A stretch of 64,000 bases of DNA from positions 1-64,000 of the forward strand of contig JAIOUW010000004.1 of the NCBI GenBank assembly GCA_019931105.1, in the 5' to 3' direction. The notes below the pieces were generated by a model. The model had not been told where the DNA came from. It saw nothing but the letters and a program-made list of their open reading frames with translations, and did no database searches. Below, piece by piece: positions 1 through 64,000 of the stretch (the stretch's first letter is position 1; every line of letters begins with the position of its first letter). Made by a program: the position numbers and the translations under genes. The stretch is from Flavobacteriaceae bacterium NBU2977 (GTDB lineage: Bacteria > Bacteroidota > Bacteroidia > Flavobacteriales > Flavobacteriaceae).

Positions 1-52
1 CCCGTCAGCGCCGATGGTACTGCCACACCAGGTGGGAGAGTAGGTCGCCGCC
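1..52 (+). rRNA. rrf: 5S ribosomal RNA, 3' end (partial)
   Basis: The first 52 bases carry the conserved 3' part of bacterial 5S rRNA, including CCGATGGTACTGC and GTGGGAGAGTAGGTCGCCGCC-like segments. The gene begins before the window. A strong terminator follows directly, so this is the distal end of an rRNA operon. The exact 3' end is estimated from the family pattern. Confidence 0.9.
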
Positions 53-59
53 TTCCTCG

Positions 60-92
60 AAGCCCCTTACATAACTGTAAGGGGCTTTTTTT
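60..92 (+). terminator. Intrinsic terminator of the rRNA operon
   Basis: An 11-bp perfect stem (AGCCCCTTACA / TGTAAGGGGCT, loop TAAC) is followed by a run of T. It lies 8 bases after the 5S rRNA. Confidence 0.92.
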
Positions 93-181
93 GTTTTATA
101 TCCGAAGTAAACAAATTCTTACTTTCACAGGAGTCCAAAAAAACAACAGGGTTTTACTATTTTTATTCCAAAACGAATAAA

Positions 182-1774
182 ATGTTCAAAGCCATTTATT
201 TCCATACAATATTAATTTTGGGGTTTTTGCTCGTTACGGGCTGTCAAACAGAAGGAGTTCAATCTGAAAAGAAACCCAACATTGTCTTTATTTTGGTCGA
301 TGACCTTGGTCTTCACGATTTAGGTGTTACGGGAAGTGAATTCTACGAAACCCCCAATGTTGATCGAATAGCCAAAGAAGGTATGATGTTCACCCAAGGC
401 TATGCGGCAAGTAGGGTATGTAGTCCCTCTCGGGCAACGATCATGACCGGAAAATTTACGGCAAGACATGGTATTACCGATTGGATCGGTGCTGCTTCTG
501 GTACCGCGTGGCGAAAACATAACCGTCATGATAAACTGCTTCCGTCTGAGTACGTACATAGCTTGCCAAATGATGAAGTAACCTTGGCCGAAGCTATGAA
601 GGCTGCTGGGTATACTACTTTTTTTTCCGGTAAATGGCATTTAGGTAATGAGGGGTCTTATCCTGAAGATCACGGTTTCGATATCAACAAGGGTGGTTGG
701 GAAAAGGGGAGTCCTATGGGAGGCTATTTTTCTCCTTGGGAGAATCCAAAATTAGCGAATAAAATTGACGGCGAAAATCTTTCAATGCGACTGGCCCAAG
801 AAACAGCAGATTTTATCAAACAGCATAAGGATACTACATTTTTTGCTTTTCTTTCGTTCTATGCGGTTCATGGTCCTATTCAGACCACGCAACAAAAATG
901 GCAAAAATATAGGGATAAGGCCGAAGCTCGGGGCATTGCGGAAAAAGGATACATAATGGAACGGGTACTGCCTATAAGACAAGTTCAGGATAATCCGATT
1001 TATGCCGGGTTAGTGGAGAGTATGGATGATGCCGTGGGCGTTGTACTACAGACTTTGAAAGATGCAGGTTTGGAGAAGAACACAATCGTGGTCTTTACTT
1101 CGGATAATGGAGGGGTAGCCTCAGGCGATGCATTTTCTACTTCGAACCTGCCACTGCGCGGCGGAAAGGGATATCAATGGGAAGGTGGTATTCGGGAACC
1201 TTATTTTATAAAAGTACCATGGTTGGACAATAATGGTTTCGAAAATGATTTTCCGGTCACCGGGGCCGATTTTTATCCCACGCTACTTGATTTGGCGGGA
1301 ATCGAGCTTTTGCCTGAACAGCATGTGGACGGGATTAGCCTTAAACCTCTTTTGGAAGGAAAGCGATTGGATATAGAACGCCCTTTGTATTGGCACTATC
1401 CACATTATGGGAATCAGGGTGGTAATCCTTCATCAATTATAAGGGAAGGCAAATGGAAACTTATTCATTACTGGGAAGACGGCACTGAGGAACTCTATGA
1501 TTTGGCAAGCGATGTCGGCGAACAGCGCAACGTAATCAAAGAACATGCCGATGTGGCCAAAACCCTTAGTAAAAAACTGTTCGACTGGCTGACAAGCGTC
1601 AATGCCAACATGCCGCAATCGGACCCAGAATATGATTCCGTTCTTGCCGCCAATCGACGTCAAACAATTATTGATGAAAGATGGCCGGCACTAGAGGCCC
1701 AGCGTATGGAGTTTCAGACCGAAAATTTTGAACCCAATGAAGACTGGTGGGGGAGTAAGGTTACCGAAGATTAA
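182..1774 (+). CDS. Sulfatase, outer-membrane/periplasmic lipoprotein
   Basis: Arylsulfatase-type enzyme (alkaline phosphatase superfamily, sulfatase S1 family) that would hydrolyse sulfate esters. The N-terminus is a lipoprotein signal ending LLVTGC (Cys21). The metal-binding start VDDLG follows at about residues 39-43. The nucleophile motif is C80-S-P-S-R, the form whose Cys is converted to formylglycine. A second metal motif, TSDNGG, lies near residue 310. The length of 530 aa is normal. The C-terminus carries the typical WKLIHYWEDG / ELYDL segment. In marine flavobacteria such enzymes desulfate algal polysaccharides, but no glycosidase or SusCD lies next to it, so the substrate is unknown. 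It is convergent with gltD, 12 bases apart. Confidence 0.93.
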   Translation: MFKAIYFHTILILGFLLVTGCQTEGVQSEKKPNIVFILVDDLGLHDLGVTGSEFYETPNVDRIAKEGMMFTQGYAASRVCSPSRATIMTGKFTARHGITDWIGAASGTAWRKHNRHDKLLPSEYVHSLPNDEVTLAEAMKAAGYTTFFSGKWHLGNEGSYPEDHGFDINKGGWEKGSPMGGYFSPWENPKLANKIDGENLSMRLAQETADFIKQHKDTTFFAFLSFYAVHGPIQTTQQKWQKYRDKAEARGIAEKGYIMERVLPIRQVQDNPIYAGLVESMDDAVGVVLQTLKDAGLEKNTIVVFTSDNGGVASGDAFSTSNLPLRGGKGYQWEGGIREPYFIKVPWLDNNGFENDFPVTGADFYPTLLDLAGIELLPEQHVDGISLKPLLEGKRLDIERPLYWHYPHYGNQGGNPSSIIREGKWKLIHYWEDGTEELYDLASDVGEQRNVIKEHADVAKTLSKKLFDWLTSVNANMPQSDPEYDSVLAANRRQTIIDERWPALEAQRMEFQTENFEPNEDWWGSKVTED

Positions 1775-1786
1775 TTTTCTTATTCC

Positions 1787-3253
1787 CTAAATCCTCGGCA
1801 AATCTCCATCCCCTTTTAATGGCAATGCCGAATCCCCCATTAAATATTTGTCCACATGGTGCGCCGCCTGTCTTCCTTCCGATATGGCCCAAACGATCAG
1901 TGACTGTCCTCGCCGTTGGTCACCAGCCACGAAAACACCGGGTACATTGGTCTTGTAATCGTTTTCGGTGGCCTGTATATTGGTTCTGGCATCTATTTGA
2001 AGGCCCAGCTGATCTGCAATCGTTGTCTCGCTGCCCGTAAACCCCAAGGCTAAAAGGGCCAATTCACATTTCCACTCTTTTTCGGTGCCTTCGACTTCTT
2101 TCAACTGGGGTCTTTGTCCGGGAACAGTGACCCATTCCACCTCGGAGGTAACCAAACCCGTCAAATTTCCTGAAGCGTCGCCTATGAATTTTTTGGTGGA
2201 AATGCTGAATATCCTTTCGGCTCCTTCTTTGTGCGAAGAACTAGTTCGCAATCGCATGGGCCAAAAAGGCCAAGGCTGGTTTTCGGGCCTTCCTTCAGGG
2301 GCCATGGGCATGATTTCAAAATTGGTAACCGATTTTGCACCATGGCGAAAAGAGGTACCGATACAATCAGATCCGGTATCTCCTCCACCGATTACGATTA
2401 CATGTTTATCGGTGGCTTTTATTTCTTCGCCAAGGTTTTTGATACCATCAACACGCCTATTGTTCTGGGCCAGAAAATCCATGGCTTGTACCACCCCCTT
2501 TAGTTCGGCACCTTCAATTGAAAGCGGCCTTCTCACTGTGGCACCTCCCGATAAGATCACGGCATCAAAATCCTTCCTTAGACTATCCGCTTTTATAGCT
2601 ACACCGACATGGATTCCACATTTAAATTCGATACCTTCTTCCTCTAAAATTTTCAGTCTTCGGTCGATAATATGTTTTTCCAATTTAAAATCAGGGATTC
2701 CATATCGCAACAGCCCGCCCGGTTTTTCATCACGTTCAAAAACGGTGACCAAATGTCCTGCTCTGTTCAATTGTTGTGCGGCGGCAAGGCCGGCAGGGCC
2801 AGAACCTACGACAGCAACTTTTTTACCTGTTCGATTTACAGGAGGTTTGGCGACCACCCACCCTTTTTTAAAGGCCGTTTCAACGATATTTTTTTCGATG
2901 TTCTCAATTGAGACGGGGTCTTCGTTAATACCAAGCACACAGGCCTCCTCACAAGGAGCCGGACAAAGTCTTCCCGTAAATTCAGGAAAGTTGTTGGTCG
3001 CATGGAGAATTTCAGCTGCCTTTACCCATTTGCCACGATACACGGCATCGTTAAAATCGGGAATCAAATTGCCCAAAGGGCATCCACTATGGCAAAAGGG
3101 AATGCCGCAATCCATACATCGCGCCCCCTGTTCCTTAAGTTCTTTTTCCTTCAAGGGCAAGGTAAACTCCTTATAGTTTTTTACACGTTCCTCTACAGGT
3201 GAATAAGCTTCAACTTTTCTATCGAATTCCAAAAATCCGGTAATCTTTCCCAT
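1787..3253 (-). CDS. gltD: Glutamate synthase, small (beta) subunit
   Basis: FAD/NAD(P)H-dependent subunit that feeds electrons to the large subunit for conversion of glutamine plus 2-oxoglutarate into two glutamates. The N-terminal domain has the Fe-S cysteines CMDCGIPFCHSGCP (about residues 46-59) and CPAPCEEAC (about 97-105). Two nucleotide-binding folds follow: VVGSGPAGLAAAQ near 148 and VIGGGDTGSDC near 288. A C-terminal VFVAGDQRRGQS motif is present. The length of 488 aa is usual for the family. It starts 9 bases after the gltB stop, so the two form an operon transcribed right to left. Confidence 0.97.
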   Translation of the reverse strand: MGKITGFLEFDRKVEAYSPVEERVKNYKEFTLPLKEKELKEQGARCMDCGIPFCHSGCPLGNLIPDFNDAVYRGKWVKAAEILHATNNFPEFTGRLCPAPCEEACVLGINEDPVSIENIEKNIVETAFKKGWVVAKPPVNRTGKKVAVVGSGPAGLAAAQQLNRAGHLVTVFERDEKPGGLLRYGIPDFKLEKHIIDRRLKILEEEGIEFKCGIHVGVAIKADSLRKDFDAVILSGGATVRRPLSIEGAELKGVVQAMDFLAQNNRRVDGIKNLGEEIKATDKHVIVIGGGDTGSDCIGTSFRHGAKSVTNFEIMPMAPEGRPENQPWPFWPMRLRTSSSHKEGAERIFSISTKKFIGDASGNLTGLVTSEVEWVTVPGQRPQLKEVEGTEKEWKCELALLALGFTGSETTIADQLGLQIDARTNIQATENDYKTNVPGVFVAGDQRRGQSLIVWAISEGRQAAHHVDKYLMGDSALPLKGDGDLPRI

Positions 3254-3262
3254 GTATCGATA

Positions 3263-6200
3263 TTATATGGTTTGCAATTTTTCTTGTTCCAATCGTATGA
3301 GTGCCTGACGGTATTCCTCGGGTAAGACTTTAATGAAATCAGGAAGACATTTTTCCCAATTCTCAAGGATGCGTTGCGCCAAAGGACTCATCGTATAATT
3401 GTAATGACTTTCTATAAGATCTTTAAGCTGTTTGATGTCTTCGGCTTTCTGAACGGGTAAAAGGTTCAATGCCTCCTTATTGCATTTTCTTTCAAAGGTC
3501 TTGTTCTTGTCATAGATATAGGCAATGCCACCGCTCATACCGGCCCCAAAATTCCTTCCTACCTCGCCCAAGATAACGGCAACACCCCCTGTCATATACT
3601 CGCAACCGTGATCACCGATACCTTCAACAACGGTCTTGGCCCCAGAATTACGAACGCAGAAGCGCTCACCCGCCTTACCGTTGATGTAGGCTCTTCCGGC
3701 TGTGGCGCCGTATAGGGTTACATTGCCAGTAATGATATTTTCCTCGGGCACAATGGTCGATCCTTCGGGGACTTTAATGACCAATTTCGCGCCTGATAGT
3801 CCTTTTCCGAGATAATCATTGGTGTTCCCGTTTACGGTCAATGTCAGTCCCCGAGTGGCAAAGGCCCCAAAACTTTGTCCTGCGGAGCCCGTAAAATTCA
3901 ACCGTAATGTGTTGATAGGAAGCCCTTGGGCGCCATAAACTTTTGATATTTCATTGCTAATAATCGCTCCTACCGCACGATCTGTATTGTGTATCGGAAA
4001 ATCAAGACTCAATTTTTCTTTTCTGAACAACGACGGATTCGCTTTTGCGATTATCTCAAATTCGATTGATTTGTCGACATCGTGTTTTTGCTTTTCGGTG
4101 TTGTAAAATTTGGTTCCCTTCGGAACATCGACCTGGTGCAGGATCGGGGTTAAGTCGATTCCGGCTGATTTGTAATGGTCTATGGCCTTTTTACGATCCA
4201 ATTTTTGTACTTGGCCCACCATTTCGTTCACAGTTCGGAAGCCTAACTGCGCCATGATCTCTCGAAGCTCTTGGGCAACAAAGTACATATAGTTCACTAC
4301 ATGCTCAGGCTTGCCTTCAAATTTTTTGCGCAATTCGGGATTTTGGGTTGCAATGCCGACCGGGCAGGTGTTCAAATGACAGACGCGCATCATGATACAA
4401 CCCGATGCGACCAAAGGCGCCGTGGCAAAACCGAATTCCTCGGCTCCTAGAAGACATGCTACCGCAACATCTCGACCCGTTTTTAATTGCCCGTCGCACT
4501 CTAAAACAATGCGGTTTCTCAAATCGTTCATTACCAAGGTCTGTTGCGCTTCGGCAATGCCCAATTCCCATGGAAGGCCTGCATGTTTCAACGAGGTCAA
4601 AGGCGATGCTCCGGTGCCTCCATCGGATCCCGAAATCAATACGACATCGGCCTTGGCTTTTGAAACCCCGGCCGCGACGGTGCCTACACCCACCTCGGAA
4701 ACCAGTTTTACATTGATTCGAGCTTTTCTATTCGCTGATTTAAGGTCATATATCAATTGCGATAGATCTTCGATTGAATAGATATCGTGATGGGGCGGCG
4801 GCGAGATCAACCCCACATAAGGTGTTGAATTTCTAGTTTTGGCAATTGAAGGATTGACCTTTGGGCCGGGCAGTTGCCCTCCTTCCCCAGGTTTTGCACC
4901 TTGTGCCATCTTGATCTGTATTTCCTTCGCGTTTGTCAGATAGTTCGAAGTCACACCGAAACGCCCTGAGGCCACTTGTTTGATCGCACTGTTACGCCAG
5001 TCTCCCGTGGCATTTTTATAAAACCTTTCTTCGTCTTCGCCACCCTCTCCCGAGTTACTTTTACCACCGATACGGTTCATGGCTATGGCCAAATTTTCAT
5101 GGGCCTCTTTACTTATGGATCCATATGACATGGCCCCGGTCTTGAAGCGTTTTACAATTTCTGTCCACGGTTCTACTTCATCTATCGGAATAGGGTCATA
5201 ATTCGAAAATTCGAACAACCCGCGAATGGTCATTAAGTTTTTTGATTGCCCATTGACCATTTCTGCAAATTCCTTATAGGTTTCGGGTTCGTTGCCCCGA
5301 ACGGCCTTTTGCAGTTTTGCCACCGAAAGCGGATTGAACATGTGTTTTTCGCCATCGCGTCTCCAGCGGTATTCCCCGCCGATTTCCAAATCTAAATTTG
5401 CGGCAACTTCTTTTTTGGCAAATGCTTTTTGATGCCTTTTGGCGATTTCTTTTTCAATCTGATAAAGCCCGATACCCTGTATTCTTGTCGGGGTATTCGG
5501 AAAATATTTATCGACTACCTTGGTGTTGATACCAATACACTCGAACAATTGTGAACCTCGATACGAGTTGAGTGTTGAGATCCCTATTTTGTTCATTACC
5601 TTTAAGATACCCTTTCCAATTGCCTTGTTGTAATTTTTGATGGCCTCGTCAAATGTAAATTCGGTGATGTCGTTTTCTTCGATTTGTTCCCCAATAATCT
5701 CATTGACCAAGTATGGGTTGATCGCACTGGCCCCAAACCCGAAAAGTAGACAGAAGTGGTGTACTTCCCTAGGCTCGGCAGATTCGACGATAATACTAAG
5801 CTTAGACCTTTTTTCTAGACGCTGTAGGCCACTATTGACATATGAACAGGCAAGCAATGCGGGAATTGGTGCATTGTCTTTATTGACATTTCTATCTGAA
5901 AGTATGATGATATTGGCACCTTCGTCAATGGCCCTTGAGGCCTGGTCAAGAATCGATTCAAGGGCATCTTCCAAACCATTGTGTCCTTTTTCGACTGTGT
6001 ATAGAATCGGTATTGATACCACCTTATAGTCAGGGCTTGAATCATAGTTCTTGATCTTGTCAAGGTCTTCTTTTGAAATTACGGGATTCTGTATTTTTAA
6101 TTTTCTACAGTGGTATTCATTTATGTTAAAAATGTTTTGATCGGCGCCCAAGGTCAGACTGATATCGGTAATCAACTCTTCGCGTATACCATCGAGGGGG

Positions 6201-7771
6201 GGGTTGGTTACCTGTGCGAAAAGTTGCTTGAAATAATTATAGATCAATTGTGGGCGTTGCGATAGTACGGCTATTGGAGTATCTGAACCCATTGAGCCAA
6301 TGGGCTCTTTCGCGTATTGCGCCATCGGAAGGATAATGGTATTGATGTCTTCTAGGGTATAGCCGAATACCGACTTTCTTTTTTCAACCGACTCTTCGCC
6401 AAGAAATAGCGGGCAATCATTGTACGGTATATCCCTAAGATGTACCAGATTATTGTCAAGCCATTTTTTATAAGGATGTCGCGAGGCGATTTCTTCCTTG
6501 ATTTCCTCGTCATTGACGATTCGGCCTTCTTCCATATTCACCAAGAACATTTTTCCTGGTTCGAGCCGCCCGTGAAACTCGATGTTTTCAGGGGCGATGT
6601 CAAGTACACCGGTTTCTGATGACATGACAACATAACCATCTTTAGTAACCGAATATCTAGAAGGTCGCAGTCCGTTTCTGTCCAATACCGCACCGATGTA
6701 ATTACCGTCGGTAAAGGGAATCGAAGCCGGGCCGTCCCATGGTTCCATTAAGCAGGAGTTATATTCGTAAAATGCCCTTTTTGCCTCAGACATATCAGGG
6801 TTTTTCTCCCAAGCTTCAGGTACCAACATCATCATCACTTCTGGAAGTGAGCGCCCTGTCATCAATAAAAGTTCCACCACCATGTCCATTGTGGCCGAAT
6901 CTGATTTTCTAGGAAGAATTATCGGTAGTATGTTCTTTATCTCATCGCCGAACCATTCACTTTTTAATAGTTCTTCTCTCGATTTCATGCGCGAAACATT
7001 GCCCCTCAAGGTGTTGATTTCACCGTTATGGCACATATACCGGAACGGTTGGGCTAGATCCCAAGTAGGGAAAGTATTGGTCGAAAAGCGCTGGTGCACC
7101 AATGACAACCGTGTCACTACCCTTGGATCCATAAGGTCTTTGTAGTACAGGCTGATGTCCTTGGGCATCAAAAGCCCTTTGAAAATAATAATCTTGGTTG
7201 AAAGACTAGGTACATAGAAAAATCCGCTTTCAGATAATTTAGAATTTATTATCTCATGTTCGGTCAATTTTCTTGCTATGTACAACTTCAGATTAAAATT
7301 GAAGTCGTCTTGCCCTTCATTTTCCTTGGCAATGAAAATCTGCTTTACAAAAGGTTCGGTCTCCATAGCAATTCGGCCCGGTACCGTACGGTTTACAGGT
7401 ACATCGCGCCAACCTAGAAGTCGAAGCCCCTGTTTCTCGATATTTTCTTCAAAAATATCGATGCAGAACTGCCGCTGATTTTCTTTTTGGGGCATGAATA
7501 TGTTGCCTACGGCGTAGTGGCCTGGTTCCGGAAGTTCAAAATTGCATACTTGGACAAAAAAGTCATGGGGAATATCGATGAGGATACCGGCCCCATCACC
7601 TGTTTTGCCATCAGCACTGACCGCACCGCGATGTTCGAGTTTATCCAATATTTCCAAAGCCTTATGAATAATGTCATTCGACTTTTCGCCTTTTAGGCTA
7701 CAGATAAAACCGGCACCGCAATTATCGTGTTCAAATTCGGGCAAATACAATCCTTGTTCCTTCAATACCAT
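3263..7771 (-). CDS. gltB: Glutamate synthase, large (alpha) subunit
   Basis: Large GOGAT subunit of 1502 aa. The N-terminal class-II amidotransferase domain uses Cys18 (HDNCGAGF), exposed by removal of a short propeptide. The central and FMN-binding synthase domains follow (GEGGEDEERF, GAKPGEGGQLPG, GSDGGTGASPL), with Fe-S cysteines in CHLNTCPVG. The C-terminal GXGXG beta-helix domain is seen in GDHGCEYMTGGVAVILG. An in-frame ATG at 7813 would add 14 residues. I chose the ATG at 7771 because it places the catalytic Cys at a normal distance from the start. It is first in an operon with gltD. Palindromes upstream (7914-7927 and 7937-8025) may be regulatory. Confidence 0.96.
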   Translation of the reverse strand: MVLKEQGLYLPEFEHDNCGAGFICSLKGEKSNDIIHKALEILDKLEHRGAVSADGKTGDGAGILIDIPHDFFVQVCNFELPEPGHYAVGNIFMPQKENQRQFCIDIFEENIEKQGLRLLGWRDVPVNRTVPGRIAMETEPFVKQIFIAKENEGQDDFNFNLKLYIARKLTEHEIINSKLSESGFFYVPSLSTKIIIFKGLLMPKDISLYYKDLMDPRVVTRLSLVHQRFSTNTFPTWDLAQPFRYMCHNGEINTLRGNVSRMKSREELLKSEWFGDEIKNILPIILPRKSDSATMDMVVELLLMTGRSLPEVMMMLVPEAWEKNPDMSEAKRAFYEYNSCLMEPWDGPASIPFTDGNYIGAVLDRNGLRPSRYSVTKDGYVVMSSETGVLDIAPENIEFHGRLEPGKMFLVNMEEGRIVNDEEIKEEIASRHPYKKWLDNNLVHLRDIPYNDCPLFLGEESVEKRKSVFGYTLEDINTIILPMAQYAKEPIGSMGSDTPIAVLSQRPQLIYNYFKQLFAQVTNPPLDGIREELITDISLTLGADQNIFNINEYHCRKLKIQNPVISKEDLDKIKNYDSSPDYKVVSIPILYTVEKGHNGLEDALESILDQASRAIDEGANIIILSDRNVNKDNAPIPALLACSYVNSGLQRLEKRSKLSIIVESAEPREVHHFCLLFGFGASAINPYLVNEIIGEQIEENDITEFTFDEAIKNYNKAIGKGILKVMNKIGISTLNSYRGSQLFECIGINTKVVDKYFPNTPTRIQGIGLYQIEKEIAKRHQKAFAKKEVAANLDLEIGGEYRWRRDGEKHMFNPLSVAKLQKAVRGNEPETYKEFAEMVNGQSKNLMTIRGLFEFSNYDPIPIDEVEPWTEIVKRFKTGAMSYGSISKEAHENLAIAMNRIGGKSNSGEGGEDEERFYKNATGDWRNSAIKQVASGRFGVTSNYLTNAKEIQIKMAQGAKPGEGGQLPGPKVNPSIAKTRNSTPYVGLISPPPHHDIYSIEDLSQLIYDLKSANRKARINVKLVSEVGVGTVAAGVSKAKADVVLISGSDGGTGASPLTSLKHAGLPWELGIAEAQQTLVMNDLRNRIVLECDGQLKTGRDVAVACLLGAEEFGFATAPLVASGCIMMRVCHLNTCPVGIATQNPELRKKFEGKPEHVVNYMYFVAQELREIMAQLGFRTVNEMVGQVQKLDRKKAIDHYKSAGIDLTPILHQVDVPKGTKFYNTEKQKHDVDKSIEFEIIAKANPSLFRKEKLSLDFPIHNTDRAVGAIISNEISKVYGAQGLPINTLRLNFTGSAGQSFGAFATRGLTLTVNGNTNDYLGKGLSGAKLVIKVPEGSTIVPEENIITGNVTLYGATAGRAYINGKAGERFCVRNSGAKTVVEGIGDHGCEYMTGGVAVILGEVGRNFGAGMSGGIAYIYDKNKTFERKCNKEALNLLPVQKAEDIKQLKDLIESHYNYTMSPLAQRILENWEKCLPDFIKVLPEEYRQALIRLEQEKLQTI

Positions 7772-8094
7772 ATACAATATATTTACTTTCAAGGCCCATT
7801 TTGGGCATTCCAAGCCTATAAAAATATCATTTTTGTTGAATTATTTATGCTGTTTTGGCTATAATCCAACAAAAAACGCAACGATTGTAATAAAACATTA
7901 AAAAATCTTGAATTCCGAAATTTCGGACGCCAATAATTGAGATATTGATAATACACTCATCGCGTTTGGGTACGCCGCGTATTAATCTGGATTCAGAAAT
8001 TAATTTGATTAGGTTGATATCTCAACTTTCATAATAGAACTTTAGGCTTCTTTGTACAGGCGAGCATTTGGCCAATGGGCCTGTTGGTCGTAAT
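7772..8094. other. Intergenic gap upstream of gltB with symmetric elements
   Basis: About 320 bases without a convincing gene. It contains a perfect 14-bp palindrome at 7914-7927 and a 9-bp inverted pair TTGAGATAT (7937-7945) / ATATCTCAA (8017-8025). It should hold the gltBD promoter, but I see no clean TAnnTTTG box. Confidence 0.6.
7914..7927. promoter_or_regulatory. Perfect palindrome upstream of gltBD, possible operator
   Basis: TCCGAAATTTCGGA is a perfect 14-bp palindrome, 143 bases upstream of the chosen gltB start. It has no T run, so it is not a terminator. A regulator-binding role is an inference. Confidence 0.35.
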
Positions 8095-8529
8095 TTACCT
8101 TACCATCCATATTGTACCGCTTTCGTCGTTGTCTCCGCTATGTGTTCCGTAGATGCTGTCCGGAGTTATTATTCTTCCCTGGAAAGAAGCTCTAATTGTA
8201 CTGCCATTATAGTTTATTGAACCAATGTAACTAATATTACTACCTGATACTCTCCAACAACCATTTAATGATGGAACGCCTTCCCCAGAGGCAAGTACAG
8301 TTCCGTTATCTTTGAAATTGTGCGTCTGGGGGTACGCGGTAGAATTTGAATTGAAATAGATTTCTCCAGTCCATGCTCCGACTATGTCTTTGTCGATTAT
8401 ACCTGCGACATCACAACTTGCCTCGGTTTCATCTGTTGTTTGCAGGTCGTTATTTTTAGAACAACCAAGAGCAAATAAGAGATGATAGATAAGGAGGACT
8501 GCCGAAACTGCGATTGCTTTGTTCTTCAT
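8095..8529 (-). CDS. Hypothetical small lipoprotein
   Basis: A 144-residue protein with a clear type-II signal peptide ending LFALGC (Cys23). The rest looks like a compact beta-rich domain with the pattern GAWTGEIYF, NGCWRVSG, NISYIGS, IYGTHSG, resembling lipocalin-like or META-like barrels. I cannot assign a family. It lies 99 bases downstream of the large hybrid sensor kinase on the same strand, so it may be a target of that regulator or share its transcript. A palindrome lies between candidate -33 and -7 elements upstream. Function unknown. Confidence 0.75.
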   Translation of the reverse strand: MKNKAIAVSAVLLIYHLLFALGCSKNNDLQTTDETEASCDVAGIIDKDIVGAWTGEIYFNSNSTAYPQTHNFKDNGTVLASGEGVPSLNGCWRVSGSNISYIGSINYNGSTIRASFQGRIITPDSIYGTHSGDNDESGTIWMVR

Positions 8530-8588
8530 ACTGGATTTTGGTTAAACTTGATATATCAAAGCTAAGGAAGTGCCTCGTCGTTGCCTTT

Positions 8589-8615
8589 CAAATATGTTTC
8601 AAACTAGTTTGACAA
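8589..8615 (-). promoter_or_regulatory. Candidate promoter with embedded palindrome
   Basis: Read on the minus strand: TTG (8613-8615), then 16 bases, then CATATTTG (8589-8596), one mismatch from TAnnTTTG. The 12-bp palindrome CAAACTAGTTTG (8600-8611) sits between the two elements, a position suited to a repressor or activator. It would serve the small lipoprotein gene. Confidence 0.3.
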
Positions 8616-8628
8616 TGTTACCTTCATG

Positions 8629-11600
8629 TTATGAACGTCTGTGTTGTTCACGATAAGTTGAAGGTGTGACGCCAAGGTCTTTTTTGAAGGAAGTAACGAA
8701 GTAGGAGGGTGTGTTAAAGCCAACGTTATAGGCTATCTCTTTTATGGTCAAACGAGAATCGACCAAAAGCTTTATTGCAAGTTGTAGACGATTGTTTCTT
8801 ATAAATTCAGTAGTTGATCTGCCTGCGAGTGCTTTTAGTTTTCTATGTAGTTGTGTGCGGCTAACATTCATTTTTTTTGCTAGATCTTTAGAAGACAATT
8901 GCGGGTTCATAATATTCTCATCTAGAATCTGCTGAAGACGTTTTAAGAAGGCCTCGTCCATGTCAGAAAAGGGTATATCTTTTAAAACAAACCCTTGGCG
9001 ATATTTCAATTTGATATTATTGCGCAATCTCATTAAATTCTCCATTTTTAGATTTAGCACCTCTACTTTAAAGGGCTTGGTAATATAATCGTCCGCACCT
9101 GATCTTAACCCCGAAATCTCATTGGGATTTCCAGACTTCGCAGTAAGCAGAATTATTGGAATATGACTTGTGAGTTCATGGTTTTTTAACTTTTTTGTCA
9201 TTTTTTCGCCATCCAACTTTGGCATCATAATGTCACTAAGTATGATGTCAGGAACTAACTTTAGTGCCGACGCAAATCCGTCCTCACCATTGGTACATTC
9301 CTTAATTTTATACCTTTCCTTGAATAAGGACTTAAGGAAAGATCGAATGTCCTCATCATCTTCAACTATCAGTAATACCGGTTTTTCGGTATTTGGCACA
9401 CTAGGGGTATCATCATTTTTATGGTTTGTGAATGGGGTCGAAGTAACCAATGACGAACTATGTTCTTCAATCTCATGTTGATCGTAAGCGTGCTTTGAGA
9501 TGGGTAATTTAACCGTAAATTGAATATGGCCGTTTACAATTAATTCTGCCTTGACGGTGCCATGTGACAATTGTACGAGTTCCTTTACTAAGGATAGCCC
9601 GATCCCCGATCCGTCTTTTGTACTTTCCTTTTGGTAGTAGCGCCGAAAGAGTTTTGGTATTTCTTCTTGAGAGATAGAAACACCGTTGTTCATAACAATT
9701 AGAATGAGCTGATCGTCTACCGTTTTTACTTGGCACAGAATTGTGCCATCTATTGGTGTATATTTGAATGCATTGGATAGTAAGTTGCCCGCTATCTTTT
9801 CAAGTACATCCAAATCTATCCAAGCCTTGCCCAACCCATTTGAATGCCATTCAAAGTTTATCTTTTTTTGCTTGGCTTGATACTCGAAAAGGCTCATAAT
9901 CTGTTTAAAGAACGAAGAAATTTGAACCTCTTTTGCCCTTATGTTCAGATTTCCACTTTCCAACTTTGCAAGGTCTAGAAGTTGATCTACAAGCTTAAGT
10001 AGTCTTTTCGTGCTTTTATCAACTAATTGAAGATCATTTTTAAGGCCTTCTGGGTTATCAGGATTTTGTAGCTGACGTTCGATTGGTCCTGAAATTAATG
10101 TAAGCGGCGTTCTAAACTCATGTGAGATGTTGATGTACAAACGGTTTTTGAGCTTATCCAGTTCTTTTAAGTGTTCAGACCTTTGAAATTCAATCTTCAA
10201 TTTGGATTGTAGTTCCCATTTTGAATAAAAATACTGATATATCAAGAATATCAACAACAAAAAGGCGATACCGTAGGTAACCCTTGCGGTCTTTGACAAG
10301 TACCAAGGGTTTTTTATTTCAAATTTATAGGTAGCGGGAGTAAGGTCCCATATATTGTCATAATTACCGCTAAGTGCTTGAAATTCATATTTTCCAGGTG
10401 GAAGGTTAGAGTATCTTATCAAAGATTTATTTTGGCTATGGACCCAATCCGCATCATAGTTCAATAGCCTATGTTTGAATTTGTTTTTGTCATGAGATGA
10501 AAATTGTAGGGCAGATATTTCAAAAGTGAAGGAGTTTTGGTCATATTCGAAATCTGTTCTTACCGTGCCGTCTATCGGGTTGTTGAAAAGGTTTATTTTA
10601 TCTATGGCCGTTTCTGGGGCATATGGATTTTCAGTTATTTCGTCAGGTTTGAACCAATTGATGCCTTCCTTGCCACCAAGGTAAAGAGTTTGGGTTTCAT
10701 TGTCCCAATAGTTGGCAAAAGTAAATTCAAGAGACTGAAGGTCCTGTTGGTCATCGTATTTGAACAATTCTCCTGTGCGCTCAGGTATTTTTATAATACC
10801 TTGACTAGATGCCAACCAAAACCATTCATTGTGATGATTGATTGATTGCACCGTAAATTCTGGTATAAAATCGTATTTCAATGTTGTTTTGTTTTTCTCA
10901 GGGTCGTATCTGAGAAGGCCAGAGTTGTGGTTCCATATCCATAAAGTATTATCCTCAAAAGGTAATATCTTCGAGTAGTTGTTAAGATCTAGATCATAAT
11001 GTTCAATTTTAGAAGATCTTAAGTCATAGCTAAAAAGTCCCTCATCGCCAACTATCCACATTTTCTTGTTGTTACCTTCTTTAAAATCGAATATCTTTTT
11101 TGAAGGGAATGTATTTATGTTTTCGGCTTCTATTCTTATAACTGGCGGAATCGTGCTTTCTGGATCGTATTTCACCAAACCATTATTGGCTATTTGCAGC
11201 CAAATATTATTTTCAGAATCCTTCTTTATTTTTTCGACCCAAGAATTTAGTACTTTTTTTGTGCCGACATTTTTTAATACCCCGTTTTGGTCATAGTTCA
11301 TAACCTGAATTTCTGAATCAGTATTGCTGACCCATAGCTCTTTTCCTATAAACTCCATAGATAGAATTCCATTACCGGTCAGGCCACAGTTTTCGTTATT
11401 GAAACTAGTTATGTCTCCTGTTGTTCCATCAATTTTGAATATTCCAGATTCCATTGAAGCAAGCCATATATGACCTTCAGAATCTTTTTGGATTTCAGTG
11501 ATGGTCGACATTGTGAGATCATGTGGTAATTCATTTTGAGTAAGCCGATTGAATTTAAATAAAAAGGGGTCGTACAGACTGATGCCCCTGGTATTGGTAA

Positions 11601-12657
11601 TCCAAATACCCTTATGGGAGTCTTCATACAGCATTAAGGTTTTGTTCGATAGAAGACTGTTGTTGTCATATTTGTTATTTGTCAAGTGATTGATCTTCTC
11701 TTTCTTAAGATCAATCAAAAAAACACCTTGTCCATTAGTAGAAACCCATAAACTGTGATCGCTATCGAACAACAGGTCGACTATTTCTAGGTCGTCTGAA
11801 AAAGAATAGTGCTCAAACCCTTCGAATTTTTCAATTCCTGACTCGGAGCCATTGAGTTTGTATAAGCCATTTTTGCGGGTACCCAGCCAAACGCCGTGTT
11901 CTTCGGAAGAGGTTATGGCACTATATCCATTGGGGTTTTGCGACGGTATCTTCAACCAGCTAAACTTGCCATTCTCAGACTTTGCGATGCCGTTTGTCGT
12001 AGAGGCAAATATATTTTCTTTGTATTCGATAATCTCAAAGATTTGTTCAGGAATTTCCTGTCTCTTCAAGAGCTGTAAAGTATCCTTGGTTTTTTGGTTT
12101 ATCGAGTATAGACCATTTCCGACGGTGCCAATGAAGTAATTTCCATTTTTGGCTTGAATCATACATTTGGCCTTATCGATAGCGTTTATATCGTCAAAAC
12201 TGTCAGATTCTTTGTCGTAAATAGCAAGTGGTCTATTGCCAACGATAGACCATATTCGACCTAATCTATCTGTATAGATTTTCTGGTCATTCACAAACTC
12301 ATCCGTTGAGCTGATCATGGAAATGCCATAAACTTTGAATTCTTTTCCATTGTATCGATTAATACCGTTTAAGCTAGCAATCCATAGGTAACCTGTACTA
12401 TCTTTTGAAACACTATAGACCAAGTCCCTTGGTAGTCCATGTCGGCGGCCAATGTTTTTAAAGTTGATTTTTTCGCAGCTCTGATTGGTTTGGGATAAAC
12501 AATGGCATGATGATGCCAATAAAAAAAGCATTACAAGTATAGCTTTTATGTAATGCTGACACCATTGAGAAGACGATGTGGAGCCAATATTATAGTTGTT
12601 TTTTACCAATCCTTTTGAAGTAAAATCTGAATCAATTTTAAAGCATTTTTTAATCAC
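8629..12657 (-). CDS. Hybrid two-component system sensor/response regulator (HTCS), AraC output
   Basis: One-polypeptide sensor and transcription factor of 1342 aa. A hydrophobic segment at about 39-55 is followed by a periplasmic sensor of repeated two-component-regulator propeller blades (pattern ...GYLWIAS.NGINRYNG..., ...GVWLGTRKNGLYK...). Then come a Y_Y_Y domain (about 690-780), a transmembrane helix (about 787-807), HisKA with His846 in SHEFRTPL, an ATPase domain (NLLSNAFKY, GSGIGLSLV), a receiver domain with Asp1142 in SDIMMP, and a C-terminal AraC helix-turn-helix (RTQLHRKLKAL...GFNTPSYF). Such proteins usually sense oligosaccharides and control an adjacent PUL, but no SusCD lies next to this one. 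The start is a GTG and is uncertain; the signal segment begins about 38 residues in. Confidence 0.93.
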   Translation of the reverse strand: MIKKCFKIDSDFTSKGLVKNNYNIGSTSSSQWCQHYIKAILVMLFLLASSCHCLSQTNQSCEKINFKNIGRRHGLPRDLVYSVSKDSTGYLWIASLNGINRYNGKEFKVYGISMISSTDEFVNDQKIYTDRLGRIWSIVGNRPLAIYDKESDSFDDINAIDKAKCMIQAKNGNYFIGTVGNGLYSINQKTKDTLQLLKRQEIPEQIFEIIEYKENIFASTTNGIAKSENGKFSWLKIPSQNPNGYSAITSSEEHGVWLGTRKNGLYKLNGSESGIEKFEGFEHYSFSDDLEIVDLLFDSDHSLWVSTNGQGVFLIDLKKEKINHLTNNKYDNNSLLSNKTLMLYEDSHKGIWITNTRGISLYDPFLFKFNRLTQNELPHDLTMSTITEIQKDSEGHIWLASMESGIFKIDGTTGDITSFNNENCGLTGNGILSMEFIGKELWVSNTDSEIQVMNYDQNGVLKNVGTKKVLNSWVEKIKKDSENNIWLQIANNGLVKYDPESTIPPVIRIEAENINTFPSKKIFDFKEGNNKKMWIVGDEGLFSYDLRSSKIEHYDLDLNNYSKILPFEDNTLWIWNHNSGLLRYDPEKNKTTLKYDFIPEFTVQSINHHNEWFWLASSQGIIKIPERTGELFKYDDQQDLQSLEFTFANYWDNETQTLYLGGKEGINWFKPDEITENPYAPETAIDKINLFNNPIDGTVRTDFEYDQNSFTFEISALQFSSHDKNKFKHRLLNYDADWVHSQNKSLIRYSNLPPGKYEFQALSGNYDNIWDLTPATYKFEIKNPWYLSKTARVTYGIAFLLLIFLIYQYFYSKWELQSKLKIEFQRSEHLKELDKLKNRLYINISHEFRTPLTLISGPIERQLQNPDNPEGLKNDLQLVDKSTKRLLKLVDQLLDLAKLESGNLNIRAKEVQISSFFKQIMSLFEYQAKQKKINFEWHSNGLGKAWIDLDVLEKIAGNLLSNAFKYTPIDGTILCQVKTVDDQLILIVMNNGVSISQEEIPKLFRRYYQKESTKDGSGIGLSLVKELVQLSHGTVKAELIVNGHIQFTVKLPISKHAYDQHEIEEHSSSLVTSTPFTNHKNDDTPSVPNTEKPVLLIVEDDEDIRSFLKSLFKERYKIKECTNGEDGFASALKLVPDIILSDIMMPKLDGEKMTKKLKNHELTSHIPIILLTAKSGNPNEISGLRSGADDYITKPFKVEVLNLKMENLMRLRNNIKLKYRQGFVLKDIPFSDMDEAFLKRLQQILDENIMNPQLSSKDLAKKMNVSRTQLHRKLKALAGRSTTEFIRNNRLQLAIKLLVDSRLTIKEIAYNVGFNTPSYFVTSFKKDLGVTPSTYREQHRRS

Positions 12658-12967
12658 GGGGAAATAAGATAAGAATTTTTGAAAACACCCTTACCTCTTT
12701 TTCTTAATGATTCACAGATGTATTATGTGTGAACAATATCAGGATGACGTAGCCTCTTTATTTTGTAAATATGTTGAAAATGCTCATGGCGATAAGATAT
12801 TATTGGCAAACCTGATGTTTTATTGATTACGTAAAGATTGCACAAATTGGCAATTGTTCACTGTCTCAATCTGAAGCATTACAGCTTTTAAAAGTCAGTT
12901 GGTATTAAGTTTTACGGGCAGTATGGCTGTTGAAGTGTCAATGATTAGAAGTTGCCACAATGCAATT
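12658..12967. other. Intergenic gap between HTCS and acyl-CoA dehydrogenase
   Basis: 310 bases with no convincing gene. The one feature I see is an imperfect operator-like inverted repeat, TTCACA-N11-TGTGAA (12711-12733), about 55 bases upstream of the HTCS start. It could be an autoregulatory site; this is inference only. Confidence 0.5.
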
Positions 12968-14110
12968 TTAACCTTTTAGTATGTTACGTGAAATAACGAT
13001 TTTCTGAATTTCCGAAGTTCCCTCGTAGATTTGTGTAATCTTGGCATCACGCATCAATCGCTCGACATGGTAGTCCTTTACGTAACCGTTTCCGCCGTGG
13101 ATCTGCACTGCCTCTATGGTCGTTTCCATTGCGACCTGTGATGCATAAAGTTTGGCCATGGCCCCTGAAAGATCATAGTCAGAACCATTATCTTTATCCC
13201 ATGCCGCTTTGTAGACCAAATGTCGCGCCGCTTCGATCTGGGTATGCATATCGGCCAATTTAAAGGCTATGGCCTGGTGATTGGCTATTTCGGTGCCGAA
13301 CGCCTTTCTTTCTTTCGCGTATTTTTTTGCCAGTTCATAGGCTCCGGCCGCAATTCCCAAAGCTTGGGCGGCAATACCGATTCGCCCTCCCGCTAAAGTC
13401 TTCATGGCAAATTTGAATCCGAAGCCATCTTCTCCGATTCGGTTTTCCTTGGGTACTTTTACATCGTTGAAATTAAGCGAATGGGTATCGCTTCCTCGAA
13501 TGCCCAGTTTATTTTCTTTTGGGCCGATTTCAAAACCCTTTGCACCTTTCTCAACAATAAGTGCATTGATGCCCTTATGGCCTTTATCCACATGGGTTTG
13601 GGCGATTACCAAGTAGATCCCGGCCGTACTTCCATTGGTTATCCAATTTTTGGTGCCGTTCAAGATATAATGGTCACCTTTGTCGATTGCCGTCGTTTTT
13701 TGGGAAGTGGCATCACTTCCTGCCTCGGGTTCGGACAGACAAAAGGCTCCTATTGTCTCACCAGTTGCCAATCGAGGCAGGTATTTTTGTTTTTGCTCTT
13801 CCGTTCCGTAGGCTTCTAAACCATAACATACAAGCGAATTGTTGACAGATACGACTACCGAGGCCGACGCATCGACCTTAGAAAGTTCTTCCATAACGAG
13901 CACATAAGACAAGGTATCCAGCCCACTTCCCCCGTATTTCGGGTCTACCATCATACCCAAGAAACCAAGTTCGCCCATTTTTGCAACCTGTTCAGAAGGG
14001 AAACGCTGTGCATCATCCCTTTCGATTACTTCGGGAAGCAATTCGTTCTGCGCAAAATCTCTTGCGGCTTGTTGTATCATCAATTGTTCTTCGGAAAGTG
14101 TAAAGTCCAT
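12968..14110 (-). CDS. Acyl-CoA dehydrogenase
   Basis: FAD-dependent acyl-CoA dehydrogenase of 380 aa, short/branched-chain type, which introduces the alpha-beta double bond in fatty-acid or branched-chain amino acid breakdown. All three domains are present: the N-terminal helical part (DFTLSEEQLMIQQAARDFA), the middle beta domain (GAFCLSEPEAGSD, NWITNG) and the C-terminal helical part (ERKAFG, VQIHGGNGY). The catalytic Glu lies in the ending IYEGTSEIQ. The sequence is complete and looks functional. It is transcribed alone on the minus strand, and substrate chain length cannot be read from sequence. Confidence 0.95.
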   Translation of the reverse strand: MDFTLSEEQLMIQQAARDFAQNELLPEVIERDDAQRFPSEQVAKMGELGFLGMMVDPKYGGSGLDTLSYVLVMEELSKVDASASVVVSVNNSLVCYGLEAYGTEEQKQKYLPRLATGETIGAFCLSEPEAGSDATSQKTTAIDKGDHYILNGTKNWITNGSTAGIYLVIAQTHVDKGHKGINALIVEKGAKGFEIGPKENKLGIRGSDTHSLNFNDVKVPKENRIGEDGFGFKFAMKTLAGGRIGIAAQALGIAAGAYELAKKYAKERKAFGTEIANHQAIAFKLADMHTQIEAARHLVYKAAWDKDNGSDYDLSGAMAKLYASQVAMETTIEAVQIHGGNGYVKDYHVERLMRDAKITQIYEGTSEIQKIVISRNILKG

Positions 14111-14245
14111 AATCTTGAGGAATTGTTAGTCAGTGATGCAAAGATAAGGGTATGTTTGAAAATTCAAGAGACAATATGGTCAGGTTTTAAGAATAATTCA
14201 ATGGTTTTTGCTTTTACACATATCGAATAAACAGCTCCAAATTTT

Positions 14246-14391
14246 TATATTTGTTCGCCAAGCTTCGATAATCGATTTAATAAAAAAAATTATGAGACAG
14301 CATTAGCCCCGCAAGGGGAAAAAATGATAATCGAGATTTGCTAGATCGTCCAAGGGGCGAATAATCCATAATTTTATTTTAAATCACTAAG
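14246..14391 (+). promoter_or_regulatory. -7 element and structured leader of the amino acid dehydrogenase gene
   Basis: TATATTTG (14246-14253) matches the Bacteroidetes -7 box, although no TTG lies at the right distance. The following ~130 bases hold a CCCC-GCAA-GGGG hairpin (14307-14318), a second GGGGC (14354-14358) that could pair instead with GCCCC (14306-14310), a GATAATCGA direct repeat (14267-14275 and 14326-14334), and TTCGCC (14254-14259) complementary to GGCGAA (14356-14361). Confidence 0.4.
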
Positions 14392-15624
14392 ATGAAGGAA
14401 TTACTCAAGTTATATGAAGACAAACAGCCCGAAATAGTTTTCAATTGGAAGGACCCCGAAACCGAAGCCGAAGGTTGGGCGGTCATAAATTCACTGCGCG
14501 GCGGCGCGGCAGGCGGCGGTACACGAATGCGTGAGGGCCTTGATATGAACGAAGTGCTCTCATTGGCCAAGACAATGGAGGTAAAATTCACGGTGTCGGG
14601 CCCCCCGATAGGTGGTGCCAAATCAGGTATTAATTTCAATCCGCACGACCCTAGAAAAAAAGGGGTGCTTGAGAGATGGTACAATGCGGTGGCACCCTTG
14701 CTAAAAAGTTATTATGGTACAGGGGGCGATTTAAATGTAGATGAAATCCACGAGGTCATACCCATAACGGAAGATGCAGGGGTGTGGCACCCGCAAGAAG
14801 GGGTTTTCAACGGACATTTCAAACCTACCGAGGCCGATAAGATCAACAGGATCGGGCAACTGAGGCTGGGTGTTATCAAAGCATTGGAAAGCAAGAAGTA
14901 TTCGCCCGATATCTCAAGAAAATATAGGGTGGCCGATATGATCACCGGTTTTGGCGTTGCAGAAGCGGTACGGCATTATTATGATATTTTTGGCGGAAAT
15001 GTTATGGGAAAAAGGGCCGTAGTACAAGGTTTCGGCAATGTTGGTGGCGCGGCGGCCTTTTATTTGGCGCAAATGGGGGCAAAGGTCGTGGGTATTATCG
15101 ACCGTGCCGGTGGGGTCATTAAGGAAGAAGGTTATTCATTTGAAGAAATACGATCTTTCTTTCTCAATAAAAAAGGAAATAACTTGATGGCCGATGCGGA
15201 CCAAATGATTCCTTTCGAAGAGATCAATGAACGCATTTGGACGCTACCGACGGAAATATTCTTGCCCTGTGCAGCTTCCCGGCTCATAACCAAGGAACAG
15301 ATTGCCAAAATGATCGATACGGGGCTCGAGGTTGTTTCTTGTGGTGCCAATGTGCCTTTTGCCGATAAGGAAATTTTCTTTGGCCCTATTATGGAATATA
15401 CCGACGAACGCGTAAGCCTTATTCCTGATTTTATTTCAAACTGTGGTATGGCCCGTGTTTTTGCATATTTTATGGAAAAAAGGGTGGGTATCGATGATAA
15501 TTTAATATTTAATGACACTTCCGATACCATTAGAAAAGCAATTTTAAATATCTTTAGGCAGAATCCTTCAAAAACCGATTTGAGCAAAACCGGATTTGAA
15601 ATTGCGCTGAAACAACTGATTTGA
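14392..15624 (+). CDS. Glu/Leu/Phe/Val family dehydrogenase
   Basis: Amino acid dehydrogenase of 410 aa that interconverts an L-amino acid with its 2-oxo acid and ammonium. The dimerisation domain has GGAAGGGTRM and the catalytic-lysine motif PPIGGAKSGI (Lys77). The C-terminal Rossmann domain has the NAD(P) motif QGFGNVGGAAA (about residues 220-230). Later family signatures such as LPCAASRLI and SCGANVPF are present. It stands alone between two promoter-bearing gaps. With gltBD in the same region it fits nitrogen assimilation or amino acid catabolism. Whether glutamate, leucine or another amino acid is the substrate cannot be decided from sequence. Confidence 0.9.
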   Translation: MKELLKLYEDKQPEIVFNWKDPETEAEGWAVINSLRGGAAGGGTRMREGLDMNEVLSLAKTMEVKFTVSGPPIGGAKSGINFNPHDPRKKGVLERWYNAVAPLLKSYYGTGGDLNVDEIHEVIPITEDAGVWHPQEGVFNGHFKPTEADKINRIGQLRLGVIKALESKKYSPDISRKYRVADMITGFGVAEAVRHYYDIFGGNVMGKRAVVQGFGNVGGAAAFYLAQMGAKVVGIIDRAGGVIKEEGYSFEEIRSFFLNKKGNNLMADADQMIPFEEINERIWTLPTEIFLPCAASRLITKEQIAKMIDTGLEVVSCGANVPFADKEIFFGPIMEYTDERVSLIPDFISNCGMARVFAYFMEKRVGIDDNLIFNDTSDTIRKAILNIFRQNPSKTDLSKTGFEIALKQLI

Positions 15625-15686
15625 CGAATAGGTTCTTTTGATCAATATTTGATATATTTCAAGCGGACCACTAAAACCGACCGAAT

Positions 15687-17060
15687 ATGGAAACCATCAT
15701 TGTAATTGTATTTGTTGTGGGTTATCTGGCGATAACCATGGAACATAACCTTAAAATCGATAAGCTGATACCGGCTTTGGCCATGATGGCTATTTTATGG
15801 GCGATTATCGCTTTGGCACATATGCCGGTCTTCGAGGTCAATGCGGATCTTAAGGAATTGGAACCGAGCCACTTGGATGAAATGCTATTGCATCATTTGG
15901 GCAAGACGGCCGAGATCCTTGTCTTTTTATTAGGGGCAATGACAATAGTGGAAATCATCGATTATTTTGATGGTTTTGCTACGATCAAGGGTTTTATACG
16001 AACGAAGAGCAAGCGTAGATTGTTATGGCTTTTTTCAATATTGGCATTTATTCTTTCGGCCATAATAGATAATTTGACCGCGACGATAGTGCTTATCACG
16101 ATCTTGCAAAAAGTTATCAATGATCGAAATACCAGGCTTTGGTTTGCGGGTATGATCATAATTGCAGCCAATGCAGGAGGGGCGTGGTCACCTATTGGCG
16201 ACGTTACCACAACGATGCTTTGGATTGGAAATAAGGTATCCGCATTGCAGTTGATAGAACATGTACTACTTCCTTCCATCATTTGTATGGTTGTTCCCGT
16301 ATTGGTCGCTAGTCGTTATACAGCTTTTAAAGGTGAGCTCGAAGGCGATATGGATACTTTGGAAGAACCCAAATCGAGATTCGGCTCGACCATGTTATAT
16401 TTGGGCTTGGGAGCCATAGTATTCGTGCCCATATTCAAAACGATTACCCATTTGCCGCCCTATGTTGGCATGATGCTTTCATTGGCCGTCGTTGCGACTT
16501 TTGCCGAGATCTATAGTAATTCGAAGTTCACGATTTCCGATGCGGTCGATATTCCCGGTGAGAGCGATTCGCATGGGCACCATAGTCCGGTTCATGCTTC
16601 GCTTTCAAAAATCGAGCTGCCCAGTATTCTATTTTTCTTGGGAATATTGATGGCGGTCGCGGCAATGGAATCTTTGGGATTGCTTTTCCATTTTGCCGAA
16701 AGTTTGGACCAAACCATGCCTATGTTGGGCACAGAATCGGTTGGGGAACATGTTTCCGATCTTGTGGTCTTGATTTTAGGCATCGGTTCTGCGGTCATCG
16801 ACAATGTGCCCTTGGTCGCGGCCAGCATGGGTATGTTCTCGGTGCCGATCGATGATCCGGTCTGGCATTTTATTGCCTATTCGGCCGGAACGGGCGGTAG
16901 CATGTTGATAATAGGTTCAGCCGCAGGAGTCGTAGCCATGGGCATGGAAAAAATAGACTTCTTTTGGTATCTTAAAAAAATCGCTTGGTTGGCGTTCCTC
17001 GGATTTATTGGTGGCGCGGTTGCTTTTATATTGATGCGAAATTTAGTGTTGAACGCATAA
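15687..17060 (+). CDS. nhaD: Na+/H+ antiporter, NhaD family
   Basis: Polytopic inner-membrane antiporter of 457 aa, related to the ArsB/NhaD ion transporter superfamily, exporting Na+ in exchange for protons. About 11-12 hydrophobic segments are visible. NhaD-type signatures include IIDNLTATIVLI (about residues 127-138), NAGGAWSPIGDVTTTMLWI, and a second inverted-repeat half IGSAVIDNVPLVAAS. A His-rich loop (SDSHGHHSPVHAS) lies in the middle. It sits 50 bases upstream of the exbB-exbD-tonB-folC run on the same strand and may be co-transcribed. It is consistent with a marine habitat. Confidence 0.92.
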   Translation: METIIVIVFVVGYLAITMEHNLKIDKLIPALAMMAILWAIIALAHMPVFEVNADLKELEPSHLDEMLLHHLGKTAEILVFLLGAMTIVEIIDYFDGFATIKGFIRTKSKRRLLWLFSILAFILSAIIDNLTATIVLITILQKVINDRNTRLWFAGMIIIAANAGGAWSPIGDVTTTMLWIGNKVSALQLIEHVLLPSIICMVVPVLVASRYTAFKGELEGDMDTLEEPKSRFGSTMLYLGLGAIVFVPIFKTITHLPPYVGMMLSLAVVATFAEIYSNSKFTISDAVDIPGESDSHGHHSPVHASLSKIELPSILFFLGILMAVAAMESLGLLFHFAESLDQTMPMLGTESVGEHVSDLVVLILGIGSAVIDNVPLVAASMGMFSVPIDDPVWHFIAYSAGTGGSMLIIGSAAGVVAMGMEKIDFFWYLKKIAWLAFLGFIGGAVAFILMRNLVLNA

Positions 17061-17110
17061 TTTAATCGATAAAATACCGTTATAAGGGCAAATCAACTAA
17101 GAGAAATTAT

Positions 17111-17803
17111 ATGTTTTTGATGCAAGACCTTGCCACTGACCCAACTACAGGCGAAGTACTATCTGAAGAAAAGACCCTTTCGGTCATGGATTTGATCTTT
17201 AACGGCGGTACCGGGAGTATCGTAATTATTTCCGTTTTGTTCATTATGCTGGCCGTAGCACTTTACATTTACTTTGAACGTCTGCTGGCGGTCAATGCGG
17301 CTTCCAAAATCGATAGTAACTTCATGAACCAAATTCGTGACCACGTGACCAACGGCAAATTGGAGGCGGCCAAAATATTATGTGCCCAGACAGATTCACC
17401 TGTTGCCCGATTGACCGAAAAAGGAGTGTCTAGAATTGGTAAGCCGTTAGATGATATAAATACCGCAATTGAAAATGCGGGAACATTGGAAGTTTATAAG
17501 TTGGAGAAAAATGTGAGCATTTTGGCCACAGTAGCGGGTGCGGCACCTATGATAGGCTTTCTTGGAACCGTTATCGGCATGATTTTGGCTTTCCATGAAA
17601 TGGCCACAAGTGGAGGTCAAGCTGAAATGGGATCTTTGGCATCGGGCATTTATACCGCTATGACGACTACGGTAGCCGGATTGATCGTTGGAATTATCGC
17701 TTATATGGGCTATAACCACTTGGTCAACCGTACCGACAAGGTCGTTCATAAAATGGAGGCCAATGCGGTTGAATTCCTTGATTTGTTGAATGAACCGCTT
17801 TAA
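17111..17803 (+). CDS. exbB: MotA/TolQ/ExbB proton channel family protein
   Basis: Inner-membrane proton channel subunit of 230 aa that powers TonB. The first membrane helix lies at about residues 33-55. The conserved cytoplasmic and channel segments follow: LATVAGAAPMIGFLGTVIG (about 138-156) and MTTTVAGLIVGIIAYMGYN (about 179-197). It is first in a tight run with exbD (9-base gap), tonB (3-base gap) and folC (4-base overlap). The complex would energise outer-membrane receptors, including SusC-type proteins such as the one at 21224. An alternative ATG lies three codons downstream. Confidence 0.95.
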   Translation: MFLMQDLATDPTTGEVLSEEKTLSVMDLIFNGGTGSIVIISVLFIMLAVALYIYFERLLAVNAASKIDSNFMNQIRDHVTNGKLEAAKILCAQTDSPVARLTEKGVSRIGKPLDDINTAIENAGTLEVYKLEKNVSILATVAGAAPMIGFLGTVIGMILAFHEMATSGGQAEMGSLASGIYTAMTTTVAGLIVGIIAYMGYNHLVNRTDKVVHKMEANAVEFLDLLNEPL

Positions 17804-17812
17804 TCCCTGAGT

Positions 17813-18199
17813 ATGAAATTGAAAGGAAGAAATAAGGTGAGTCCTGATTTCAGCATGTCATCGATGACCGATATCGTTTTTCTGTTGTTGATATTTTTCA
17901 TGCTGACGGCAAATTCACCCAATGCATTGGATCTGTTGTTGCCCAAGGCAAAGGGAAAATCGACCAATACCCAGAATGTTTCGGTAAGTATCGATAAGAA
18001 CTTACAATATTTTGTGAACAACGAGAGAATCAACGGTGAATACATAGAAATTGAATTAAAAAAAGCACTTGAAGGTCAAGACAAACCTACCATTATCTTG
18101 AGGGCCGAAGAAAGCGTTGCTATTAAGGAGGCCGTCAACGTCATGGATATTGCGAACCGTAACAATTATAAGGTTATCTTGGCAGTGCGACCCAATTAG
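17813..18199 (+). CDS. exbD: ExbD/TolR biopolymer transport protein
   Basis: A 128-aa protein with a single N-terminal membrane helix and a periplasmic domain. The helix carries the functionally essential acidic residue Asp20 in SSMTDIVFLLLIFFML. The periplasmic part ends with the typical ILRAEE / VKEAVNVMDIANRNNYKVILA pattern. It is a partner of the preceding ExbB in the proton-driven TonB motor and is translated between exbB and tonB. Confidence 0.95.
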   Translation: MKLKGRNKVSPDFSMSSMTDIVFLLLIFFMLTANSPNALDLLLPKAKGKSTNTQNVSVSIDKNLQYFVNNERINGEYIEIELKKALEGQDKPTIILRAEESVAIKEAVNVMDIANRNNYKVILAVRPN

Positions 18200-18202
18200 C
18201 GC

Positions 18203-19147
18203 ATGTCGTTCTTAGATACGAGACACAAGAAAAAATCCTTTACGCTTACAACATTATTGTTAAGTGTACTCCTACTTGTTTTATTCTACATTGGACTTAC
18301 CTATATGGATCCGCCCATCGAAAATGGAATCTCCATTAATTTCGGTACGACCGATTTTGGTAGTGGTCAAGTACAACCCAAGGAAAAAATACGTTCTGAA
18401 CCATTGGATACTCCGCCTGTAGAACCGACCAAACAAGAAGAGGTAGTCGAGGAAACTGTGGAGGAAGTCGTTGAAGAAAAACCGGAGGAAACTGTACCGA
18501 AAGAAGCCCCTTCCGAACAAGTGCTTACTCAAGAAAATGAGGAGGCCATTAAAATAAAGCAGGCCCAAGAAGCCAAAAGAAAGGCAGAGGATGCTGCTAG
18601 GGAAGCTCAACGCAAAAAGGAGGCCGAGGCTCAAAGAGCAAAGGCCGAAGCAGAAAGAAAAGCTGAAGAGCAGCGCAGGGCTGAAGAGAAAAAAAGACAG
18701 GAACAAGAGGCCAAAAAGAAAAAATTGGACGAGTTGATGGGCGGTCTGAACAAATCCGATGGTAGCGCCTCGGGTAGTGAGGGAGATGATGATCGGGCCG
18801 GTGATAAGGGCTCTCCTGACGGGGATCCCTATGCAACAAGTTATTATGGCAGCCCCGGTTCAGGAAGTGGTACGGGCGGTTATGGACTCAATGGCCGGTC
18901 ATTGGTAAGTAAGGGTAAGGTTCAGCAAGAATGTAATGAAGCGGGAAGGGTTGTGGTACAAATATGGGTGGACAAAAATGGAAACGTTGTCAAGGCGGAA
19001 CCGGGCGTAAAAGGTACAACCAACACTGCGTCCTGTCTTCTGGAGCCAGCTAAGAAAACCGCTTTTATGCACAAATGGAACCTCGATTCCAACGCGCCCA
19101 GCCAGCAAATAGGTTTCGTAGTGGTCAATTTCAAACTGGGCGAGTGA
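18203..19147 (+). CDS. TonB-like energy transducer
   Basis: A 314-aa protein with one N-terminal helix (about residues 16-33). A Glu/Val/Pro-rich stretch follows, then a long charged Lys/Glu/Ala/Arg coiled-coil spacer (about 110-180). A Gly/Ser-rich hinge leads to a C-terminal domain (RVVVQIWVDKNGNVVKAEPG ... NFKLGE) of TonB/TolA C-terminal type. The long charged spacer also resembles TolA. Gene order after exbBD supports the TonB role: carrying proton-motive energy to outer-membrane receptors. Its TGA stop overlaps the GTG start of folC. Confidence 0.85.
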   Translation: MSFLDTRHKKKSFTLTTLLLSVLLLVLFYIGLTYMDPPIENGISINFGTTDFGSGQVQPKEKIRSEPLDTPPVEPTKQEEVVEETVEEVVEEKPEETVPKEAPSEQVLTQENEEAIKIKQAQEAKRKAEDAAREAQRKKEAEAQRAKAEAERKAEEQRRAEEKKRQEQEAKKKKLDELMGGLNKSDGSASGSEGDDDRAGDKGSPDGDPYATSYYGSPGSGSGTGGYGLNGRSLVSKGKVQQECNEAGRVVVQIWVDKNGNVVKAEPGVKGTTNTASCLLEPAKKTAFMHKWNLDSNAPSQQIGFVVVNFKLGE

Positions 19148-20355
19148 CCTACGAAGAGACGCTTGATTGGATGTTCTCCAGGCTTCCAATGTACCAACAA
19201 AAAGGTAAGACGGCCTACACCGGAAAGCTTGACAATATCAAGGCACTTTCAGAGTATTTGGGAAATCCTGAAACAAAGTTTAAAAGCATCCACGTAGCCG
19301 GAACCAATGGTAAAGGTTCGAGCAGTCATATGTTGGCATCCATTCTTCAAGAGGCCGGTTATAAGGTCGGATTGTACACTTCGCCCCATTTAAAGGATTT
19401 CCGCGAACGTATTCGGATCAATGGCAAGCCTGTTCACAAAAAATTCGTCATCGATTTCGTGGCGCGAAACAAATCTTTTTTTGAATTAAGGCAGCTGTCT
19501 TTTTTTGAAATGACCGTCGGAATGGCCTTCCAGTATTTTGCCGAGGGCAAGGTTCATATTGCGGTCATCGAAGTTGGCCTTGGCGGTCGTTTGGATTCCA
19601 CCAATATTATCGTGCCTGAAGTTTGCCTGATTACGAACATAGGTATGGACCATGTCGATTTTTTGGGCGATACACTTCAAAAAATAGCATGGGAAAAGGC
19701 CGGTATTATTAAAGAAGGAGTACCTGTAATAATTAGTGAATATCAAGATGCCGTGGCTTCGATATTCGAATCGGTTGCCAAAGACAAAGACGCAAGACTT
19801 GTATTTGCCCAAAAAGAAATTTTACATGCGTTCGATACATCATTGTTAGGGGAGTACCAACACAAAAATGTCAAGGGCGTCATTGCAACCGTCAAGGAGC
19901 TAAAAAGTCTAAAGGTTCGTGAAAAAGAAATAAGATCAGGCCTTCTCAAAGTTGTGGAGAATACAGGGCTTTTGGGAAGGTGGCAGATGCTCAAAGACGA
20001 TCCGAAAGTAATCTGTGATACTGCGCATAATAGTGAAGGGCTATCGTTGGTTTTGGAGCAAATTAGAAAACAGAAGTATGATAAACTCCATATTGTTCTA
20101 GGTTTTGTCAAGGATAAAAATTTAGATACCATACTTCCACTTTTTCCAAAGAATGCCGATTATTATTTCGCAAGCCCGAATATTTCAAGAGGGCTTGATG
20201 TTGCCATTTTAGAACAAAAAGCTGCAGAAATAGGGCTTAAAGGTGAAGGTTTTTCCTCGGTTGATAAAGCATTTACGGCTGCTTTGAAAAACGCAAAAAA
20301 AAACGATTTCATTTTCGTGGGTGGAAGCACTTTCGTTGTGGCCGAGGTAGTGTGA
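19144..20355 (+). CDS. folC: Bifunctional folylpolyglutamate synthase / dihydrofolate synthase
   Basis: Mur-ligase-type enzyme of 403 aa that adds glutamate to dihydropteroate and to folates. The P-loop is HVAGTNGKGSSSHM and the second signature is YTSPHLKDFRERI. The LGGRLDSTNII motif and the C-terminal domain (DTAHNSEGL, VLGFVKDKN) are present. A longer frame opens at 19075, but I choose the GTG at 19144. It overlaps the tonB stop as GTGA, it begins the conserved VTYEETLDWMFSRLPMYQ, and the upstream residues are only shadow of tonB. It is the last gene before the tRNA-Val promoter. Confidence 0.94.
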   Translation: MTYEETLDWMFSRLPMYQQKGKTAYTGKLDNIKALSEYLGNPETKFKSIHVAGTNGKGSSSHMLASILQEAGYKVGLYTSPHLKDFRERIRINGKPVHKKFVIDFVARNKSFFELRQLSFFEMTVGMAFQYFAEGKVHIAVIEVGLGGRLDSTNIIVPEVCLITNIGMDHVDFLGDTLQKIAWEKAGIIKEGVPVIISEYQDAVASIFESVAKDKDARLVFAQKEILHAFDTSLLGEYQHKNVKGVIATVKELKSLKVREKEIRSGLLKVVENTGLLGRWQMLKDDPKVICDTAHNSEGLSLVLEQIRKQKYDKLHIVLGFVKDKNLDTILPLFPKNADYYFASPNISRGLDVAILEQKAAEIGLKGEGFSSVDKAFTAALKNAKKNDFIFVGGSTFVVAEVV

Positions 20356-20372
20356 TTTTTTCTTTTTTTCTT

Positions 20373-20402
20373 TTGGGTGTATCCAAAACTGTTCTATATT
20401 TG
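20373..20402 (+). promoter_or_regulatory. Promoter of tRNA-Val(UAC)
   Basis: TTG (20373-20375), a 19-base spacer and TATATTTG (20395-20402) match the Bacteroidetes promoter form exactly. The tRNA starts 14 bases downstream. Confidence 0.8.
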
Positions 20403-20415
20403 CACACCTTTTTAT

Positions 20416-20490
20416 GGGCAATTAGCTCAGTTGGTTCAGAGCACCTCGTTTACACCGAGGGGGCCGGGGGTTCGAGTCCCTCATTGCCCA
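20416..20490 (+). tRNA. tRNA-Val (anticodon UAC)
   Basis: A 75-base cloverleaf: acceptor GGGCAAT/ATTGCCC with discriminator A, D arm GCTC...GAGC, anticodon stem CCTCG/CGAGG with loop TTTACAC, and T arm GGGGG-TTCGAGT-CCCTC. The CCA end is not encoded. Confidence 0.97.
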
Positions 20491-20491
20491 C

Positions 20492-20525
20492 AAAAACGAC
20501 CCGCCATTGGCGGGTCGTTTTTTTA
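20492..20525 (+). terminator. Intrinsic terminator after tRNA-Val
   Basis: The stem AAACGACCCGCCA / TGGCGGGTCGTTT is followed by a T run, directly after the tRNA. Confidence 0.92.
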
Positions 20526-20691
20526 TAGCTGTGATATTACTTCTAATTTTTTTATTACTAATTGTTGGGCTACAAGGTTAAATTTTCATCTTTGTAGTCA
20601 TCTCTCACGTCTTTCTAATGCTCTGTGGATTTCGGTCGAACTGGACTTAGCTTTGAAGTACTTTGATTCGTGAAAAGTATTAAAAAACAAA

Positions 20692-20725
20692 TTGATATAA
20701 TGGCTGGGCAACCTGTATATTTTTG
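20692..20725 (+). promoter_or_regulatory. Candidate promoter of a small transcription unit
   Basis: TTG (20692-20694), a 23-base spacer and TATTTTTG (20718-20725), a perfect TAnnTTTG match. A 46-codon ORF starts 22 bases later. Confidence 0.45.
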
Positions 20726-20746
20726 TGATTGAAGCTTTGGATTAAA

Positions 20747-20887
20747 ATGTGTGGGAAATACACAATGATTGGGGTCGAAACAGATTATTTAATTGTAAAT
20801 GAACTGATGTCAAAGACATATCTTTTACTTGGCAATAATCAAGCTTTTCATTCAAGATTTGGAAATTTATTGAAATTGGTCGTTTGA
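20747..20887 (+). CDS. Candidate small protein (46 aa), unrecognised
   Basis: ATG to TGA with 46 codons, starting MCGKYTMIGVETDYLIVNEL and ending FGNLLKLVV. It has no membrane helix, signal or motif that I recognise. It is included because it sits between a consensus-like promoter (20692-20725) and a hairpin with a T run (20912-20945). The unit could equally be a small RNA with a chance reading frame. AT-rich DNA produces such frames easily, so confidence is low. Confidence 0.25.
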   Translation: MCGKYTMIGVETDYLIVNELMSKTYLLLGNNQAFHSRFGNLLKLVV

Positions 20888-20911
20888 CAATTTTTTCACT
20901 TTTGTATAATA

Positions 20912-20945
20912 CACCTAAATAAAATATTTAAAGGTGCTTTTTTTG
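20912..20945 (+). terminator. Hairpin with T run, candidate terminator
   Basis: CACCT+AAATA pairs with TATTT+AGGTG (two-base bulge), followed by CTTTTTTTG. It could end the small unit or act as an attenuator about 280 bases ahead of susC. Confidence 0.55.
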
Positions 20946-21223
20946 TCAATAATTAACATTTTAAGAAATTCAGACCTTTTTGCCAGAACCATTTGACGTA
21001 GGAATCAAGTTTTAAAGGACATAAATTTTATAACTCTTTGTAGAAAATTGGTGTTAAAAGGCACTTCATGATTTTTTTTTAAAAGAATTATTCTAATTTT
21101 AGCAAAATTTTAGGATTATTGTATTCCTATTTATGAGAACAGGGAAATTGATCTGTGTTAACAAGTGGGAATACTTTAATTTTAATATATTGCAGTATTA
21201 ACTAACTTAAAACTCAACTTTTT

Positions 21224-24200
21224 ATGAAGATTAAATTGATTAAAAGTTCTTTGCTTTTAGGGGCATTTTTATGCTTCGGGCTGGCAAAAGCGCAGACCGT
21301 GTCCGGAACCGTTTCGGATGAAACTGGTCCTTTACCGGGAGCCAATGTTATTGTAAAGGGTACGACCAATGGTACCCAAACCGATTTTGATGGAAATTAT
21401 ACGTTGGACAATGTGGGTTCCGATGGCATTTTGGTTTTTAGCTATATTGGTTATAGAACTGTCGAAGTTCCCGTAAACGGACAAACCACAATCGACCAAA
21501 TTATGGAGGAAGATGCCGCTGCACTTGACGAAGTAGTTGTGACCGGTTATGGTTCTCAGACGAAAAGAGATGTTACGGGTTCGGTGGCTACCGTTGACGC
21601 CGAGGAGTTGACAGCCGTTCCGGCCACTACCTTTGCCCAGCAGTTGCAAGGTAGGGCTGCGGGTATTGGAATTGTAAACGATGCTACACCCGGTGGTGAG
21701 GCAACGGTCCGTATTCGCGGTTTCGGTACAATTGGTAACAACGATCCTTTATATATAATTGATGGGGTGCCTTCGCGTTCTCAGGCTAATTTGAACCCTG
21801 GCGATATTGAATCATTGCAGGTGCTGAAAGATGCGTCCGCGGCTTCGATTTATGGTTCACGTGCCGCTAATGGGGTAATCATTATTACCACGAAGCAAGG
21901 TAAAATGGGTAAGCCTGTCATCAGCTTTGAAACATTTTATGGCACACAATCTTCTTCGGAGGATGTAGAGGCCCTTAATGCGGAAGAATTGGGTTCTTAC
22001 CTCTACTTGGCGGATCTTTATGCAGGAAAGTCTCCTGGTCACGGCCAGTATACATTTGGGCCGAACGGGGTCATCATTCCTGATTATGTTTTTCCAAGTG
22101 GTGCTTTTGAAGGCGATCCAGGTGTGGATCCAAGTCTCTATGCATTGGAGCCTGGAAATATTTATGCAATAACTAGATCTGCCGATACTAATTGGTGGAA
22201 AGAAACCACGCGTTCTGCGCCTATTCAGAATTATCAGATTTCGGCATCCGGGGCCACGGAAAGTGCTCGTTATGCATTTACTTTGAACCATTTCGCCCAA
22301 GATGCGATTACCAAATTTGTTGGGTATAACAGAACATCGATTCGTGCAAATACCGAGTTCAGGGCCTTAAACAATAGACTGGCGATAGGAGAGAACCTAA
22401 CGGTAAGTTTTGACAATAGAAAGGGAGGGTTTTCCAATGACTCGGAGCAGAACACCGTTTCTGGAGCCTACAAGCATCACCCGTTGCTGCCGATTTATGA
22501 TATCGCCGGTAATTTCGCAGGAAGTAGAGGGGCGAACCTAGGAAACAATTTCAACCCTTATGCCGTATTGCACAGGGATCAAGATGATCGAAGATATCGG
22601 TCTAGGGTCTTCGGTAATGTTTACGCGTCTTACGATATCTTGGATAATTTAGAGGTAAAAACAAGTTTTGGAATCGATGCGGCTAACTCAAGGGTAATCA
22701 ATTTGCGCAGACCACAGCCAGAGTATGTTGAGGGTAACTTTATCAATGGTTCTACATCTGATAATGCCTATGAATACCAATGGCAATGGAATACGGTATT
22801 GACCTATGATAAAACCTTCAATGAGGTTCATAATTTCAATGCCTATGTGGGTATCGAGAGTATTCAGGCCTATGGTGAGTTCTTTAATGCAAGTAGAAAT
22901 CAGTTCGCTTTTGAAACCACGGACATTCTGAGGTATTTAAGACTTGGGGATGCCACGACAGCTAGCAATGATGGTGCCTCATTCAGGGATTTTTCCTTGT
23001 TTTCGCAATTCGGTCAGTTCAAATATGACTATGATGGTAAATATTTGGCACAGTTCACGATTAGGAACGATGCTTCATCAAGGTTTCAAGCGGCTTCAAG
23101 AAGCGCTGTTTTCCCTGCCTTTAGCTTGGGTTGGCGTGTCAGTGACGAGAAGTTCATGGAAAATGTTGATTGGATCGATGAATTAAAGTTGCGTTACGGT
23201 TGGGGTAAAACCGGTAACCAAGAAATTGGTGATTACAATGCCTTTACTACTTATCGTTCTAATATTTTCAATGCAGGATACCCCATCGATGGCTCGACTG
23301 GTGCCCCTACAATTGGTTTTGACGCTTCTGGATTTGGAAATCCTGATGCGAAGTGGGAGACCACAACATCGAACAACTTTGGTATTGACTTATTGATGTT
23401 AGATCGAAAATTGAATTTCAATTTGGACATTTGGGATAGGGTTACCTCCGACATGTTGTTTCAGTCGCCGGTTACATATAGTGCTGGTGATGCATCGGCT
23501 CCCTTCTTCAACGTAGGTCAAATGACCAATAAGGGTATAGACCTTAATATTTCTTGGGATGATAGTGTTGGAGAAGACTGGAGTTACGGAATCAGCTTTA
23601 ACTTGTCACAATACAAGAATGAGGTTGATAAGTTGAGTGAAAATGCCGACACCCGTCTTTTCGGTGACGGTTCTCGTGTGCCTTCTTTAACGGTAACAGA
23701 GGCAGGAACTCCTATTTCGTCCTTCTATGGTTTCAAGACAGTAGGTCTTTTTCAATCACAGGCTGAGGCAGATGCATGGCCTGCTTACGGAAGCTACAAT
23801 GCGCCAGGAAAATTGAAGGTGGCCGATGTCAATGGAGATGGTGTAATCGATGACGATGACCGCACCATTATTGGTAGCCCACACCCTGATTTTACGTATG
23901 GCATCAATTTGGATTTGAGCTACAAAAATTTGGCACTAAACGTTTTTGGTAACGGTTCTCAGGGGAATGATATTTATAATTATGTGAGATACTTTGCCGA
24001 CTTTAATACCTTTCAAGGTAACCGTTCAAAAAGAGCATTATATGAAGCTTGGCAACCAACAGACCGTAATGCAGACCCAAGTACTTGGGTAGCTGCGAAC
24101 CCTAACGCAACTGTGCCAATTATGGATGCGAACGATCAGGTGAGTAGTAGGCCTTCATCCTATTTTATCGAAGATGGAAGCTACTTTAGGCTGAAAAATG

Positions 24201-24424
24201 TCTCTTTGACCTATACACTTCCTCAAAAGCTTTTGGGCAATGGAGGTATTTCAAACTTTCAGATATATGCACAAGGCCAGAACTTATATACCTGGACAAA
24301 GTATACAGGTCTTAACCCTGAGATTCAGGCGGCTAACAGAGATGATGATACACTTGGTTTTGATGGAGGCTACATGCCGGTCGCAAGAACTTATACTCTT
24401 GGTTTAAGAGTTAGCTTTAAATAA
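21224..24424 (+). CDS. SusC-type TonB-linked outer-membrane receptor
   Basis: A 1066-aa outer-membrane transporter of the SusC/RagA family. A signal peptide ends near LAKAQ (residues 20-24). A carboxypeptidase-regulatory-like (CarboxypepD_reg) domain follows (TVSGTVSDETGPLPGANVIV...). The TonB box DEVVVTGYG lies at about 103-111. Next come the plug (QGRAAGI...VRIRGFG...DPLYIIDGVP...DASAASIYGSRAANGVIII) and the large barrel ending YTLGLRVSFK. It pairs with the SusD gene 96 bases downstream to bind and import a polymer fragment. No glycosidase is adjacent, so the substrate is unknown. Energy would come from ExbBD/TonB such as 17111-19147. Confidence 0.96.
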   Translation: MKIKLIKSSLLLGAFLCFGLAKAQTVSGTVSDETGPLPGANVIVKGTTNGTQTDFDGNYTLDNVGSDGILVFSYIGYRTVEVPVNGQTTIDQIMEEDAAALDEVVVTGYGSQTKRDVTGSVATVDAEELTAVPATTFAQQLQGRAAGIGIVNDATPGGEATVRIRGFGTIGNNDPLYIIDGVPSRSQANLNPGDIESLQVLKDASAASIYGSRAANGVIIITTKQGKMGKPVISFETFYGTQSSSEDVEALNAEELGSYLYLADLYAGKSPGHGQYTFGPNGVIIPDYVFPSGAFEGDPGVDPSLYALEPGNIYAITRSADTNWWKETTRSAPIQNYQISASGATESARYAFTLNHFAQDAITKFVGYNRTSIRANTEFRALNNRLAIGENLTVSFDNRKGGFSNDSEQNTVSGAYKHHPLLPIYDIAGNFAGSRGANLGNNFNPYAVLHRDQDDRRYRSRVFGNVYASYDILDNLEVKTSFGIDAANSRVINLRRPQPEYVEGNFINGSTSDNAYEYQWQWNTVLTYDKTFNEVHNFNAYVGIESIQAYGEFFNASRNQFAFETTDILRYLRLGDATTASNDGASFRDFSLFSQFGQFKYDYDGKYLAQFTIRNDASSRFQAASRSAVFPAFSLGWRVSDEKFMENVDWIDELKLRYGWGKTGNQEIGDYNAFTTYRSNIFNAGYPIDGSTGAPTIGFDASGFGNPDAKWETTTSNNFGIDLLMLDRKLNFNLDIWDRVTSDMLFQSPVTYSAGDASAPFFNVGQMTNKGIDLNISWDDSVGEDWSYGISFNLSQYKNEVDKLSENADTRLFGDGSRVPSLTVTEAGTPISSFYGFKTVGLFQSQAEADAWPAYGSYNAPGKLKVADVNGDGVIDDDDRTIIGSPHPDFTYGINLDLSYKNLALNVFGNGSQGNDIYNYVRYFADFNTFQGNRSKRALYEAWQPTDRNADPSTWVAANPNATVPIMDANDQVSSRPSSYFIEDGSYFRLKNVSLTYTLPQKLLGNGGISNFQIYAQGQNLYTWTKYTGLNPEIQAANRDDDTLGFDGGYMPVARTYTLGLRVSFK

Positions 24425-24520
24425 TAATTGCATGAAAACGGAATGAATCGATGTTTTACGAATTGAAAATAAGTAAGTAGGACAGAAAATGGTTCGTTTC
24501 AAGAAAATTAACAAACATAA

Positions 24521-26287
24521 ATGATAGTAAAAATGAAGAAGAACAAATCAATTTTAACGATGTTCATCGCATTGGTGATCCTGATTACGGGGTGCAATGA
24601 TGAATTTTTGACCCGCGAGCCAGAAGGCCAATTTGGCCAGCCCAGCTTGCAGACCCCAGAGGGTGTGAGAAGTTTATTGATAGGTGCCTATGCAATGATT
24701 GATGGTTCTGGTCTTGATGGAACTGCAGATTGGAATGTAACTGTGGAAAATTGGGCCTTTAACCTAGCTTCCGATGATGCCTTGAAAGGTACCGATGCAG
24801 GAGACCAGCCAGAGCAATCTTTTATAGAGGCATATGACTTTCAAGCGTTTAATGGACATATTAATAACCGATGGAGGTCGCTTTTCAAAGGCGTGGCTCG
24901 AACAAATGATGTTATTACTTCTGCAAACGCCATAGAGGGCTTGGGTGATGCCGAAAAGGCACAAATAATTGCCGAAGCTAGATTTTTGAGAGGTATTTTT
25001 CATATGGAAGCTCGTAAGATGTGGAGAATGCCTCCGTATATTGGCGATGATGTTTTTGACATCAATGACGTAAATAGCACATTGGTGCCCAATGACCGTG
25101 AAATCTGGCCTTTAATCGAAGCTGATTTCGAAGCGGCCATTGCCGTACTGCCCGATACACAATCTGATGTAGGGAGACCTACCAGTTGGGCGGCAAAAGC
25201 TTTTTTGGCAAAGTCAAAAATGTATCAAGGGTGGAATGAAGATGGTTCTGCGAATACTGCTAAGCTGCAGGAGGCTAAACCTTTATTGGAAGATATCTTA
25301 AATAATGGGCCTTTTAGTTTGGTAGCTGATTTTGAAGACAACTTCTTGGTCGCAACACGAAATAATTCAGAATCTATTTTTGAAATTCAATATGCGGTCA
25401 GTAGTGCGGCCGATCAAGCATCAAGTAGAGGTATGGGCCTTGCGCACCCATATACTGATCCTTGGGGTTGCTGTGGTTTCTATCAGGTCTCTCAAAACTT
25501 GGTAAATGCCTACCAGACTGAAGATGGATTGCCATTGCTTGACACGTTTGATGCTAATGATGTTTCGCCCGATACCAATGCAGATGGAACTTCTGTTGTT
25601 ACTACAACCTTGGATCCAAGGTTGGACCACACGGTAGGTCGCCCTGGAATTTTGTACAAGGGCTTCAAGATTTATCAGACAGACTTTGTTCGTGATTTGT
25701 CATATGCTGGGCCATTTTTCTCAAAAAAGCATGTTGCTGAACCAGAAGGGTTTGGTATAGGTGGTTGGGGTAATCTTACTGCAAACAATTATCGCTACAT
25801 GCGCTTGGGAATGGTTATACTTTGGTTAGCCGAGGTTGAGGTCGAGATAGGAAGCTTGGAAAGGGCCCGTGAACTTGTCAATTTGATTCGTGAGAGGGCT
25901 TCGAATCCTGATAGTTGGGTGCCAAGAACTATTCAAGGTTCCGATCGTAACGATTTTACCGTTGTTGATGGTGAAGCTGCCGCCAATTATGAGATATCAC
26001 AATACAGCACACCATGGACTGATCAGGCGACGGCCCGTAAGGCAGTTCGATTTGAAACTCGTTTAGAATTCGCTATGGAAGGCCATAGATTTTGGGACTT
26101 GGTACGTTGGGGAATTGCAGCAGAAACACTTAATGCTTATATCGCTAGTGAGTCACAACATCGCCAGTATATGGCCGGTAAATCTTTTACTAAGGGTAAA
26201 CATGAGTATTTTCCTATTCCGACCCAGGCCATTGATCGCTCTTTCAAGGAAGGAGTACCTACTTTAACACAAGATCCCGCCTATTAG
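24521..26287 (+). CDS. SusD/RagB family substrate-binding lipoprotein
   Basis: Surface lipoprotein that lids the SusC channel. The lipoprotein signal ends ILITGC, followed by NDEFL. The helical TPR-like N-terminal part and typical SusD segments are present: AEARFLRG, AWAAKAFLAK-like PTSWAAKAFLAK, RFETRLEFAMEGHRFWDLVRWG, and the ending YFPIPTQAIDRS. It is 588 aa from the first ATG. An ATG four codons later (24533) gives the more typical MKKNKSIL start and may be the true one. It is co-directional with susC and followed by a terminator, so the operon probably ends here. Confidence 0.95.
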   Translation: MIVKMKKNKSILTMFIALVILITGCNDEFLTREPEGQFGQPSLQTPEGVRSLLIGAYAMIDGSGLDGTADWNVTVENWAFNLASDDALKGTDAGDQPEQSFIEAYDFQAFNGHINNRWRSLFKGVARTNDVITSANAIEGLGDAEKAQIIAEARFLRGIFHMEARKMWRMPPYIGDDVFDINDVNSTLVPNDREIWPLIEADFEAAIAVLPDTQSDVGRPTSWAAKAFLAKSKMYQGWNEDGSANTAKLQEAKPLLEDILNNGPFSLVADFEDNFLVATRNNSESIFEIQYAVSSAADQASSRGMGLAHPYTDPWGCCGFYQVSQNLVNAYQTEDGLPLLDTFDANDVSPDTNADGTSVVTTTLDPRLDHTVGRPGILYKGFKIYQTDFVRDLSYAGPFFSKKHVAEPEGFGIGGWGNLTANNYRYMRLGMVILWLAEVEVEIGSLERARELVNLIRERASNPDSWVPRTIQGSDRNDFTVVDGEAAANYEISQYSTPWTDQATARKAVRFETRLEFAMEGHRFWDLVRWGIAAETLNAYIASESQHRQYMAGKSFTKGKHEYFPIPTQAIDRSFKEGVPTLTQDPAY

Positions 26288-26318
26288 GATTAGGATATAT
26301 ATAGTATAAACTTTGAAT

Positions 26319-26352
26319 AACGGTGATAGGAAACATCCTATCACCGTTTTGT
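26319..26352 (+). terminator. Intrinsic terminator after susD
   Basis: A 13-bp perfect stem, AACGGTGATAGGA / TCCTATCACCGTT, with loop AACA followed by TTGTTT. It separates susCD from the next gene. Confidence 0.85.
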
Positions 26353-26376
26353 TTGAAAAACACCATTTTATATTTG
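26349..26376 (+). promoter_or_regulatory. Promoter of the FG-GAP/UnbV gene
   Basis: TTG (26349-26351), a 17-base spacer and TATATTTG (26369-26376). It begins inside the tail of the susD terminator and lies 54 bases before the ATG. Confidence 0.6.
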
Positions 26377-26430
26377 TAGACAACAAAGACAGATTTGTAA
26401 ATTAGTTTTTTCTTAGCATTATTTAAATTC

Positions 26431-29400
26431 ATGAAGACTTATTTATTGTATGTTTTTATAGCTTCGATTTTCTTGTTTTCCTGCAATGAGAGTAAGGAGC
26501 TTGTTCTGTTTAAGAATAAGCCAAGCACTCTTACTCAAATAACTTTTAATAACAGTATTGTTGAGACTGACAGTGCCAATATTCTTACCGAAGAATATAT
26601 TTTTAATGGTGGAGGGGTCGCAGTCGGAGATTTTAACAACGATAAACTTCCAGATTTGTTCTTTACTGGAAATCAGGTGTCGAATAAGTTATATTTGAAC
26701 AAGGGCGAGTTCAGATTTATGGATATTTCTTCTGAATCCGGTATTGAAGCAACCGATAGATGGTGTACTGGAACGACAGTAGTTGATATTAATCAAGATG
26801 GCTGGCTTGACATCTACGTTTGTGCTGCTCGCGAAGCTGATTTAAAACGAAGGGCAAATCTTCTGTTTGTCAATCAGGGCCTTAACGAACACGGTATTCC
26901 TGTATTCAAGGAATCTGCAAATTCTTACGGAATTGCTGAACAAGGCAACAGTATGGGGGCAGCTTTTTTTGATTATGACAGAGATGGTCTTTTAGATCTG
27001 TATGTATTGAATAATGAACAGGTGCACATACTTCCAACTAACTATAGAAAAAAGGTTGATGATGGAACCGCCGTAAGTAACGATCGTTTATATCGGAATA
27101 ATGGTAACGGTACCTTTACTGATGTCACTCTGTCTGCCGGAATAAGGTATGAAGGTTTTGGCCTTGGAATAGCTATTGGTGATTTGAACTATGATGGTTG
27201 GCCCGATATCCACATAGGTAATGACTATCTTACCAATGATTTGCTTTATATAAATAATGGAGATGGTACATTTTCAAACGATATCGAAGATTTTATAAAG
27301 CATCAGAGTAAGTTTTCTATGGGCTGCGATATTTCTGACTACAACAATGATGGATATCTTGATATAGTTACTCTGGATATGTTGGGAGAGACCAACTATA
27401 GGATGAAGACCACAATCGGTATGAACAACTATATCAAATATGTGTTGAATGAACGTTGGGGCTATGAATATCAATATAGCAGAAATATGCTGCATGTTGG
27501 CAATGGACCCGGTATACCCTTAAGTGAAATTGGCCTTCAAGCAGGTGTGTCTAGAACGGATTGGAGTTGGTCACCTTTATTTGCTGATGTTGACAACGAT
27601 GGATTTCGAGATTTGTTGATAACCAACGGATTTCCTAGGGATATTACGGATAAAGATTTTGGAGATTTTAGATTGAGCGTAAGTCAGTATTTGAGTCCTT
27701 ACAAGATTTTGGATTCTATTCCCGTTGCCAAAGTACAGAACTACGCTTTCAAAAACACAGAGGATGGACTGTTTCAAAATATGGGAAAAGAATGGGGGCT
27801 GAACTTACCTTCCTTTTCGAACGGTGCCGCATATGTTGATTTAGACCAGGATGGTGACTTGGACTATGTAGTAAATAATATTAACGATGAGGCCTTCGTA
27901 TTTGAAAATACGATCGGAGGTAGTGCCGAATCTCCACAATCTCTTAGAATATCGTTGAATGGCCCTGAATCGAACCGTATGGGTATTGGTGCCAAAATAG
28001 TGATAAGATACGGCGAAAATCAATTTCAGTATTACGAACATTATTTGACAAGGGGCTATATGTCCTCTGTAGAAGAGGTCATTCATTTCGGTCTTGGCGA
28101 TATAAGGTCGGTTGATTCGGTCGAAATACTTTGGCCAGATGGCAAATTGCAAAAAGTTATCGGCATAAAGACAAACCAGACTTTGAAATTGGACTATGAC
28201 GATTCCGATACTATTGTTGACACTGAGCCAGTTTTCCCGTTGGTGCCAAAGAAAATAAAAACAATCTTTAAAGAAATATCAAAAGAACTGTCGGTTGATT
28301 TTGTTCATCAAGAAAAAGACATTGTCGATTACAATATCCAGCGTATTTTGCCACATAAACTTACGCAGAATGGCCCATGCCTTGAAGTGGGTGACATAAA
28401 TGGCGATGGGTATGAAGATTTTATCGTTGGCAGCTCCTCCACTTTTTCGCCAAGTATATTCTTTCAAAGAAGCGATGGTACTTTTGCCGAAAAAAAGCTT
28501 TTTGACAAAGACTCGGATATGCGATATGAAGAACAGTCAATGGTTTTGTTCGATCTTGAAAATGATGGGGACCTCGATCTATATTTGGTTTCGGGTAGTG
28601 CGGAGTTTGAAGAAAAAAGTGAACTCTATGTCGACAGGCTTTTACTGAATGACGGTAAGGGCAATTTTACCTTGACTAATGATGTATTGCCCGAAGTAAG
28701 AGCAAATGGCTCAGTAGTAAAAGCCGAGGACTTTGATAATGACGGATTTACGGACCTGTTTGTTGGAGGCCGTACCCCTATTGCGAAATATCCATTACCA
28801 GACAGTAGTTTTCTACTTAAGAATGAAGCGGGTAAATTGGTTGATATTACCGACACATATGCAAAGGGTCTAAGAAAGGTCGGCATGGTTACCGATGCCA
28901 GTTGGTCGGACTATAATGGAGATGGTTTGTTAGATCTCGTTGTTGTCGGTGAATTTATGCCCTTTACGATTTTTGAAAATAAGAAAACCTCGTTTGAAAA
29001 GGTAAAATCGTCGACACTAGATAATAATCTGGGATGGTGGGAAACCGTTAGTGCCAATGATTTTGACAACGATGGTGATACGGATTTTGTGGTGGGCAAT
29101 TTGGGGTCTAATAATTTCTATCGGCCAACAAAGGAAAAGCCGGTTACCATTATAGCAAAAGATTTTGATGCTAACGGTAGTATCGACCCCGTAATGTTCG
29201 CTTATTTTAAGCAAGATGAAGATAGTTACGAAGCATTTCCAGTAAATTTTTGGGGCGATTTGAATGCTCAAAGCCCTTTGTTTAGGTCGAAATTCAATCT
29301 TTACAAGGAGTACGCCAGAACGACCAAAAATGATTTGTTCACAGAAGAAGAACTAAAAGACGCCATAACTTTGACCGGAAATACTGACAAAAGTACTTAT

Positions 29401-29802
29401 GTCGAAAATATGGGCCAAGGAGAATTCAGACTATCAGCCCTTCCCCTGGATGTTCAGGTGGCACCTGTCAATGGATTTTCGACAGGCGACTTCAATGATG
29501 ACGGCTTTATGGACGTTCTCGTAATCGGAAATGACTTTGGCAATGAGATTTTTATTGGCAGGTATGATGCCTCGAACGGTAGCCTACTCTTAGGTAATCA
29601 AAATGGAGGATTTAAAAGCCTTCATCCTGTGGCAAGTGGTTTTACGCCTAGTGGTGATGCGAAAGCAATTGCTAAGTTGAGAAGTGCTTTGGGTGAAATG
29701 TTATATATCGTTACTCAGAACGAAGGGCCTATTCTGATTTATAAACAAAAAGTTTCTAGTACTAATTCAGCGCAGAAAAATAGATTGGTTCGGAGTAATT
29801 GA
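26431..29802 (+). CDS. FG-GAP/VCBS repeat lipoprotein with ASPIC/UnbV domain
   Basis: A 1123-aa lipoprotein (signal ends FLFSC, Cys18). I count fourteen DxDxDG-type calcium-binding repeats. Seven lie before and seven after a central ASPIC/UnbV domain (about residues 503-588; RMGIGAKIVIRYG, VEILWPDGKLQKV). Examples are DINQDGWLD, DYDRDGLLD, DVDNDGFRD, DINGDGYED and DFNDDGFMD. The layout suggests two seven-bladed propellers flanking a linker domain. Such CRTAC1-like proteins often accompany SusCD pairs in Bacteroidetes and may bind ligand at the surface. No catalytic motif is seen. It has its own promoter, so it is a separate transcript from susCD. Confidence 0.9.
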   Translation: MKTYLLYVFIASIFLFSCNESKELVLFKNKPSTLTQITFNNSIVETDSANILTEEYIFNGGGVAVGDFNNDKLPDLFFTGNQVSNKLYLNKGEFRFMDISSESGIEATDRWCTGTTVVDINQDGWLDIYVCAAREADLKRRANLLFVNQGLNEHGIPVFKESANSYGIAEQGNSMGAAFFDYDRDGLLDLYVLNNEQVHILPTNYRKKVDDGTAVSNDRLYRNNGNGTFTDVTLSAGIRYEGFGLGIAIGDLNYDGWPDIHIGNDYLTNDLLYINNGDGTFSNDIEDFIKHQSKFSMGCDISDYNNDGYLDIVTLDMLGETNYRMKTTIGMNNYIKYVLNERWGYEYQYSRNMLHVGNGPGIPLSEIGLQAGVSRTDWSWSPLFADVDNDGFRDLLITNGFPRDITDKDFGDFRLSVSQYLSPYKILDSIPVAKVQNYAFKNTEDGLFQNMGKEWGLNLPSFSNGAAYVDLDQDGDLDYVVNNINDEAFVFENTIGGSAESPQSLRISLNGPESNRMGIGAKIVIRYGENQFQYYEHYLTRGYMSSVEEVIHFGLGDIRSVDSVEILWPDGKLQKVIGIKTNQTLKLDYDDSDTIVDTEPVFPLVPKKIKTIFKEISKELSVDFVHQEKDIVDYNIQRILPHKLTQNGPCLEVGDINGDGYEDFIVGSSSTFSPSIFFQRSDGTFAEKKLFDKDSDMRYEEQSMVLFDLENDGDLDLYLVSGSAEFEEKSELYVDRLLLNDGKGNFTLTNDVLPEVRANGSVVKAEDFDNDGFTDLFVGGRTPIAKYPLPDSSFLLKNEAGKLVDITDTYAKGLRKVGMVTDASWSDYNGDGLLDLVVVGEFMPFTIFENKKTSFEKVKSSTLDNNLGWWETVSANDFDNDGDTDFVVGNLGSNNFYRPTKEKPVTIIAKDFDANGSIDPVMFAYFKQDEDSYEAFPVNFWGDLNAQSPLFRSKFNLYKEYARTTKNDLFTEEELKDAITLTGNTDKSTYVENMGQGEFRLSALPLDVQVAPVNGFSTGDFNDDGFMDVLVIGNDFGNEIFIGRYDASNGSLLLGNQNGGFKSLHPVASGFTPSGDAKAIAKLRSALGEMLYIVTQNEGPILIYKQKVSSTNSAQKNRLVRSN

Positions 29803-29900
29803 ATATGATATCTTTGGCAAAGCAATATTACGTAGGTACTTTTGACGGGTTGTATTCGTATCCTTAAGGTCATATAGTCTTACATCCGGAAGTTTTGTAG

Positions 29901-30884
29901 TTATACTGCTCCATAAGTTTCCAAAATCATCTGATCGGTTTCTTCAATAGATTTGAAAACACTAAAGTCTCGCCCTTGCGTTCGTTGTGCTCCCAAGGCA
30001 TTTGCATACTTGGTGGCGGTTATATAATCGGTTCGGTTTTTTAAAATCCCGTAGCCTAGGCCGCCTGCAAACGAATCGCCGCAGCCCGTGGTGTCAACCA
30101 CATGGTCTACATGAATCGATTTGACCCTTTCATGATATATTTCACCTTCCTTTTTAAAAAAAACGGCACCGCCATTCGAGTCTAAGGTAACGATTAAGGA
30201 TTTTACCCCGTTTTCAAGGGCATGATTTGCAAATTCAGGAAGATGTTCGGTAGACCCATCATGTAGATTTACCAAACTCTCCGAATGGTATTCTTTTTCG
30301 AACCAGCAACATTTCGATTCTTCTAAATTCATTTTGAGCACATCGATATAGGGCAGCCATTGATCACGGTCGATCCAAAATTTGACCAATCGATCTCCGG
30401 TCATCGTAACGGTATTTGTGGGCCCATGGGCATCGAAAATAATCGTAGCGTCACTTTTTTTCTTGATATACTTCAAGGTTTCGAGGGGTACCTCGTAATC
30501 GGTGATCGGTACACATACGAAAACATCACAATGCAAAAGATTTTTTACGTCTTTGGGGATGATTGGGTTCATAAAACCTGTTTGTTTCTCCAATCGATTG
30601 TTTTGGTCCAAAAATTTAAGGCTGATAACATCACCTTGGTCCTGATCTGAAGTAATGTTGGCGACATTTATATTCTCATAGTCGGCAAGAATCTCCTTGA
30701 TGGCCTGTTCGTCTTTCTTGCGAACATGTGATACCAGGTGAACCGTTCCTTCATTGCCAAGAAGTTTCGACAAACCAATGGCCGTATGGGTGGCACATCC
30801 ATATTTTTCTATGACTTCACCCCTATGTGTTGTAATATGATCCCTAGGGATTGGGCCCAAAACGGCAATGTTGTATTTTGACAT
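29901..30884 (-). CDS. PfkB family carbohydrate kinase
   Basis: A 327-aa ribokinase-fold kinase that phosphorylates a sugar or nucleoside with ATP. The C-terminal signature DTTGCGDSFAGGLGYG contains the catalytic base Asp270 and the anion-hole glycines. The N-terminus, NIAVLGPIPRDHITTHRG, fits the first beta-strand of the family. The sugar specificity motifs are not diagnostic to me. It is convergent with the FG-GAP gene and lies 91 bases downstream of the Tat-exported propeller gene on the same strand, so the two may be one operon. Confidence 0.9.
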   Translation of the reverse strand: MSKYNIAVLGPIPRDHITTHRGEVIEKYGCATHTAIGLSKLLGNEGTVHLVSHVRKKDEQAIKEILADYENINVANITSDQDQGDVISLKFLDQNNRLEKQTGFMNPIIPKDVKNLLHCDVFVCVPITDYEVPLETLKYIKKKSDATIIFDAHGPTNTVTMTGDRLVKFWIDRDQWLPYIDVLKMNLEESKCCWFEKEYHSESLVNLHDGSTEHLPEFANHALENGVKSLIVTLDSNGGAVFFKKEGEIYHERVKSIHVDHVVDTTGCGDSFAGGLGYGILKNRTDYITATKYANALGAQRTQGRDFSVFKSIEETDQMILETYGAV

Positions 30885-30975
30885 AGTTATCTGCTTGTTG
30901 CTGTTAATAATAACAGTAATTCAAAAGAACATAAGAAGATACGACTTTTTTGGAAAGTTCAAACGCAAGATGAAA

Positions 30976-32034
30976 TTAGACGCGATGTAGCTTGACAGGG
31001 TAAGTTTTTCCGGATGCCCACTGTGGAATGTAAAGGTTTTCATCGTTATCAACGAACACATCATGCGGGTTTTTAAAAGTTTTTCCGTCGTATTGTGGAG
31101 CAACCAAGACACCTCCTTTATATTCGGGAATGCTCCCTCCGGGAAAGGAGATGACGTTATTGTCCTTATCGAGAACGGCCAGCATACCGTCATAGCTGTC
31201 CCAGGTTTTGGTTACGATTACGGCAAAGTAAAGATTCTCGCCACGTATTACCGGCCTGCAGATTGAGCAACCCGGCAGCGATATGGTTTCCAAGTGTTTT
31301 CCATCCAAAGAGAAACGCTTGAATTCTTGGCTGGCCCGAGAGGTTATCAGTAAGGTTTGATTGGTTTTGTCCCTAGTATCCAAGGTGATGCCATGGCAAC
31401 AATTGAATTTGTCATCTTGGTCACCCGTTCCACCAAAATGATTTAGGTACTCACCTTTCGAATTGTAGTGAATGATAAAATTCTTTCCATAACCATCGGC
31501 CACGTAAATGTCACCATTGGGCATAATGGCGGTCTCGGTGGGTAGAAATTGGTCGTCCTTTTCATATCCGCTGACCTCCTTTGGTCTTTCCAAGGTCATC
31601 AAGACACGGCCATCCAAGGTTGTTTTTGTTACCTTGTGTGTTTCGGGATCCGTTATAAAAAGAGATTGGTCGCTGCCTTCACCGGTAATGGTCAACCCGT
31701 GCGCTCCAGGAAATTCGGTGCCCCAAGAATCCAATACTTTTCCCGATTTATCATATATCAGAACATTGTTGTTGTTTGCACCGGTCGTTGTCATAAAAAT
31801 ACGGCCCTTATGGTCCATGGCCATTTCATGGCAATCGTTTACAGGTATTTTAGATGGGTCCTGTACTCCCCATTCTTTATCTACGCGATATTTGAATTCT
31901 CCATGCCCTACAATTTCCCCCATATTTTTTGTTGAGTGTGTAATTCCAAAAGTATATTTAGGTGCGGCCAAAGTCGCCCCGGCCACTATAGTTGACTTTT
32001 TTAAGAAATCCCTTCGGCTATTATTTTTTTTCAT
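30976..32034 (-). CDS. Tat-exported NHL-type beta-propeller protein
   Basis: A 352-aa protein beginning with a twin-arginine signal, NNSRRDFLKKS followed by a short hydrophobic stretch (to about residue 30), so it would be exported folded. The body is made of repeated propeller blades: HEMAMDHKGRIFMTTTG, AHGLTI, ETAIMPNGDIYVADGYG, CCHGITLDT, NPHDVFVDNDENLYIPQW. These resemble NHL / peptidyl-alpha-hydroxyglycine lyase-like folds. Catalysis is not evident. An ATG eight codons upstream (32058) is possible, but the chosen ATG gives the standard MKKNNSRRDF start. A perfect inverted repeat lies about 67 bases upstream. Confidence 0.85.
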   Translation of the reverse strand: MKKNNSRRDFLKKSTIVAGATLAAPKYTFGITHSTKNMGEIVGHGEFKYRVDKEWGVQDPSKIPVNDCHEMAMDHKGRIFMTTTGANNNNVLIYDKSGKVLDSWGTEFPGAHGLTITGEGSDQSLFITDPETHKVTKTTLDGRVLMTLERPKEVSGYEKDDQFLPTETAIMPNGDIYVADGYGKNFIIHYNSKGEYLNHFGGTGDQDDKFNCCHGITLDTRDKTNQTLLITSRASQEFKRFSLDGKHLETISLPGCSICRPVIRGENLYFAVIVTKTWDSYDGMLAVLDKDNNVISFPGGSIPEYKGGVLVAPQYDGKTFKNPHDVFVDNDENLYIPQWASGKTYPVKLHRV

Positions 32035-32100
32035 AACGTTTCTAGTTGTGTCCCGCATCTTACAGTGCGAGATGGTGTTGCCCTAAATTACGTTTTTTAG

Positions 32101-32124
32101 ACTAGAAAATCATCATTTTCTAGT
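32101..32124. promoter_or_regulatory. Perfect inverted repeat, possible operator
   Basis: ACTAGAAAAT-CATC-ATTTTCTAGT has perfect 10-base arms. No T run follows on either strand, so terminator function is unlikely. It lies upstream of the Tat-propeller gene on one side and tRNA-Val on the other. Confidence 0.4.
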
Positions 32125-32198
32125 TTGGCAATTCATAAACTTATGAAAGAACCGTCTTTTTTGAATGCAAAAATAGTTATACCTTAGCGACCTCTTTT

Positions 32199-32273
32199 GG
32201 GTCATTAGCTCAGTTGGTTTAGAGCGCTGCCTTGACAGGGCAGAGGTCATTGGTTCGAATCCAATATGACCCA
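32199..32273 (+). tRNA. tRNA-Val (anticodon GAC)
   Basis: A 75-base cloverleaf: acceptor GGGTCAT/ATGACCC with discriminator A, D arm GCTCAGTTGGTTTAGAGC, anticodon stem CTGCC/GGCAG with loop TTGACAG, and T arm TTGGTTCGAATCCAA. CCA is not encoded. The 5' half nearly repeats that of the tRNA-Val at 20416. Confidence 0.97.
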
Positions 32274-32442
32274 CATTCTTTCTCATTTTGGGGGTTGACA
32301 GTTGTCATTATATCGCCGTATATAGTTTTTTTATTCTTCAATATTGTTTTCGCGATTGCCTATACGGCCCTTCTGTGTTGTGGGCCATATCATTGTATAT
32401 CTTTTTCGTTTAAATAGTTCGCCTTTCACCACAATCATTTGT

Positions 32443-32450
32443 TACTTTTG
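32443..32450 (+). promoter_or_regulatory. -7 promoter element of cusAB
   Basis: TACTTTTG matches TAnnTTTG, 59 bases ahead of the cusA start. The -33 element is weak (TTC at 32418-32420, 22-base spacer). Confidence 0.45.
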
Positions 32451-32509
32451 AACGTTAAGGTTTACGGGAGTTTTTCGACGAACGGAACTCTATTTGCAAA
32501 CAACGGAAA

Positions 32510-35500
32510 ATGCTTGACAGAGGCATCAAATTCTTGATCGACAACAAACTGATGGCCGTCATTTTGATGCTATTGTTTTTAGTATGGGGGCTAGTACATT
32601 CCCCTTTCGATCTTGGTGCTGGTATAATTCCGAAAAATCCCGTATCGGTGGATGCTATTCCCGATATCGGGGAAAATCAGCAGATTGTTTTCACACGATG
32701 GAATGGGCAATCTCCACAGGATATTGAAGACCAGATTACGTATCCGCTTACCGCCGACTTACTGGGTGTTCCAGGGGTAAAAACGATTCGCAGCTCTTCG
32801 ATGTTCGGGTTTTCGAGCATCTATGTGATTTTTGACGAAGACATAGATTTTTATTGGGGAAGAAGCCGTCTTCTCGAAAAGTTGAACGCCCTCCCAAATG
32901 GTTTACTTCCAGAAAACGTCAAACCAACCCTTGGCCCTGATGCCACCGCATTGGGGCAGATATTTTGGTATACATTGGAAGGAAGGGATGAAAACGGCAA
33001 TGTTACGGGTGGCTGGGACCTTCATGAGATTCGAAGTATTCAAGACTTCTATGTGAAGAACGCCCTATCAGGAGTGGAAGGGGTATCGGAAGTGGCTTCC
33101 ATTGGGGGTTATGTTCGGGAATATCAGATCGATGTAGATCCCGAGCTAATGCGGCAATACGGAATATCACTTTCAGAGGTCGTACAAGCAGTCAAGAATA
33201 GCAATAGGGATGTTGGCGCAAAAACACTTGAGATAAACCAGACCGAATATTTTGTGCGCGGACTAGGTTACGTAAAAAGTACTACGGATATCGAAAATAC
33301 CGCGGTCAGGTCAGAAAATTTCACCCCGATCCGAATCAAGGACATTGCACATGTTACTTTGGGCCCGGCCGAACGAAGGGGAATTCTTGACAAAGAGGGA
33401 GCCGAAGTCGTTGGAGGGGTCGTAGTATCGCGATATGGGGCAAACCCTATGGAGACCATTACCAGGGTCAAGCAAAAAATCGATGAAATTGAAACGGCAC
33501 TTCCGACCAAACTTTTGAAAAATGGTACCAAATCTCAACTGACCATAGTCCCTTTTTATGATCGTACCGAACTCATCGAAGAAGCCTTGGGCACTTTGGG
33601 CAATGCGTTGACATTTGAAGTTTTGATCACAATTCTTGTGGTGGTGGTGTTATTGTATAACCTACGAATTTCGGTACTGATCTCGGGCCTGATGCCGATT
33701 GCCGTACTTACCGTTTTTATTGCGATGAAATTGTTCAAGGTCGATGCCAATATCGTCGCCTTGTCAGGTATTGCAATAGCCATTGGTACCATGGTTGACA
33801 TGGGCATTATACTTTCCGAAAATATTATCCGTCATTTAGAGGCGCATCGTGATATTGGAACATCCGATATTGATAAGGTAGTTTATGAGGCGACTTCAGA
33901 AGTATCCGGAGCTATTTTGACCGCAGGGCTTACCACGATTGTCAGCTTTATTCCAGTATTTACAATGACCGGGGCAGAGGGTAAGTTGTTCACTCCTTTG
34001 GCTTTTACAAAAACAGTGGCTCTGACCGTGTCTATGATAATCGCACTTTTTTTGATACCGCCTTTTGCCGCGCAATGGTTCAAAAAAAGAAAATCCAAAA
34101 AGAATCATTTGATTTTTTTTGGGTCGACCTTGTTCCTTATTGGGGTGATTGCCGTTGTTCTTGGCTATTTGGTGGGAATCGTAATCATAGGATTCGCGAT
34201 CATTGATCTGTTTGGTAACTTCGATAAAATAACGAAGGACAGGAAGCAAACCTATTTGCTCTTTTGGAGTGCCCTTTCCATTGTATTGCTGTTGGGCTAT
34301 TATTGGCGACCCTTTGGTTATGCCCATAATTTGGTGATCAATGTACTGTTCGTTGGAGTGATTTGTGCCGTGATACTCGGGGGTATTATTTACTTCAAAA
34401 ACAGGTATGAACGAATTATGATATGGGCCCTTGAAAATAAGGTAAAGTTTTTGAGTGCTCCATTGGTGCTATTGATTCTCGGTATTTTGATTCTGTTCAA
34501 TACCGGCAAGGAATTCATGCCCTCATTGGATGAAGGTTCCTTTCTTTTGATGCCGACTTCAATGCCCCATTCGGGTATTGTAGAAAATCAACGTGTTTTA
34601 AGGCAGTTGGATATGGCGGTGGCCAATTTGCCCGAAATTGAGACCGTAGTGGGTAAATCGGGTCGGGTTGAATCTGCATTGGATCCTGCACCCCTATCAA
34701 TGTATGAGAACGTTATTTTCTATAAACCTGAATTTATTCAGGATAAAAAAGGTACTCCCATAACCTTTAAGACAGATGAAAGGGGCCTGTTCGAAACAAT
34801 TTCCGGGGACTTTGTCAAGGCGGGAAGCGGTTATAAAAGAGAAGATCTTATCGAAGACGATCATGGTGATTTTTATAGAAATTGGCGACCAGAAATTAAA
34901 ACCAAAGCAGACATATGGAATGCAATCGTAACAGCGACCAGTCTTCCTGGTATTTCATCAGCTCCTAAGTTACAGCCTATCGAAACCCGGCTCGTTATGC
35001 TTCAGACCGGTATGAGGGCCCCTATGGGCATTAAGGTCAAAGGTCAGGATCTAAAGGATATCGAGGCATTCGGATTACAACTGGAAGCTATATTGAGAAA
35101 TGTGGAGGGGGTCAAGAAGGAGGCTGTTTTTGCCGATAGAATCGTTGGCAAACCCTACCTTTTGATTAACATTGACAGAAATAAGATCGCACGCTACGGG
35201 GTATCAATTTCCGAAGTTCAAGAAACCCTAGAAATTGCTGTAGGAGGTAAAGTACTGAGCCAGACCGTAGAAGGTCGTGAACGCTATGGAATACGGGTAC
35301 GATATCCTAGGGAACTTCGTGGTTCTCCCGAAGACTTGGAAAAGATCTACCTTGATGTTCCCAATGGAATTTCAGTGCCTATTTCAGAATTTGTGACCGT
35401 TGAATACGAACAAGGCCCGCAGAACATTAAAAGTGAAAACGGATTTTTGGTAGGTTATGTACTGTTTGACAAGCTAGATGATTATTCGGAGGTAGGTGTC

Positions 35501-36217
35501 GTTGAAAATGCAAAAAAATTGATACAAGAAGGTATAGCGCAAGGCTCCTTGAAGGTGCCGGTAGGGGTTAGTTATCAATTTGCGGGAACCTATGAAAATC
35601 AACTGCATGCCGAAAAAACGTTGTCGTTTATAGTACCTTTGGTACTATTGGTCATTTTTTTGATCCTGTATTTGCAATTCCGTTCAGTATCCATCTCATT
35701 GATGGTCTTTACGGGTGTTGCAGTGGCTTTTGCCGGAGGGTTTATTATGATATGGCTCTATGGCCAATCATGGTTCATGAATTTTGGAATTGCAGGCACC
35801 AATTTTCGTGAAGTATTCAACATTCATACAATAAACTTGAGCGTTGCGGTATGGGTCGGTTTTATCGCCTTGTTTGGGATCGCCACCGATGATGGGGTCG
35901 TTATGGCCACCTATCTAGACCAGGAGTTCAAAAAGAATAGACCCAATGATATTGGGGCAATACGTGAATCGGTTTTGGAAGCGGGCAAAAAACGAATTCG
36001 TCCTTGTTTGATGACGACGGCAACGACTCTGTTGGCCTTGTTGCCCATATTGACATCCAATGGGCGGGGGAGTGATGTAATGATACCGATGGCCATTCCA
36101 AGTTTTGGAGGTATGCTGATTGCCTTGATTTCATTGTTTATCGTTCCGGTATTGTTTAGTTGGAGAAAAGAGGCGGAATTGAAATATTCGGCGCAAAATA
36201 AAGTTTTAGGAGTATGA
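32510..36217 (+). CDS. cusA: Heavy-metal efflux RND transporter, CusA/CzcA family
   Basis: Inner-membrane RND pump of 1235 aa that exports metal ions (probably Cu(I)/Ag(I)) across both membranes with its adaptor. Typical signatures are VDAIPDIGENQ, WNGQSPQDIEDQITYPL, SSMFGFSSIYVIF and the TM4 motif GTMVDMGIILSEN with the proton-relay Asp. Methionines in LMPTSMP, APLSMYENV and LVMLQTGM lie where CusA has its metal-binding Met triad; this is an inference from alignment by eye. The protein is about 190 aa longer than standard CusA. Much of the extra length is a hydrophobic insertion at about residues 525-645 between the two halves. Its stop overlaps the cusB ATG by 4 bases. No outer-membrane factor gene is adjacent. 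Confidence 0.93.
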   Translation: MLDRGIKFLIDNKLMAVILMLLFLVWGLVHSPFDLGAGIIPKNPVSVDAIPDIGENQQIVFTRWNGQSPQDIEDQITYPLTADLLGVPGVKTIRSSSMFGFSSIYVIFDEDIDFYWGRSRLLEKLNALPNGLLPENVKPTLGPDATALGQIFWYTLEGRDENGNVTGGWDLHEIRSIQDFYVKNALSGVEGVSEVASIGGYVREYQIDVDPELMRQYGISLSEVVQAVKNSNRDVGAKTLEINQTEYFVRGLGYVKSTTDIENTAVRSENFTPIRIKDIAHVTLGPAERRGILDKEGAEVVGGVVVSRYGANPMETITRVKQKIDEIETALPTKLLKNGTKSQLTIVPFYDRTELIEEALGTLGNALTFEVLITILVVVVLLYNLRISVLISGLMPIAVLTVFIAMKLFKVDANIVALSGIAIAIGTMVDMGIILSENIIRHLEAHRDIGTSDIDKVVYEATSEVSGAILTAGLTTIVSFIPVFTMTGAEGKLFTPLAFTKTVALTVSMIIALFLIPPFAAQWFKKRKSKKNHLIFFGSTLFLIGVIAVVLGYLVGIVIIGFAIIDLFGNFDKITKDRKQTYLLFWSALSIVLLLGYYWRPFGYAHNLVINVLFVGVICAVILGGIIYFKNRYERIMIWALENKVKFLSAPLVLLILGILILFNTGKEFMPSLDEGSFLLMPTSMPHSGIVENQRVLRQLDMAVANLPEIETVVGKSGRVESALDPAPLSMYENVIFYKPEFIQDKKGTPITFKTDERGLFETISGDFVKAGSGYKREDLIEDDHGDFYRNWRPEIKTKADIWNAIVTATSLPGISSAPKLQPIETRLVMLQTGMRAPMGIKVKGQDLKDIEAFGLQLEAILRNVEGVKKEAVFADRIVGKPYLLINIDRNKIARYGVSISEVQETLEIAVGGKVLSQTVEGRERYGIRVRYPRELRGSPEDLEKIYLDVPNGISVPISEFVTVEYEQGPQNIKSENGFLVGYVLFDKLDDYSEVGVVENAKKLIQEGIAQGSLKVPVGVSYQFAGTYENQLHAEKTLSFIVPLVLLVIFLILYLQFRSVSISLMVFTGVAVAFAGGFIMIWLYGQSWFMNFGIAGTNFREVFNIHTINLSVAVWVGFIALFGIATDDGVVMATYLDQEFKKNRPNDIGAIRESVLEAGKKRIRPCLMTTATTLLALLPILTSNGRGSDVMIPMAIPSFGGMLIALISLFIVPVLFSWRKEAELKYSAQNKVLGV

Positions 36218-37923
36218 TCAAGAAGTATGCAACATATCTGGCACTTTTGTTGGCGGGCTTGATTGTAGGTTACTTGCTCTTTGGTACTGGTAGCGGTATC
36301 GACACTCATGCAAACAGCACAGATGTCGAAGAGGCAACGCATTGGACATGTTCGATGCACCCACGTATAAACAAAACGGAAAAAGGCGAATGCCCCATGT
36401 GCGGTATGGCCTTGATTCCGATTGATGCCTCGCAAGGCTCATTGGGGCCAAATCAATTTCAGATGTCTAAAAATGCCATGGCATTGGCCAATATTGAAAC
36501 GACCACGATAGGGGTCGGCAGTATGACCGACAATAGTTTGCTTTTATCCGGGGTAATTACTTCCAATGAAAAAACAGATGCGGTACAGACCACTATTTTC
36601 GATGGTAGAATCGAAAAGCTAAATATAAACTACGTAGGCCAATATGTCAAAAAGGGACAGCAGATAGGTGTGATCTATGCTCCTGAAATGTATGCCGCGC
36701 AAGATAAAATGCTAACCTCTTCATCTTACCAAGATACCCATGAAAAATTGTGGGCGGCGGCAAGAAACACCTTATCGCTCTGGAGAATGACCGATGAGCA
36801 GGTAGAAGAAGTTATTCGAACGGGCAAACCTATGGCAAATTTTCCATTGATTGCCGATGTTTCGGGTACCGTTACCGAGGTTGTGGCATCCGAGGGCAAA
36901 TTCTATAAACAAGGCGACCCCTTGTATAAAGTTTCCAATCTATATACGGTATGGGCAGTTTTTGATGCATATGAGGGCCAATTGCCTTTTTTGAACATAG
37001 GACAGGATATAATGATTGCCTCGAAGGCTTTTGAAGGTAGGCAATTGGAAGCAAAAGTATCTTTTATAGAACCTATTTTTGATACATCTAAACGTACCGT
37101 TTCGGTCAGGGTTACCTTGAACAATGGCGAGCAACTGCTTAAACCGGGAATGTTCGTCGAGGGAACCGTTAAAGTGAAAGGCGCCGGTCAAATATTGACA
37201 GTGCCCAAGTCTGCAGTTTTGTGGACAGGCAAACGTTCACTGGTCTATCTTAAAACGGATCTGAACAAGCCGATTTTTGAGATGGCGGAGGTTACCTTGG
37301 GCAATGTTATTGGTAATTCTTATGTGGTGATCGATGGATTGGCCCCGGGCGATGAGGTAGTTGTAAATGGAACATTTACAGTCGATGCCGCTGCGCAACT
37401 TCAAGGCAAAAGGTCTATGATGAACCGTATGCATGAAGGTGGTAATAATGTCCAGGCGATCGACGATGCAAGTTCCGGACTCAAATTTGATGGCCGATTT
37501 CAAAAACATTTTTCGAAAATAATTGACAATTATATAGCATTGAAAGATGCCCTAGTAGCGACAGATGTTGAAAAATCAACCAGTAAAGCACGTGTTTTAC
37601 TCGAAGAGCTGAATAGGCTTGAAATCGGGATGTTGAATGATATTTCCAGTTCGCATGTGGAAAAAATCAAGGAGTCTGCCAAGGGTATTGTAGAAACAGA
37701 CGATATTGAAGAGCAACGAAAATATTTCAAGCCCATGTCGGAGCATATGGTTGCGGTCGCTTCGACCTTCAGCAATCTCGATAGACCTATTTACGTACAA
37801 TTTTGTCCGATGGCAGATGGTAATAAAGGTGCGAATTGGTTGAGTTTTGAAGATAAAGTGCGAAACCCATATTTTGGTGATAAAATGTTGACATGTGGTA
37901 GTCTCACCAAGACCATTCATTAA
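36214..37923 (+). CDS. cusB: Efflux RND periplasmic adaptor, CusB type with metal-binding domains
   Basis: A 569-aa periplasmic adaptor linking CusA to an outer-membrane channel. After an N-terminal membrane anchor (about residues 6-24) comes a heavy-metal-binding domain, WTCSMHP...KGECPMCGMALIP (about 44-70). The barrel-sandwich/HlyD region follows (DGRIEKLNINYVGQYVKKGQ, VVASEGKFYKQGDPLYKV, KPGMFVEGTV). The C-terminal ~140 residues look like a DUF3347 domain, with CPMADGNKGANW and a final MLTCGS, which may also bind metal. It is translated with cusA through an ATGA overlap. The two metal domains favour copper/silver over divalent ions. Confidence 0.93.
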   Translation: MIKKYATYLALLLAGLIVGYLLFGTGSGIDTHANSTDVEEATHWTCSMHPRINKTEKGECPMCGMALIPIDASQGSLGPNQFQMSKNAMALANIETTTIGVGSMTDNSLLLSGVITSNEKTDAVQTTIFDGRIEKLNINYVGQYVKKGQQIGVIYAPEMYAAQDKMLTSSSYQDTHEKLWAAARNTLSLWRMTDEQVEEVIRTGKPMANFPLIADVSGTVTEVVASEGKFYKQGDPLYKVSNLYTVWAVFDAYEGQLPFLNIGQDIMIASKAFEGRQLEAKVSFIEPIFDTSKRTVSVRVTLNNGEQLLKPGMFVEGTVKVKGAGQILTVPKSAVLWTGKRSLVYLKTDLNKPIFEMAEVTLGNVIGNSYVVIDGLAPGDEVVVNGTFTVDAAAQLQGKRSMMNRMHEGGNNVQAIDDASSGLKFDGRFQKHFSKIIDNYIALKDALVATDVEKSTSKARVLLEELNRLEIGMLNDISSSHVEKIKESAKGIVETDDIEEQRKYFKPMSEHMVAVASTFSNLDRPIYVQFCPMADGNKGANWLSFEDKVRNPYFGDKMLTCGSLTKTIH

Positions 37924-37927
37924 GTCG

Positions 37928-39202
37928 TTAGAAAAAATCTAAAACACGTTCTAAGGCCATACCTCTCGAACCTTTTACTAGAATGTTTCCTTTTGATAGC
38001 TTATTTTTTTTCAAATACCCCGCTAGATCTTCGAAAGATTTGAACTTTTTTGAATCGGTCTTAGTTTGAAAAAAGTTTTCCCCTACCAAAAAAATCTGGT
38101 CGAAATTCATCATATTGGCCAAATCGGCAATATTCTGATGCTCGATTTTGGCAGTTTCGCCCAACTCGAACATATCGCCCAAAAAAACGATTTTGTAATT
38201 TCCGTCCATCGCCTTGAAGTTTTCAAGGGCCGCCTGCATACTTGTAGGATTGGCATTATAAGCATCCAATATAATCTGATGCCCGTTTCTTTTGATGATC
38301 TGTGAGCGATTGTTTTGCGGCAAATAGTTCTCTATGGCTTCTTTGATGGCCGGAACAGGAACATTGAAATACTTCCCCATAAGAACGGCCACCGCACAAT
38401 TCGTGAAATTATAACTCCCGATAAGCTGTGATTGTATTGTAGTGTTTTCGACCCGCAAGGTCACAAACGGATTGGCGCCCAGAAATTCAATTTTATAATA
38501 TTCCGGCTTGGTCGTGCTGAATCCGTATTTGTTGATATACGTGCCGAGTTTGTCCAATTGTATGGGGTCGTCCGCATTTAAGAATGCCGCTTTTTTGTTC
38601 TTTAGTAGGTATTCATAAAGCTCGCTTTTTCCCTTTATAACACCTTCCTTGCTTCCGAAACCTTCGATATGGGCCCTGCCAAAATTGGTTATATATCCGA
38701 AATCGGGTTGTGCAATTGAGCAAAGAAATTCAATTTCTTTTTGATGATTGGCCCCCATCTCCACAATGGCCAATTCGGTATCAGGTTTTATCGAGAGCAG
38801 GGTCAATGGTACGCCTATATGGTTGTTGAGATTACCCTGTGTCGCCACGGTATCGTATTTTTTTGACAGGGTGGCGTTGATAAGTTCTTTGGTAGTGGTC
38901 TTGCCATTACTTCCAGTAAGGCCGATAATTTTTGCATTGCAATGGTTTCGATGAAAGATGGCCAATTGTTGCAACGCGCCCAATGTGTCCTCGACTAGAA
39001 TGTACTTGTCCGATACCCTATAATTTTCATTGTCGATAACGGCATAAGATGCTCCTTCGCTTAGTGCCTTGGAGGCGAATTGGTTTCCGTCAAAGTTGGT
39101 TCCCTTTAGGGCAAAGAAGATACAATTTTTAGTGATTTTTCTAGTATCGGTACAGACTGTGGGAAATTTTAGGAATAGTTGGTGAATTGCTTCTATTTTC
39201 AT
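37928..39202 (-). CDS. murF: UDP-N-acetylmuramoyl-tripeptide--D-alanyl-D-alanine ligase
   Basis: Cytoplasmic Mur ligase of 424 aa that adds D-Ala-D-Ala to the UDP-MurNAc-tripeptide. The P-loop is GLTGSNGKTTTKE (about residues 95-107). NHIGVPLTLL, EMGANHQKEI and the C-terminal DAYNANPTSM motif are all diagnostic for MurF. It lies downstream of gldJ on the same strand, separated by a terminator. The order gldJ-murF is common in flavobacteria. Confidence 0.96.
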   Translation of the reverse strand: MKIEAIHQLFLKFPTVCTDTRKITKNCIFFALKGTNFDGNQFASKALSEGASYAVIDNENYRVSDKYILVEDTLGALQQLAIFHRNHCNAKIIGLTGSNGKTTTKELINATLSKKYDTVATQGNLNNHIGVPLTLLSIKPDTELAIVEMGANHQKEIEFLCSIAQPDFGYITNFGRAHIEGFGSKEGVIKGKSELYEYLLKNKKAAFLNADDPIQLDKLGTYINKYGFSTTKPEYYKIEFLGANPFVTLRVENTTIQSQLIGSYNFTNCAVAVLMGKYFNVPVPAIKEAIENYLPQNNRSQIIKRNGHQIILDAYNANPTSMQAALENFKAMDGNYKIVFLGDMFELGETAKIEHQNIADLANMMNFDQIFLVGENFFQTKTDSKKFKSFEDLAGYLKKNKLSKGNILVKGSRGMALERVLDFF

Positions 39203-39286
39203 TCAAAGAGGGTGGTAGACGTTAATAACTTCGTTTGGCAAAAGAGTTTGGTCGGTAATTTCAGACCTTTAAGGTAAAGTTAAATA

Positions 39287-39320
39287 AAAAAAGCACCACT
39301 CTTTTCAGTGGTGCTTTTTT
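39287..39320 (-). terminator. Terminator between gldJ and murF
   Basis: A 14-base perfect stem, AAAAAAGCACCACT / AGTGGTGCTTTTTT, with loop CTTTTC. A/T tails on both sides make it work in either direction. It ends gldJ transcription. Confidence 0.9.
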
Positions 39321-39340
39321 GCTTTATTTGGTAACAGTGT

Positions 39341-41011
39341 TTATTTTGCCTTTTTGCCTCTAACTGTTTTATTCTTTGTTTTCGATTTAGAGCCGACCCT
39401 TGACATGGCGCATCTGAAACCGATATAATCGGTTGCCATATATTGTGGCAAATATCTTCTTTGGGCGGGGTCTAACCAATAGGCCCTATCTCTCCAAGAA
39501 CCTCCTTTATATACCCTGACCTCATCGTTGATCAAGGTTGTTCTGTTGTTGGATTTGTCATATTGACGGATCAAGTTCCCAGCAGAATCACGCTCCACTT
39601 TATGTTTCGGTGAATTGTACATTTTTTTGCCTTCCTCCTCTTGTTCTTCGTCACTGAACCTGTCAAAGAATCTCGAAGAACCCGGGTCGCCATCACGGTA
39701 ACCTCTGTTATCGGAAGAAGAGAAATTGGTACGCAAATAGGTCTCGTTCTCATCGACTGGAACCATTTTGATTTCACCTGGTAAGTTCATTGCCACGATC
39801 TTACCGTTTGGCAGGGTATCGTAAACTATCGAATCTCTCAATATGTTTACCTTACCATCCTCACCGATGGCCGTTTTCATGTATATGTTGCCACGGTAGT
39901 AGTTAAAGTCACTTACTTCGTCATCGACTATGGGGCGGTAGACATCGGCTACCCATTCGGCAACATTGCCGGCCATATCGTATAATCCAAGATCATTGGG
40001 CTTATACGACATTACCTGCGCGGTTATATCGGCACCGTCGTCCGACCATCCTGCGATTCCGCCGTAATCACCCTTGCCTTGTTTGAAGTTTGCCAATTGG
40101 TCGCCCCTACCGACACGTTGTCCGTTACGGGTATAATCGCCTTCCCATGGATATTTTTTTCTACCTCTATAATTATTGTACTCTCGTGTGCCCTGATTGG
40201 CCTGCGCGGCATACTCCCATTCGGTTTCGGTAGGCAACCTATATTCCGGAATGATAATACCACTGCTTCTTTTTGCATAAGTGTTCACACTGTCCTTCTT
40301 CTTTTTGCCCTGAAGTGAATCGATCTGACCATTATAGACTGATTCAGGTCGGTTCAAATAAGCTTCCGTGCTGAAAGTCCCTTGTACTTCTCCGGTAACG
40401 GCCTGATATTTGGCATCTTCAGAAAGATACCCTTCGCGTTCCAACATAATCTCGTTGACACGGTCGGTTCTCCATTCCGCAAATTGAGTTGCCTGTACCC
40501 AGTTGACCCCGACGACAGGATATTCTGCGTAGGCAGGATGGCGTAGATAATTGTTCGTCATGGTTTCATTGAAGCCCAAACGATTTCTCCAAACCAAAGT
40601 GTCCGGTAGTGCTCCTTTATAAATATTGGTATATTTAGGATTTTCAGGAGGGTAAACGCTTTTCAAGTAGTCCAAATATTCCAAGTACATGACATTGGTA
40701 ACTTCCGTCTCGTCCATGTAGAATGATTGAACGTGTTGCGCTGTAGGGGTATTGTTCCAATCATGCATTACATCATCCTGTACCTTACCTTTGGTAAAGG
40801 TACCTCCTTCGATAAATACCAGTCCTGGAGCGGTTTCTTGCTCCTTAAAGTCGGTATTAAATTGAAAACCACCTTCTTTGGCATTGATTTTCCAACCTGT
40901 AGCTCTCGATACGTTTTTAGATGTGCTACCGGATTTCTTACAGCTGGTAACCGTAAAACCTCCTGCAATTACTGCAAATGAGAGTACAACTTTGATAAAT
41001 TGTTTTTTCAT
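39341..41011 (-). CDS. gldJ: Gliding motility lipoprotein GldJ
   Basis: Outer-membrane lipoprotein of 556 aa needed for gliding and for stability of the type IX secretion motor. The signal ends FTVTSC (Cys24). The body carries a formylglycine-generating-enzyme-like (FGE/SUMF1) fold: VFIEGGTFTKG, YMDETEVTNVMYLEYL, VVGVNWVQATQFAEWRT, RLPTETEWEYAAQ, LYDMAGNVAEWVADVY, KGGSWRD, IGFRCAMS. In this family the fold is thought to be structural, not a sulfatase-maturing enzyme. It is divergent from porV with a 473-base gap; porU would be expected between them. Confidence 0.94.
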   Translation of the reverse strand: MKKQFIKVVLSFAVIAGGFTVTSCKKSGSTSKNVSRATGWKINAKEGGFQFNTDFKEQETAPGLVFIEGGTFTKGKVQDDVMHDWNNTPTAQHVQSFYMDETEVTNVMYLEYLDYLKSVYPPENPKYTNIYKGALPDTLVWRNRLGFNETMTNNYLRHPAYAEYPVVGVNWVQATQFAEWRTDRVNEIMLEREGYLSEDAKYQAVTGEVQGTFSTEAYLNRPESVYNGQIDSLQGKKKKDSVNTYAKRSSGIIIPEYRLPTETEWEYAAQANQGTREYNNYRGRKKYPWEGDYTRNGQRVGRGDQLANFKQGKGDYGGIAGWSDDGADITAQVMSYKPNDLGLYDMAGNVAEWVADVYRPIVDDEVSDFNYYRGNIYMKTAIGEDGKVNILRDSIVYDTLPNGKIVAMNLPGEIKMVPVDENETYLRTNFSSSDNRGYRDGDPGSSRFFDRFSDEEQEEEGKKMYNSPKHKVERDSAGNLIRQYDKSNNRTTLINDEVRVYKGGSWRDRAYWLDPAQRRYLPQYMATDYIGFRCAMSRVGSKSKTKNKTVRGKKAK

Positions 41012-41484
41012 AATTAGGACTTGAGTTCAATTACCAAACTACCAAAAAAACTGTAGGTTAGGCAGTTTGTACGTTTGTATTTTGATTAATTTTTAGTACC
41101 ACTTTCGGCATATTAAACGATGTTTTACCCATTATATTTTATATGTCCGGAAATAATTTCCGATAGATTCGTACATATTATTCCAATGGCACCGGCTTCA
41201 GAAATTATAACGGTGTAAATAGGGATATAGTATGGAATATTACATTATCTTTTAAGTTCTTGGCGACAAAGAACCGTTATGGTTATGGGCCTTTGTTTTA
41301 TTGAAAATTCATGCCTTTTATTTTTTTGATCAATATTGTGCCTAAACCGGTGAATTAAAAATAATACCTTGGTAATACAAGATATTTTTGAATTGCCCGT
41401 TTATCTTGTAATATGACCAAAATCATTTTGGCAAGTCACCTTATTTTTGAATATTTGACCAGTTAAATCTTTAGATTCTATCCA
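41012..41484. other. Gap between gldJ and porV; porU not present
   Basis: 473 AT-rich bases with no open frame of note. This is where the roughly 3.5-kb T9SS sortase gene porU lies in well-known flavobacteria. A -7-like TATTTTTG (41442-41449) sits upstream of porV. No remnant of porU coding sequence is recognisable by eye. Confidence 0.65.
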
Positions 41485-42630
41485 ATGAAGAAATTTGCAG
41501 TATTTATTGTTTTGGCCATCGGCCTAAAATCTGTAGCGCAAGACGAAAGGGTAATAACCACTGCCGTACCGTTTTTGACCATCGCGGCCGATGCCAGATC
41601 GGCTGGAATGGGCGATATGGGGGTCGCGACCTCTTCCGATGCCTTTGCACAGCAGTGGAATCCGGCAAAATTTGCGTTCGCCGAGCGCAAAATAGGAATC
41701 GGACTGAGCTACACCCCTTATTTAGAAAGTATCATTACCGATATATCGCTTTTAAATGCAAGTTTTTACAACAAGATTGACGAGCAGAGTGCATTTGCCA
41801 TTGGGTTACGTTATTTCACACTTGGTGAGATCGAATTAAGACAATTTGCCAATGACCCGGGTACATTGGCCAAGCCAAACGAGTTGGCCCTTGACGGTTC
41901 GTATTCCTTAAAATTGAGCCCTACATTTTCTATGGCCGTTGGTGGTCGTTATATTCGCTCAAACTTGAAGTTGCCTCAAAATGGTGATGTTGACTCGAGG
42001 GCAGCAGGTTCTTTTGCCGTTGATGTGGCTGGTTTTTACCGTTCTCGGGAAATCGCATACAATAGTTTTGATGGTCGTTGGAGGGCCGGGTTCAATCTGT
42101 CGAACCTTGGGGGTAAGATCCAATACGATGAAGGCGGTCAGGAGAACTTCTTGCCGACAAATATGAAATTGGGAGTTGGCTTCGACTTCATTTTGGACCA
42201 AGACAATGTTATAGGCCTTACTACTGAATTCAATAAACTTTTGGTGCCAACACCCAAAGATTTTAATGGTGATGGCAATATCGACAGCGCAGACAATGAT
42301 GAATACCAGCAAATAGGATTCTTTAACGGACTTTTCAAATCCTTTGGCGACGCACCTGATGGGTTCGGTGAAGAACTTAAAGAATTTACCTGGGCGTTGG
42401 GCGCTGAATATGTGTATCAAGATGCCTTTATGGTACGAACCGGGTATTTTAATGAAAGTGAGGAAAAAGGTTCAAGAAAGTTCTTCACCTTGGGCGCCGG
42501 GTTTAAATTCAAGGCGGCCCAGATTGATCTATCGTATTTGTTCTCGACCTCACAGGTAAAGAATCCTTTGGAAAATACGCTGCGTTTCTCGCTGACGTTC
42601 AGTTTAGGGGAAGAATTTTATAACGATTAA
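41485..42630 (+). CDS. porV: Type IX secretion outer-membrane protein PorV
   Basis: A 381-aa FadL-like 14-strand barrel protein, PorV (LptO). It shuttles type IX cargo from the SprA translocon to the attachment complex with PorU. A signal peptide ends GLKSVAQ. The conserved N-terminal part is TAVPFLTIAADARSAGMGDM...SSDAFAQQWNPAKFAFA. The C-terminus ends with barrel strands (FSLTFSLGEEF). It is followed by a terminator and then cdd, the usual neighbour. The PorU partner gene is missing at its usual place upstream. Confidence 0.94.
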   Translation: MKKFAVFIVLAIGLKSVAQDERVITTAVPFLTIAADARSAGMGDMGVATSSDAFAQQWNPAKFAFAERKIGIGLSYTPYLESIITDISLLNASFYNKIDEQSAFAIGLRYFTLGEIELRQFANDPGTLAKPNELALDGSYSLKLSPTFSMAVGGRYIRSNLKLPQNGDVDSRAAGSFAVDVAGFYRSREIAYNSFDGRWRAGFNLSNLGGKIQYDEGGQENFLPTNMKLGVGFDFILDQDNVIGLTTEFNKLLVPTPKDFNGDGNIDSADNDEYQQIGFFNGLFKSFGDAPDGFGEELKEFTWALGAEYVYQDAFMVRTGYFNESEEKGSRKFFTLGAGFKFKAAQIDLSYLFSTSQVKNPLENTLRFSLTFSLGEEFYND

Positions 42631-42653
42631 ACGTTGTAGAAAAAAGAAAATAG

Positions 42654-42688
42654 GAAAAGCCTGCCGTTGTGCAGGTTTTCTTATTTTT
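42654..42688 (+). terminator. Terminator after porV
   Basis: Stem GAAAA-(G)-CCTGC / GCAGG-TTTTC followed by TTATTTTT. The single-base bulge makes it weaker than the others in the window. Confidence 0.65.
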
Positions 42689-42708
42689 AGTGGCCATATA
42701 AACTTGTA

Positions 42709-43194
42709 ATGGATAAAAGAACAATAACCTTTGAACTTCTGGTGTTCGACTCCTTTGATGAACTTTCTTCTATCGATAAGACATTGATGACTTCCGCGAT
42801 TGAAGCTAGGGAGAATGCCTATGCGCCATATAGTAAATTTCGTGTAGGAGCGGCCGTTCTTTTGGAAAATGGTGAGGTGGTCATCGGCAACAACCAAGAA
42901 AATGCCTCTTACCCCTCGGGTCTGTGTGCCGAACGGGTTGCCGTATTTCACGCAGGAGCAAGATTTCCCAGGGTAGCCATAAAATCAATAGCCATTAGTG
43001 CCGCTTCAAAAGATTATGTTGTTGATGATCCGGCGGCCCCTTGCGGCAACTGTAGACAATCGATTTCGGAATATGAAGTAAGGCAGGGCAGCCCCATTGC
43101 TATATTGATGATGGGCGAAAAAGGCAGCGTTTTGAAATGTGGCTCTGTTGCCGATATACTTCCGTTGGCGTTCGATAGCTCTTATTTAAAGTAA
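42709..43194 (+). CDS. cdd: Cytidine deaminase
   Basis: Zinc-dependent cytidine/deoxycytidine deaminase of 161 aa that makes uridine/deoxyuridine in pyrimidine salvage. The zinc motifs are LCAERVAVFHAG (CAE, about residues 74-76) and PAAPCGNCRQSISE. The N-terminal region ARENAYAPYSKFRVGAAVL is characteristic. The order porV-cdd-pdhA is a usual flavobacterial arrangement. It is read alone between the porV terminator and a candidate pdhA promoter. Confidence 0.96.
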   Translation: MDKRTITFELLVFDSFDELSSIDKTLMTSAIEARENAYAPYSKFRVGAAVLLENGEVVIGNNQENASYPSGLCAERVAVFHAGARFPRVAIKSIAISAASKDYVVDDPAAPCGNCRQSISEYEVRQGSPIAILMMGEKGSVLKCGSVADILPLAFDSSYLK

Positions 43195-43306
43195 GTTGTC
43201 CAACGGATTTATTGTGCGTGTTTTTACATAGTCCGCTTTATAAAACGACCGCTTTTATAGAGATTACCTTTTGTTCCGTTTTTTTTTACCGATTCATTTA
43301 TATGTG

Positions 43307-43314
43307 TATTTTTG
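43307..43314 (+). promoter_or_regulatory. -7 promoter element of pdhA-pdhC
   Basis: TATTTTTG matches TAnnTTTG, 79 bases ahead of the pdhA start. No TTG stands at the proper distance, so this is a partial match. Confidence 0.3.
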
Positions 43315-43393
43315 TTGTTCCGGTTATTTTCAATGAAGTCTATAGAAACATTCTTTTTAACCGAACCGGAAACCTGCTAAAAACACCGAATGA

Positions 43394-44392
43394 ATGGAAA
43401 AAATCACTAAGGAAACCTATCTAAAATGGTATGAGGATATGTTGTTTTGGCGCAAGTTCGAAGACAAGCTTGCCGCAGTATATATTCAACAGAAGGTAAG
43501 GGGGTTTCTTCATTTATATAATGGCCAGGAAGCCGTTCTAGCCGGTTCCTTGCATGCCATGGACCTTACCAAAGACAGAATGATCACGGCTTATCGCAAT
43601 CATGTACAACCCATAGGCATGGGTGTTGATCCCAGAAAGGTTATGGCCGAACTATATGGCAAGGTCACAGGAACCTCAAAGGGAATGGGAGGTTCTATGC
43701 ATATCTTTTCAAAGGAACATCGATTTCACGGAGGCCATGGTATCGTAGGTGGCCAGATACCGTTGGGCGCCGGCATGGCCTTTGGCGATAAATACCATGG
43801 CCGCGACAATGTTACGCTTTGCTACATGGGCGATGGTGCCGTTCGTCAAGGGTCGCTGCACGAGACCTTCAATTTGGCTATGTTATGGCAGCTGCCGGTA
43901 GTTTTCGTCTGTGAGAATAACGGTTATGCGATGGGGACTTCGGTGGCACGTACCTCGTATTCCACTGAAATATGGAAATTGGGCCTCGGTTATGAAATGC
44001 CTTGTGGACCGGTCGATGGAATGAACCCCGTTGCTGTTGCAGAAGAAATGAGCAAGGCCATTGAACGCGCCAGAAATGGTGGTGGACCTACCTTTTTAGA
44101 GATGAAGACCTATCGTTACAGGGGCCACTCCATGTCAGATGCACAACATTACCGCACCAAGGAAGAGGTCGAGGAATACAAGAAAATTGACCCGATAACG
44201 CAGGTCTTGGATGTGATCAAAGAGAATGAATATGCAACCGACGAGGAAATCAAGGCCATTGATAAAAGGGTCAAGAATTTGGTTTCGGAATGCGAAAAAT
44301 TTGCTGAAGAATCTGAGTATCCACCGGTAAACCAATTATATGATATGGTTTACGAACAAGAAGATTTCCCATTTGTAGAACATAAATTATAA
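43394..44392 (+). CDS. pdhA: Pyruvate dehydrogenase E1 component, alpha subunit
   Basis: Thiamine-diphosphate-dependent alpha subunit of 332 aa that decarboxylates pyruvate together with the beta subunit. The TPP motif is GDGAVRQGSLHETFNLAMLW...CENN (about residues 138-165). The phosphorylation-loop-like segment YRGHSMSDAQHYRTKEE and GGHGIVGGQIPLGAG are typical of the family. It is followed 2 bases later by pdhC. The beta-subunit gene is not in this window. Confidence 0.95.
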   Translation: MEKITKETYLKWYEDMLFWRKFEDKLAAVYIQQKVRGFLHLYNGQEAVLAGSLHAMDLTKDRMITAYRNHVQPIGMGVDPRKVMAELYGKVTGTSKGMGGSMHIFSKEHRFHGGHGIVGGQIPLGAGMAFGDKYHGRDNVTLCYMGDGAVRQGSLHETFNLAMLWQLPVVFVCENNGYAMGTSVARTSYSTEIWKLGLGYEMPCGPVDGMNPVAVAEEMSKAIERARNGGGPTFLEMKTYRYRGHSMSDAQHYRTKEEVEEYKKIDPITQVLDVIKENEYATDEEIKAIDKRVKNLVSECEKFAEESEYPPVNQLYDMVYEQEDFPFVEHKL

Positions 44393-44394
44393 GT

Positions 44395-46047
44395 ATGGCA
44401 GAGGTAATCAACATGCCCCGTTTAAGCGATACCATGGAAGAAGGTACCGTGGCCAAATGGTTGAAAAAAGTAGGCGATAAAGTGGAAGAGGGAGATATTT
44501 TGGCCGAGATCGAAACTGACAAGGCCACCATGGAGTTCGAGTCCTTTCATGAAGGTACACTCTTGCATATTGGTATCGAAGAGGGCGATGGGGCTCCGGT
44601 CGATTCCCTTTTGGCGATTATCGGTGAAGATGGAGAAGATATATCCTCATTACTGAATGGTGGCGCGAAGGTAATCGAAGAAAAGCAGGCCTCCGAGGCA
44701 GAAGGTTCGGCTCCCGATGCTGAAGAGAGTGATGATGATGGCGATAGTGGTTCCAGTGAAATGCCCGAGGGTGTTGAGATCGTAAAAATGCCGAGGCTCA
44801 GTGATACCATGGAAGAGGGTACAGTGGCCAGTTGGTTGAAAAAAGTGGGCGATAAGGTAGAAGAAGGCGATATTCTTGCCGAGATAGAGACCGATAAGGC
44901 AACCATGGAATTTGAATCTTTCTATTCGGGTACATTGTTATATATCGGTATCGAGGAAGGGGAGTCGTCTCCCGTAGATGCCGTATTGGCTATAATTGGG
45001 CCAGAAGGCACCAATGTGGATACAGTATTGAAATCAGGGTCATCACCTAAAAAAGAAAGCGTACAAGCAGCACCGACCGGTAGTGATGCAGTTGAGGAAA
45101 AGCGAGAAACAGGTGCCCACACGACCGTTGCCGATACCAAAATGGCGAACAACGGACAACGGATTTTCGCTTCACCTTTGGCAAAAAAAATAGCTAAGGA
45201 AAAAGGTATAAGCTTATCTGATATAAATGGTTCGGGCGATAATGGGCGTATTATCAAGAAAGATGTCGAAAACTTTAAACCTGCGACCCAAACCGAACAA
45301 CCGACAATCGAAAAAGGTCAGGTTGACAATGCCATTACAGCACCAATAAATCAACCCGTTGGTCAGGAAGGAAGTGAAGAAGTCAAGAATTCACAGATGC
45401 GCAAGACAATCGCGAAAAGATTGAGCGAATCAAAATTCACGGCGCCACATTATTATCTTACCATCGAAGTTGATATGGATAATGCTTGGGCATCAAGGGT
45501 TAAGATAAACGACTTGCCCGATACCAAGGTATCTTTCAACGATATGGTGGTCAAGGCCTGTGCAATGGCGTTGAAAAAACATCCTCAAGTAAACACCACT
45601 TGGAACGGTGATACCACCCGTTATAACCATCATGTGCATATCGGGGTCGCCGTTGCCGTCGATGATGGCCTTGTAGTGCCCGTATTGAAGTTTACCGATC
45701 AAATGAACCTTACCCAGATTGGGGCTTCGGTCAAAGATTTGGCGGGTAGGGCCCGGACTAAAAAATTGACCCCAGCGGAGATGGAAGGAAGCACCTTTAC
45801 AGTATCCAATTTGGGAATGTTCGGTATTGTGGAGTTCACCTCGATCATTAACCAGCCCAATTCGGCGATTTTGTCCGTGGGGGCCATTGTTGAAAAACCG
45901 GTGGTTCGAAATGGGGAAATCGTAGTCGGTAAGACAATGAAGGTAACTTTGGCCTGTGATCATAGAACGGTCGATGGGGCTACAGGGTCACAGTTCCTGC
46001 TCACGCTGCGGGCTTATTTGGAAAATCCGGTTACTATGCTGGCCTAA
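44395..46047 (+). CDS. pdhC: Pyruvate dehydrogenase E2 (dihydrolipoamide acetyltransferase)
   Basis: E2 core of 550 aa. Two lipoyl domains carry Lys43 and Lys168 in the identical motif EIETDKATMEF. Acidic and Pro/Ala/Ser linkers separate them. The peripheral-subunit-binding domain is FASPLAKKIAKEKGISLSDI...GDNGRIIKKDV (about residues 258-295). The C-terminal catalytic acetyltransferase domain has His523 in DHRTVDGATG. The two lipoyl domains are nearly identical in protein but differ at many synonymous sites. It is translated 2 bases after pdhA and ends at a terminator. Confidence 0.96.
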   Translation: MAEVINMPRLSDTMEEGTVAKWLKKVGDKVEEGDILAEIETDKATMEFESFHEGTLLHIGIEEGDGAPVDSLLAIIGEDGEDISSLLNGGAKVIEEKQASEAEGSAPDAEESDDDGDSGSSEMPEGVEIVKMPRLSDTMEEGTVASWLKKVGDKVEEGDILAEIETDKATMEFESFYSGTLLYIGIEEGESSPVDAVLAIIGPEGTNVDTVLKSGSSPKKESVQAAPTGSDAVEEKRETGAHTTVADTKMANNGQRIFASPLAKKIAKEKGISLSDINGSGDNGRIIKKDVENFKPATQTEQPTIEKGQVDNAITAPINQPVGQEGSEEVKNSQMRKTIAKRLSESKFTAPHYYLTIEVDMDNAWASRVKINDLPDTKVSFNDMVVKACAMALKKHPQVNTTWNGDTTRYNHHVHIGVAVAVDDGLVVPVLKFTDQMNLTQIGASVKDLAGRARTKKLTPAEMEGSTFTVSNLGMFGIVEFTSIINQPNSAILSVGAIVEKPVVRNGEIVVGKTMKVTLACDHRTVDGATGSQFLLTLRAYLENPVTMLA

Positions 46048-46110
46048 TATAAAATTTAGCCATCCCCGGTATCTTCCTTGTGAAGAACGAAAATAGAATT
46101 AATGTCTTGA

Positions 46111-46141
46111 AAGCATCCTTTTTATATAGGATGCTTTTTTA
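46111..46141 (+). terminator. Terminator after pdhC
   Basis: Stem AAGCATCCT / AGGATGCTT with an 8-base AT loop, followed by a T run. Confidence 0.85.
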
Positions 46142-46160
46142 CCTTTGAAAAAAAATCGAA

Positions 46161-47264
46161 ATGAAGGCATTCCTCCCGATTATGTTATTTTTTCTGCTCA
46201 TGGATTGCGGTTCCTCCAAAGTGGAGCAAAATGTGACCCTCCATGATAGAGAGACGACCAGCTCTAAGAAAATAATGAAATCTTTTGAGAAATCAGCCGA
46301 TGTAGATGAAAGGGCTAAAGAGATTCATGAAATTCGAACAGAGGCATCTCAACCCAAAACCATGACCGGTGAGACGGCTCAAATCAAACTTCCTTCAGGA
46401 GATACTTCCCGGGAGCGTATCGAGGAAATAATGAACTATTTGACATCCGATGAGCTGCAAGGTCGCGATTCCGGTAGTGAAGGTATTGAAAAGGCCGCCA
46501 ATTATATCGCAGCTATTTTCGAAGCCAATAATATTGCACCCTATTTCAATAACTATCGAGACACGCTTTCCAATTTTGACAAAACGGCATTCAATGTCGT
46601 GGGTTATTTGGAGGGTAGCGATAATAAACTAAAAAATGAGTTTATTATCATAGGTGCACATTACGATCACATAGGAATATTAGAGCCAAAAGATGGCGAC
46701 AATATTGCCAATGGGGCCAATGATAATGCTTCGGGTACTACTACCGTACTTGAACTTGCCCGACATTTCGCAAACTCTAGATCGAACCGAAGAAGTATTA
46801 TTTTCGCCCTTTTCAGTGCCGAGGAAAAAGGCCTTTTGGGATCTAAGCATCTTGCGCAAAAATTGAAGGAGCAAGAGATAGACCTTTATACCATGCTCAA
46901 TTTCGAAATGGTCGGGGTGCCCTTGGTCGACAAGAATTATTTCATGTATGTTACGGGCTATGAAGAATCGAATCTCGCGGGAGTGGGCAATATGTATGTG
47001 GGTTCCAATCTAATCGGGTTTTTACCGCAGGCCAAGGAATACAACCTCTTCAAGAGATCTGACAATTACCCGTTTCACGAGGTTTTCAATGTACCCTCGC
47101 AAACCTTTTGTACTTTCGATTTTACAAATTTCGACCATTACCACCAAGTCGGCGATGAGGTCGGATTAATGGATTTCGATCATATGGCCGAGGTGGTCAA
47201 AAAGTCGATTCCATTGATCCAAAGTATCTCGAACTCCATGACGAAAATGATCAAATACAAGTAA
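46161..47264 (+). CDS. M28 family metallopeptidase
   Basis: A 367-aa exported zinc aminopeptidase-like protein. It has an N-terminal hydrophobic signal with a possible lipobox at Cys16 (LLMDC); the Asp before Cys is atypical, so lipidation is uncertain. A charged linker (about residues 20-75) precedes the peptidase domain. Zinc ligands are visible in GAHYDHIG, GANDNASGTT and FSAEEKGLLGS. A later NYPFHE segment supplies the last His. It probably trims peptides in the periplasm. Its stop shares one base with the ATG of the following SDR gene, so the two are co-translated. Confidence 0.9.
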   Translation: MKAFLPIMLFFLLMDCGSSKVEQNVTLHDRETTSSKKIMKSFEKSADVDERAKEIHEIRTEASQPKTMTGETAQIKLPSGDTSRERIEEIMNYLTSDELQGRDSGSEGIEKAANYIAAIFEANNIAPYFNNYRDTLSNFDKTAFNVVGYLEGSDNKLKNEFIIIGAHYDHIGILEPKDGDNIANGANDNASGTTTVLELARHFANSRSNRRSIIFALFSAEEKGLLGSKHLAQKLKEQEIDLYTMLNFEMVGVPLVDKNYFMYVTGYEESNLAGVGNMYVGSNLIGFLPQAKEYNLFKRSDNYPFHEVFNVPSQTFCTFDFTNFDHYHQVGDEVGLMDFDHMAEVVKKSIPLIQSISNSMTKMIKYK

Positions 47265-47944
47265 TGGCAAACGTTATCATAACGGGCTCGAGCCGTGGCA
47301 TCGGTTTCGAATTGGTCAAACTTTTTGCGGATGATGGCCATAAGGTATTGGCATTGTCGCGAAATGAAAGGCCGGTCGCCGATTTGAACCATTCAAATAT
47401 CAACTGTTTACCGTTCGATTTATCGATAGACGATGATTTGAAAAAGTTGGATGATATGCTCCAAGGCGATTGGGCCCACGTCGATATTTTGATAAACAAT
47501 GCCGGAAGATTGTTGAACAAGCCTTTTTTGGAAACTACGGCGACCGAGTTTGAAATGGTATATAGGGTCAATGTATTCGGAGTGGCTCGACTTACTAAAA
47601 AGGTGCTTCCCAAGATGGGAAAAAATGGCCATGTCATAACGATAAGTTCAATGGGAGGCGTGCAGGGCAGTGTTAAATTTCCCGGCCTTTCCGCTTATAG
47701 TTCTAGCAAGGGCGCCGTAATAACCTTGACAGAACTTTGGGCCGAAGAATTCAAGGAAACCGGTCCGTCGTTCAACGTTCTGGCCTTGGGCGCGGTACAG
47801 ACCGAAATGTTGGCCGAAGCCTTTCCGGGCTATAAAGCACCGACAACGGCTTTGGAAATGGCCAAGTATATCAAAGATTTTGCCCTGAACGGCCAAAAAC
47901 TGTACAATGGCAAATTACTTCAAGTCAGTAACAGTACACCTTGA
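47264..47944 (+). CDS. Short-chain dehydrogenase/reductase
   Basis: A 226-aa SDR with the classical Rossmann motif GSSRGIGFEL (about residues 6-15), NNAG in LINNAGRL, an active-site Ser in TISSMGG, and YSSSKGA (Tyr-x-x-x-Lys). The cofactor and substrate cannot be read from the sequence. It is on the same transcript as the M28 peptidase (1-base overlap) and convergent with the next gene pair. Confidence 0.92.
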   Translation: MANVIITGSSRGIGFELVKLFADDGHKVLALSRNERPVADLNHSNINCLPFDLSIDDDLKKLDDMLQGDWAHVDILINNAGRLLNKPFLETTATEFEMVYRVNVFGVARLTKKVLPKMGKNGHVITISSMGGVQGSVKFPGLSAYSSSKGAVITLTELWAEEFKETGPSFNVLALGAVQTEMLAEAFPGYKAPTTALEMAKYIKDFALNGQKLYNGKLLQVSNSTP

Positions 47945-47960
47945 TTTTTTCATTGAAGTG

Positions 47961-48314
47961 CTATTTTTTTACCAGTACGGCACATTGATTTCCAAAAACC
48001 CCGGCAATTCCCGCCGCTAGACCACCTACGATTCCTGTAATTAATAGCAATAGATTTACATTTCCTTCCAAAGGGAATAAAACGGCAATTTTCTTTGCCA
48101 TTATAAAATCATTGGCACTGCTGATGGAATAGGCATAGGAGATCCAAAAAAGGGCTATAGCCAAGAATGGGACCATGAAAACCGCCATTCTTTTAAGTGG
48201 AATGAAAAGGCCGCTCAAAAAGGCCGCCAGCATAACCCCCCACCAGGGTAGTAATTCAGAAAAGACCGCTGCGAGGACCAACGTAATTATGAAATTGAGT
48301 AATTTTTTTCTCAT
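47961..48314 (-). CDS. Small inner-membrane protein, unknown function
   Basis: A 117-aa hydrophobic protein with about three to four membrane helices (near residues 7-40, 43-62, 88-110) and an N-terminal MRKK that would face the cytoplasm. I do not recognise a family. Its ATG overlaps the stop of the upstream penicillin acylase-like gene by 4 bases, so the two are translationally coupled, which suggests a linked role. Confidence 0.8.
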   Translation of the reverse strand: MRKKLLNFIITLVLAAVFSELLPWWGVMLAAFLSGLFIPLKRMAVFMVPFLAIALFWISYAYSISSANDFIMAKKIAVLFPLEGNVNLLLLITGIVGGLAAGIAGVFGNQCAVLVKK

Positions 48315-50728
48315 GGCTTGGGATTTAGTTCTTGGGTAAACAGCACATTTTGCGCTTGGTCTTTGCTTTGCATGAAATCGAGTTCAAGATAGTTTCCGGC
48401 GGCCCAGATATCGATAAAATCGTCGTAGTATTTACTTCCGGGATTTCCTGACTGTCCGCCCGGATATACACCAAAGGCCTTTGGCGGAGAGCTCATTTCA
48501 ACGATCATTCGCCAAGAGGGGCCATGATCTTTTTTGGTAGCATTCACGATTCCACTGTTGCCCCCGATGGGTAGATCAAACCTTGAAAATGCAGGTAGGG
48601 CCTGTAGCAAATGCCCGACGAACGTGGCTTTGTAATCTCCCCAATCAATATCACCGTTTTTAATTTTCCATGCCTGAAGATCTTGCACGGCTTGCTTAAA
48701 AGAAAGCAAGAAAAGGTCTTTCGCGGTTTCCTTTTCAGGAGTGTCCAAAAGATCCATAAAGGTATCATCAGGATTGTTTTTTAAAAGATGTACGGTTTGA
48801 TATTGAAACGGATTGGCCAAGGCCAAGTCTTCGACTTTCAATTCATCCCATGTAAGGGGCACTAATTTATTCCACCAGGCTTCCCATATCGAAGGGCCGA
48901 TTTTTTCAATGTCATTGTTGAAATCCCAATTTTTCAGATCCTCTAACATTTCTGACTCCTCAGTGCTCAAGGCAGAAACATCCATGTTTTCGATCATATG
49001 CGGTAACAGTTCGGCCGCCTTGAGGTTATAATTATTGTTATGAAGGTCTTTGAAATCTTGAATATCGAATTTTTCCTTTGATTTGAAAAAATCGTTGATT
49101 ACGCGATTTCTATAGGTCTCGTACCCGTCATTGAAAACATAATAAGGGTACGATTCGTCGACCGGATGTTGATTTGCCGAACTCACGAATCCCCTTTCGG
49201 GATTTTTGATGTGCGCATTGTGTTCCTGGGGAATAAAACCGTTCCAATCATGGTCGGGGTTGCTTCCATCCATCAAGAATTTGCCCTGTCCTTCCCATTT
49301 ATTGGGAAACATGCCTTGGATCCAAAGGGCGATATCACCAGTAGCAGAGGCAAAAACAAAATTTTGGGCCGGGGCGACATGGTGTTTCAACGCACCCATG
49401 TATCCATCGTAATCCTTGGCTTTGTTAAGCTCTAGAAACGTACGTTGGTTATTGCCCCCGATATGGCCCGTCCATTGCATGGCATAGCCTATTTTTTGAC
49501 TATTGCCCTTAAAATCGGAATCATAGCTCACAGGACCGTGATGTGTATAGACGACGGTATCAAAGACCGTTTTTCCATCTCTGACCTTGATTTCCTCAAT
49601 ACGTTTGGTAGTTTTCTTTAACTGCCCATCATATCGATATGCGTTTCGGTCTTCATTCTCGAATTCGATCTTGTACCAATCTTTGACATCGCGGGTAGCG
49701 TTGGTAACCCCCCAGGAAATATCATTGTTGAAACCGATGATAATGCCCAGAGCTCCGGGAAGACTGACCCCGAAGGTATTCTTTTCAGGTGTCGCCAATT
49801 GCATGGCATACCATATCGAGGGCAACTTAAGACCGAGATGCGGATCATTGGCCAGAATAGTGTTGCCCGAATACGATTTTTCAGGGGCCACTGCCCAATT
49901 GTTGCTTCCATTATCCGGATCGGGCTTTTCCATAGTCTCGGAAATAGAATCCAAAGGAAGTTCGCCCTTTGGGATATCATGGGCCAAAACCTCCCAATCG
50001 CTCCAATCACGTTCTTTGGGAATTACGGGGTCTATGGTATCAAAGAAATCGGGATAGAGCAGGTCAAAACGCTCTTTGCCATATTTTTTCAAAAAGTTCG
50101 TGTATTCAAGATCCGAATCACCACCGGCCAACATATCGGTCATGTACATTAGCAACAAAGCGGTTTTTTTGGTGGTCCAAGGTTCTGGACTATAATCGAG
50201 CAACTTATACTCTACCGGGTAGTCAGAGGGATCCAATTGTGCAATATATTGGTTGGCACCGTCTCTGTAAGCTTCTATAAACTGTCGGGTTTCAGGGTCT
50301 TCCTGCATTTTTTTTAGGGCATTCTCGGCACCGAAGACCATGCCTTTGCGACGTTGACCTCTGTCAAAATTGATCGCTACCTCACCGATAAGTTCAGAAA
50401 TTCGTCCGGCCGCGGCATGGGTCTGGAACTCCATCTGCCATAATCTGTGTCTGGCCGTGATGTAACCTTGGGCAAAGTAAAGGTCATGGTCGTTTTCGGC
50501 AAAAACGTGCGGAATCAAATGTTTGTCGTAATGTACTGTTACGGGTTTTTCCAATCCTACCAACTCAAGTCCGTCAGTTTCACCCGACTCACTTTTGTCA
50601 TTTTGCCATATACCATGGGCGGGATCTAAAAATTTTCCCAAAGGAGGAATGCTCCCAAACTTCGTATTCAAACCATAATAAATGCCAAGTGCCAGCAAGA
50701 GCGATAAAACAAATTTTAGAAATTTCAT
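48311..50728 (-). CDS. Penicillin acylase family protein
   Basis: An 805-aa Ntn-hydrolase of the S45 family, made as a precursor that cuts itself into alpha and beta subunits. An N-terminal membrane segment or signal (about residues 4-20) precedes the alpha part, with GYITARHRLWQME and AYRDGANQYI. The new N-terminal Ser of the beta part is in DNGSNNWAVAPEKS, followed by LANDPHLGLKLPSIWY and GVSLPGALGIIIGFN. Family members cleave amide bonds in beta-lactams, acyl-homoserine lactones or other acyl amides; the substrate here is unknown. It is coupled with the small membrane protein downstream. Confidence 0.93.
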   Translation of the reverse strand: MKFLKFVLSLLLALGIYYGLNTKFGSIPPLGKFLDPAHGIWQNDKSESGETDGLELVGLEKPVTVHYDKHLIPHVFAENDHDLYFAQGYITARHRLWQMEFQTHAAAGRISELIGEVAINFDRGQRRKGMVFGAENALKKMQEDPETRQFIEAYRDGANQYIAQLDPSDYPVEYKLLDYSPEPWTTKKTALLLMYMTDMLAGGDSDLEYTNFLKKYGKERFDLLYPDFFDTIDPVIPKERDWSDWEVLAHDIPKGELPLDSISETMEKPDPDNGSNNWAVAPEKSYSGNTILANDPHLGLKLPSIWYAMQLATPEKNTFGVSLPGALGIIIGFNNDISWGVTNATRDVKDWYKIEFENEDRNAYRYDGQLKKTTKRIEEIKVRDGKTVFDTVVYTHHGPVSYDSDFKGNSQKIGYAMQWTGHIGGNNQRTFLELNKAKDYDGYMGALKHHVAPAQNFVFASATGDIALWIQGMFPNKWEGQGKFLMDGSNPDHDWNGFIPQEHNAHIKNPERGFVSSANQHPVDESYPYYVFNDGYETYRNRVINDFFKSKEKFDIQDFKDLHNNNYNLKAAELLPHMIENMDVSALSTEESEMLEDLKNWDFNNDIEKIGPSIWEAWWNKLVPLTWDELKVEDLALANPFQYQTVHLLKNNPDDTFMDLLDTPEKETAKDLFLLSFKQAVQDLQAWKIKNGDIDWGDYKATFVGHLLQALPAFSRFDLPIGGNSGIVNATKKDHGPSWRMIVEMSSPPKAFGVYPGGQSGNPGSKYYDDFIDIWAAGNYLELDFMQSKDQAQNVLFTQELNPKP

Positions 50729-50826
50729 ATGCAGGGAAAATTATGAGTCCGAATGTACTAAATGGACGTAGCTTGAACAACACTTAACCATGATTTTGTC
50801 AATCAGATATGATCTGGTTTTACGGA

Positions 50827-51279
50827 CTAAAGTAACATCTTCTCAAAACAAACACTGTTTTCAACCCCTGAGTACTGTCCATAATTGGGGATCACTACAT
50901 ACCCATTTTTCATGTAAAGAGCAATGGCCTCGGGTTGGCGTTTGCCGGTTTCCAATACGCACTTTTTGTAGTATAGTTCTTTGGCCCATAGCTCAAGACC
51001 CAATAATATTTTGGTGGCAATGCCTTTGCCCCGTTGATGGGGCAAAACGTACATACGTTTGACTTCCATTGAACCGGGTTCGATTTCTTTGATGGCCCCG
51101 CACCCAACAGGTTTATCATTTTCGTAGGCCACCAGCGCATATTTTATATCAGTGATCTTGTTGAACTGATCATAGAAGGCATGATCGTTACCATCTCGTT
51201 GCGCCAAATCGGCATCGAGACGGGCAACCAAATTCTGGAAATCTATGTTCTCTGAATCAGTTCTTGACAGCTGTATCAT
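50827..51279 (-). CDS. GNAT family N-acetyltransferase
   Basis: A 150-aa acetyltransferase with the acetyl-CoA loop in VLPHQRGKGIATKIL (Q/R-x-x-G-x-G/A; about residues 77-91) preceded by the strand MEVKRMYV. The C-terminal part LYMKNGYVVIPNYGQY fits the family. The substrate is unknown. It is a single gene on the minus strand, divergent from the SprT-like gene. Confidence 0.88.
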   Translation of the reverse strand: MIQLSRTDSENIDFQNLVARLDADLAQRDGNDHAFYDQFNKITDIKYALVAYENDKPVGCGAIKEIEPGSMEVKRMYVLPHQRGKGIATKILLGLELWAKELYYKKCVLETGKRQPEAIALYMKNGYVVIPNYGQYSGVENSVCFEKMLL

Positions 51280-51342
51280 TTATTATCTTTTCGAAAGGAC
51301 ATATTACGTAAAGTTACGAATCGTTTAATTCCTATTTTTGCC

Positions 51343-51948
51343 ATGATGGATCACATTCTTCAAAAATACGTGCCCGAAAGGGCGGTAGAACCCTCTTTGC
51401 AGTTGATAAAAAAGTCGGGGGTGCACCTGAAAATTGTAGATAAAAGGGTAACGCGGCATGGAGATTATCGCAAACTGGCCAATGGCAGCCATCAAATAAC
51501 GGTCAATGCCACTTTGAACAAATATCGATTCTTGATTACCTTGATCCATGAAATCGCCCATTTGGTCGCATTTGAAAAGTATGGTCGGTTCATTAAACCC
51601 CATGGTCTTGAATGGAAACGGACTTTTCAATATTTAATGTTGCCTTTTATCAGACCCGAGATATTTCCGACGCGATTGTTGCCCCTTTTGGCGCGGCATT
51701 TCAAGAACCCGAAGGCGAGTAGCGATACCGATGCCAGATTATCGCTAGCTTTGAAAGAATACGATGTACAACATCTTGATATGTCTTTCGTTTTTGAGAT
51801 ACCGCACGGTGGTTTTTTTAGGTTATACAACGGAAAGATCTTCAAAAAGGGCAACAAACGGGTAAAGCGTTATGAATGTGTTGAGGTCGCTACGGGGAGG
51901 ACCTATCTTTTTCAACCAAATGCGGAGGTCGAGATAATCGAAAGTTAG
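51343..51948 (+). CDS. SprT-like zinc metalloprotease domain protein
   Basis: A 201-aa protein with the SprT-family zinc motif LIHEIAHLVAF (His69-Glu70-x-x-His73). The third ligand is probably in the following helix near HGLEWK. The C-terminal half has a small beta-rich region (FEIPHGGFFRLYNGKIFKKG ... YLFQPNAEVEIIES). Function is unproven; eukaryotic relatives cut DNA-protein crosslinks. Two ATGs stand in a row at the start. A -7-like TATTTTTG (51333-51340) ends just 2 bases before the ATG. A diverged copy of its last codons lies after the stop (52004-52036). Confidence 0.88.
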   Translation: MMDHILQKYVPERAVEPSLQLIKKSGVHLKIVDKRVTRHGDYRKLANGSHQITVNATLNKYRFLITLIHEIAHLVAFEKYGRFIKPHGLEWKRTFQYLMLPFIRPEIFPTRLLPLLARHFKNPKASSDTDARLSLALKEYDVQHLDMSFVFEIPHGGFFRLYNGKIFKKGNKRVKRYECVEVATGRTYLFQPNAEVEIIES

Positions 51949-51952
51949 AAAG

Positions 51953-52036
51953 ATGTGGAAGATTTGGTCGTTCCCTGTTGTCATCCTGAGCGCAGTCGAA
52001 GGGCAACCAAATGCCGAAGTGGAATTAGTTAACTGA
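51953..52036 (+). pseudogene. Duplicate of the sprT-like 3' end with a dispersed repeat
   Basis: At 52004-52036 the reading QPNAEVELVN-stop parallels the true C-terminus QPNAEVEIIES-stop (51913-51948). Over 21 bases the four mismatches all fall at third codon positions. Between the copies lies a 24-base dispersed repeat (51979-52002). A 27-codon frame from ATG 51953 runs through it but is probably chance. It looks like a leftover alternative gene end. Confidence 0.5.
51979..52002. repeat. Dispersed intergenic repeat (GAGCGCAGTCGA core)
   Basis: The segment contains CATCCTGAGCGCAGTCGAAGG. The core GAGCGCAGTCGA recurs at 58791-58802, and a variant recurs inverted at 58838-58850. From memory, such short elements are common between flavobacterial genes. 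Confidence 0.5.
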
Positions 52037-52043
52037 ACAAAGC

Positions 52044-53123
52044 ATGAACAAAAATTATTACGCCGTTTTAATGGCAGGGGGAGTAGGATCACGATTTTGG
52101 CCGATAAGCACTTCGGAGTATCCGAAGCAATTCCATGACATGTTGGGTACTGGGGAAACGTTGATCCAAAAAACATTCAAACGACTCAATAAGTTTGTAC
52201 CTACGGAAAATATTCTCATCTTGACCAATGAGCGGTACAATGAACTGGTATTACAGCAATTGCCGATGGTCAAGCAAGAACAGGTAGTGCTCGAGCCGGC
52301 CATGCGCAATACGGCCCCGTGTATCTTATATGCGGCCTTGAAAATTAAGAAAATGAACCCTGATGGGGTAATGATCGTGGCACCTAGCGACCATTGGATC
52401 GAAGACGAGGATGCCTTTGCCCGAGACGTCACGATTTGTTTCGAGAAATGTATAAAAGAAGAAGTGCTATGCACCTTGGGCATTCAACCGACTTTTCCGA
52501 ACACGGGGTTTGGTTACATTGAATTTGAAAAGGGAGGTGATACTGAATTGAAAAAAGTGCACCAGTTCAGGGAAAAACCCGATTACGAAACGGCCAAGGA
52601 ATTTTTGGACCAAGGAAATTTCCTATGGAATGCCGGAATTTTCATGTGGAGCGTAAACACGATCGTCAATGCCTTTAAAAAATATCAATCGGAACAATAT
52701 CGGTTGTTCGAATCAGGTCTTTCTTGCTATAATACCAATGAAGAGCGGGGTTTTATTTATGAAAATTACCCAAAGGCCGAGAATATTTCGATCGATTATG
52801 CCATATTGGAACCTGCGGAGTCCATTTTTGTGCTTCCGGCGACCTTCGATTGGAACGACTTGGGTACCTGGGGCTCACTTTACGACAAACTCGATAAAGA
52901 TGAAAGTAACAACGCCGTGGTAAACGGCCGGGTCATAGCGGAAGACGCGCAAGGCAATATGATCCGTTCCCCCAAAGGGAAGATCGTTGTGGTGGATAGC
53001 CTGAACGATTATATCATTGTCGATAAGAAAGATGTCCTACTTATCTATCCCAAATCAAAAGAACAGCACATCAAACAAGTTTTGAACAAAGTCAAGGATA
53101 CTTTTGGAGATGAATATGCATAA
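52044..53123 (+). CDS. manC: Mannose-1-phosphate guanylyltransferase
   Basis: A 359-aa nucleotidyltransferase that makes GDP-mannose from mannose-1-phosphate and GTP for surface polysaccharides. The nucleotide-binding signature is LMAGGVGSRFWPISTSEYPKQF (about residues 9-30). Further motifs are APSDHWIEDE, FREKPDYETA, WNAGIFMW and FDWNDLGTWGSLY. It lacks the C-terminal isomerase domain of bifunctional enzymes. It is followed 3 bases later by the DUF389 gene and is probably co-transcribed with it. Confidence 0.95.
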   Translation: MNKNYYAVLMAGGVGSRFWPISTSEYPKQFHDMLGTGETLIQKTFKRLNKFVPTENILILTNERYNELVLQQLPMVKQEQVVLEPAMRNTAPCILYAALKIKKMNPDGVMIVAPSDHWIEDEDAFARDVTICFEKCIKEEVLCTLGIQPTFPNTGFGYIEFEKGGDTELKKVHQFREKPDYETAKEFLDQGNFLWNAGIFMWSVNTIVNAFKKYQSEQYRLFESGLSCYNTNEERGFIYENYPKAENISIDYAILEPAESIFVLPATFDWNDLGTWGSLYDKLDKDESNNAVVNGRVIAEDAQGNMIRSPKGKIVVVDSLNDYIIVDKKDVLLIYPKSKEQHIKQVLNKVKDTFGDEYA

Positions 53124-53126
53124 TAT

Positions 53127-54593
53127 ATGGATCAAGATTTAAACAAAAATAACAATACCCTGCAAGAAAATCAGATTGAAAGCGGGGAGGAAGTAAAAAA
53201 GGACTTTCAGGGTTTGTTGGGCAGTATGAAAAAGTTCTTAAAGGAACTTTTGGATATACGCCCGAACACCGACCAAGAGGCGACCAAAGAAGCGATAATC
53301 GCCGATATTCCGTTTAAGGGGCATACCTCTTGGATTTTGATATGTTCGATTTTTATAGCTTCGGTCGGCTTGAACGCCAATTCTACCGCGGTGGTCATCG
53401 GCGCTATGTTGATATCTCCTTTGATGGGCCCCATATTGGGCATTGGTATGTCTGTCGCCATCAATGATATAGACACGCTAAGACGTTCGTTGAAGAATTT
53501 TGCCGTCATGGTCGTGTTAAGCGTATTGACGGCGTATTTGTTCTTTGAGTTTTTTCCGCTAAGGGACGAATCTTCAGAGCTATTGGCCCGAACGGCACCT
53601 GATATTCGAGATGTACTGATAGCATTTTTTGGTGGTCTGGCCCTTGTAATCGCCCGTGCCAAAAAAGGTACTATTGCCTCGGTCATTTTTGGTGTGGCCA
53701 TTGCTACGGCTTTAATGCCGCCTTTGTGTACGGTCGGTTTTGGATTGGCCATTGGAAATTTTGATTATGCCATGGGCGCCATGTACCTCTTTACCATTAA
53801 TACCATATTTATCGCGCTCGCGACCTTTTTGATTATCAAGCTGTTGCGTTTTCCGATGGTGCGATACGTGAATTCGAAAAGAAGGCGATTGGTGGCGCGG
53901 ATCGCCTCGGCCATCGCTATTTTGGTAATGGTGCCGGCAGGTTTCACTTTTTATGATACGTTGCAAGAGTCGCTCTTTATGAAAGATGCCGACGAATTTA
54001 TCAATGAAAAAGTGGCCCCTTATCAGTTTTCCGGAGAAGGTCGTTTTCTTGAAGATTTTACCGATATCGAGTACAATCATGGTGAAACCCCGATAATTGA
54101 ACTCGTTTTTATGGGCAATGAAAAAGTGCCTGACAATGTCATCGAAACTTGGAAGACCCAAATGGAGGAATTCTCGAAATTAAAAAATTGTGACCTAAGA
54201 ATCATTCAAGGTGGCAATGGTGAGGAAATAGATCAGTTTAAATATGTGAACGAGCTTTACGAGTCGCAAAAAAATATTTTAATGGGCAAGGACGACAAAA
54301 TCAAATTATTGGAGGTCGAGCTCAATAGAATGAAAAAATATGCTGGCAAACAAATTCCGTTTTACAATATAAGTGCCGAAGCCAAGACCAACTATGAAGA
54401 TTTGGCATCGATCGAGTATGACCATGCCATTCGTACCGACTTTAAGAGAATCGATACCGTTATGATTTTTGAACTCAAATGGAACCAAAATGTTTCTAGG
54501 GCCCAGGTGGCCGAGAATAATAAAAAAATACACGAATGGCTAAAAGTTCGCTTGAACGACAGTACCGTTCTGCTTAGGGTGTCAAATAACTAG
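53127..54593 (+). CDS. DUF389 family integral membrane protein
   Basis: A 488-aa membrane protein of the DUF389 (TIGR00341-like) family. Several helices lie at about residues 65-275, with the family pattern NSTAVVIGAMLISPLMGPIL, FGGLALVIARAKKGTIASVI and GVAIATALMPPLCTVGFGLA. A soluble C-terminal domain (about 280-488) includes a charged coiled-coil stretch near 380-410. The family's function is unknown; transport has been suggested. It overlaps the convergent ABC gene by 4 bases at the 3' ends. Confidence 0.9.
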   Translation: MDQDLNKNNNTLQENQIESGEEVKKDFQGLLGSMKKFLKELLDIRPNTDQEATKEAIIADIPFKGHTSWILICSIFIASVGLNANSTAVVIGAMLISPLMGPILGIGMSVAINDIDTLRRSLKNFAVMVVLSVLTAYLFFEFFPLRDESSELLARTAPDIRDVLIAFFGGLALVIARAKKGTIASVIFGVAIATALMPPLCTVGFGLAIGNFDYAMGAMYLFTINTIFIALATFLIIKLLRFPMVRYVNSKRRRLVARIASAIAILVMVPAGFTFYDTLQESLFMKDADEFINEKVAPYQFSGEGRFLEDFTDIEYNHGETPIIELVFMGNEKVPDNVIETWKTQMEEFSKLKNCDLRIIQGGNGEEIDQFKYVNELYESQKNILMGKDDKIKLLEVELNRMKKYAGKQIPFYNISAEAKTNYEDLASIEYDHAIRTDFKRIDTVMIFELKWNQNVSRAQVAENNKKIHEWLKVRLNDSTVLLRVSNN

Positions 54594-55357
54594 TTGCGCT
54601 CTTCGATATACATCTGACGTACCTTCTTGAAAAGCTCGGAGGAATACACGAAGTTGGTGACCGCTTCATTATCGGTCTTAAAGATTTCGTGTTTGGTGCC
54701 TTCCCACTCTTTTAATCCGTTCTTTAGAAAAACGATTTTTTCACCGATTTCCATTACCGAATTCATATCATGGGTATTGATGACGGTGGTTATGTCATAT
54801 TCTTCGGTAATCTCCTTTATCAGGTTGTCGATGAGAATGGCAGTTTTCGGATCGAGACCCGAATTCGGTTCATCGCAAAAGAGGTATTTCGGGTTCATGA
54901 CGATCGCACGGGCGATGGCGACCCGCTTTTGCATACCTCCTGAAATCTCGGACGGATACTTATGATGGGCATCGATGAGGTTCACCCGTTTCAAAACGAA
55001 ATCGACCCGATCTTGCATCTCCGACCTCGATTGTTTGGTGAACATTTCCATAGGGAACATGACGTTGCCCTCTACCGTGAGGCTATCGAACAACGCACTG
55101 CCCTGAAATACCATGCCCATCTCTTGACGTAGGTCGCGCTGTTCCTTACTTGAAAGCTCATCATATATCTTTCCGTCATACGATATAGTGCCTTCTTCGG
55201 GAGTAAAAAGGCCCAAAAGGCATTTTAGAAAAACGGTTTTTCCCGAACCGCTCTGGCCGATGATCAGGTTGGTTTTTCCCTTGTCGAAAACGCTTGAAAT
55301 CCCTTTTAGTACATGGGCATCGCCAAAAGACTTGTGTATGTTTTTTACTTCTATCAT
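54590..55357 (-). CDS. ABC transporter ATP-binding protein, MlaF type
   Basis: A 255-aa ATPase with Walker A GQSGSGKT (residues 34-41), ABC signature SGGMQKRVAIARA and Walker B LFCDEPNSGLD. The SGGM signature form and the MlaE-type permease partner place it in the Mla/Mce lipid-transport group, which moves phospholipids between membranes. It starts at the base that ends the permease stop, so the two are coupled. An MCE-domain substrate-binding gene is not in the window. Confidence 0.93.
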   Translation of the reverse strand: MIEVKNIHKSFGDAHVLKGISSVFDKGKTNLIIGQSGSGKTVFLKCLLGLFTPEEGTISYDGKIYDELSSKEQRDLRQEMGMVFQGSALFDSLTVEGNVMFPMEMFTKQSRSEMQDRVDFVLKRVNLIDAHHKYPSEISGGMQKRVAIARAIVMNPKYLFCDEPNSGLDPKTAILIDNLIKEITEEYDITTVINTHDMNSVMEIGEKIVFLKNGLKEWEGTKHEIFKTDNEAVTNFVYSSELFKKVRQMYIEERN

Positions 55358-56094
55358 CAGCCTAGCATCAATTGGGTCAAAATGTAGTTAAGAATAATGA
55401 TCACAACGCTGGTCCACACAAAAGAAGTGGTACTGGCCTTACCTACCTCGAGTGCGCCGCCTTTCATATAGAATCCATGAAAAGAAGGTATGGTCGCCAA
55501 GATAAAGGCAAAGACCAAGGTCTTGATAAAAGCGTAAGTCACATGAAAAGGAATAAAATCGAGCTGTACGCCCTCTACAAAATCGGCGCTGGTACTAAAA
55601 CCTCCGAAAACACCGGCTATCCAACCCCCGAATATACCCACGTACATTGAAATGGCGATAATAAACGGGTACAACATCATGGCGATTATCTTCGGGAAAA
55701 CCAAATAATTCAGGGCATTGACACCCATAACCTCAAGCGCATCGATTTGTTCAGTGACCCGCATGGTGCCGATACTTGAAGTTATATATGAACCGACTTT
55801 TCCGGCCATGATTATTGAGCAAAAGGTGGGTGCGAATTCCAAAATAATCGATTGCCGCGTGGCGAAGCCCACGAGATATTTAGGTATGAGTTCACTGGTA
55901 ATGTTCAGGGCCGTTTGTATGGCAACCACGCCTCCTATAAAAAAGGAGATGAAAACAAGAATACCTAGAGACCCATAGATGAGTTCGTCTATTTCTTTGA
56001 GGATCAAGGCTTTCATTATACGCCATTTGGTAGGCTTTTTAAAAACCTCAATAACCATAAGTGCGTAAGAGCCGATCGACGCTAGGTAGTTCAT
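55357..56094 (-). CDS. ABC transporter permease, MlaE family
   Basis: A 245-aa permease of the MlaE (YrbE/TTG2B) family with about five to six hydrophobic segments. The family motif is seen in FAPTFCSIIMAGKVGSYITSSIGTMRVTEQIDALEVMGVN, given here only as its position, about residues 90-130. The Glu-rich EQIDALEVMG loop contacts the ATPase. Together with the ATPase gene it makes the inner-membrane part of a lipid transporter maintaining outer-membrane asymmetry. Confidence 0.93.
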   Translation of the reverse strand: MNYLASIGSYALMVIEVFKKPTKWRIMKALILKEIDELIYGSLGILVFISFFIGGVVAIQTALNITSELIPKYLVGFATRQSIILEFAPTFCSIIMAGKVGSYITSSIGTMRVTEQIDALEVMGVNALNYLVFPKIIAMMLYPFIIAISMYVGIFGGWIAGVFGGFSTSADFVEGVQLDFIPFHVTYAFIKTLVFAFILATIPSFHGFYMKGGALEVGKASTTSFVWTSVVIIILNYILTQLMLG

Positions 56095-56179
56095 TGCTTA
56101 AATATAGAATTCCGACAGTAAAAATAGGAATAATGAATGTCTTTTAACCTTCCTTTAATCTTTAAAGGCTTTAATTACA

Positions 56180-56187
56180 TATTTTTG
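56180..56187 (+). promoter_or_regulatory. -7 promoter element of the PafA-like gene
   Basis: TATTTTTG matches TAnnTTTG, 19 bases before the ATG. No TTG is seen at the -33 position. Confidence 0.4.
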
Positions 56188-56206
56188 TGCTATCAAGAAA
56201 TAAGAC

Positions 56207-57877
56207 ATGCGTAACAGAACATTATCTCTTTTTTCAACGGGTATTTTGATACTCCTGTTGATCAATTTTTCATTCGCCCAGAAGAATTCCAATGACAAAG
56301 AAGAACAGTTTTTAAGAACAACTCCGAAATTGGTCGTCGGTATTGTTGTGGATCAGATGCGCTACGATTACATTACCCGTTTTTGGAACCACTATGGCGA
56401 TGATGGCTTTAAAAGATTGGTCAATGATGGATTTAACTGCAAGAATAATCATTTCAATTATGCGCCGACAAGTACTGGCCCCGGCCATACCTCGGTATAT
56501 ACCGGAACGACGCCCGCGACCCATGGTATAATTGGCAATGATTGGTACGATAAAGATTCGGGCCAATGGGTCTATTGCGCCTCCGATGATGCCTATACCT
56601 CGGTCGGCACTACTTCAGATGCCGGTAAAATGTCGCCGCATCGAATGAACGTAACCACGATAACCGACCAGCTTAGACTTCATACGCAAATGCGCGGCAA
56701 GACCATTGCCATTGCAATGAAGGATAGGGGGGCGGTACTGCCTGGCGGACATACCGCCAATGGGGCCTATTGGTTTCATGGTATGGATGAGGGCAAGTGG
56801 ATAACAAGTTCTTTTTACATGGCCCAATTACCCAAATGGGTTCAAGATTTCAACAGTTCGAACAAAATCGAGCAGTACAAGAAACCATGGACGACTTTAA
56901 AAGATATCAATACATATCTCGAAAGCGGGTCGGACAACAATGCCTATGAAGGGCTTTTCACAGGCGAAACCATGCCGATTTTTCCGCATGACCTCCCAAA
57001 ATTGTGGGAAGCGAACGGTAAATATGATTTGCTGAAAGCGACGCCCTACGGTAATAGTTTGACCACTGACTTCGCACTTGCGGCATTGGAGGGCGAGAAC
57101 CTTGGTGCCGATACGACAACCGACTTTTTGGCAATTAGCTTTTCAAGCACCGATTATGTGGGGCATAAGTATGGTGTCAATGCCAAAGAGGTGCAAGATG
57201 TATATCTGAGGTTGGATGAGGACCTGGCCCGGTTGTTCAAGGCATTGGACAAAAAAGTGGGCGATGATGAATACACGGTGTTTTTGACCGCTGATCATGC
57301 TGCCATAAATGTACCGGCCTATTTGAGCGATCAAAAGATACCCGCAGGTTATTTTGAGACGGAAGGCATGAACGCAAGGTTTGCCGAATTCTTGAATTAC
57401 AGATTCGGTACTACGGATATTGTCAAAAACAATTCCAATTATCAACTGTTTCTCGATCATAAGATCATCCAAAATTTAGATATGGAGGTTGCCGAGGTTC
57501 AAGAAATCTTGGCCAAGGAACTGTTGACTTATGAACACATTGAAAGGGTCTACACCGCACACCAGATGTGGCAGAACGAATATACCGATGGAATACCCTA
57601 TATACTTCAGAACGGGTATAACCAAAAACGTTCGGGCGATATTCTATTGGTCTTGCAGCCTGGGTTCATTTCTTATTCAAAAACAGGGTCTACCCATGGT
57701 TCGCCGCAGATTTACGATACCCATTCGCCTTTACTTTTTTATGGTAAGGGAATAAAAAAGGGTAGCACGGTCGAACGTACCGAAATACCCGACATCGCCC
57801 CGACGATTGCATCCTTGTTGGGCATTGCCTTTCCAAATGGCACGACCGGGAAGCCCATTGCCAAAGTCCTCGAATAA
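56207..57877 (+). CDS. PafA-type alkaline phosphatase
   Basis: A 556-aa secreted phosphomonoesterase of the alkaline phosphatase superfamily. A signal peptide ends NFSFAQ. The metal-binding start is VVDQMRYDY. The nucleophile is Thr90 in PTSTGPGHT. Asn111 (GIIGND) and Lys172/Arg174 (AMKDRGAVLPGG) match the PafA phosphate-binding residues T79, N100, K162 and R164, offset by 10-11. Later metal ligands are in SSTDYVGHKYG, TADHAA and STHGSP. These residues favour a monoesterase over a diesterase. It releases phosphate from organic esters in the periplasm. murI follows 11 bases after its stop. Confidence 0.93.
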   Translation: MRNRTLSLFSTGILILLLINFSFAQKNSNDKEEQFLRTTPKLVVGIVVDQMRYDYITRFWNHYGDDGFKRLVNDGFNCKNNHFNYAPTSTGPGHTSVYTGTTPATHGIIGNDWYDKDSGQWVYCASDDAYTSVGTTSDAGKMSPHRMNVTTITDQLRLHTQMRGKTIAIAMKDRGAVLPGGHTANGAYWFHGMDEGKWITSSFYMAQLPKWVQDFNSSNKIEQYKKPWTTLKDINTYLESGSDNNAYEGLFTGETMPIFPHDLPKLWEANGKYDLLKATPYGNSLTTDFALAALEGENLGADTTTDFLAISFSSTDYVGHKYGVNAKEVQDVYLRLDEDLARLFKALDKKVGDDEYTVFLTADHAAINVPAYLSDQKIPAGYFETEGMNARFAEFLNYRFGTTDIVKNNSNYQLFLDHKIIQNLDMEVAEVQEILAKELLTYEHIERVYTAHQMWQNEYTDGIPYILQNGYNQKRSGDILLVLQPGFISYSKTGSTHGSPQIYDTHSPLLFYGKGIKKGSTVERTEIPDIAPTIASLLGIAFPNGTTGKPIAKVLE

Positions 57878-57888
57878 TTGTGTCGAAA

Positions 57889-58674
57889 ATGAACGACCAT
57901 TGCATTGGTATTTTTGATTCGGGCGTTGGGGGGACTTCAATCTGGAAGGAAATAAACGCCTTACTGCCCAATGAGAACACGATTTATTTGGCCGACAGTA
58001 AGAATGCCCCTTACGGTGAAAAGACCTCCGAAGCCATTGTTGCGTTGAGCGTCAAGAATACCGAGCTACTATTGAGCAAGGGTTGTAAAATTGTGGTCGT
58101 GGCCTGTAATACCGCTACCACCAATGCCATTGATTATCTTAGAAAGAACTATGATGTTCCCTTCATCGGTATCGAACCGGCCATCAAGCCTGCTGCACTT
58201 TGGTCACGATCTAAAACGGTTGGCGTTTTGGCGACAAAGGGCACATTATCGAGTAGTCTTTTTCATAGTACCTCTGAAAACCATGCCCAGGGTATCAAGG
58301 TTATCGAGCAAGTCGGTACGGGACTTGTACCGCTCATCGAACAGGGTAAGGCAAATACAAGGGAGACGAAGCAATTACTGAAAACCTATTTAAGACCAAT
58401 GCTGGATGCCGGTATCGATTATTTGGTCTTGGGTTGTACGCACTATCCTTATTTGGTTCCGGTGCTGCGAAAGCTGCTCCCAGAGAATGTCAAAATAATA
58501 GATTCGGGCGAGGCGGTGGCGCGACAGACCAAATCGGTTTTAGACAAAATGGGATTGTTGAATACTACAAAAATTGTAGGCAGTAAAAGGTTTTACACCA
58601 ATACGGATGCTTCCATCTTGAAATCCTTCCTTGAAACGGTATCCGACACTGAAGTCCGTTATTTGGATTTCTAA
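57889..58674 (+). CDS. murI: Glutamate racemase
   Basis: Cytoplasmic racemase of 261 aa that makes D-glutamate for peptidoglycan. The two catalytic cysteines are Cys73 (VVACNTATT) and Cys183 (LGCTHYPYL). The N-terminal signature is GIFDSGVGGTSI. A GTG at 57880 would add three residues; I prefer the ATG at 57889 because it places MNDHCIGIFDSG at the usual spacing. It is close behind the PafA-like gene and may share its transcript. Confidence 0.95.
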   Translation: MNDHCIGIFDSGVGGTSIWKEINALLPNENTIYLADSKNAPYGEKTSEAIVALSVKNTELLLSKGCKIVVVACNTATTNAIDYLRKNYDVPFIGIEPAIKPAALWSRSKTVGVLATKGTLSSSLFHSTSENHAQGIKVIEQVGTGLVPLIEQGKANTRETKQLLKTYLRPMLDAGIDYLVLGCTHYPYLVPVLRKLLPENVKIIDSGEAVARQTKSVLDKMGLLNTTKIVGSKRFYTNTDASILKSFLETVSDTEVRYLDF

Positions 58675-58680
58675 ATTAGG

Positions 58681-58753
58681 CCAGTATTGGTTTTTTCCTT
58701 CTAAAAAGGAAAAACTAACGTAGCGTGAGTTCTATATAACTTCTAAATACTGG
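58681..58753. repeat. 73-bp element with nested inverted repeats
   Basis: The outer arms are CCAGTATT (58681-58688) and AATACTGG (58746-58753), perfect over 8 bases. Inside lies a hairpin, GTTTTTTCCTT-CT-AAAAAGGAAAAAC (58690-58714). It may act as the murI terminator or be a small repeat element. Confidence 0.4.
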
Positions 58754-58780
58754 TATTGATTCTTTGCCGTTTATGTAGAC

Positions 58781-58858
58781 ATGTCAGGTCGAGCGCAGTC
58801 GAGACCTCATTTAAGATCTTGGATTTTATCTACCTGTCGACTGCCCTCGAGGCGACAT
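58781..58858. repeat. Imperfect inverted pair of dispersed repeats
   Basis: The left copy ATGTCAGGTCGAGCGCAGTC (from 58781) and the right copy, read on the other strand, GATGTCGCCTCGAGGGCAGTC share the ATGTC and TCGAG-GCAGTCGA parts. The core GAGCGCAGTCGA also occurs at 51989-52000. Confidence 0.5.
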
Positions 58859-58934
58859 CCACTTTTTTTATAAACCTTTGATCATAAAAATGCCAAGTAT
58901 CAAATCGACCTCATGTAAACTTATTGAAACGAAA

Positions 58935-59687
58935 TTATAGGACATCCAAGATTTCTAGGGCCCTTCTGGTCAAGCGGGCTTTGGTCATATCGGTGATGTA
59001 CTTTTTTTGATCCAATTGTTGGGGTTGGTCCGTCGTACAGAAATAACTGTGTATACTTCTCCTGAACTTGTCAGTTTTATTCGTGGTTCCGCCATGCCAC
59101 ACATGTGAATTGAAAATAAAGACCGAACCGGCCGGCGCTTGGATCAAAATTTCATCAGGATGTGGTTTTTCCGGATCGTCCATTGCCTCGGCAGGAAGAA
59201 CAGTTGACTTATGCGTTCCGGGTACAATACGTGTGGCACCGTTATTTTCGGTAAAATCGTCTAATAGCCAAATGGTATTGCAGACTTTATATCCACTGTT
59301 TGCGACGGCATTTTTATAGTCGACATGTAATTTTTGAAGTCCTTGACCTGGTCTTGCGGCGCGATAATTCAATGAAGACAATTTGAAATCGCCACCTAAA
59401 ACCGCATTTATTCCGGCCAAAACACGAGGATGCGTATAAAATATGTCGAAAATCTCACCTTTATTCACCAAATCGGCCAAGCGATCCGCCCCCGTTTCCT
59501 TAGGATGCCGCATGTACTTCGAATCGAAAAGTTCGGATCCGGCATTGTCACCTTCGTTCGAAATCAAATCTGCGATACGGTGGTTCACGGCCTGTACCTC
59601 TTCGGCAGATAGCAATTGGCCCAGGGCCAGATAGCCGTCCCTTTCTAGTGCTTGTTTTTCCTCGGGCGATATCACTGTGGTATTCAA
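58935..59687 (-). CDS. Phytanoyl-CoA dioxygenase (PhyH) family protein
   Basis: A 250-aa Fe(II)/2-oxoglutarate-dependent oxygenase. The iron ligands are His121 and Asp123 (LHVDYKN) and probably His198 (HVWHGG). Arg209/Arg210 (RRSIHSYF) would bind 2-oxoglutarate. The N-terminal EKQALERDGYLALGQLLSAEE is typical of the family. The substrate is unknown, and nothing nearby hints at it. It is a single gene; folA is 35 bases upstream on the same strand, so both could be read from one transcript. Confidence 0.9.
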   Translation of the reverse strand: MNTTVISPEEKQALERDGYLALGQLLSAEEVQAVNHRIADLISNEGDNAGSELFDSKYMRHPKETGADRLADLVNKGEIFDIFYTHPRVLAGINAVLGGDFKLSSLNYRAARPGQGLQKLHVDYKNAVANSGYKVCNTIWLLDDFTENNGATRIVPGTHKSTVLPAEAMDDPEKPHPDEILIQAPAGSVFIFNSHVWHGGTTNKTDKFRRSIHSYFCTTDQPQQLDQKKYITDMTKARLTRRALEILDVL

Positions 59688-59722
59688 TTAATCGGTTTAT
59701 TTAGTTCAATTTGAGAACAACG

Positions 59723-60217
59723 TTACCTTACATAGGTCAGATATGTAAAATCATATCGGTGCTTTTCGTCTTTCGGGTGGTATTCTTTGTCTACCAATTG
59801 CCAATTGGTCCAGTCGATTTCAGGGAAAAAAGTATCGGCATCCTTAAAAGTAGTATGCACCCGTGTTAGTTCTATTTTATTGGAGAATGGGGCCGCCTGT
59901 TTATAAATTTCACCTCCACCAATGATAAATGAGGTTTTTTCGTCCTCGACTTTTTTCAAGGCCTCTTGCAACGAATGCACCACTTGGCAATCGGGGTGGG
60001 AAACCCTGTATTCTTTATCCCGGGTAATTATGATGTGTATTCGGTCGGGCAAAGGCTTAGGGAAACTTTCAAAGGTCTTGCGCCCCATGATAATTTTATG
60101 CCCCGAAGTTATTTTTTTAAAGCGTTTGAAATCATCGGGTAGATGCCAAAGTAGATCGTTGCCCTTGCCAATAGCATTGTCTTCGGCGGCGGCGGCTATC
60201 ATGCAAATAGTACTCAC
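59723..60217 (-). CDS. folA: Dihydrofolate reductase
   Basis: A 164-aa NADPH-dependent enzyme that regenerates tetrahydrofolate, needed by the ThyA encoded 2 kb away. Signatures are NAIGKGNDLLWHLPDDFKRF (about residues 14-33), IIMGRKTFESFP and SFIIGGGEIYKQ. I chose the GTG start at 60217 because it overlaps the previous stop as GTGA and supplies the first beta-strand (STICMIAAA). The ATG at 60202 would cut that strand. Confidence 0.95.
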   Translation of the reverse strand: MSTICMIAAAAEDNAIGKGNDLLWHLPDDFKRFKKITSGHKIIMGRKTFESFPKPLPDRIHIIITRDKEYRVSHPDCQVVHSLQEALKKVEDEKTSFIIGGGEIYKQAAPFSNKIELTRVHTTFKDADTFFPEIDWTNWQLVDKEYHPKDEKHRYDFTYLTYVR

Positions 60218-60624
60218 AGCTCTTTTTTTTTATTGATCCGGGATAGTGGGAATTCCGTTTCGATTTCTTTTTGGATTTCGGCAATGCGCTTTTTTTGTTT
60301 AAGGACCAGTTTCTCTCTTTGTGACCTTTCCCAATCCTTTCCCATGAATTTTTGGGTCACGAATACGTTGAAAACGTGAATTACGAACAAAAAAGCCCAA
60401 AAGGTAATCGCCCAGATAAACCAATCATAGGCTTCTCCGTATTTCAAGATTTTGTTGATCAAGACCAAAAAGACGCTGCCGATCAAAAAAATGACGAAAT
60501 GAACATACAACCGTTTTTTTTGTTTGATGCGCGCATGGGCAGTTTCCAACAGATCGTGTTGTTGCAAGTCTACTTCCGGTTCATTTTTGTTTTTAGAGAA
60601 CATGTGAATGGCTATATTCGTCAT
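60214..60624 (-). CDS. 2TM domain-containing protein
   Basis: A 136-aa protein with two membrane helices (about residues 40-57 and 68-90) joined by a short loop, followed by a charged helical tail (GKDWERSQREKLVLKQKKRI...). This matches the 2TM domain family common in flavobacteria. Its role is unknown; in some proteins this domain is fused to histidine kinases. The ATG at 60603 (MFSKNKNEPE) is an alternative start. It overlaps folA by 4 bases, so translation is coupled. Confidence 0.82.
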   Translation of the reverse strand: MTNIAIHMFSKNKNEPEVDLQQHDLLETAHARIKQKKRLYVHFVIFLIGSVFLVLINKILKYGEAYDWFIWAITFWAFLFVIHVFNVFVTQKFMGKDWERSQREKLVLKQKKRIAEIQKEIETEFPLSRINKKKEL

Positions 60625-60654
60625 AAAGATACATCAACCTAATAAAAGTTTGCT

Positions 60655-61758
60655 ATGCAGGGCATTAGAAGGGAGTTTCCGCTGCTTGAAAACGGTATTT
60701 ATGCAAATACGGCTTCATCGGGCCTGATGCACAAAGCCTTGATAGAATGGCGCAGACGGCATGACCTTGAGTTTTTGAACGGAGGTAGCCAAATGAAGAC
60801 CGAGGCAATGCGCACCCAAATTCCCGAAGTGCGAAAAACGGTCGCGCGATTTTTTAATTGCAAGAACGAAAATGTGGCATTGATCCAGAATTTCTCACTG
60901 GGACTAAACCTTCTCTTGGAAGGACTAGACCGAAATAACAAGGTCTTATTGCTCGAAAACGATTATCCTTCGGTGAACTGGCCCTTTGAGAACAGGCACT
61001 TTTCGATAGCCTATGCAAAAATCGATGCGCAGTTGGAAGAACATATCTGGGAGAAACTAAAAGATGGAAATTTTTCGGTTCTCGCCATAAGCCTTGTTCA
61101 ATGGTTGACAGGAATCAAGATTGATCTGGAATTCTTGAAGAAAGTGAAGTCCGAATTTCCGGAAATCATAATAATTGCCGACGGAACCCAATTCTGTGGT
61201 GCCGAAAGTTTCGATTTTGAAAATTCGGCCATCGATATACTCGGTGCGAGCGGTTATAAATGGTTGTTGGCAGGTTACGGTAATGGGTTCATGTTGTTCA
61301 AAGACCATGTAAAGGATTCTTTTTCGGTCAAATCCATTGGTTTTAACGCCGCGAATATCAATAAAGATATGCGCGATTCGATTCGTTTTGCCAAACATTT
61401 CGAGCCGGGCCATTTAGATACCCTGAATTTCGGAAGCTTGAAACGCGGTATGGATTTTCTTGTCGCTATCGGTATGGACAAGATTACGGCCCATAATAGA
61501 AAACTTTTCGAAAAGGCAAAAAACAGCTTTGCCGACCTCGGACTTTTGAACGCCGATATATTGCAAAGAAAAGAACATAGTACCATCTTCAATATCAAAG
61601 GAGACGATTCGCTTTATAGGCTTTTGACCAACAAAAAAGTAATGTGCGCACAACGTGGCGATGGTATTCGCCTCAGCTTTCATTGCTATAACACTGAAAA
61701 TGATATTGATGAGATCTTGGAAATCTTAAAAACAACGATGTGGAATTTACCTACTTAG
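60655..61758 (+). CDS. Aminotransferase class V-fold PLP enzyme
   Basis: A 367-aa PLP-dependent protein of the class V / cysteine desulfurase-like fold. The PLP lysine is Lys202 in GASGYKWLLAGYGNG. Upstream are the cofactor Asp in IIIADGTQFCG and the phosphate-binding area near LIQNFSLGLN. The C-terminal end has GIRLSFHCYNTENDIDEIL. No conserved catalytic Cys loop of a desulfurase is obvious, so an aminotransferase or lyase role is more likely. It is divergent from the 2TM-folA pair with a 30-base gap. Confidence 0.88.
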   Translation: MQGIRREFPLLENGIYANTASSGLMHKALIEWRRRHDLEFLNGGSQMKTEAMRTQIPEVRKTVARFFNCKNENVALIQNFSLGLNLLLEGLDRNNKVLLLENDYPSVNWPFENRHFSIAYAKIDAQLEEHIWEKLKDGNFSVLAISLVQWLTGIKIDLEFLKKVKSEFPEIIIIADGTQFCGAESFDFENSAIDILGASGYKWLLAGYGNGFMLFKDHVKDSFSVKSIGFNAANINKDMRDSIRFAKHFEPGHLDTLNFGSLKRGMDFLVAIGMDKITAHNRKLFEKAKNSFADLGLLNADILQRKEHSTIFNIKGDDSLYRLLTNKKVMCAQRGDGIRLSFHCYNTENDIDEILEILKTTMWNLPT

Positions 61759-61837
61759 AAATTAAAGTACTTTTTTTTAAGGGACTGTTTCAATAGTTGC
61801 CAAAATATTATGAAAATGATAAAAATGGCATTAATCA

Positions 61838-61869
61838 TTGTAAATGAGCATTTTAATGTAGTAGTTTTG
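61838..61869 (+). promoter_or_regulatory. Promoter of the CBM48 gene
   Basis: TTG (61838-61840), a 21-base spacer and TAGTTTTG (61862-61869), a full consensus match, 49 bases before the ATG. Confidence 0.7.
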
Positions 61870-61918
61870 CCCCGAATTTTGAAATGACAGAATCAATTTA
61901 ATTAAAAATATTTTTATC

Positions 61919-62218
61919 ATGGCTATTAAAAAACAGTATTTAAAAAGTAAACCAGTTTGTAAGGTGACTTTTACCGTACCTGCTGAAGAAGCTAAAAAAG
62001 TTGCCGTTGTAGGCGATTTCAACAATTGGAAGGCCAACAAGGCAAGCGCTTTGACAAAACAAAAAAATGGAAACTTCAAGGGTACCTTGGAACTTCCTAA
62101 AGAAGGTACTTTCGAATTCAAGTACATCATCGATGGCAACTACGTAAACGATGATCAAGCAGACCGTTACCAGTGGAACGATTTCGCCGGTTCTGAAAAC
62201 GCCGTTCTGGAACTTTAA
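61919..62218 (+). CDS. Stand-alone glycogen-binding (CBM48 / isoamylase early set) protein
   Basis: A 99-aa protein consisting almost wholly of one E-set domain of the CBM48/AMPK-beta type: KVTFTVPAEEAKKVAVVGDF, NNWKANKASALTKQKNGNFK, FEFKYIIDGNYVNDDQ. The Trp/Lys positions of the starch- or glycogen-binding face are kept. There is no enzyme domain and no signal peptide, so it is a cytoplasmic binding or regulatory protein. It has its own clear promoter and terminator, suggesting a well-expressed single gene. Confidence 0.9.
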   Translation: MAIKKQYLKSKPVCKVTFTVPAEEAKKVAVVGDFNNWKANKASALTKQKNGNFKGTLELPKEGTFEFKYIIDGNYVNDDQADRYQWNDFAGSENAVLEL

Positions 62219-62236
62219 TCGAAAAGTGTAATCAAT

Positions 62237-62269
62237 AAAAAACCCGAAAGTCTGACTTTCGGGTTTTTT
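62237..62269. terminator. Bidirectional terminator between the CBM48 gene and thyA
   Basis: A 15-base perfect stem, AAAAAACCCGAAAGT / ACTTTCGGGTTTTTT, with a 3-base loop. It serves the two convergent genes. Confidence 0.93.
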
Positions 62270-62277
62270 ATTTTGAG

Positions 62278-63102
62278 TTATACGGCTACGGCCCCTTTAA
62301 TATGTGGGTGCGGGTCGTAATCCAATAGGGTAAAATCCTCGAATTTGAAATCGAAGATATCCGTGACTTCAGTATTGATCATCATTTTCGGTAGCGGTCT
62401 GGGCTCTCTGCTCAATTGAAGTTCGACCTGCTCCATGTGGTTGTTGTAGATATGGGCATCACCAAAGGTATGTATGAATTCTCCGGGTTCGTACCCGCAT
62501 ACCTGTGCCATCATCATGGTGAACAGGGCATACGAAGCGATGTTGAACGGAACGCCTAAAAATATATCGGCGCTGCGTTGATAGAGCTGGCATGAAAGTC
62601 TGCCATCGGCCACATAAAACTGAAAAAAGGCATGACAGGGCGGCAGGGCCGCTTTTCCGTTCGCTACATTTTCAGAAAATGATTTCGAGGTATCGGGCAA
62701 TACGCTCGGGTTCCATGCCGAGATCAACATACGCCTACTGTTCGGATTGTTCTTCAAAGCATGTACGATTTCCTGTATTTGGTCGATTTCGTCATTGTTC
62801 CAATTGCGCCATTGATGGCCATAAACGGGTCCCAAGTCGCCGTTTTCATCGGCCCATTCGTTCCAAATACGGACTCCGTTTTCTTGCAGGTACTTGATAT
62901 TGGTATCGCCTTTTAGAAACCATAACAGTTCATGAACAATGGATTTTAGGTGCAATTTTTTGGTCGTGACCATAGGGAAGCCCTCGCTCAGGTCGAATCG
63001 CATTTGATAGCCAAAAACACTCATTGTGCCCGTGCCGGTGCGATCGCCTTTTTGGTTGCCGTTTTCGAGTACGTGTTTTAGTAAATCGTGGTATTGTTTC
63101 AT
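62278..63102 (-). CDS. thyA: Thymidylate synthase
   Basis: A 274-aa enzyme that methylates dUMP to dTMP with methylenetetrahydrofolate. The catalytic Cys156 is in [12 protein letters not shown]. The folate and dUMP motifs [22 protein letters not shown]-like [28 protein letters not shown] and the C-terminal [10 protein letters not shown] are all present. It carries about ten extra residues ([13 protein letters not shown]) before the active site compared with the 264-aa E. coli enzyme. An inverted-repeat arm of the neighbouring element starts only 12 bases upstream of its ATG. Confidence 0.97.
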
Positions 63103-63113
63103 TATGGGGCTAA

Positions 63114-63542
63114 AGGTAAAGGGTTATGGGTAAAAGGTCAAAGGTCTAATGCTTTGAGTTATTATATTTTATCAACGAGGCGATGCGCTTTTGCAAAATT
63201 TGAAGTTCATCTATAACTGGAGAAATTTCTTCGTATTTGATAAATTCCAAATCAGCGCAGAGAATTAAATGCGATTCTAATTCGTAAGCCGAACCAAGAC
63301 TAATCTGTAAAAATCTAACAAAATCTTTTTGCGAATATTTTGATGAACCTTCTGCGATATTCGCAGGTATTGATATAACACATCGGTTTATCTGTGATAT
63401 CAACCCGTATTTTTCTTCTTGAGGTAATTGTTTTGTGATAAGGTAGATTTCTTTAACTAGTCTTCTGGCGTCTTTCCAAACTTCAAGTTCCCTAAAGTTT
63501 CTCATATTCAAACTTTAATCTTTTACCTGTAACCCTTGACCT
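63114..63542. repeat. Inverted-repeat-bounded element carrying a four-helix-bundle gene
   Basis: The left arm (63114-63143) and right arm (63513-63542, other strand) match at 25 of 30 positions and share AAGGGTTA and GGTAAAAG blocks. The arms enclose exactly the four-helix-bundle gene. As RNA they could form a long stem, as 23S rRNA intervening sequences do. Confidence 0.65.
63146..63505 (-). CDS. Four helix bundle protein (S23 / 23S rRNA intervening-sequence family)
   Basis: A 119-aa protein with the family's conserved start MRNFRELEVWKDARRLVKEI, the core SQINRCVISIPANIAEGSSK and the DFVRFLQISLGSAYELESHL segment. Members form small helical bundles and were first seen in intervening sequences of 23S rRNA genes; some relatives assist diversity-generating reverse transcriptases. 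A TTG two codons upstream (63511) could be read as a start, but the ATG at 63505 fits the family. It lies inside 30-base inverted repeats, and no reverse transcriptase is nearby. Confidence 0.9.
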   Translation of the reverse strand: MRNFRELEVWKDARRLVKEIYLITKQLPQEEKYGLISQINRCVISIPANIAEGSSKYSQKDFVRFLQISLGSAYELESHLILCADLEFIKYEEISPVIDELQILQKRIASLIKYNNSKH

Positions 63543-63544
63543 CC

Positions 63545-63616
63545 CTACCCCAAAATCATACCGGCAATGGTAACTGAAAGCAAAGTGGCCAAAGATATGG
63601 CCGTTGTTGTATCTTT
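63545..63616 (-). pseudogene. Coding-like 3' remnant of a membrane protein
   Basis: Between the stop of the next gene and the right inverted-repeat arm, the minus strand reads KDTTTAISLATLLSVTIAGM-ILG-stop. This hydrophobic tail resembles a transporter's last membrane helix. It has no start codon of its own and looks like the end of a lost gene, possibly a nucleoside transporter; that identity is a guess. Confidence 0.4.
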
Positions 63617-64000
63617 TTAATTTCTGTTTCTATATAGTTCGATGGCCTGCAGGTATTTCATTCCGACGGATTTCGTTTGAGGATATAGAAATCCACTTAA
63701 TTCGGGGTGGTTTTCATCGACCCAGCTTACAAGTCCATCCCTGTTTTTGAGAAATTTTTCAACATCGAAAACCTCGTATTCAATTCTTTCAACCTTGACT
63801 ATTTTATTATTGTCAAATCGTACGATTTCATTCCAAACCATTGGTTCTTCATGAAGGAACAAGATTCTTTTGTCCATTTTTGAAATCTTTGCTTTGACAA
63901 TTTCACCGTCTTGTTCAATTTGAAGGATGTTGTATGTTGGATTGAATACAGAATCCCATTCCAGCCATACGGTATATCCCTTTTGAGAAAAACGCTCTTC
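63617..64000 (-). CDS. Hypothetical protein, 5' end beyond the window
   Basis: The frame is open to the window edge (128 codons incl. stop seen), so the gene is partial. The visible part reads SQKGYTVWLEWDSVFNPTYN near the edge and ends with GLVSWVDENHP...GMKYLQAIELYRNRN. An internal ATG at 63877 exists, but the upstream codons look equally coding. I do not recognise a family. The protein is soluble, rich in acidic and aromatic residues. It lies next to the inverted-repeat element, so it may be part of a variable region. Confidence 0.65.
   Translation of the reverse strand, partial: EERFSQKGYTVWLEWDSVFNPTYNILQIEQDGEIVKAKISKMDKRILFLHEEPMVWNEIVRFDNNKIVKVERIEYEVFDVEKFLKNRDGLVSWVDENHPELSGFLYPQTKSVGMKYLQAIELYRNRN

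Follow-up and report, generated by a model that had tools for sequence, protein, structure and literature searches.

Inverted imperfect heptamer arms frame IVP genes at operon stop/start junctions in several bacterial phyla

The profiles PF05635 and TIGR02436 describe the 23S rRNA intervening sequence protein (IVP), a four-helix bundle protein. In the available text of PMC4990558, the IVP/S23p proteins are without a known function, the structure of the Xanthomonas IVP is a homopentamer, and the 23S rRNA intervening sequence (IVS) of Coxiella burnetii has a long terminal stem with an IVP-family open reading frame in its loop. The insert that we describe here, upstream of the thymidylate synthase gene (thyA) of Flavobacteriaceae bacterium NBU2977, has the same layout and the same approximate length (both are about 430 nt), but it lies between the tail of a transporter gene and thyA, whereas the Coxiella element lies within 23S rRNA. 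According to the same available text, the Coxiella IVS is cut by RNase III in vitro and, immediately 5' of the S23p ORF, contains tandem heptamers (GACAGAT), so that the kinship of our insert to the IVS goes beyond a likeness of layout. Reductive evolution is described for the Coxiella ORF (PMC4990558, available part), in contrast with the low dN/dS found here at several sites.

Heptamer repeats, e.g. TAACTGA, are reported from Beggiatoaceae, Cyanobacteria and five Bacteroidetes in the portion of PMC4679880 at hand. As at our locus, these repeats have a period of 7 and lie between genes, in most cases shortly before a start codon, but they are described as direct repeats (169 sets, one inverted, in the main genome studied there), whereas ours are inverted. 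Heptamers are also found in Xanthomonas and Nostoc (PMC4692102, available text), and the P6b stem of the cyanobacterial tRNA-Leu intron is built of the degenerate heptamers TDNGATT and NNTGAGT (PMC4476775, available text), although P6b is the stem-loop of a group I intron and the thyA insert is an IVP gene insert. By our own reading, the reverse complement of TAACTGA (TCAGTTA) fits the consensus TNAGWNN obtained below, as does NNTGAGT when rotated, and TDNGATT fits save for one free position. The available text of PMC4679880 makes no mention of 23S, S23, IVS or four helix, and that of PMC4692102 makes none of IVP or four helix. Our literature search found no paper that connects heptamer arms with IVP genes located outside rRNA, which is weak evidence of novelty because most subscription journals were outside its scope. 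These papers, in the parts available, describe the role of the IVS and the origin of heptamer repeats in bacteria as unclear, and the loci described below may tie the puzzle of the rRNA intervening sequence to the unexplained seven-base repeats of many genomes.

The IVP gene and its arms at thyA

The window (the whole stretch of DNA that was analysed, 64,000 nt) contains an intact reading frame on the minus strand at 63146-63505 (ATG 63505-63503, stop 63148-63146), directly upstream of thyA (62278-63102, minus strand, identified by reading frame and profile matches). The initial annotation had called it an S23/IVP-type gene, which the reading frame and the matches to PF05635 (E=2.4e-37, 127.8 bits, cut-off 33.8) and TIGR02436 (E=1.1e-35, 122.2 bits, cut-off 24) confirm, placing the protein within both families. 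Among solved structures, 2gsc (E=2.8e-20), which is Xanthomonas XCC0516, and 2rld (E=2.1e-6) are related to it by sequence. Upstream of the insert lies the 3' tail, with its stop codon, of a nucleoside transporter gene of the PF07662 family (63545-63592, minus strand); among the 30 thyA loci that we fetched, many have the full transporter gene (Nucleos_tra2), with its end directly upstream of thyA. In many IVP-less relatives among L047-L074 a GTTRATAA-type motif can be seen by eye upstream of thyA, often right after the transporter stop, and this is possibly a thyA regulatory element.

Two arms enclose the gene, each recognised by complementarity and by a tract of lag-7 self-matches. In gene sense, the 5' arm (63506-63542, minus strand, heptamer tract 63507-63545) begins 2 nt past the stop codon of the transporter tail, and the 3' arm (63114-63150, minus strand, heptamer tract 63111-63151) takes in the IVP stop codon and stops 11 nt short of the thyA ATG. 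The two 30-base arms with 25 matches that had been proposed from the sequence were located exactly: 63114-63143 and 63513-63542 are complementary at 25/30 positions, and the extended arms at 29/37, so that they are predicted to form a terminal stem as in an IVS. Their local alignment score of 21 was reached by 0/3000 dinucleotide shuffles (mean 8.1, maximum 17). Each arm is an imperfect tandem repeat of 7 nt. With a cut of at least 20/28, the tract at 63111-63151 is the sole lag-7 tract in the 64-kb window, and lags 5, 6 and 8-11 give none; with a cut of 19/28, the tract at 63507-63545 appears as the second and last one, while a single tract is found at each of lags 8 and 13 and none at lags 4, 5, 6, 9, 10 and 11.

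The initial annotation read this arrangement as an rRNA intervening sequence moved to a protein-coding locus. The layout itself stands: an IVP/S23p reading frame, as present in some IVSs, sits inside a long stem, and the arrangement recurs in the genome and across phyla. A relocation from rRNA is not supported: no fetched locus looked ribosomal in a check limited to seven short oligos for 23S context, which in the loci below L225 gave one lone motif, in L016. The insert at thyA does not lie in an rRNA gene: its neighbours are the transporter tail and thyA, and no rRNA family was found among the Rfam matches up to E=0.1 between 61800 and 64000; the matches were to leaders and sRNAs only, all under their gathering scores.

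An altered thyA leader, also proposed initially, is doubtful because the thyA-side arm is present in two congeners, G001 and G002, that have no IVP gene at thyA. These genomes retain the 3' arm together with the adjoining stretch that in our genome encodes the last IVP codons (counterpart of 63103-63179, minus strand, delimited by eye in L046, L049 and L096). The 3' arm therefore either predates the insertion or was left behind by a loss.

Anatomy of IVP loci within the genome and across phyla

A PF05635 profile search of the genome (G000; 3.82 Mb, 18 contigs, 99.97% complete) gave 15 matches, which we count as 14 loci because two of them are halves of one frame-broken copy. In this search four of the 14 copies (L003, L011, L013 and L014) had an internal stop or a frame break; a profile search can also miss broken copies, as with L076 (G003), which was matched in pieces by tblastn. 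A search for other copies with the same arms had been proposed; there are indeed 14 IVP loci, but the arm sequence is not fixed: no arm shared across the copies was found, each locus has its own heptamer, and the flanks differ in sequence while consisting, by eye, of 7-nt units with an inverted partner. One arm or more attained 17/28 at lag 7, the 99th percentile of shuffles, in 11/14 loci (both arms in 4), and neither arm did in L004, L011 and L012. The G-rich arm is the one that follows the upstream stop codon in gene sense.

We compared the arms of each locus with each other and with those of other loci. In our genome, pairs from different loci scored 9.2 on average and own pairs 9-23, with the own arm ranking first in 8/14. 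After addition of 29 loci of relatives, taken from the best matches of the relatives' search, own pairs in the 43 loci averaged 16.8 vs 9.8 (sd 2.2) for other pairs, and the own arm came first in 22/43. L040 (a fragment on a short contig) and L041 (below cut-off) were kept in this comparison and dropped from most other arm statistics, leaving 41 loci. In these, the lag-7 match was 0.450/0.453 vs 0.307/0.308 for shuffled arms (z 15.2 and 15.9), lags 14 and 21 gave z of about 12 and 8, and every other lag stayed under |z| 4, a tandem periodicity of 7 nt like that of heptamer simple-sequence repeats; 34/41 had one arm or more at 17/28 or above, and 16 had both. The arms are predominantly inverted: over 120 loci the inverted score averaged 16.6 vs 10.5 for the direct one, being better in 98, tied in 5 and worse in 17. 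Arms swapped between loci at the same site scored 13.05 vs 15.5 for own arms, a modest excess for the latter.

The same features were found in a scan of named genomes, from which we took the best 80 of at least 557 confirmed loci. All but L204, whose flank is short, could be used in the arm test (n=79), with phyla grouped by record titles and 17 as the 99th percentile of a mononucleotide shuffle. Within this best-80 set, one arm or more reached 17/28 in 57/79 loci (36/53 from Bacteroidota and 21/26 from other phyla), both arms in 19 and 13, respectively, and neither in 17/53 and 5/26; an inverted score of at least 15 was obtained for 38 of the 53 and 16 of the 26. The loci outside Bacteroidota include, under the labels of their records, Thiohalocapsa, a Fibrobacter MAG, Lyngbya, an Oscillatoriaceae MAG and a Mesorhizobium MAG. 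Both neighbouring genes were co-directional with IVP in 59 of the 71 usable loci of the same best 80 (9/80 were excluded for too short a flank).

From 140 arrays with at least 17/28 matches we derived the consensus TNAGWNN, i.e. T-N-A-G-(T/A)-N-N, with 8% C and a log-likelihood of -1038 vs at best -1095 for column-permuted arrays. TNAGWNN stands on the 5' side in gene sense and its reverse complement on the 3' side. A 5' tract of at least 17/28 was present in 67 of 117 loci and the upstream frame was co-directional in 65 of these; in 52/65 the upstream stop codon lay between -15 and +35 nt from the start of the tract (median +2). In our genome the 3' arm mostly ends near the downstream start codon. 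It is well supported that IVP genes across phyla share this anatomy, inverted imperfect heptamer arms at stop/start junctions, and the gene at thyA is one of many such loci, part of something larger.

Folding, selection and empty junctions

The reading that we favour, and regard as probable, is that of an IVS-like insert adapted to operon junctions, which would fold as a hairpin and so keep the host stop and start codons together. The insert would be co-transcribed with the operon, pairing of its arms would create a hairpin whose loop contains the IVP frame, and the stop and start codons of the host would be held close, so that the insert would be nearly neutral, much as an rRNA IVS is to the ribosome. 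The stem is probably cleaved by RNase III, and the heptamers would gain and lose units by 7-nt slippage with complementarity maintained. The IVP protein may act in trans on heptamer hairpins, in which case gene-less hairpins would be expected to accompany IVP. Function and movement are what we infer, and the anatomy is what we observe.

Predicted folds of the 14 inserts of our genome are consistent with a hairpin: pairing between left and right arms exceeded the mean for shuffled left arms in 14/14, the first paired base lay at most 13 nt from the host stop codon in 14/14, and, of the 13 inserts with a defined start, 10 had their last paired base at most 10 nt from the start codon. The maximum of 20 left-arm shuffles equalled or exceeded the real pair count in 10/14; in the thyA locus (L002), 38 bases of the left arm pair with the right arm and the best of 20 shuffles gave 36. 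We rejected duplex energy as decisive proof of arm pairing (own arms -34.1, cross-locus -22.3) because the wrong-orientation control was also strong (-29.4). With regard to the protein, dN/dS was 0.04-0.12 in 6/14 pairs (four sites; dS was at least 1.7 in three of the six) and 0.35 and 0.55 in two others, the remaining six being saturated, which suggests purifying selection at several sites.

A comparison with empty sites had been proposed at the outset, and IVP-less orthologous junctions do exist in congeners, at thyA (G001 and G002) as elsewhere. Relative to our 14 sites, G001 lacks IVP at ten (L001, L002, L004, L005, L006, L008 and L011-L014) and carries it at four (L003, L007, L009 and L010). 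Five of the ten IVP-less junctions have gaps of 2, 5 or 9 nt or gene overlaps of 1 or 4 nt; the overlap at the L006 site is shared by G001, G002 and G003, and the 9-nt gap at the L008 site by G001, G002 and G013. Compact junctions repeated across congeners favour a compact ancestral state. Occupied junctions compared by eye with empty ones are altered and ambiguous against the congeners, with no clear target duplication seen. The L007 junction of G002 (L134) holds a different small gene, presumably GxxExxY-like, preceded by inverted repeats; inserts of a similar kind may also be used by other small genes.

The compact junctions bear on an alternative that we hold to be rather unlikely, namely that IVP genes are old residents of operons with a regulatory hairpin, inherited vertically, so that absences are losses and nothing moves. 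Such inheritance with losses fits the IVP tree as well as insertion does, since copies at the same site in different genera cluster (thyA L002 and L057 with support 100/98, four hemE rows with 100/100), and it is also consistent with the low dN/dS values and with the relic-like 3' arm at thyA in the congeners. The tree, which has few columns and 17 open forks and omits the frame-broken L011 and L135, places IVPs of different clades at the acyl-CoA dehydrogenase junction (L014 vs L026/L035), and this, like the short or overlapping IVP-less junctions, speaks against purely vertical descent. The names hemE, hemW and acyl-CoA dehydrogenase at the junctions are those that we take the genes to bear. 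The hairpin reading and vertical inheritance are not fully exclusive, and the probabilities that we give them therefore overlap.

Heptamer arrays beyond IVP genes

Heptamer tracts also occur away from IVP. Noncoding lag-7 tracts distant from IVP genes numbered 4 and 3 in two parts of our genome, 3 in G002 and 12 in G009 (400-kb samples), and 0 in 300 kb of G011, 0 in 100 kb of G035 and 1 in 400 kb of G037, which are IVP-less. With a strict pattern of four TNAGWNN units, arrays were found in 23/27 IVP-bearing vs 0/13 IVP-less relatives (Fisher 2e-7), or in 10/13 vs 0/5 when only genomes of 2.0-3.5 Mb were considered (p 0.0065); when G036, whose sole IVP match is below cut-off, was recounted as IVP-less, the figures became 22/26 vs 1/14. 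A reversed control pattern was found in 17/27 IVP-bearing relatives and 0/13 others, as TGAGT-type units satisfy the reversed pattern too.

We extended the count to 148 sampled genomes of the phylum, 116 of which have IVP. The strict pattern was present in 73/116 IVP-bearing (43/116 had no such array) vs 5/32 IVP-less genomes (p 2e-6), and it rose with the number of IVP copies, from 5/32 with none through 17/40 with 1-2, 12/24 with 3-5 and 24/31 with 6-9 to 20/21 with 10 or more. Since the pattern also matches IVP arms, part of this rise follows from the way of counting, and the control for genome size and phylogeny was only crude. By hand count among the places listed, 19/21 distinct places in G004 and 5/7 in G021 are separated from every IVP match by more than 1 kb.

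Arrays of this kind, distant from IVP genes and present in 5/32 IVP-less genomes, are what would be expected if the heptamers were host simple-sequence repeats produced by polymerase slippage in tolerant spacers, with IVP among them and inversion arising through template switching. A slippage hypothesis for heptamers is indeed reported by Rehm et al. (PMC4692102, available text), and one of the thyA arms occurs without the gene. We nevertheless consider slippage of host repeats an unlikely explanation, given that arms pair locus by locus, with inverted exceeding direct scores in 98/120, that clear 5' tracts begin at stop codons, that the share of genomes with arrays goes from 16% to 95% as IVP copies rise (IVP arms included), and that the consensus is common to several phyla.

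Gene-less heptamer hairpins were identified by eye at the L014 site in G001 (L095) and at the L013 site in G013 (L127), G003 (L128) and G020 (L129). These look MITE-like, and presence/absence between congeners at short or overlapping junctions could likewise point to a conventional IS- or MITE-like mobile element moved in trans by some transposase. No fixed terminal repeat common to the copies was found, however; the gene has no transposase domain (the IVP match and a weak bAvd match were the only ones), the tree contains no near-identical recent copies among the loci of our genome, and no clear target duplication was visible by eye, so that an element of this kind appears very unlikely. Least probable of all, to the point of being hardly credible, is a relative of retroelements in which IVP is an Avd-like reverse transcriptase partner copying heptamers through RNA: the protein does show weak similarity to the Avd of diversity-generating retroelements (DGR), but far under the cut-offs (bAvd, E=8.7e-4, 20.2 bits, cut-off 40; DivGenRetAVD, E=1.6e-5, 25.1 bits, cut-off 80), and the absence of any PF00078 (RVT_1) reverse transcriptase match in the 99.97%-complete genome, vs 3/14 control genomes with a match, makes a DGR-like route unlikely.

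The hairpin reading can be extended, tentatively and with less confidence than the hairpin itself, to a broader one. IVP proteins would define a class of bacterial elements, with or without the gene, whose ends are a repeat grammar and not a sequence; the grammar would be that of inverted TNAGWNN heptamers, with the unit free to change per locus; the elements would colonise operon stop/start junctions in trans of IVP, without an encoded transposase or reverse transcriptase; and rRNA IVSs, the heptamers of cyanobacteria and Beggiatoa and the P6b stems of tRNA-Leu introns might all be offshoots of one system. The shared junction anatomy, the rise of arrays with IVP copies and the cross-phylum consensus make IVP function testable, and they raise the questions of whether IVP binds or spreads heptamer hairpins and whether such hairpins let foreign genes enter operons harmlessly.

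Some individual arrays of our genome may be mentioned separately. The heptamer tract at G000:C8:356370-356413 lies in the gap before a gene that we take to be RhuM-like, which is followed by a second, presumably IS200-like, gene. For the arrays at G000:C8:1375523, 5488 and 179014, even the best inverted partners within 1.5 kb are not strong (scores 9-13), and all three arrays are located at or soon after stop codons.
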